A stretch of DNA of 20,144 nucleotides from a virus: positions 1 through 20,144 of IMG/VR virus record IMGVR_UViG_3300046457_000011. The stretch is one strand, 5' to 3'. Within the stretch, counting starts at the first letter, position 1, and each line of letters begins with the position of its first letter. Positions 1 to 20,144 of this stretch are shown piece after piece. The translations under genes were made by a program, and so were the position numbers. The notes under the pieces are model-generated. The model was not told the origin of the DNA and did no database searches. It worked only from the letters and a program-made list of their open reading frames with translations.

Positions 1-361
1 CCGCAAAGTGACGCTTGTACGGGTCCATGTCGCGGGACACGTAGCCCACCCGCTCGCCCCTGATCATGCGCTCGAACATGTCGTGCGCCTCAGAGCCGAT
101 GTCGGCCCGTTCCTTGGTGTACCGGCGGGATGCTCCGCTGACGTACTGGACAGCGGACGCGCGCCCTCCCCGGTCGAGCATCTGCTGTACGAAATCGATC
201 GAGTCAACAGCGAGTTCCGCAGCCATCTTCGCGGCCCAGAACGTGAGGAACGGCTTAGGGAGCATGCCGACGATGCTCGTTACGCCGGGCAGCTTCACAT
301 CGGGGTTGTCGGTGTTGAAGTAGAAGCGGGGGCCCTTGCCCTCAGTCGTCTTGATAGCCAT
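1..361 (-). CDS. Cas4/RecB-like PD-(D/E)XK exonuclease, N-terminal part (runs off left edge)
   Basis: The minus-strand frame opens with ATG at 361 and stays open to the window edge, giving about 120 residues beginning MAIKTTEGKGPRFYF. The N-terminal pattern, PGVTSIVGMLPKPFLTFWAAK followed about 55 residues later by GSEAHDMFERM, is typical of the phage Cas4/RecB-like nuclease family (PDDEXK superfamily). These enzymes process DNA ends in phage replication or recombination. The metal-binding D/E-x-K residues would lie in the missing C-terminal part, so catalysis cannot be checked here. An AAAGGG ribosome site lies 5-10 nt before the ATG. A 31-bp element shared with the dNMP kinase gene sits 22 nt upstream and probably drives expression. 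The family call is from recognised motifs; activity is inferred. Confidence 0.72.
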   Translation of the reverse strand, partial: MAIKTTEGKGPRFYFNTDNPDVKLPGVTSIVGMLPKPFLTFWAAKMAAELAVDSIDFVQQMLDRGGRASAVQYVSGASRRYTKERADIGSEAHDMFERMIRGERVGYVSRDMDPYKRHFA

Positions 362-383
362 TCGCGGCCCTTTCGTCGTCGTT

Positions 384-414
384 GCTTACGACTTGGGCTA
401 GCGATTCGGTTACC
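384..414 (-). promoter_or_regulatory. 31-bp bipartite upstream element, copy 1 (putative promoter)
   Basis: On the plus strand this reads GCTTACG, seven unrelated bases, then CTAGCGATTCGGTTACC. The second copy at 3184-3214 has the same two blocks, the same 7-nt gap and one mismatch (23 of 24 block positions). Both copies end exactly 22 nt before a minus-strand ATG. Read on the minus strand, GTAACC and GTAAGC are separated by 18 nt, a plausible -35/-10 layout that does not match the housekeeping consensus. A start site about 15 nt before the ATG would leave room for the AAAGGG ribosome site. The conservation and spacing are seen; promoter function is inferred. Confidence 0.5.
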
Positions 415-460
415 CGTGTACTAGTGCAGGTGGTGCATGCAATCCCGGTATGCCCTAGGG

Positions 461-510
461 AGTTCCTTAGAGATATGTGATTTGGGTACACCAAATACAC
501 TTCTACACAA
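461..510. promoter_or_regulatory. AT-rich island with small palindrome in the gene-free stretch
   Basis: The stretch from 415 to 594 has no convincing gene. Within it, 461-510 is clearly more AT-rich than its surroundings and holds a perfect 6-bp inverted repeat, ATTTGG / CCAAAT, at 480-485 and 491-496 with a 5-nt centre. Flanking GTG and ACAC extend the symmetry imperfectly. Because it precedes the exonuclease gene it could hold an operator or promoter, but I could not find a convincing -35/-10 pair. It does not resemble the ACCTACT repeat family. Confidence 0.25.
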
Positions 511-594
511 ACAGCAGGTCAGGGGCTTGTTCGCTGTCGCTTGCCGCTGTCCCAACTACACGCGGGGCTCAGCGGCCGTCTGCGGGCATGAGAA

Positions 595-627
595 AGCCCC
601 ACCCGACCACAGGGGCCAGATGGGGCT
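595..627 (-). terminator. Rho-independent-like terminator after the 63-aa gene
   Basis: A perfect 7-bp stem, AGCCCCA (595-601) with TGGGGCT (621-627), encloses a loop that can itself pair CCC with GGG. On the minus strand the hairpin is followed by TTTC. It lies 21 nt downstream of the stop codon of the 63-aa gene, so it probably ends the transcript containing the 428-, 86- and 63-aa genes. The exonuclease gene to its left would then need its own promoter. Confidence 0.55.
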
Positions 628-648
628 AAGAGGGGCTCAGGCGGGCGC

Positions 649-840
649 TCAGGTACCTTGCTGGTGCTTCAACTCCCATGCGCGGGTCTCGTGCTTGCAG
701 CCGGAACAGGTGGGGTCACCGGACCCGCCGACCGGGAACGTGGGGCGCTGCCCGCAGTAGGTGTCTCCGCCAGACTTGGGCGCCGCGTGAATGAAACCAT
801 CGTCGGCTGTCTCAAACAGCATCCAGGGACGATCCGTCAT
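649..840 (-). CDS. Small putative zinc-binding protein (63 aa)
   Basis: This is a 63-residue protein beginning MTDRPWMLFETADDG. It carries an ordered set of possible zinc ligands: His18, Cys29 (followed by Gly30), Cys45 and Cys48 in a Cys-x2-Cys pair, with His50 nearby. I recognise this H...CG...CxxC layout from small actinobacterial and actinophage zinc-ribbon-like proteins, but not a named family. The start is supported by a GGGAGAG ribosome site 8 nt upstream, overlapping the end of the 86-aa gene, so the two are probably translated together. A terminator hairpin follows its stop. The N-terminus of the 428-aa protein shows a similar ligand order. Function is unknown; a DNA- or protein-binding role is only inference. 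Confidence 0.6.
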   Translation of the reverse strand: MTDRPWMLFETADDGFIHAAPKSGGDTYCGQRPTFPVGGSGDPTCSGCKHETRAWELKHQQGT

Positions 841-842
841 GA

Positions 843-1103
843 CTAGCTCTCTCCCAGCTTGTTGAGTTCATCTTTGAACGCTGACACCACGGACGGGGGC
901 ACCACCCGATAGGACATCCCCTTAAAGTCCTCCGGGGTTCCGTCCGCCAGACGCCGGGCCGTAGCTTCCCGGTCGCCCTTCCACCCGTGCATGCCCAGGA
1001 GCAACAGCAGATGTGCCGCTGCATCCTCGGCCGTCGGCAACTCGCGATGCCCGATCACTACGCCGCTCTGTAGGCTCACCACTCGCGCTGTGTACGCGTC
1101 CAC
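843..1103 (-). CDS. Hypothetical protein (86 aa)
   Basis: This 86-residue protein starts with GTG (VDAYTARVV...), preceded by a TAGGAG ribosome site 8-9 nt upstream. I do not recognise a family. It is soluble-looking, with no membrane segment or signal peptide; a helical middle (residues 25-55, Ala/Leu-rich) is followed by a short beta-like segment (SYRVVPP) and a C-terminal helix. It ends 2 nt before the 63-aa gene, and its upstream neighbour is a strong hairpin only 27 nt before the start. That leaves almost no room for a separate promoter, so expression probably depends on read-through from the 428-aa gene. Confidence 0.55.
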   Translation of the reverse strand: MDAYTARVVSLQSGVVIGHRELPTAEDAAAHLLLLLGMHGWKGDREATARRLADGTPEDFKGMSYRVVPPSVVSAFKDELNKLGES

Positions 1104-1130
1104 GTCTCTAGTCTCCTAGTCGTGCAGAAA

Positions 1131-1157
1131 GGGCCCCCAGTGGTCAACTGGGGGCCC
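1131..1157 (-). terminator. Strong GC-rich hairpin terminator/attenuator after the 428-aa gene
   Basis: GGGCCCCCAGT (1131-1141) and ACTGGGGGCCC (1147-1157) form a perfect 11-bp stem with a 5-nt loop. On the minus strand it is followed by TTTCTGC, a short U run. It begins 11 nt past the stop of the 428-aa gene. Only 27 nt separate it from the start of the next gene, so it may act as a partial terminator that sets the ratio of the 428-aa protein to the two small proteins. Confidence 0.65.
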
Positions 1158-1168
1158 GTACGGGGTTC

Positions 1169-2455
1169 CTACAGCCCGGCCTTAAGGGTGGCCAGGTCAG
1201 CGATCATGGCGTCAATCTGTGCCTTGACGTGCTTGCGGGTGTCGGTGTCGTCGTCCGCCACCTTCTTAAGCGCCTTGACCGCGCGCTCAACGTTGGTCTC
1301 GGCCTTAGCGAAGAACGCGCCGATCTGCATGTCGAGCGTAACCGGCTCGCTACCCTCCGTGTCCGACTCGCCCTCGTCGTCGCCGTCCGTGTCCGCGTCG
1401 TCACTCTTCCGCGACTTTTCCAGTTCGTAGCGGCTCACCAGGGCCACGCCGTAGTACTCCGCCACGGCCTCGGAGACGCTCTTGCCCTCCCCCGCATCCT
1501 TGGTGATCAGCTCGAACCGCTGAGCCTCGCCCGGGTTCTCGTCGAGCTCGCGCAGGTACTCAGCGCGGACCGTCGGCATAGCGTTCTGCACACTCTTCTG
1601 AAGCTTCTTGAGGATCTTCTCCCCGTCTTCACGGGTGAGGTTCTCGTCCCCGCCAGCCCGGAACAGCTCCCCGGCCTGCGTGATGATGTCGCTACTGGCG
1701 CTCTTGGCACCCTGAGACGATGCCTTGATGTCGGGCACGCCCGCCTTATCCGTCATGCTGACGCGGATCTCAAGCAGCACGCGGGCGATCTCCGTTGCCA
1801 CGTTGCCCAGCTTGACGTGCATGCGGGTGCCGTCCGCAAATAGCTTGGCACCCTTGGTGACCAGCTCCGGGACACCCTTGACGCTGTGGTAGTCCTCGGT
1901 GGACAGCTTGACCTCAGCGGCCTTGACCACCTTGGGCTCCGGCTTCTCAGCGACCGTGGCCGCAGCCTTGAAAGCTGCACGCGCATTCTTCTTTTCGCTG
2001 GTCCAAGTCTCGCCGTTAGGCGCCTTACCACGCGCCGGAAGCGAGCTGATCAGCTTCTCAGTCTCGGTGCTCAGCTCGCCCAGCCCCTCGACGTTCTCGG
2101 CCTCCGCCAGGCTCGCCGCCCGCTCGATGTTCGCCGCGATCTGCTCAAGCGTTGCGCTGTGGTCTGCGGTGGCGGTCTGCTTCGCTGCCATCTCGGAACT
2201 CCCCTTGTTCGCGGCCCCCCGGGCGGTGGCCTTGAGGCGTGCCACGATACCGGCGGCGTCGACCTTGGTCAAGTCGGAATCGCCGATCTTGTCTGCTTCC
2301 TCGCAGACCACGCGGCACAGGGTGCAGAGACGTTCATCGGCGACGGAGTCCTCAAGGACAGCATGGGCAAGCTGCGGGCCACAGACAGCCACCCCCGGCT
2401 CGGCAGGCTTGACGATGTGGATCAGGTTCTTGTTACGGCCGTAAATCTTGTGCAT
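1169..2455 (-). CDS. Unrecognised 428-aa protein with Cys-rich N-terminus and acidic linker
   Basis: I do not recognise this protein. From ATG 2455 it has 428 residues. The N-terminus holds His13, Cys25-Gly, Cys44-x2-Cys47 and Cys51, a likely zinc site. Residues 55-330 are mostly charged, helical-looking sequence. Residues 350-370 form an Asp/Glu/Gly-rich acidic linker, followed by a 58-residue C-terminal helix pair. A longer frame reaches 2530, but ATG 2455 has a GAGGGGG ribosome site 6 nt before it. A second in-frame ATG at 2191 also has a strong site (AAGGGGAG, 7 nt spacing), which would give a 340-aa form without the Cys module. The gene is bounded by terminators on both sides and has its own inverted repeat and candidate promoter upstream, so it looks like a separately controlled unit. 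A DNA-binding or regulatory role is possible but unproven. Confidence 0.7.
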   Translation of the reverse strand: MHKIYGRNKNLIHIVKPAEPGVAVCGPQLAHAVLEDSVADERLCTLCRVVCEEADKIGDSDLTKVDAAGIVARLKATARGAANKGSSEMAAKQTATADHSATLEQIAANIERAASLAEAENVEGLGELSTETEKLISSLPARGKAPNGETWTSEKKNARAAFKAAATVAEKPEPKVVKAAEVKLSTEDYHSVKGVPELVTKGAKLFADGTRMHVKLGNVATEIARVLLEIRVSMTDKAGVPDIKASSQGAKSASSDIITQAGELFRAGGDENLTREDGEKILKKLQKSVQNAMPTVRAEYLRELDENPGEAQRFELITKDAGEGKSVSEAVAEYYGVALVSRYELEKSRKSDDADTDGDDEGESDTEGSEPVTLDMQIGAFFAKAETNVERAVKALKKVADDDTDTRKHVKAQIDAMIADLATLKAGL

Positions 2456-2495
2456 CGGGATCCCCCTCGTTCGCTGCGTTGTTCTGACACCACGA

Positions 2496-2525
2496 ACACT
2501 AGACATGCGGAGTGCCCCCGCACAA
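2496..2525 (-). promoter_or_regulatory. Candidate housekeeping-type promoter for the 428-aa gene
   Basis: On the minus strand TTGTGC (2525-2520) and TAGTGT (2501-2496) are separated by 18 nt. This resembles the Streptomyces vegetative pattern TTGACn / TAGRRT, with mismatches in each box. It lies downstream of a terminator and upstream of the GAGGGGG-ATG start, leaving a leader of roughly 35 nt. The 20-bp inverted repeat at 2529-2548 abuts the -35 box at 3 nt, as a repressor or activator site would. No other boxes in the 157-nt gap looked better. Confidence 0.35.
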
Positions 2526-2528
2526 CCC

Positions 2529-2548
2529 ACCTACTGAAAAGAGTAGGT
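2529..2548. repeat. 20-bp inverted repeat, copy A (variant centre)
   Basis: The sequence is ACCTACTGAAAAGAGTAGGT: 7-bp arms ACCTACT/AGTAGGT around a 6-nt centre. It differs from the other copies by one base in the centre (GAAAAG instead of GAAATG). It lies 73 nt upstream of the start of the 428-aa gene and next to a candidate -35 box. An operator site is the simplest reading. Confidence 0.7.
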
Positions 2549-2564
2549 CCCCGGAACGCAGAAA

Positions 2565-2604
2565 ACCCCCCTTGACCTGCGCAGATGCACAAGCCAAGAG
2601 GGGT
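2565..2604 (-). terminator. Terminator after the dNMP kinase gene
   Basis: ACCCCCCTTG (2565-2574) pairs with CAAGAGGGGT (2595-2604), a 10-bp stem with one mismatch on the plus strand that becomes a G-U pair in the minus-strand RNA. The minus strand has TTTTC directly after the stem, and an AAAA run lies on the other side, so it could also work in the opposite direction. It starts 8 nt beyond the dNMP kinase stop codon. Confidence 0.65.
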
Positions 2605-2612
2605 GAAAATTT

Positions 2613-3161
2613 CTAGCGGGAGGTCAGCGCATCGGCGCGCGAGTGGAGTTCAGCGAGGGATCCGCCGTTGTAGATCAGGGCATCGGGCACGTAGTTGTCG
2701 AGCGCCGTTTCGCTGTCATGCGCTGACGCACCACCAGGAAGGGGACCTGCGTCCGGCCGGACGATCCGCACGATCTTGAACCCGCGCACACGCAGGGCCT
2801 CGGCCTCATTGGGGTACCGGACATCGGAGACAACGACCGGCGACCAAATGCCCGCGATCTCGTCCAGTGCCGCACTGACCCAGAATCCGGGGTCAAGCTC
2901 GCGGATCGTCTGCCCCGTGTGCTGCAAGAGACGCCGCACTTCCGGATAGTGATCCTTGGCGTAGTCCCACCCGACGTCAGCGATAAGGGACTCAAGACGC
3001 ACTGTGATGCCGGGTCCGGTGGGCACGTACGGGTTCATGTCCAGTAGTGCCCGCTTGAGGGGGTCAGCGAATGCCACCCGGGTATAGCCCTGGGCGACAA
3101 GCCGGGCCGCAACGGTGTCTTTGCCGCTACGTGCCCGGCCGATCAACGCAATGTCCGCCAT
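2613..3161 (-). CDS. Deoxynucleoside monophosphate kinase
   Basis: This 182-aa protein phosphorylates dNMPs to dNDPs, supplying precursors for phage DNA synthesis. The P-loop is clear at residues 8-16 (GRARSGKDT, with Lys14), directly after the first beta strand. FADPLK (about residues 31-36) and VVVSDVRYPNEAEALR, a Walker-B-like strand and base/phosphate contact region, match the phage dNMP kinase family (T4 gp1-like); the length is slightly shorter than T4 gp1. ATG 3161 has a GGAGG ribosome site 7 nt upstream. The 31-bp upstream element ends 22 nt before the start and a terminator follows the stop, so the gene appears to be a single-gene unit controlled apart from the lysis genes to its right. 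Substrate specificity cannot be read from the sequence. Confidence 0.85.
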   Translation of the reverse strand: MADIALIGRARSGKDTVAARLVAQGYTRVAFADPLKRALLDMNPYVPTGPGITVRLESLIADVGWDYAKDHYPEVRRLLQHTGQTIRELDPGFWVSAALDEIAGIWSPVVVSDVRYPNEAEALRVRGFKIVRIVRPDAGPLPGGASAHDSETALDNYVPDALIYNGGSLAELHSRADALTSR

Positions 3162-3183
3162 GGGGAAACCTCCGCTAGATGGG

Positions 3184-3214
3184 GCTTACGCGGCCGTCTA
3201 GCGAGTCGGTTACC
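3184..3214 (-). promoter_or_regulatory. 31-bp bipartite upstream element, copy 2 (putative promoter)
   Basis: The plus strand reads GCTTACG, a 7-nt unrelated gap, then CTAGCGAGTCGGTTACC. It matches the copy at 384-414 with one mismatch in the shared blocks and lies at exactly the same distance (22 nt) from the downstream ATG. It touches the last base of the stop codon of the 62-aa membrane protein gene. A promoter here would start a new transcript at the border between the late lysis genes and the DNA-metabolism genes. Confidence 0.5.
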
Positions 3215-3402
3215 TAGGCGCCGAGGAACAGACGCACCACCTTTACGACGTCGTCCACGGGGAATCCCGGGAAGTAGCGGGACAGCAGCGGAAGCGCCAC
3301 CAGGACACCCGCTGCAACCTTCCGCCGGTTGCGCCAGACATACGCCCCAGCGTCTAGAGCCATCTGCTTTAGCGGACCATTCTCCGCACTGTGGTCACCC
3401 AT
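3214..3402 (-). CDS. Small one-helix membrane protein, holin candidate
   Basis: This 62-aa protein begins MGDHSAENGPLKQM. It has one likely membrane segment at about residues 31-42 (AAGVLVALPLLS), preceded by a basic run (WRNRRKVAA) that would stay in the cytoplasm, and a second hydrophobic stretch at the C-terminus (VVKVVRLFLGA). The start directly follows the TAA of the coiled-coil membrane protein gene (TAAATG), with a GGAG ribosome site inside that gene's end. Position after the endolysin and size fit a holin or antiholin. I cannot tell which of the two small proteins forms the hole; no family signature was recognised. Confidence 0.6.
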   Translation of the reverse strand: MGDHSAENGPLKQMALDAGAYVWRNRRKVAAGVLVALPLLSRYFPGFPVDDVVKVVRLFLGA

Positions 3403-3642
3403 TTATGCTCCAACTGCCTTAGCGATCGTGATTCCGGCGCTGATAATGGCGCCAACTGTCGCGGTAGGAACCGCGTACTTCCAACGTTCCACGGAACGGA
3501 TGCGGGTCTCGTGGTCGTCGAGCGCGGTTTGTACTGCCGCATTCGACTGCACCAGCGAACGCACGTCATCCCGTAGACCAACGATTTGGTCATAGATTTC
3601 GCGCGCGCTGATGTTGACTCCTAGCGGGTCTTGCTCGGCCAT
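3403..3642 (-). CDS. Holin-like protein with coiled coil and C-terminal membrane helix
   Basis: This is a 79-aa protein. Residues about 12-52 (REIYDQIVGLRDDVRSL... through HETRIRSVERWKYA) have a heptad-like pattern suggesting a coiled coil. Residues about 57-78 (VPTATVGAIISAGITIAKAVGA) form one membrane helix. This layout, a soluble coiled coil followed by one C-terminal helix, resembles XhlA-type phage lysis proteins. The start ATG 3642 has a GGGGGAC ribosome site, and the gene begins 12 nt after the endolysin stop. It probably acts at the cytoplasmic membrane with the endolysin and the 62-aa neighbour. The holin call comes from topology and context, not a sequence match. Confidence 0.62.
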   Translation of the reverse strand: MAEQDPLGVNISAREIYDQIVGLRDDVRSLVQSNAAVQTALDDHETRIRSVERWKYAVPTATVGAIISAGITIAKAVGA

Positions 3643-3654
3643 GCCAGTCCCCCG

Positions 3655-4473
3655 TTATGCGACGACAGAAAAGCCGTACTTAGCGCCTAGCGCCGTCAGC
3701 GTGGACTTACCGGGAATGCCGTCAGCGTCCTTACCGCTGTAGCCGAGACGCTTTTGCCACGCGGCGTAAGCCTTGACGGTCACAGTGCCAAAAGCGCCGT
3801 CCGATGCATAGGCCGCAGCGAGTAGACCAGCGGACCGGAGTGCAGCCTCAACAATCTTGGTGTCAGCCTCGTGCACACCCTTGCCCTGCGGGGCGGACGG
3901 GTCAGCCTTAGCCGCAGCAACGATGTTCTTTAGCGACACCTTGCGGGCGGGTGCGGCAGGCTTAGGGGTCGAGCCACCGGCTAGAGCCTTAGCGCGCTTG
4001 AGGATCTCCGGAAGCTGGGCCACGATCTTGGAACCGGGGCAGGAAGTGTGACCACCCCACGCAGCACCACCCATCGCGTGATAGCCCAGACCCGTACCGG
4101 AGGGGCCGGAAGCTAGCTGTAGCGGCACGCCGTGAACCTTGTGGGCCCACGCCAGCACTTCGGCGCAACGGTCCATCTGAGCGGACGTCAGCGAGTCGCC
4201 GCCCTGACCCTCGTTCTCGACGCTGAGCCACGTCCGGTTACCGCCAGCCTGCGCCCACGCACGATCCTTGGTGTCAACCCACTGGTACAGCGCGCCAGCC
4301 TTGCCGGTACCGAAGTGCGAGGATGCCTGAGCCTTGCTGTTGCGGAACCATGAATCGGTGCCAGCGAGCGAGCCAGCCATGACGTGAATAACGACGCCGC
4401 GAACGGAGTCCTGACCCCCGGCCGTGAAGTTGGCGGGGATGGGGCGCCAGGTAGCGCCAGACATGCGAGACAT
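3655..4473 (-). CDS. Endolysin: N-acetylmuramoyl-L-alanine amidase with peptidoglycan-binding domain
   Basis: The 272-aa endolysin has an N-terminal Amidase_2/PGRP domain (residues about 10-165), which cuts the bond between MurNAc and L-alanine. Candidate zinc ligands are His30 (VVIHVM), His132 (GYHAMGG) and Cys145 (TSCPG); SVENEGQGG near residue 88 is the usual conserved strand. After an Ala/Pro linker (about 166-178), residues 200-272 match PG_binding_1 (DGAFGTVTVKAYAAWQKRLG, DGIPGKSTLTALG). There is no signal peptide, so a holin is needed; two candidates follow directly. The frame opens at 4515, but ATG 4473 is preferred because AAAGGACA lies 5 nt upstream and the longer start falls inside an 18-bp hairpin. 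That hairpin may influence its expression. Confidence 0.9.
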   Translation of the reverse strand: MSRMSGATWRPIPANFTAGGQDSVRGVVIHVMAGSLAGTDSWFRNSKAQASSHFGTGKAGALYQWVDTKDRAWAQAGGNRTWLSVENEGQGGDSLTSAQMDRCAEVLAWAHKVHGVPLQLASGPSGTGLGYHAMGGAAWGGHTSCPGSKIVAQLPEILKRAKALAGGSTPKPAAPARKVSLKNIVAAAKADPSAPQGKGVHEADTKIVEAALRSAGLLAAAYASDGAFGTVTVKAYAAWQKRLGYSGKDADGIPGKSTLTALGAKYGFSVVA

Positions 4474-4493
4474 GAGTGTCCTTTCATGATGGA

Positions 4494-4538
4494 GCCCCGC
4501 CGGGCACCTACTCATTTCAGTAGGTCGCCCGACGGGGC
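4494..4538 (-). other. Long stem-loop carrying the repeat at its tip, before the endolysin gene
   Basis: GCCCCG (4494-4499) pairs with CGGGGC (4533-4538), CGGGC (4501-4505) with GCCCG (4527-4531), and ACCTACT (4506-4512) with AGTAGGT (4519-4525). There is one C-A mismatch and one bulged C, for 18 base pairs in all. No U run follows on either strand, so it is not a standard intrinsic terminator. It lies between the tail spike stop and the endolysin ribosome site; mRNA processing, stability or partial termination are possible roles. Confidence 0.6.
4506..4525. repeat. 20-bp inverted repeat, copy B
   Basis: On the minus strand this reads ACCTACTGAAATGAGTAGGT, identical to copy C on the plus strand. 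It is the apex of the longer stem-loop and lies 32 nt upstream of the endolysin start codon. Confidence 0.75.
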
Positions 4539-4558
4539 CAGGAAGTGTGCGGGGATCC

Positions 4559-6178
4559 TTACGGCGCGTCTAGCGCAGACGACGTCCAGCCGGTACCAAT
4601 GTCCGTGTTCGCCGTGGCATACGTGCCATTCCAGTCGTTGCCGTACCGGTAGTTAGTGCCCGTGGTCGTGGCGCACGAGAACGCGTACTGCGCTGCCGTG
4701 CCCCTCGGGTTAGTGGGCCGAACCTTGTTGCTGGATACGACGACGGAGGCGCAGTTAGTCGAGACGCGAATGCCGTAGTAAGGGCCGGTACCGCCCGACT
4801 GTCGCGCACCCTGCACAAAGTTCTGCCGGATCTGAATATCCGTAGAGTCGTTGATGAATACGCCATTGTTACCAGGGTCGCGAATCTGGTTATTCAGGAT
4901 GTTCGAGTTATCGCTGAACCCGGCGGTGATGCCGTTCGTACCGGCGCCCCACACAACGTTTCCGTCAACGTTGACGTTGTTCAGGTTCGAGCAACTGATA
5001 CCCGTAGCGGCCACGTTGGCAATCACGTTGTCAGCGACCGTGACACGGGACACCTGCACAAGCTGAATGCCATGTTGTGCGTTCGTGGTCGTGTCCATGG
5101 TGTTACCCACAATGGTCACGTTCAGGATGGTGCCGCTGGTCTCACCGCGCACGATGATCGCAGCGTCATAGCCGAGACCCTCGCGCATGGTGTTGCCCGT
5201 CACAGTGATGTTGCGCATCACCTGCGAAGCGTTCGTCTGCACACCGTTCGGATCCTTGGTGTCCTCGGTGTCAGTCAGGATGACCGACCGTAGGCGCACG
5301 CTGGAACCGCACTTGTTGAACGTGTTGCCGGTAACCGTGAGGTCTTCCCAGTTGTACGCGCTGACGCCGTACTGCGGGAGACCCTCAAACGTGTTGTCGC
5401 TGACTCGGATACGCCGGTGATACTTGGTGATCGTCGCAGCGTGAGAGCCAACTCCGCGCGGCCACGCGGTAGTTCCAGCGGTACCCGAGCCACCGAAGTA
5501 GCAGCCGGTTACCGCGATGTCCTCACACGGGGTGTGGTCGTAAGGGCCGAATCCGCCGAACTCCGCCGAGGACTTAGCTAGGTCAATCTGTAGCGCCTCG
5601 CTGAAATCCCGGCCACCCGGGTCTATGTAGCCAGCGAACGTGACGTTACGCACGCGCCCATGCAGCGTCGAGTTGAACTCAATCCCGTGATACCCGGGCA
5701 CGTCCCGAATCTCAAGGTCCGCCACGGTCAGGTTAGTTGCGTGCCCGAACGACATGCACATAGCCGAGCCCGTCATGCCCGGGGTGGTCCCCTGCATGTT
5801 CCACAGCCCACCCTCAATGGTGATGTTGCCGTTACCCGTGTATCCGCCGAAAGCCTGCCCGGCGTCGCCGTTCAGGAGCATGGTTCCGCCGTGGTTGCGC
5901 CGGAACTCCGCACCCTGCATCAGCGTGAGGCGAGTGTCCTGGTAAACCCGCAGCGTAGCGCCGAGCAGGTAGGTGCCCGGGGGCACAAGCACCCAGGCAC
6001 CACCCATGTCCCGCGCGTCGTTTAGTGCGAGCTGAATTGCAGCGTCCGAGTTGACAGCGCCGGACGAGTCAGCCCCGTAGTTCGTCACCATCAGCCACGA
6101 GCGCTGATTCATGGACTCAAGTCGACCGGCCGTAATGTCCATGCCGGGTAGCCACTCAGTGACTGGGGTTGCGACCAA
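4559..6178 (-). CDS. Tail spike / minor tail protein, pectate-lyase-like beta-helix
   Basis: This 539-aa protein has a short N-terminal attachment region (WLPGMDITAGRLESMNQRSW, seen in many actinophage minor tail proteins), then a Pectate_lyase_3-like entry (NYGADSSGAVNSDAAIQLAL, VPPGTYLL). Residues about 100-520 are a run of parallel beta-helix rungs with repeated xVTGNTF/VxVSDNxF-type turns. Such proteins bind and often cut surface polysaccharides during adsorption; the substrate cannot be inferred. The start is TTG at 6178, chosen because TAGGAG lies 6 nt upstream and overlaps the stop of the tail-tip gene; no ATG or GTG upstream or nearby has a comparable site. It is the last tail gene before lysis, and catalytic residues could not be assigned with confidence. 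Confidence 0.8.
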   Translation of the reverse strand: MVATPVTEWLPGMDITAGRLESMNQRSWLMVTNYGADSSGAVNSDAAIQLALNDARDMGGAWVLVPPGTYLLGATLRVYQDTRLTLMQGAEFRRNHGGTMLLNGDAGQAFGGYTGNGNITIEGGLWNMQGTTPGMTGSAMCMSFGHATNLTVADLEIRDVPGYHGIEFNSTLHGRVRNVTFAGYIDPGGRDFSEALQIDLAKSSAEFGGFGPYDHTPCEDIAVTGCYFGGSGTAGTTAWPRGVGSHAATITKYHRRIRVSDNTFEGLPQYGVSAYNWEDLTVTGNTFNKCGSSVRLRSVILTDTEDTKDPNGVQTNASQVMRNITVTGNTMREGLGYDAAIIVRGETSGTILNVTIVGNTMDTTTNAQHGIQLVQVSRVTVADNVIANVAATGISCSNLNNVNVDGNVVWGAGTNGITAGFSDNSNILNNQIRDPGNNGVFINDSTDIQIRQNFVQGARQSGGTGPYYGIRVSTNCASVVVSSNKVRPTNPRGTAAQYAFSCATTTGTNYRYGNDWNGTYATANTDIGTGWTSSALDAP

Positions 6179-6187
6179 TGGAGACTC

Positions 6188-9100
6188 CTAAAGTGAGGCG
6201 ATAGCGGGGCGCGAAAGCGATACCGACTCACCGGCCGAATGGCCCTTAGTGACGCCGTTCATCGCCCGCGTGACGCTGAATCGCTGAGCATTGTTGACCT
6301 GAAAATTGTCGAAACTCGCCGTCACCGGGAGTGTCTGAGTGGTCCCGTTGCCCACCAGCGAACGGACGCCGACCGACCCAACTGCCGTTAGATCAGTGTC
6401 AGTTGCGACGATCTGCCACGCGTCCGGTTCCTTCGTGCCTCGCTGCCAGCACTTAGCGCTGATAGTCGAGCCGATGACCGACAGACGCAGGGTGTAGTAC
6501 GTGCCAACCACATAGTTGGACAGCGTGGCCGTGGCCCCTAGCTGCGTCTCGGCACCGTTGCGCTTTCGCAGGGTGAGCGTGATTGTCTGCCCGACGTGGG
6601 ACACCTGCGCCCGCACCATGTACATGTGCGTGGTGTCCGTGTAACGCGCCATGACAAACGCGTAGTTGGGCGTGGTAACGGCCGTCTTATCGAGCGCCCA
6701 ATCCGCCTGCACATCCACATCAGCGCTCGGTGAAGGGACGTACGTGTACCGCAGGACGTTCGCGGAGTTCATGACGTGCTGTCCGACAGTGCCATTAACG
6801 GCGTAGTCAGCAGCGACACCACCCGTGAACGCCCATGCCTGCCCCGTGTCCGCCGTGCCCCAGCCACTAGCGACCGTGCGCGTGAGCGAGTCACTTACCG
6901 CGAGCCCGTCCGTGGTTACTGCCTTAGGCGCCCACACGTACACGGGCTGCGCCGGAGGGGTCGAGCCGATACGGGGACGCACACGGCCACGGGAGGCAAG
7001 CGCGGGCGACGCTAGGACCGACTCAAGGTACGTCCACTGACCGGCCGGTACCGGGTAGCCAGTACCCAGACCACCGGTAGAGATGAACGTTCCTGCCGAG
7101 TTGTAGAAATGGATAGTCGGCTGTACGTCCGGCAGAGCCACCGGCGAGTAAACCCACATACCGACTCGCACGGACTTACCCGGGATGACAGTGCCCACGG
7201 CGCTGATAGTCCCGACTGCACCCACAACAGCAGACGTGCCATTCGGCGTGATCGCCAGCGAGGCAACGGCCCGAGGATGGACTACCGCAGTAGACCGAGC
7301 AATCGTGGAATTCTCGACGCTCCAACCGCTGATATCCGTTTCGAAGTACGGGTTAGCCGTGGTGACCAGGCCACCCACAGCGTCCACCCGCATGCGCTCC
7401 CCCGCCACATCAATATCAAACGGCGTTTCCTGCGGGGCTTCCGTCCACTTAGGTCCGACAGTCGTCTGAGTGATCAGGGTCGTGTCAGCGGTACCAGCGG
7501 CCTGCGCAACGATCGTTCCGTCCGTGTCAGCCTTAATGGTGTGCGTCGGGTTGTCTGCCTGCGCCACGTTCCAGGGACCGCCCGGCGAACAGTTCAGCGT
7601 GACTTCCCACCGGTACGGCTCAAGCACTTCCGAGTAGCCCTCAACAATCAGGTCTACATCCTCGTGCGAGAGCCACGGCGGTAGGTCCGTAAGCCGAATC
7701 AAGTCCCCCTCGCGCAGACGCAGTACGCCCGGGATAAGGGACTCCGCGCCCGGCTTGTGAAGCATCAGCGTCACGGACGGGTAGCGCGCCCCGTCGTAAG
7801 TCCCCAGGTGCAGCAACCAGTTGGCCATAGGCTCAGGCTGCGTGTCATCGCTGAGGGACAGCGTCACTTCCTCGTCGTACCTGCCGATACCCAGGGGCGG
7901 AGCCTGAACAGACAGCGTGCCGTCCGCCAGGAACGCTCTACCGGCCGAACCCCCCTCGCGGGAAACCGTGATGTCATTTCGCACGGCGCTGTCGTCGTCG
8001 ACCGGATCCAAGTCAGCCTGTAGGCCAGCCTCGTTGTAGGGCAGTGTCAGGACGGGATCCTGCGTGTACATCGACGACCGGTCACGGAACACCAGGCCCG
8101 TACGGTCGCGCGATTCGAGGAACATTCCGCCGTCTGCGTCGCTCGCAGCCTGTAGCAACTCCACCAGCTTGTCAGGCTTTTGCGGGCCTACGCGCGCGGG
8201 AGTCAGGCGCCCGGGTACGCGCGATATGGGAACTTGCTCTTCCTGCCCGAGACGCAGCACACGAGTCCACGCACTCTCGCCGCTGAACGCTCTATCCGAT
8301 CCGTCTAGCAGCGTGGAGTTGGAGACAGGCAGCACCGTGAGGTGACCAATGGCCCAACCCTCGTACCCTGCGCCCCAGTTGGCCGTTACGGCACTCAGGC
8401 GCCCGGCCGTACCCGCGAGCGTCTCTGTGATGATTCCGCGACTACCGCCGACATCCTGCCAACCAATCTGCCAGGTGACCGTGCCCGCATCCTCACGGAC
8501 CCAAAACCGTAGACGGTTCCAGCCATGGAAGGTGTCAGCGCCGATGGCAATGGGCTTTTCCACGATCATGTTCGATCCGCCGTCATAGCCGCGAACCCGG
8601 GCGTGCTGATCCATCATGACGATTGCCCAGCGACGCACCGTGCCATTCGGCGACGAGAACGAAATGAACTCCGGACCCGGCTCTACATACGTCGGCGCCT
8701 TATCGTCAGCGTTGTAGACGAATTCAACTTGCCATTCGCCGCTAGGCATTGACGCCGGAATCGGGGCCGACAGAGTGCCACCGGCTTTGATCTTCGGTAG
8801 CGGATTCGATGACACCAGGTCGGACGCCGACGCCCAATCGACGTTAGCCATTGCCGCTGAGTCCACGCCGGGTATCGGCGAGTAGGCCCGTGTCGAGTTG
8901 CCCGCATCCTCCATCGGCCAGTAGGCCACGGGGTTGCCGGTAGGGATCCGTCGCCGCAGCGTCGAGTCAAGTGCCTTTAGCCCCTGGCCCATGCGCCGCA
9001 GAATGCCCGACGCCTCAAGCGGAACGAATACATCGGACTCGTCGGGGGTCCACTTAGCTGGCCACGTCGAGACTTCCCCAACGAACCTGTCTTCACGGTT

Positions 9101-9991
9101 CCGAACCTCAGCGCCACCGATCCGCGACCACGCCCGACCCGCACCGTCCGTGAAAGCCGTAGATCCCGCTGTAAGGCCCGTGAAATCCGGGGAGGCAACC
9201 ACGGTGCCATTGATGCCTGAACGGACCTCATAGCGGTAGCCACGCCCCACCATGGGCACACGCACGGGGGTGGACGCCAGATCAGTGCCGCCGATCCTCA
9301 GCGGGGCAGTGCTCGCGTAGGTCGACAGCGCCCCCGTCATCCAATACTCAGCGCCTAGCGGGACCCACGGACCGGCGATCGAGTCAGCCGTGTAGAACTG
9401 GAAATAGCGCCGTCCGGCCGTGGCGTCGAGCCGCATCGTCAGACGCACCGCCGCGCGATCCTTAAGGACCGGTAGGTAGCGCTGAAAATACCAATGCGTA
9501 TTCAGCGTGCCGTCAATGGTCTGACTGAAGATGATCAGGCCCGAGCTAATGCGGAGCTGCCAAGAGCGCTGATCCCCCGCGCGGTCCCACTTCGAAATGA
9601 TCGTCTGGTTAACCGGGCCATACCAGTTAGCGGCAATCTCGGCCCGAATATCAATGTCCCCCGTGATATCCAGCGGCGCAGTATCCGGCGTGCTGAATTC
9701 GTCACCGGCGACACCCTCAAGGTTGAGGTAAGTCTCATTGCCCGGGACCGAAACCCGAATCGGCGTGTTGCGGCCAATCTGCCCATACAGCGGCGACATG
9801 GCATTACGGGGCGAATACTGGCCCGACTTGTTGTTAAGCGTCAGCGACAGATGGGCGGGATCCGTGGCCGATCCCTGGTCTCGCCGTCCGCGCGATATCT
9901 GCTTAGCGTCACGCACATAGACGTCACCGCTAATGTCAGACCACGCGCCGTTAAGCCGTAGCTCCGTACGAATATCCAGCGGAAAGGCCAC
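6188..9991 (-). CDS. Large tail-tip protein (minor tail protein) with carbohydrate-binding-like domains
   Basis: At about 1267 aa this is the largest gene. The N-terminus (AFPLDIRTELRLNGAWSDIS, then SLTLNNKSGQYSPRNAMSPLYGQIG) is typical of actinophage minor tail proteins that form the tail hub. Residues about 95-290 and 360-590 look like LamG/concanavalin-type beta-sandwiches (ISKWDRAGDQRSWQLRI; PVAYWPMEDAGN). Residues about 620-850 resemble a baseplate-hub domain, and about 880-1250 hold two further beta-sandwich-like binding modules. It probably combines distal-tail, hub and receptor-binding roles, since no separate genes for these lie between the tape measure and the spike. The frame opens with GTG at 10000, but GTG 9991 is preferred because AGAGAGG would touch the former start and sits about 9 nt before the latter. 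Confidence 0.8.
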   Translation of the reverse strand: MAFPLDIRTELRLNGAWSDISGDVYVRDAKQISRGRRDQGSATDPAHLSLTLNNKSGQYSPRNAMSPLYGQIGRNTPIRVSVPGNETYLNLEGVAGDEFSTPDTAPLDITGDIDIRAEIAANWYGPVNQTIISKWDRAGDQRSWQLRISSGLIIFSQTIDGTLNTHWYFQRYLPVLKDRAAVRLTMRLDATAGRRYFQFYTADSIAGPWVPLGAEYWMTGALSTYASTAPLRIGGTDLASTPVRVPMVGRGYRYEVRSGINGTVVASPDFTGLTAGSTAFTDGAGRAWSRIGGAEVRNREDRFVGEVSTWPAKWTPDESDVFVPLEASGILRRMGQGLKALDSTLRRRIPTGNPVAYWPMEDAGNSTRAYSPIPGVDSAAMANVDWASASDLVSSNPLPKIKAGGTLSAPIPASMPSGEWQVEFVYNADDKAPTYVEPGPEFISFSSPNGTVRRWAIVMMDQHARVRGYDGGSNMIVEKPIAIGADTFHGWNRLRFWVREDAGTVTWQIGWQDVGGSRGIITETLAGTAGRLSAVTANWGAGYEGWAIGHLTVLPVSNSTLLDGSDRAFSGESAWTRVLRLGQEEQVPISRVPGRLTPARVGPQKPDKLVELLQAASDADGGMFLESRDRTGLVFRDRSSMYTQDPVLTLPYNEAGLQADLDPVDDDSAVRNDITVSREGGSAGRAFLADGTLSVQAPPLGIGRYDEEVTLSLSDDTQPEPMANWLLHLGTYDGARYPSVTLMLHKPGAESLIPGVLRLREGDLIRLTDLPPWLSHEDVDLIVEGYSEVLEPYRWEVTLNCSPGGPWNVAQADNPTHTIKADTDGTIVAQAAGTADTTLITQTTVGPKWTEAPQETPFDIDVAGERMRVDAVGGLVTTANPYFETDISGWSVENSTIARSTAVVHPRAVASLAITPNGTSAVVGAVGTISAVGTVIPGKSVRVGMWVYSPVALPDVQPTIHFYNSAGTFISTGGLGTGYPVPAGQWTYLESVLASPALASRGRVRPRIGSTPPAQPVYVWAPKAVTTDGLAVSDSLTRTVASGWGTADTGQAWAFTGGVAADYAVNGTVGQHVMNSANVLRYTYVPSPSADVDVQADWALDKTAVTTPNYAFVMARYTDTTHMYMVRAQVSHVGQTITLTLRKRNGAETQLGATATLSNYVVGTYYTLRLSVIGSTISAKCWQRGTKEPDAWQIVATDTDLTAVGSVGVRSLVGNGTTQTLPVTASFDNFQVNNAQRFSVTRAMNGVTKGHSAGESVSLSRPAIASL

Positions 9992-10009
9992 GGGCCCCAC
10001 CCTCTCTGT

Positions 10010-11776
10010 TTAACCGAATGCAGTTTGAACGCTTCCGCGCCCCTGCGTCTTTACGATGCGGCGGATTAGCCGCTTCATATCCTCGTCAGCGCCGGTGACA
10101 TCGACCACCATGCGCTGATCCATACGCGTAGCCGAACGGAAGACACCGTGCGGGTTGACGTCCATGGCCATCCCGGGGAGATCGCTGGTAAGCCCCTGTA
10201 GCTGCGAGCGCAGGCCGGGGGTTGCCTTGTCGATTCCCTTCATAAAGCCACCGATGACCATCTGACCGTTAGGGGTCAGGATCTTCCTATCCAGCGACTC
10301 AGGACCCTTCCAGCTAGTCAGCCTTGAGGTCAGGTCACCTAGCGTCGACTTGACGTTTCCGATCATCGACGAGATACCGCGAATGAATCCACGGATCAGT
10401 TCCTTACCGGCATTCAGCAGCGTTGCGCCGATGCCAGAAACCGCGTCCTTTGCCATCTGCGGAATACGCTTGACCTTCGCCACCAGGTCGGAAATGCCCT
10501 GCTGAATGGCAATCAGCATCCTGAGCGAAGCTGCCTTCATTGCATTCCACAGCATTCCGGCCAGGGGCCCGATTGCCTGAATGATTTTGCCGGGGAATTC
10601 AGTGAACATGCTGACGATAAAGTCCAGCGCCCCCGAAAGTGCCTGCTTCGCATACTCGAAAGCCTGCGAGAAATCGCCCCGCAGCAGCGCCGCAACCATC
10701 TTCAGAGCGGGCACAATCACTGTCTCGATAAACGCAGCCAGCTGATTAGCCAAAATGCCGGCCAGTTCGCCCACCAGGGCAATAATCGGGGTGATGATCG
10801 GCACGAGCGCCTTTACGATCTCGCCGAATGCACCGAACATCGGGATAAGCGCCTGCAAAATCGGGGTCAGCGCCGGTAGGAGCGCCACGACAAGCTGCAT
10901 AATCGGCGGAACAAGCGGCATTACCGCCTGAACTAGCGCTAGAAACGCGTCCACCAGGGCGCCGAGCACCGGGCCCAGCGCCTCAATGATCGGCCCGAGC
11001 GCCTGCCCCAGCATTTCAATGACCGGAGAGAGCCCGTCAAGGAGCTTGGCCAGGATCGGCCCGGCAACCTTGAGCATCTGACCCATAAGCTGACCGAGCA
11101 CGGGCAAAATCGTCTTGACCACGCCGCCGAGGGAATCAAAAACTCCCGCAGCCTCGCCCATTCCGCTGGAAAGACCCTGGATAAACCCGCCCAGACCCGC
11201 GCCCAGGTCGCCGAGTAGGCCACCAATGGACTCAATCAGCGGTTGCATCTTCTGCATCGCGGGCACTACGCCAGACAGCAGACCCTTAGCGAACTCGCCG
11301 AACCCCGCGACTAGCGGCTGAATCATCGGCCCGACCGTCTTGAAGATCGCGCCTATCTGCGGGGCGAGCGAATCAAAGATGCCCTTGAGCTGTCCGGCGG
11401 CATCCTTCAACGGACCAACAATCGGCTTGGCGAGATCCTGCATAGTCGACGTCACGTGATCCTTAAGACCCGTGAACGCGTCCTGTACACCCTTGTTTTG
11501 CGCTGCGATCTTCACGCCGAGACCAGCGAACGCCAGCCCCACACCCGCGAGCGCACCCGCAGCACCTACAGCGCCCGCAGACATCACCGCGAACGCCTTA
11601 GCGCCAATCGTGCCGACCGACAGCATGGCCTTACCCGCGTGCTGTGCACCCGTGGTCACGCCGTTCTGGATTGCCGCGCCCATTCGCTGTGCAGTCTGAG
11701 CCGCTCGCCGAGCCCCCGCCGCCAGCGCCGAAGTGTCGATACCGAGCCGCACTGTCATTGTTGCCAGTGTGGCCAT
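10010..11776 (-). CDS. Tape measure protein
   Basis: This 588-aa protein sets tail length and may leave the tail with the DNA. The N-terminus (VRLGIDTSALAAGARRAAQTAQRM) is the common tape-measure opening. Hydrophobic Ala/Gly/Leu-rich stretches at about residues 50-90 and 230-370 contain a loose repeat of the type LxPxIxxLxxxLxPII, as expected for a helical rod with membrane-seeking segments. About 590 residues would suggest a fairly short tail, near 90 nm by the usual 1.5 angstroms per residue. ATG 11776 is preferred to GTG 11782 because AAGGGGG ends 5 nt before the ATG. It follows the tail assembly chaperone pair by 13 nt, the usual place. Confidence 0.92.
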   Translation of the reverse strand: MATLATMTVRLGIDTSALAAGARRAAQTAQRMGAAIQNGVTTGAQHAGKAMLSVGTIGAKAFAVMSAGAVGAAGALAGVGLAFAGLGVKIAAQNKGVQDAFTGLKDHVTSTMQDLAKPIVGPLKDAAGQLKGIFDSLAPQIGAIFKTVGPMIQPLVAGFGEFAKGLLSGVVPAMQKMQPLIESIGGLLGDLGAGLGGFIQGLSSGMGEAAGVFDSLGGVVKTILPVLGQLMGQMLKVAGPILAKLLDGLSPVIEMLGQALGPIIEALGPVLGALVDAFLALVQAVMPLVPPIMQLVVALLPALTPILQALIPMFGAFGEIVKALVPIITPIIALVGELAGILANQLAAFIETVIVPALKMVAALLRGDFSQAFEYAKQALSGALDFIVSMFTEFPGKIIQAIGPLAGMLWNAMKAASLRMLIAIQQGISDLVAKVKRIPQMAKDAVSGIGATLLNAGKELIRGFIRGISSMIGNVKSTLGDLTSRLTSWKGPESLDRKILTPNGQMVIGGFMKGIDKATPGLRSQLQGLTSDLPGMAMDVNPHGVFRSATRMDQRMVVDVTGADEDMKRLIRRIVKTQGRGSVQTAFG

Positions 11777-11789
11777 GGACACCCCCTTT

Positions 11790-12125
11790 CTATTCCTCGT
11801 GGCGAACGGCCCCGCCCATCGCAGCGTTAGCCGCTAGGACGTCCATCCACACATCCCTGACAGTCTTCTTGCGCTTGAACCAAGTCGGGATGAAATCGCC
11901 CGGCTTGAGTTTCTTCTTAGCGCCCTGCGAATTCGCCACGGTCGCAGCGACAATGCCCGCGCTGACATCACCGCGCAGACGCACATCCAGGGGCCCCGTG
12001 AGTTTCTCGTATGCCATCCACTCAGTGAGTTCATGGGACGACACACGAGAAAGCATTTCGGCCACGGTCATACCGCCGAGGAAACCGGCCAGACGGAAAT
12101 AGAATTGCCGTTCTGGCCGGTCCAC
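11790..12125 (-). CDS. Tail assembly chaperone, downstream (T) part, expressed by -1 frameshift
   Basis: This 110-codon region resembles the T part of lambda-type G/GT chaperones: GFLGGMTVAEMLSRVSSHELTEWMAYEKL, a Gly/Ala-rich middle and a lysine-rich KKKLKPGDFIPTWFKRKK near the C-terminus. A GTG at 12125 overlaps the upstream stop (TAGTG), so separate initiation is possible. However, a GGGAAAC slippery site and stem-loop at the junction favour translation as a 234-aa fusion with the upstream protein. In the family, the fusion binds the tail tube and tape measure proteins during tail assembly and is absent from the finished tail. The position just before the tape measure gene fits exactly. Confidence 0.8.
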   Translation of the reverse strand: MDRPERQFYFRLAGFLGGMTVAEMLSRVSSHELTEWMAYEKLTGPLDVRLRGDVSAGIVAATVANSQGAKKKLKPGDFIPTWFKRKKTVRDVWMDVLAANAAMGGAVRHEE

Positions 12126-12493
12126 TAGTTTCCCGTGAGTTCCTCCACATCACCAGCGGAAAGGCCGGACAGTCGAGTAGCAACGTCAGCGACACGCGAT
12201 AGCGCATCCGCCGACTTCTCACCCAGTCGCCTAACCTCCGCCTCGCTGCGGAAGAGTCGCTTGCCCTCTCCGTCGACCATGCAGGCGGCAGATAGTCGGG
12301 CCCGGTAGTTGTCCAGCGCCTTAGCCTTGTCGACACCGTCCATGCCATCGTTCATTAGCGAGGCTTCGAACTTGTCTCGGGCGGAACCGGTCATACCCTG
12401 AACCCGGACAGTGCCGCCCCACTCGGGAACCTCAACATCTTCAGAGCGAAGATCCTGGGCGCCGAGAATCTGATCAGCGGAAAGGTAAGCCAT
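11790..12493 (-). CDS. Tail assembly chaperone frameshift fusion (G-T)
   Basis: Reading frame 0 from ATG 12493 through the AAC codon ending at 12128 (122 residues), then slipping back one base, gives CTA GTG GAC CGG and continues in the downstream frame to 11790. The product would be 234 aa. In zero frame the ribosome meets TAG at once. The junction has the consensus slippery heptamer in the correct codon phase (G GGA AAC), a 7-nt spacer and a 12-bp stem-loop. The frameshift is predicted from sequence and from the conserved behaviour of this gene pair in siphoviruses. Confidence 0.75.
12085..12134 (-). other. Programmed -1 ribosomal frameshift signal
   Basis: The minus strand has GGGAAAC (12134-12128), then a 7-nt spacer TAGTGGA, then a stem-loop at 12120-12085. 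The stem pairs CCGGCCAG with CTGGCCGG (8 bp) and ACGG with CCGT (4 bp), with one bulged A and an 11-nt loop. The heptamer fits the X XXY YYZ rule in the zero frame, and the spacer is within the usual 5-9 nt range. The zero-frame stop codon directly follows the heptamer. Confidence 0.85.
12125..12493 (-). CDS. Tail assembly chaperone, upstream (G) part
   Basis: This 122-aa protein is the shorter product of the chaperone pair. It begins MAYLSADQILGAQDLRSEDVE, contains the typical EVPEWGGTVRVQGMTGSARDKFEASL region (a common actinophage G-type chaperone motif) and ends EELTGN at a TAG directly after the slippery heptamer. It should be made in excess over the 234-aa fusion; the two help assemble the tube protein around the tape measure. 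A weak AGGGG site lies upstream, and the start is 2 nt after the major tail protein stop, so translation is likely coupled. Confidence 0.82.
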   Translation of the reverse strand: MAYLSADQILGAQDLRSEDVEVPEWGGTVRVQGMTGSARDKFEASLMNDGMDGVDKAKALDNYRARLSAACMVDGEGKRLFRSEAEVRRLGEKSADALSRVADVATRLSGLSAGDVEELTGN

Positions 12494-12495
12494 AG

Positions 12496-12918
12496 TTAGA
12501 CCCCTGCGGTAATGGTCGGCTTACCCGACACCTTGAACGTGAGCTCGGCAGACAGCTTGTCGTCTACCGGCGCTTCCTGAGAGAACCCGGAAAGGATCGC
12601 GGCAAAGGCCCACGAACCCAGCGTGCCGGGGAACAGCATCTTGTAATTGCGGGGCGCCGAATCCTCGAAATCCGAAATCAGCGGGTCATGCGCCCGGGGG
12701 TCATAGTTGACCTCAACGGAAACTTCGCCGCCGTCCTTTAGACCTCCGATGAACTCGCGCCACCCGTTCGGCGAATCATGCGCGGTAACGTCGTACGTCT
12801 CGCGCTCAACCTCCGGACCCTTAACGCTGGTCACGTTGGCGATAGCGACAAACCCCTCAGTGGGGGTAAGGCCGTCACCTCGCTGTAGCTTGATGCCAAA
12901 CGCGTCTAGGCCAGCCAT
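12496..12918 (-). CDS. Major tail (tube) protein
   Basis: This 140-aa protein is placed between the tail terminator and the chaperones, the usual position of the tail tube subunit. The sequence is beta-rich: GFVAIANVTSVKGPEVERETYDVTAHDS, then WREFIGGLKDGGEVSVEVNYDP and a C-terminal LSAELTFKVSGKPTITAG strand pair, matching the lambda gpV/phage TTP family pattern. It would form the stacked rings of the tail. ATG 12918 has an AGGAAGG ribosome site, and the 20-bp inverted repeat ends 25 nt before the start, so this abundant protein may have its own control point. There is no extra Ig-like domain at the C-terminus. Confidence 0.87.
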   Translation of the reverse strand: MAGLDAFGIKLQRGDGLTPTEGFVAIANVTSVKGPEVERETYDVTAHDSPNGWREFIGGLKDGGEVSVEVNYDPRAHDPLISDFEDSAPRNYKMLFPGTLGSWAFAAILSGFSQEAPVDDKLSAELTFKVSGKPTITAGV

Positions 12919-12943
12919 ACGGTCACCTTCCTATCTTGTTCGC

Positions 12944-12963
12944 ACCTACTGAAATGAGTAGGT
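12944..12963. repeat. 20-bp inverted repeat, copy C
   Basis: The plus strand reads ACCTACTGAAATGAGTAGGT and the flanking C and G extend the arms to 8 bp. It fills most of the 46-nt gap between the tail terminator stop and the major tail protein start, ending 1 nt from the former stop codon. There is no U run, so it is not a typical terminator. Confidence 0.75.
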
Positions 12964-12964
12964 G

Positions 12965-13369
12965 TCAGGTTGTCTTGGTGAGCCACACCCGGTACTGAGC
13001 ATTGACATGCCGAATGCGCGGGTCTGAGTCCTTCACGAACTGGTGTTGGTCGTGCTTGATAGACACATCCTTGAAACCGGCCACGATCAGCGGCACACGG
13101 TCAAGGGCAGCGTCTACCGCAGCGAAGATGTCCGCAGCCTCAGCGTTGCCCGGATAGTCGGACCACACGTGAACAACAATCAGCGTGTCTAGTCCCTGGT
13201 GATCGTGCGCATCGTCGGCAGTCTCCGTGATCGAGCCAATGGACACGTACGGCAACACCGCACCCTCAGGCACCTCGTCATAGACACCAGTGACTAGGGC
13301 GCTTAGCGCCGTCGAGCCTTTCAGCTTGGCGAACACCGCCGTCTGTAGGGGCCGTACAGCCGTAGCCAT
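12965..13369 (-). CDS. Tail terminator protein
   Basis: This 134-aa protein begins MATAVRPLQTAVFAKLKGSTAL and fits the DUF3168/lambda gpU-like tail terminator family: an N-terminal helix, YDEVPEGAVLPYVSIGSITETADDA, a central LIVVHVWSD strand, and RVPLIVAGFKDVSI followed by a C-terminal HVNAQYRVWLT strand. Such proteins cap the finished tail tube and join it to the head. The start is ATG 13369, overlapping the neck protein stop as TGATG; the GTG just before it is less likely. It sits between the gp10-like neck protein and the major tail protein, as in many siphoviruses. Confidence 0.82.
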   Translation of the reverse strand: MATAVRPLQTAVFAKLKGSTALSALVTGVYDEVPEGAVLPYVSIGSITETADDAHDHQGLDTLIVVHVWSDYPGNAEAADIFAAVDAALDRVPLIVAGFKDVSIKHDQHQFVKDSDPRIRHVNAQYRVWLTKTT

Positions 13370-13752
13370 CACTCGCCCCCAAGATGTCGGCGCAACTCAG
13401 CGCGATACTTCGGCACAACAGCGCCGCGAGCTGCCTCAAACGCCGGTACTAGGTACGGCTCTTCACGAATGGAAGACGTGCCCTTTTCGATGTATTCGGC
13501 GTACTCAAGCTCATCCGGGTTGTACACCCCGACGTAGGCCACACTCTGTTGCTCATACACGCGCTTATCGATCGCGTCGTGTAGCTGGCCGGTGCGCTGC
13601 GGTACACGACGCTTAGCGCCGTCCTGTACGTCCTCGGCCCAATCTCGCAGGATCTCCCCGCGCGATTCCTTCATGTTCCCGGGCAGCGCCAGGATGCGGG
13701 CAATTGCATGCCCCGTCCCCGTCACCCGAGCATTCACGCCGCCGCGTGCCAT
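13369..13752 (-). CDS. Neck / tail-completion protein (HK97 gp10-like)
   Basis: This 127-aa protein resembles HK97 gp10-like connectors: an N-terminal helix region, then LRDWAEDVQDGAKRRVPQRTGQLHDAI, with the family's VP-x-RTG-x-L motif, followed by YVGVYNPDELEYAEYIEKGTS and YLVPAFEAARG. These proteins sit at the head-tail junction. The start ATG overlaps the upstream stop as TAATG and the end overlaps the tail terminator as TGATG, indicating tight translational coupling through the connector genes. The identification rests on the motif set and the position. Confidence 0.82.
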   Translation of the reverse strand: MARGGVNARVTGTGHAIARILALPGNMKESRGEILRDWAEDVQDGAKRRVPQRTGQLHDAIDKRVYEQQSVAYVGVYNPDELEYAEYIEKGTSSIREEPYLVPAFEAARGAVVPKYRAELRRHLGGE

Positions 13753-14078
13753 TAGCCCACCTGTAGGACGCCCACGGTGACCGAGGTAACCGCGCTGTAC
13801 GTGATATCAGCGCGACCGGTCGACGGGTTGCGGTAGACGCTGTCCAGCGGAATAACGCCGGTACCTGCGGCGGGGATAACTAGCGCGGTGTCAGCGATTG
13901 CCAGACCCTTGTAATTGCCCGGCGTAACGACAGTGACAGTGATCGAAGCACCGCCACCATTGCGAACCTCAAGAAGTAGGTTGCTGCCGATCGGTGCCTG
14001 ATCACCACCCGCAGACGCGGAAGCATAGGTAGGCGCGAGGCCGCTAACGGGAATGGGCTGAACGGCGATTAGTGCCAT
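13752..14078 (-). CDS. Small beta-rich structural protein of unknown role (108 aa)
   Basis: I do not recognise a specific family. From ATG 14078 the protein has 108 aa, beginning MALIAVQPIPVSGLAP. It is rich in Val, Thr, Gly and Ala, has no Cys, and looks like one small beta-sandwich (LLLEVRNGGGASITVTVV, GVIPLDSVYRN, ADITYSAVTSVTVGVLQV). The frame opens at 14117, but ATG 14078 has an AAGGAT site about 8 nt upstream and the longer start overlaps the preceding gene. Its place between head-closure and neck genes suggests a virion protein, for example a head decoration or connector-associated subunit; this is inference from context only. Confidence 0.65.
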   Translation of the reverse strand: MALIAVQPIPVSGLAPTYASASAGGDQAPIGSNLLLEVRNGGGASITVTVVTPGNYKGLAIADTALVIPAAGTGVIPLDSVYRNPSTGRADITYSAVTSVTVGVLQVG

Positions 14079-14089
14079 GGGTGTAATCC

Positions 14090-14422
14090 TTAGTGCTCGA
14101 TTTGGTGCGCGTAGCAATCAGCGCGTAGATAGGTTCCGGGCACCGACGGCTCGAACACAGCGAGCACATCGAATGTACGGCCAGGGACACGTAGCTCATC
14201 ACCGCGCCGAACATCAGCGGCAGTATCCAGATAAACCACATGCGTAAGTCTCGATTCGGATTGATCAGCGGCAACGCGCTCGGTGGCCGTGGGTTGCGAG
14301 TAGCGGGCGCGAACCGTCGAGATCTTCGCCCACGCCTCGCTGTATCCGCCCATGCCGTCATCCGTGCGCGTGAACCGCCAGATATCCGCCGTCGCGTTCA
14401 GCATGCGATTGAGTCGGCTCAC
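14090..14422 (-). CDS. Head-closure protein (SPP1 gp16-like)
   Basis: This 110-aa protein begins SRLNRMLNATADIWRFTRTDDGMGGYSEAW, the usual opening of the phage head-tail joining family, followed by short strands (SRLTHVVYLDTAADVRRGDEL, RTFDVLAVFEP) that match the SPP1 gp16/HK97 gp7-like fold. It closes the portal channel after packaging and provides the tail attachment site. The start is GTG at 14422, overlapping the stop of the adaptor gene as GTGA; no strong ribosome site is present, so coupling is probable. Confidence 0.8.
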   Translation of the reverse strand: MSRLNRMLNATADIWRFTRTDDGMGGYSEAWAKISTVRARYSQPTATERVAADQSESRLTHVVYLDTAADVRRGDELRVPGRTFDVLAVFEPSVPGTYLRADCYAHQIEH

Positions 14423-14997
14423 CGCAGCTTCACCATCCCGGCGCCATTGCCGAACCGTGCCGCGAGCTTGTTGGCCTGGTAGGTGGTCAGCGACATGACG
14501 CCAGACTCGGTGTCAGCGTAGGTAACCGAGTAGTCGCCGATACGCTCGCTGGACACCTGACGCGGGGCAGGATCGCCACCCCTGAACGCCAAGAGAGCCT
14601 GCGCGGCCATCCGGCACACCATGTCCACGATGTCAGCGGGAACCGCGTCAAGGCCGTGCGTCATCGTCAGCGTCACCGCCGACGGCTCGCATAGCCCCGT
14701 CCAGCCCTGTGAGCGCCACAGAGCGCCGTTCGTGAGCCGGTAGTCCGTGACTGCCACCCCGTCGATTTCAACGTCTGAGACGGCCGTTACGGGCTGTCCT
14801 GGTAGGAACAAGCGGGTAGCGGCCCCACCTTCCAGCGTCACAGTGCTGATCACTTCGCTGATGGGGCAACCGGCGGCATCGCGGACGATGGACGACGCAA
14901 CCGCAAGATAGGTGTTGACAACCGTCGTTTCTGACGAATCCACGGTCACACCGCGCGCTGTCAGATCAGCGACCGTTGCGAGGGGAGCAAGAGCCAT
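14419..14997 (-). CDS. Head-tail adaptor protein
   Basis: This 192-aa protein starts MALAPLATVADLTARG and has the helix-rich adaptor pattern: an N-terminal ATVADLTARG helix, VNTYLAVASSIVRDAAGCPI, a central beta insertion (VEIDGVAVTDYRLTNGALWR), then helices containing DIVDMVCRMAAQALL, and a C-terminal GDYSVTYAD segment. This matches the SPP1 gp15/HK97 gp6-like connector class that binds below the portal. An AGGGGAG site lies 9 nt before the ATG. It follows the capsid genes and precedes the head-closure gene. Confidence 0.8.
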   Translation of the reverse strand: MALAPLATVADLTARGVTVDSSETTVVNTYLAVASSIVRDAAGCPISEVISTVTLEGGAATRLFLPGQPVTAVSDVEIDGVAVTDYRLTNGALWRSQGWTGLCEPSAVTLTMTHGLDAVPADIVDMVCRMAAQALLAFRGGDPAPRQVSSERIGDYSVTYADTESGVMSLTTYQANKLAARFGNGAGMVKLR

Positions 14998-15011
14998 CGT
15001 CCGTTACTCCC

Positions 15012-15206
15012 CTACTTTGAAGTTGGCTTGCGTGGTGCCCGCTTACGCGCAGGCTTGGGGGCCGGGGTTACGTCCGCCACCGGCTCGGGAATGTCGCGTG
15101 ATTCAGGGACAACCTTGTAACCGCGAGTGCCGTCCCCGACAAGCGAATAGATCTGCTCATCGGGGACGACAATCACAAGGCCGTTAGGACCCTGTACCGC
15201 GATCAC
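15012..15206 (-). CDS. Hypothetical 64-aa protein with basic C-terminal tail, next to capsid gene
   Basis: Starting at GTG 15206, which overlaps the capsid stop as TAGTG, the protein has 64 residues. It has a short beta-rich head (IAVQGPNGLVIVVPDEQIYSLV), a GDGTRGYKVV turn, and a Pro/Ala/Lys/Arg-rich tail ending APKPARKRAPRKPTSK that could touch DNA or the inner shell. A longer frame reaches 15233, but it would lie inside the capsid coding region and lacks a ribosome site. Short proteins directly after the capsid gene are common in actinophages, and their role is usually unassigned. Confidence 0.6.
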   Translation of the reverse strand: MIAVQGPNGLVIVVPDEQIYSLVGDGTRGYKVVPESRDIPEPVADVTPAPKPARKRAPRKPTSK

Positions 15207-16078
15207 TAGGCGATCGTGACATCCACGTCGCAAACGGCCAGCGCCTCACCGCGAACGACCTTCGCGCCGTACAGGTGAAGACCCTTGATCGCGTCCGAGA
15301 ACGCCGACTCAGGGCGGTACGCCTCAACCTTGCTGATCTGCTCAGCGAACGTGGTAGCCATGGCGTGACCAGCAACCACGAAGTTGGACACCTCAGGGTT
15401 AGTACCAGCGGTGCCGCCCGGCAGGTTGTTGGAGACGATGACCGAGAATCCGAGGACGCGGCCAACCTCACCGTTCTGAACCGGGGCGTTAGAGCCGTAC
15501 TGCGCGGCGTCAACAAAGCGCGGGTCCGAAAGGAGAACGGCGTAGAAGTCCGGGGAGACCAGCAGGAAGCGACCGGCCTGCGGGATGTTCTGCTTGTCAA
15601 GCGCGAGCTTGAGCTTAAGAACGATCGAATACGCGCCACCCGGAGTAGCCGAAGTGACATCCGCCGCCGGAACGATGTTGGTCGCGCCGGTCGTCATCTT
15701 GGTGAGTAGGAACGTGTCGGTGGCCTCGGCCAGACCATACGCGGCCTGCTGAGCGGCACGGGTCATCAGAACGCCACCATCGCGGACCTGACGCGCGTCC
15801 ACGTCGTCGACCTCAAACGCGAAATACTTTGCCTGGTCAACCACTAGCGTCTGATCAGTCGTAGACAGGGTCTGCGGGTTGATGACGGTCGTGTTCTTGA
15901 CGTAGTCAGAGATAGTCGGGTTGGACAGCGAGCCAATGTGGACGGTGTCGCCAAAGTTGGCAATCTCGCCCTCGTAATTGCGGTTAGTCACACCGGGCTG
16001 ACCAGCAACTAGCGTCTTGTCCAGCGCAGTTAGAAGCTCAGCGGCCCAAACCTTGGGGATAAACAGATCAACGGCCAT
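15206..16078 (-). CDS. Major capsid protein (P22-coat-like)
   Basis: This 290-aa protein begins MAVDLFIPKVWAAELLTALDK and has GDTVHIGSLSNPTISDYVKN and TLVVDQAKYFAFEVDDVDARQV, a set typical of the P22 coat-like branch of HK97-fold capsid proteins found in many actinophages. FLLVSPDFYAVLLSDPRF and the C-terminal region GLHLYGAKVVRGEALAVCDVDVTI complete the fold. It forms the icosahedral shell after the scaffold directs assembly. AAAGGAAAA precedes ATG 16078 at normal spacing. The 28-nt gap to the scaffold contains only that site and a short GCCGGTA repeat. Confidence 0.9.
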   Translation of the reverse strand: MAVDLFIPKVWAAELLTALDKTLVAGQPGVTNRNYEGEIANFGDTVHIGSLSNPTISDYVKNTTVINPQTLSTTDQTLVVDQAKYFAFEVDDVDARQVRDGGVLMTRAAQQAAYGLAEATDTFLLTKMTTGATNIVPAADVTSATPGGAYSIVLKLKLALDKQNIPQAGRFLLVSPDFYAVLLSDPRFVDAAQYGSNAPVQNGEVGRVLGFSVIVSNNLPGGTAGTNPEVSNFVVAGHAMATTFAEQISKVEAYRPESAFSDAIKGLHLYGAKVVRGEALAVCDVDVTIA

Positions 16079-16106
16079 GCGTGGTTTTCCTTTCGGGAGT
16101 TACCGG

Positions 16107-16748
16107 CTACTTACCGGCAAACAGGTTGGCTAGGCGCCCTTCGGCCTTTGCCGCGACGATCGCTGCGGGAGACATCTGCTTGAGCTGCTCGCGCGTGATC
16201 TGAGTAGGGCCAGCAGCCTTGCGCGCCGCGCCACCACCACCGGTGCCCTGGAACCTCTTGGCCGTTGCGGCAGCAAGGTGGGGCTTACGGGTTAGGAGAT
16301 CCTGGATCGCTGATGCGATTTCGTCGGCGTCAACGTCGCCGTTTTCGTCGACCTCAAATGCATCAAGGTCCAGGTTGGGGATTACGTCGGAAAGGTCATG
16401 GAACTTGCCTGCGGCAGCTGCCTTGATTTCCGAACGCAGAATGCGGGCATTGGCCTTTGCCGTTGCCTCGCGTACGGCCTGAGACTTAATCGCCTCAAGG
16501 TCGGGGGTTTCATCAGCGGCAGGCTTCGCAGACTCGGCTAGCTTGCGCTCAAGCTCTCGCCGCGTGTCACGCTCGGCCTTCCACTTAGCCTTCATCGAAT
16601 CAAGAGCACGCTTACCGGCGTCCCCAAGAGCGTCGGCGCCCTCCGGAGTGGCGTCGGTGTCAGGGGTGTCGGTCGTCGTGGTCTCGTCAACCGTGGCCGT
16701 GTCGTCAGCGTGGCTGTCGTCCGTGGTCACGTCGATGTTTTCGGGCAT
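16107..16748 (-). CDS. Capsid scaffolding protein
   Basis: This 213-aa protein has the usual scaffold composition. Residues 1-45 are acidic and Thr/Asp-rich. Residues about 45-75 (KRALDSMKAKWKAERDTRRELERKLAES) should form a coiled coil. Residues about 85-160 are charged and helical, with DLSDVIPNLDLDAFEVDENGDVD. The Gly/Ala/Lys-rich end (ITREQLKQMSPAAIVAAKAEGRLANLFAG) probably binds the coat protein. It helps form the procapsid and then leaves. The start has a GGAGG site 9 nt upstream. It sits directly before the capsid gene. Confidence 0.88.
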   Translation of the reverse strand: MPENIDVTTDDSHADDTATVDETTTTDTPDTDATPEGADALGDAGKRALDSMKAKWKAERDTRRELERKLAESAKPAADETPDLEAIKSQAVREATAKANARILRSEIKAAAAGKFHDLSDVIPNLDLDAFEVDENGDVDADEIASAIQDLLTRKPHLAAATAKRFQGTGGGGAARKAAGPTQITREQLKQMSPAAIVAAKAEGRLANLFAGK

Positions 16749-16797
16749 GCTAAAGCGCCTCCATTGCGGGGGTGTGGTTAAGTCCGGGCGTTGCGCC

Positions 16798-17757
16798 TCA
16801 GACGATGTAGCCGTGCTTTTTCAACAACCTGATCTGTAGGTCATGGTCGTTCTCGGCTAGCTTCATGATTTCTTCGGGCATAAGCCGAGGCGTGCGGGAA
16901 ATCTCGTAACGCTTCCCTGGGACCTTTTCGAAATCCCGTAGGCGCCTGCCAGCGATACCGCGTCGAGTTGTACCCTCAGTCGTGGCCTGAACCTTGTGAC
17001 CGTACGCCGTAGCCGTGCCCATCCCCCGGCGCGCGTTGACCACCTGGCCTATGTCGGCGCCGTTGGCAATCGCTTCCGCCCCGGCCTCACCGAACGTCGA
17101 GATCCGCTCCGCTGTGGACATCTCAGCGAACATGGCCTCTGGTGACGCAGGCTTAGGCCGGTGAAACTTGGTCACCGGCTCCATAGTGCAATCACAGCGC
17201 GGGTGCCGCTGAAAGGCTTCACTGATGCCGTACTCGACCCCCGCCAGGAGGATGCAGCGCGAACACGCCGGGGACTCAACAACGCGAATGTAGGACGTGA
17301 CAGCAGGGCGGGCGATCATCCCCGTAAGGTCCGCCTGACGGCCGATGTCGGCTATCTGCGTACGCACCAAGAGATCCAAGAACGCCTGCCCGGACGCCAG
17401 CGCGTAGACCAGCGACATGCCGCGAGTCAGCGCATTCACGGCCGTCCACGCCGGATACATCAACAGGTTCGGTAGCGGGCGACCATCAGCGGCAATACCG
17501 GCGAACATCTCAGGGGCGATGCTCCCCTCGCTGTCGATATCCCCGAGCACCTGCGCTAGGAACGGATCCGCCGCTAGCGCTGCCTCGTACTGACCATCGG
17601 CGATCAGCTCGGCGACAACCGGCACCATCCGGGCCCACGAGTCAACAATGTTGTTCTCGTCGACCCGGGACCAAAACCGGGCAGTCAAGCGAGCCACCCG
17701 ACTAGCCAGCGCACCACGGGCAACCTGGTGAGCAACGGCTAGCGGGGTGGCTGACAT
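16798..17757 (-). CDS. MuF-like minor head protein
   Basis: This roughly 319-aa protein is helical in its N-terminal half (about residues 1-150) and carries the MuF-like signature at about residues 165-195: SPACSRCILLAGVEYG followed by FQRHPRCDCTMEPV, with the paired Cys residues of this family. The C-terminal 70 residues (RRLRDFEKVPGKRYEISRTPRLMPEEIM...) are a basic extension with no toxin signature I can see. These proteins associate with the portal inside the head and may be injected with the DNA. ATG 17757 overlaps the portal stop as TGATG and has no good ribosome site; an imperfect copy of the 20-bp repeat ends just upstream. Confidence 0.83.
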   Translation of the reverse strand: MSATPLAVAHQVARGALASRVARLTARFWSRVDENNIVDSWARMVPVVAELIADGQYEAALAADPFLAQVLGDIDSEGSIAPEMFAGIAADGRPLPNLLMYPAWTAVNALTRGMSLVYALASGQAFLDLLVRTQIADIGRQADLTGMIARPAVTSYIRVVESPACSRCILLAGVEYGISEAFQRHPRCDCTMEPVTKFHRPKPASPEAMFAEMSTAERISTFGEAGAEAIANGADIGQVVNARRGMGTATAYGHKVQATTEGTTRRGIAGRRLRDFEKVPGKRYEISRTPRLMPEEIMKLAENDHDLQIRLLKKHGYIV

Positions 17758-19205
17758 CACGTACTCATTTCAGTAGGTGCCTGCGGGGCGTGCGTCATCA
17801 GCGCAGTAGCTGCCGCGATGGGATCTAGCTGGGCCTCCCGCTCCCGCATCTTGAGCATGTCGACGATCTCAGTCGGGGTTAGCCCGTACTTGAGCGCGAT
17901 CCACTCGAAGGGGAATCCGATCTGCTTGAGCTTGAGCAGAGCATCGGCGAGCTGGGAATGGCTGCGCGATTCGGCATCGGCCCAGAGAACGCGACCACCA
18001 GCGATAGCGTCTGCCTTAGCGTCATTGCCCTGCGCAAGCGCAACCAGGCGGAACATTTCGCGTAGTGCCTGCCCAAACCAAATCTGCTTTTCCTCGACCC
18101 GCTTAACCAGGCCGGTTTCCGCAGCGAGTAGTGCATCGCCACTAATGTTCGTCATCTTGCCGGAAAGGTAGTGCTGGGGCGTGCGCGTCTGCGCGGCAAT
18201 GTGGCCCACGGCTACCTCAATGATGCTGCTGTACGCCTCAAGGTTTGCCGCTGTCCACTCGGTAACCTTGACGTCGTCACCGGTGAAGAACATCACTCGG
18301 TCAACGGCAAAGCGCTCAAGGTCGACCGGGCGCGAACCAACGATCTGCCCCGCCGAATCCAGAATCGGGACTTCCGGCACTTCGGCGCCGAGGACGATTC
18401 GCTGCGGGAACGACGCATAGTCAGCGGCCGTGAACAACTGGGCCCACAGGAGGTTTACCGCATCCTGCATCGCGACCACGCCGGACACATCCGATATGGG
18501 ATCCTCGGCGAGCATGGGCCGGTTGGGCAGTTCCACCATCGGGACAACGCCCATGGGGTTCGGCTGCGGGTTAGGCTCGCCGTCTACGTCGAGTATGTCC
18601 CACAGCTTGAACTCTTCATCGACCGCCTTCATCTGCGGCGTCTTGCCGTCCAGTGGGCTAATGGTCGCTTGCCGGAACTTCCAAACCTCATCCGGTAGGT
18701 ACAGGAACGCGTAAGTCTCGTTCCCGTCCTCCCACAGCTTCAATGCCGCACGCCTGCGCCTGCGACTACCAGGCTCGTACGCAATGATGCAATCCGAGGC
18801 ATCCTCGAAGGTAACTTCCGGCGTTTCCTCGTCCTCCGGGTTGCCCCACACCAGGACGAAGGACCGGCCCGAATTCACAGCGCCAAGGAAACCAAGCTGC
18901 GAATCAGCGTCCAGCCCGTTGCGCTGCCAGACCCGCCAGGATTCATCGTCCGCCTCAGTTGCCCCCACCGGCTGAATGCCATTAACCGTCAGGCGTTCAA
19001 CCGGCGAATCCGACGTGACCTGTACCCAGTTGTCAGAGAAATTCTTGTACCGGTCACCGTGAAACTTGGCGAACTGCTCAGACGCGAACGTGAGTTTCTG
19101 CTCGCCCCGGTAGTAGTCCTTGTTTCGCTGAATGGTCGGACGCCGGTTCATTAGCTCGCTTTCCAGCGAGCCGACTAGCGATAGCGCCTCGTCATAAGTG
19201 GCCAA
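17757..19205 (-). CDS. Portal protein (SPP1 gp6-like)
   Basis: The portal forms the ring at one capsid vertex through which DNA enters and leaves. The sequence (YDEALSLVGSLESELMNRRPTIQRNKDYYRGEQKLTF..., later HYLSGKMTNISGDALLAAETGLVKRVEEKQIWFG) matches the SPP1 gp6-like portal family, and about 482 aa is the normal length. The frame begins at a TTG at 19232 that overlaps the terminase stop. A TTG at 19205 (reading MATYDEALSLVG) has the only good ribosome site, GGAAGAGG, about 6 nt upstream, so I chose it; GTG 19226 cannot be excluded. The last codons (PTEMST) contain the fourth 20-bp repeat. Confidence 0.88.
   Translation of the reverse strand: MATYDEALSLVGSLESELMNRRPTIQRNKDYYRGEQKLTFASEQFAKFHGDRYKNFSDNWVQVTSDSPVERLTVNGIQPVGATEADDESWRVWQRNGLDADSQLGFLGAVNSGRSFVLVWGNPEDEETPEVTFEDASDCIIAYEPGSRRRRRAALKLWEDGNETYAFLYLPDEVWKFRQATISPLDGKTPQMKAVDEEFKLWDILDVDGEPNPQPNPMGVVPMVELPNRPMLAEDPISDVSGVVAMQDAVNLLWAQLFTAADYASFPQRIVLGAEVPEVPILDSAGQIVGSRPVDLERFAVDRVMFFTGDDVKVTEWTAANLEAYSSIIEVAVGHIAAQTRTPQHYLSGKMTNISGDALLAAETGLVKRVEEKQIWFGQALREMFRLVALAQGNDAKADAIAGGRVLWADAESRSHSQLADALLKLKQIGFPFEWIALKYGLTPTEIVDMLKMREREAQLDPIAAATALMTHAPQAPTEMST
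17759..17778. repeat. 20-bp inverted repeat, copy D (imperfect, inside the portal gene end)
   Basis: The minus strand reads ACCTACTGAAATGAGTACGT, one mismatch from copies B and C. Its last base adjoins the overlapping portal stop and MuF start. It encodes the last residues of the portal protein, so its similarity to the intergenic copies could be partly coincidental. Confidence 0.55.
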
Positions 19206-19228
19206 GGGTTCCTCTTCCCTGGCCACAC

Positions 19229-20144
19229 TCAAGCAGCCATATACAGCGGTTTCTTTTTCAGGAGACCAGCGGCGACCGCATCCGAACGCGCTTCATGCGC
19301 GAGGACGCTGACCACTGCTAGGTCAATCTTTCGGCGGTGCTCAGGCTTAGTGAGCACATAGCGATCTGACGGCCGTGCAGCCATACGCGCGTTGAACATG
19401 TGGCGCGCAGTCTGCTTACAGCCGTCATGCGTAAAGTTGGAATCCTTCTTGATGACGTCCGTCTTGAGACGCTCCGCCGCAGCGTGCATCTGAACCGGTC
19501 GGCGCGTGTGCCAGCGAATAATGCGACGCTCGCCGTACCGCTCCGCCCACTGGTCTACTTCCGTTTCCCAATACGGCGGATCGCAGTACATGAGCTTGAC
19601 GTCATACTTGGCGAACAGCTCGCTAACCGCCGCGTCGACTTCCAGACGCGGAACCTGTCCGCCCCACTCCGCCGGATCCCAGAACGTCAGACGGTTACTG
19701 GGGCCGTACGAGGGGGTGAACTGGAAACCTTCCATCGTCTCAGCGCGTATGCCCGTCCAGTCGTCAGAGTCCGAACCATCGAACCCGAGGACAATCGGAA
19801 CCCGCATAAGCTTGTATGTCGATGGCTTGGGCAACTCGCGGTCGACCGCACGGGATAGCCACTGTGACGCCTCAATCCACGCGCCATGCCCGGCGACCAC
19901 CCGGTTACCGAAGAACCGTTCAGCCTGCCCGGGGTCTGTCTCTAGTAGCTCAGCGGCCTCGGCCTCAATCGCATCTAGGTCGATGTGGTCGCACCCGGCG
20001 TACACAGCGCGGTGAACCTTCCGGCGCTCAGCCTTATTGCGGTAACTCAGTGTCGGGGGTGCCTGCGGGAAGAATTTGTAAACGTCCTCGGCTTTGCCCT
20101 CAAAGGTGCGTTGTGCCGTCGAGACTTCATCCGGCGCCCATGCG
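19229..20144 (-). CDS. Terminase large subunit, C-terminal part (runs off right edge)
   Basis: The minus-strand frame is open from the window edge to TGA at 19229, giving about 305 residues. An apparent start near 20005 is an internal Val codon; the frame continues upstream with AWAPDEVSTAQRTFEGKAEDVYKFF, so the ATPase domain lies outside the window. The visible part is the RNase-H-like nuclease domain that cuts concatemers: the first acidic strand VLGFDGSDSDDW, the second at MYCDPPYWETEVDQW, and the third at KIDLAVVSVLAHEA, each with Asp positions fitting the metal site. It pairs with the small terminase and docks on the portal encoded next to it. Confidence 0.88.
   Translation of the reverse strand, partial: AWAPDEVSTAQRTFEGKAEDVYKFFPQAPPTLSYRNKAERRKVHRAVYAGCDHIDLDAIEAEAAELLETDPGQAERFFGNRVVAGHGAWIEASQWLSRAVDRELPKPSTYKLMRVPIVLGFDGSDSDDWTGIRAETMEGFQFTPSYGPSNRLTFWDPAEWGGQVPRLEVDAAVSELFAKYDVKLMYCDPPYWETEVDQWAERYGERRIIRWHTRRPVQMHAAAERLKTDVIKKDSNFTHDGCKQTARHMFNARMAARPSDRYVLTKPEHRRKIDLAVVSVLAHEARSDAVAAGLLKKKPLYMAA

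Follow-up and report, generated by a model that had tools for sequence, protein, structure and literature searches.

The paired elements upstream of the exonuclease and dNMP kinase genes in this phage DNA are divergent early promoters of the phiC31 type and do not constitute a new kind of element. On comparative evidence from sequence, we put at about three in four the probability that both are lytic (early) promoters read by host RNA polymerase carrying a phage sigma factor of the gp12 type. phiC31 is a founding Streptomyces phage, and its own early promoters are characterised by a mapped transcription start and by activity confined to lytic growth. The window, meaning the whole stretch analysed here, is a virus record of 20,144 bases that ends before gp12.

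Two copies of the element in the window

The pattern GCTTACG-N7-CTAGCGAKTCGGTTACC matched positions 384-414 and 3184-3214 with 0 mismatches each, which confirmed the coordinates and the identity (23 of 24 block positions) of the two 31-bp copies described in a first-pass annotation. That annotation had also held that the two stand alone, and no third place with up to 3 mismatches was found in the 20,144-base window, while 100 dinucleotide shuffles of the window gave 0 matches. When the pattern was left free (7 + 17 gapped pairs with an 11-base exact seed), the top pair in the window was the one with 23/24 identities, and 25 of 200 shuffles contained some pair with at least 21/24, the maximum being 22/24. 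The fixed-pattern and free-pattern tests together rule out a chance repeat, and the 23/24 pair exceeds chance, though it is less extreme than the fixed-pattern test implied. A + strand match at 1338 (2 mismatches) lies within the repressor-like gene, on the opposite strand, and was taken as chance rather than as a further element.

On the gene strand the copies read GGTAACCGAATCGCTAG-CCCAAGT-CGTAAGC before the exonuclease gene and GGTAACCGACTCGCTAG-ACGGCCG-CGTAAGC before the dNMP kinase gene, and both blocks begin 52 nt upstream of the ATG. The two downstream genes had been named correctly from the letters alone (Table 1). The open reading frame of the repressor-like gene extends to a GTG at 2530, with the ATG at 2455 seeming the likelier start, and the three genes stand in the same order as phiC31 genes 52, c and 1 (dNMP kinase, repressor-like, exonuclease). 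A search with the first 8,000 bases of the window led to Rowa, TG1, phiBT1 and phiC31 over 1-3.7 kb and had its best matches in phiSASD1 and Dubu over 3.2-8 kb. The nearest relative, G010, has an operator sequence identical to that of the window, shares 29/31 element letters at gene 1 and has Gln at the key residue of its gp12 (see below).

Table 1 Features of the window, with positions counted from its first base.
Feature	Positions	Strand	Remarks
Exonuclease gene, phiC31 gp1 homologue, cut by window end	2..361	-	phrog_298; 61% to phiC31 gp1, 118 columns
CGTAAGC of copy 1, weak -10-like element (putative)	384..390	-	position only
Promoter block, copy 1, GGTAACCGAATCGCTAG	398..414	-	upstream of exonuclease (gp1-like) gene
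Repressor-like gene, phiC31 c homologue	1169..2455	-	phrog_19947; 24% to phiC31 c, 387 columns
Operator-like inverted repeat CCTACTGAAAAGAGTAGG	2530..2547	.	upstream of repressor-like gene
dNMP kinase gene, phiC31 gp52 homologue	2613..3161	-	phrog_139; 56% to phiC31 gp52, 180 columns
CGTAAGC of copy 2, weak -10-like element (putative)	3184..3190	-	position only
Promoter block, copy 2, GGTAACCGACTCGCTAG	3198..3214	-	upstream of dNMP kinase (gp52-like) gene
Operator-like inverted repeat, 1 mismatch	4507..4524	.	upstream of endolysin gene
Operator-like inverted repeat, 1 mismatch	12945..12962	.	between tail-region genes
Operator-like inverted repeat, 2 mismatches	17760..17777	.	junction of two structural-region ORFs

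Recurrence of the block in related phages

Recurrence was assessed by searching viral contigs with CTAGCGANTCGGTTAC, which returned 55 stretches, some of them plainly chance. Ten longer IMG/VR relatives carried 3-13 copies each (up to 3 mismatches) compared to 0-2 in each control, counts that include a few coding or chance copies and two contigs, G009 and G013, that are near copies of each other. The copies precede sigma-like, primase, exonuclease and kinase genes and the RNA of the tRNA cluster. An absence of further copies in relatives had been named beforehand as evidence against the proposed promoter or regulator-binding site on the minus strand; such copies were found, mostly right upstream of genes and nearly always on one strand, and that proposal is well supported.

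The unit shared on the gene strand is a 16-17 bp block, (G)GTAACCGA[C/A]TCGCTAG. A set of 45 sites was drawn from the window and its ten longer relatives with a block pattern plus a loose rule for the ribosome site. In this set the place of CGTAAGC (positions 24-30) held no more than ~0.45 bit per position, in a weak purine-rich patch, and the maximum over positions 17-45 after the block start was 0.75 bit; this set is uninformative on conservation of the block itself because the selection pattern fixed most block positions, and that conservation is instead supported by the copies in the ten relatives and by the gp12 leaders below. The second half thus appears in relatives as at most a weak -10-like bias, and the original description of two equal halves was rejected, as CGTAAGC is not conserved in the 45 sites; that the window copies look bipartite is therefore partly chance. 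Among 70 gp12 leaders, which covered all subclades and were taken with no ribosome-site rule, the block core was GnnnyCGActC.CT, with 1.0-1.7 bits at ten positions and variation at others. The 22-nt gap between element and ATG, which had been read as diagnostic, is exact in both window copies, but it is a coincidence of these two sites given the variable distances in relatives: block-to-start distance was 42-63 nt at 42 of 56 sites in nine relatives, with 5 of the other 14 at 33-41 or 150 nt and 9 having no start by the rule used.

Counterparts of the block were present in phiC31 itself, contrary to the earlier statement that no described element resembles this one. The phiC31 leaders of genes 52, 1, 2, 3, 9a, 11, 12, 13, 25 and 46 contain GTTGCCGACTCCCTT, either exactly or with 1-2 mismatches, and a block of this type is also found at the site preceding the phiC31 tRNA. 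We take these blocks to be the published early (lytic) promoters of phiC31. The genes and the place in the leader are the same in phiC31 (Lomovskayavirus) and in the window, as is the occurrence of a repeated gene-strand block in early-gene leaders, and the phiC31 gene 52 leader has a -10-like GTAAGC similar to that of the window. Spelling differs at several block positions, most clearly at bases 3-4 and 12-16 (gene 52 block GTTGCCGACTCCCTTC in phiC31 versus GTAACCGACTCGCTAG here).

In the orthologous leaders of 28 relatives, the block occupied the same place with its own spelling in most subclades: GTCACCGACTCCCTT in phiBT1, Samora, Shawty, Vash, Euratis and Lilbooboo, GTCGCCGACTCCCTT in TG1, GCATTCGACTCACTC in Rowa and GTAACCGACTCGCTAG in the window and its IMG/VR kin, with more distant blocks in Heather, Sebastisaurus, the Shady group and phiSASD1. 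Leaders aligned gene by gene at gp12, gp9a, gp1 and gp52 formed a graded series of blocks that links the window to phiC31. A literal search with the 31-mer (7 mismatches) in phiC31, phiBT1, Rowa and Shady gave a sole meaningful match, in Rowa before the exonuclease gene. The block pattern of AbbeyMikolon was not reliable (24 matches versus 13 and 13 in controls), and Attoomi was left out of the genome-wide block scan. A scan of host genomes returned 10 stretches, three from Streptomycetaceae and seven from scattered taxa that resemble chance; only Streptomyces sp. AC558_RSS880 had two exact copies, and none of the three short loci from Streptomycetaceae contained gp12.

Start-associated sequences of cluster K mycobacteriophages are likewise short repeats upstream of many phage genes; they reportedly lie at the ribosome site, whereas the block lies ~40-60 nt upstream. 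The portions available of PMC3132441 and PMC5311408 contained no statement on early promoters.

Many of these phages have one block followed by a ~120-nt non-coding stretch just before the tRNA genes. This stretch is a candidate structured RNA and closes with a hairpin whose loop is UCUCUCC. RNAalifold predicted 10 pairs in this stretch, 7 of them with two-sided changes. With a covariance model trained on 18 sequences, 27 matches at E ≤ 1 were obtained in 79 sources, 22 of them below 0.001, where L101 is a training sequence, L082 is a near copy of one and two matches are partial. A recognisable block stood within 45 nt upstream in 21/21 matches inspected by eye. Rfam models reported nothing at gathering level besides tRNAs in nine sources, and at the phiC31 locus of the candidate only the tRNA and one weak chance match.

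gp12 as the likely reader

The likely reader of the block is gp12, a divergent sigma-70-like protein. We know of no named protein for reading the unusual early promoters of phiC31, and a literature search, thin on older work, returned no named reader. Several RefSeq records label phiC31 gp12 or its homologues as RNA polymerase sigma factor. Sigma70_r2 (Pfam PF04542) was detected in 12/12 gp12 members, and sigma-70 regions 3 and 4 in 1/12 each; a gp12 profile search against PDB matched sigma factors over region 2 (best E 7e-5). The AlphaFold model of G010 gp12 was of middling confidence (pLDDT 73.7, pTM 0.35), reaching ~86-88 at residues 321-340, and has helices at 318-325 and 329-351. Among the matches listed for this model, all were sigma or RNA-polymerase entries both in Foldseek (best E 6e-3, none below E 0.001) and in VIA (best Z 12.2, rmsd 13.6, 211 residues). 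Whole-length matches to sigma factors had large rmsd, and region 2 alone matched 5h6x_B with Z 11.4 and rmsd 2.5 over 92 residues. gp12 is encoded in 10/10 longer relatives and is preceded by the block in nine, G010 being the exception.

We tested gp12 for co-variation with the block, using the C-terminus of the neighbouring polymerase as the measure of relatedness. The gp12 set consisted of the best 80 of 81 loci, minus L149 and L241 (both truncated), plus L153 and L170, with L167 unused. Of these 80 loci, 79 had a start (L153 did not), 9 were duplicates and 70 were distinct; an alignable block was found in 59 within the search range of 37-64 nt upstream of the start, and in none of the other 11 leaders (L193, L199, L200, L204, L243, L244, L245, L246, L248, L249 and L250). 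Promoter distance was correlated with gp12 distance (0.66, n = 59) and less with that of the polymerase C-terminus (0.43). In partial Mantel tests the association with gp12 given polymerase was retained (r = 0.55, p = 5e-4) and that with polymerase given gp12 was not (r = 0.06, p = 0.09), where significance is overstated by the Mantel tests and by near-identical pairs within the 59 loci.

Within gp12, the partial correlation with the promoter was 0.49 for region 4 given region 2 and 0.23 for region 2 given region 4. Columns of the predicted recognition helix (BT1 337-352) outranked the rest of the 259 gp12 columns (p = 0.0017), although the top four co-varying columns (131, 112, 134 and 92) lie in or after region 2, outside the helix, which counts against this assignment. 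Block base 5 and residue 345 of that helix (phiBT1 gp12 numbering) agreed in 58/59 loci, T occurring with Ala and C with other residues; L207 departs from this. When mapped on the polymerase tree, the base and the residue changed 8 times each and jointly 9 times, compared to a mean of 19 changes with shuffled promoter labels, and L213 and L214 fall among L211 and L212 yet have another block and another helix. It counts against the rule that Tyr at 345 is found with GTAACC in L203 as well as with GTTGCC and GTCGCC. L199, L200 and L204 have Ser rather than Ala at this helix position, as judged by eye, and their leader is quite different, so that they neither support nor clearly weaken the rule.

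Since gp12 adjoins its own block, joint transfer could mimic co-variation, and the other copies were therefore counted genome-wide in 34 genomes, some of them fragments (own-type block, up to 2 mismatches, gp12 copy excluded). Summed over genomes there were 192 own-type copies on the gp12 strand, a sum to which one terminal duplicate in G020 and some copies within coding sequence contribute, compared to 2 on the other strand and 3 for the reversed control. The own block type was best or tied in 30/34 genomes, and a sister type outscored it in G048, G049, G050 and G057. Nine of the 34, including those of L213 and L214, have just 1-2 further copies, so that the control is weak there.

We lean towards a reading in which the phiC31 family has a fast-switching private transcription code, with gp12 and dispersed promoters changing specificity together in about eight joint switches of block type and a few recognition-helix residues on the polymerase tree. 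Within it, we favour to the same degree a contact code that would pair Ala at BT1-345 with GCnnTCGA, His, Gln, Thr or Asn with GTnACC or CTAACC, and Leu with TTnACC.

Alternative readings of the block

The block may instead be the site of another phage activator, of a MotA-like kind, that acts at -35 and recruits host polymerase with a host sigma factor, in which case gp12 would have another role and merely share ancestry with the activator. A plain -35/-10 promoter would not be expected to have a block as long as 16-17 bp together with a weak -10 part, and gp12 was the one phage protein tested as the reader. We nevertheless regard this as unlikely, given that gp12 rather than the neighbouring polymerase carries the co-variation, that the helix columns rank high and that gp12 is itself sigma-like.

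The position and two-part spacing of the element would also suit an ordinary promoter served by a host sigma factor. Blocks vary with gp12, and those of TG1 and phiSASD1 differ although S. avermitilis is the listed host of both phages. A host factor by itself therefore fits poorly, and we consider this reading very improbable.

The occurrence of the block in lytic-gene leaders of a phage with a c-type repressor would also be expected of a repressor operator, a reading that was rejected because the window has separate inverted repeats, which vary while the block is constant. The four window repeats match CCTACTGAAAwGAGTAGG with no more than 2 mismatches (Table 1), and the promoter element lacks the CCTACT...AGTAGG that the window carries elsewhere. 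The phiC31 counterpart is CCTACTCACGTGAGTAGG, whose 12-mers are the most frequent of the phiC31 genome. These repeats, presumably the phiC31 operators named CIRs, share CCTACT...AGTAGG with the window, differ in their centre (CACGTG in phiC31, GAAAAG or GAAATG in the window) and are sites distinct from the promoter element. Among relatives of the window type the repeat differs (TACGGATATCCGTA, CCAAAATTGG, TACGAATTTTCGTA, CCTACTGAAAAGAGTAGG) and the block does not, nor is the block a clean palindrome. Action of the block in RNA, as a leader or translation element, would be in keeping with its nearness to start codons, but the same block precedes the non-coding stretches before tRNA genes, and we give this reading next to no weight.

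Proposed mechanism and implications

In the sigma-factor reading that we prefer, each copy would be an early promoter of a phiC31-like phage on the minus strand, with the 16-17 bp block as an extended -35-type element and the weak -10-like element ~7 nt further on. Transcription would begin a few nucleotides past the latter, plausibly ~15 nt upstream of the ATG as had been predicted, and give a short leader with a ribosome site. The reader would be host RNA polymerase with the sigma-70-like homologue of phiC31 gp12, contacting the block via a C-terminal helix-turn-helix, and the residue equivalent to phiBT1 gp12 345 may set part of the specificity. As the block precedes most of the gp12 genes examined, gp12 would activate its own gene, while lysogeny would be the province of the c-type repressor and the inverted-repeat operators, which are separate sites. 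The comparison shows the block, its recurrence with a strand bias and its co-variation with gp12 across genomes; the transcription start, the sigma activity, direct contact and timing are inferred.

Phage-encoded sigma factors with their own promoters are described for phiEco32 and 7-11 (PMC8948821). There, as gp12 would do, a sigma-like protein redirects host polymerase, in another protein family context and in other hosts; in contrast, the gp12 system seems to have a promoter of this kind at the sigma gene itself, and its promoters seem to be spread over the whole early region, ahead of single genes.

The comparison points to gp12, and within it to a few residues, as the candidate reader and yields predictions of how helix and block pair. 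If the reading is true, the phiC31 early promoters would gain a named reader, and they would provide a case in which a regulator and its scattered sites shift specificity together. The reading would also offer a natural series of possibly orthogonal sigma-promoter pairs, with a readable contact code, for work in Streptomyces.

Promoter-associated elements in relatives of the window

The promoter block precedes a strong G/C-rich hairpin ahead of the gene for gp3, the recombination directionality factor, and this hairpin is possibly an attenuator. Several relatives with the window's block spelling have a near-block, GTATCCGACTCGCTAG, inside the primase gene at its 3′ end and ahead of the polymerase gene; it may reflect either coding constraint or an internal promoter. 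In the relative nearest the window (G010, locus L081), several promoter blocks were present elsewhere, and none was found in the leader of gp12, the sigma-70-like protein proposed to read the block (7850-8113).

A structured RNA candidate of ~120 nt is placed between the block and tRNA genes in several phages. The alignment of phage loci showed two-sided changes at 7/10 predicted pairs and a conserved UCUCUCC loop, and no Rfam family was found for the candidate in the sources searched. The 233-nt tRNA-Lys annotated in the phiBT1 record (L060:40907-41139) overlaps it.

Coordinates of elements; near-block and RNA-candidate rows are examples, both occurring at other relatives or loci included in the comparison
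Feature	Sequence	Position
Near-block	G011	27747
Near-block	G020	4070
Near-block	G010	5822
Near-block	G006	35584
RNA candidate	L059	40591-40702
RNA candidate	L060 (phiBT1)	40873-40985
RNA candidate	L081	18365-18487
RNA candidate	L071	15419-15535
Block and hairpin before gp3	L035	5753
Block and hairpin before gp3	L034	272
Block and hairpin before gp3	L041	8070
Block and hairpin before gp3	L037	1130
Operator-like inverted repeat	window	2530-2547
Operator-like inverted repeat	window	4507-4524
Operator-like inverted repeat	window	12945-12962
Operator-like inverted repeat	window	17760-17777

Mosaicism, a possible prophage and immunity

Searching with window 1-8000, we found the 1-3.7 kb end to resemble phiC31-group phages and 3.2-8 kb to resemble phiSASD1 and Dubu; judged by sequence similarity, this interval is a mosaic. 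A contig of Streptomyces sp. AC558_RSS880 (L141) contains two exact copies of the window-type block, which suggests a prophage or the remnant of one; gp12 was not found in the 8 kb of this contig that were searched. The operator-like repeats differ among relatives carrying the window's promoter block, which indicates, at the sequence level, that immunity and promoter type vary independently of each other in these phages.
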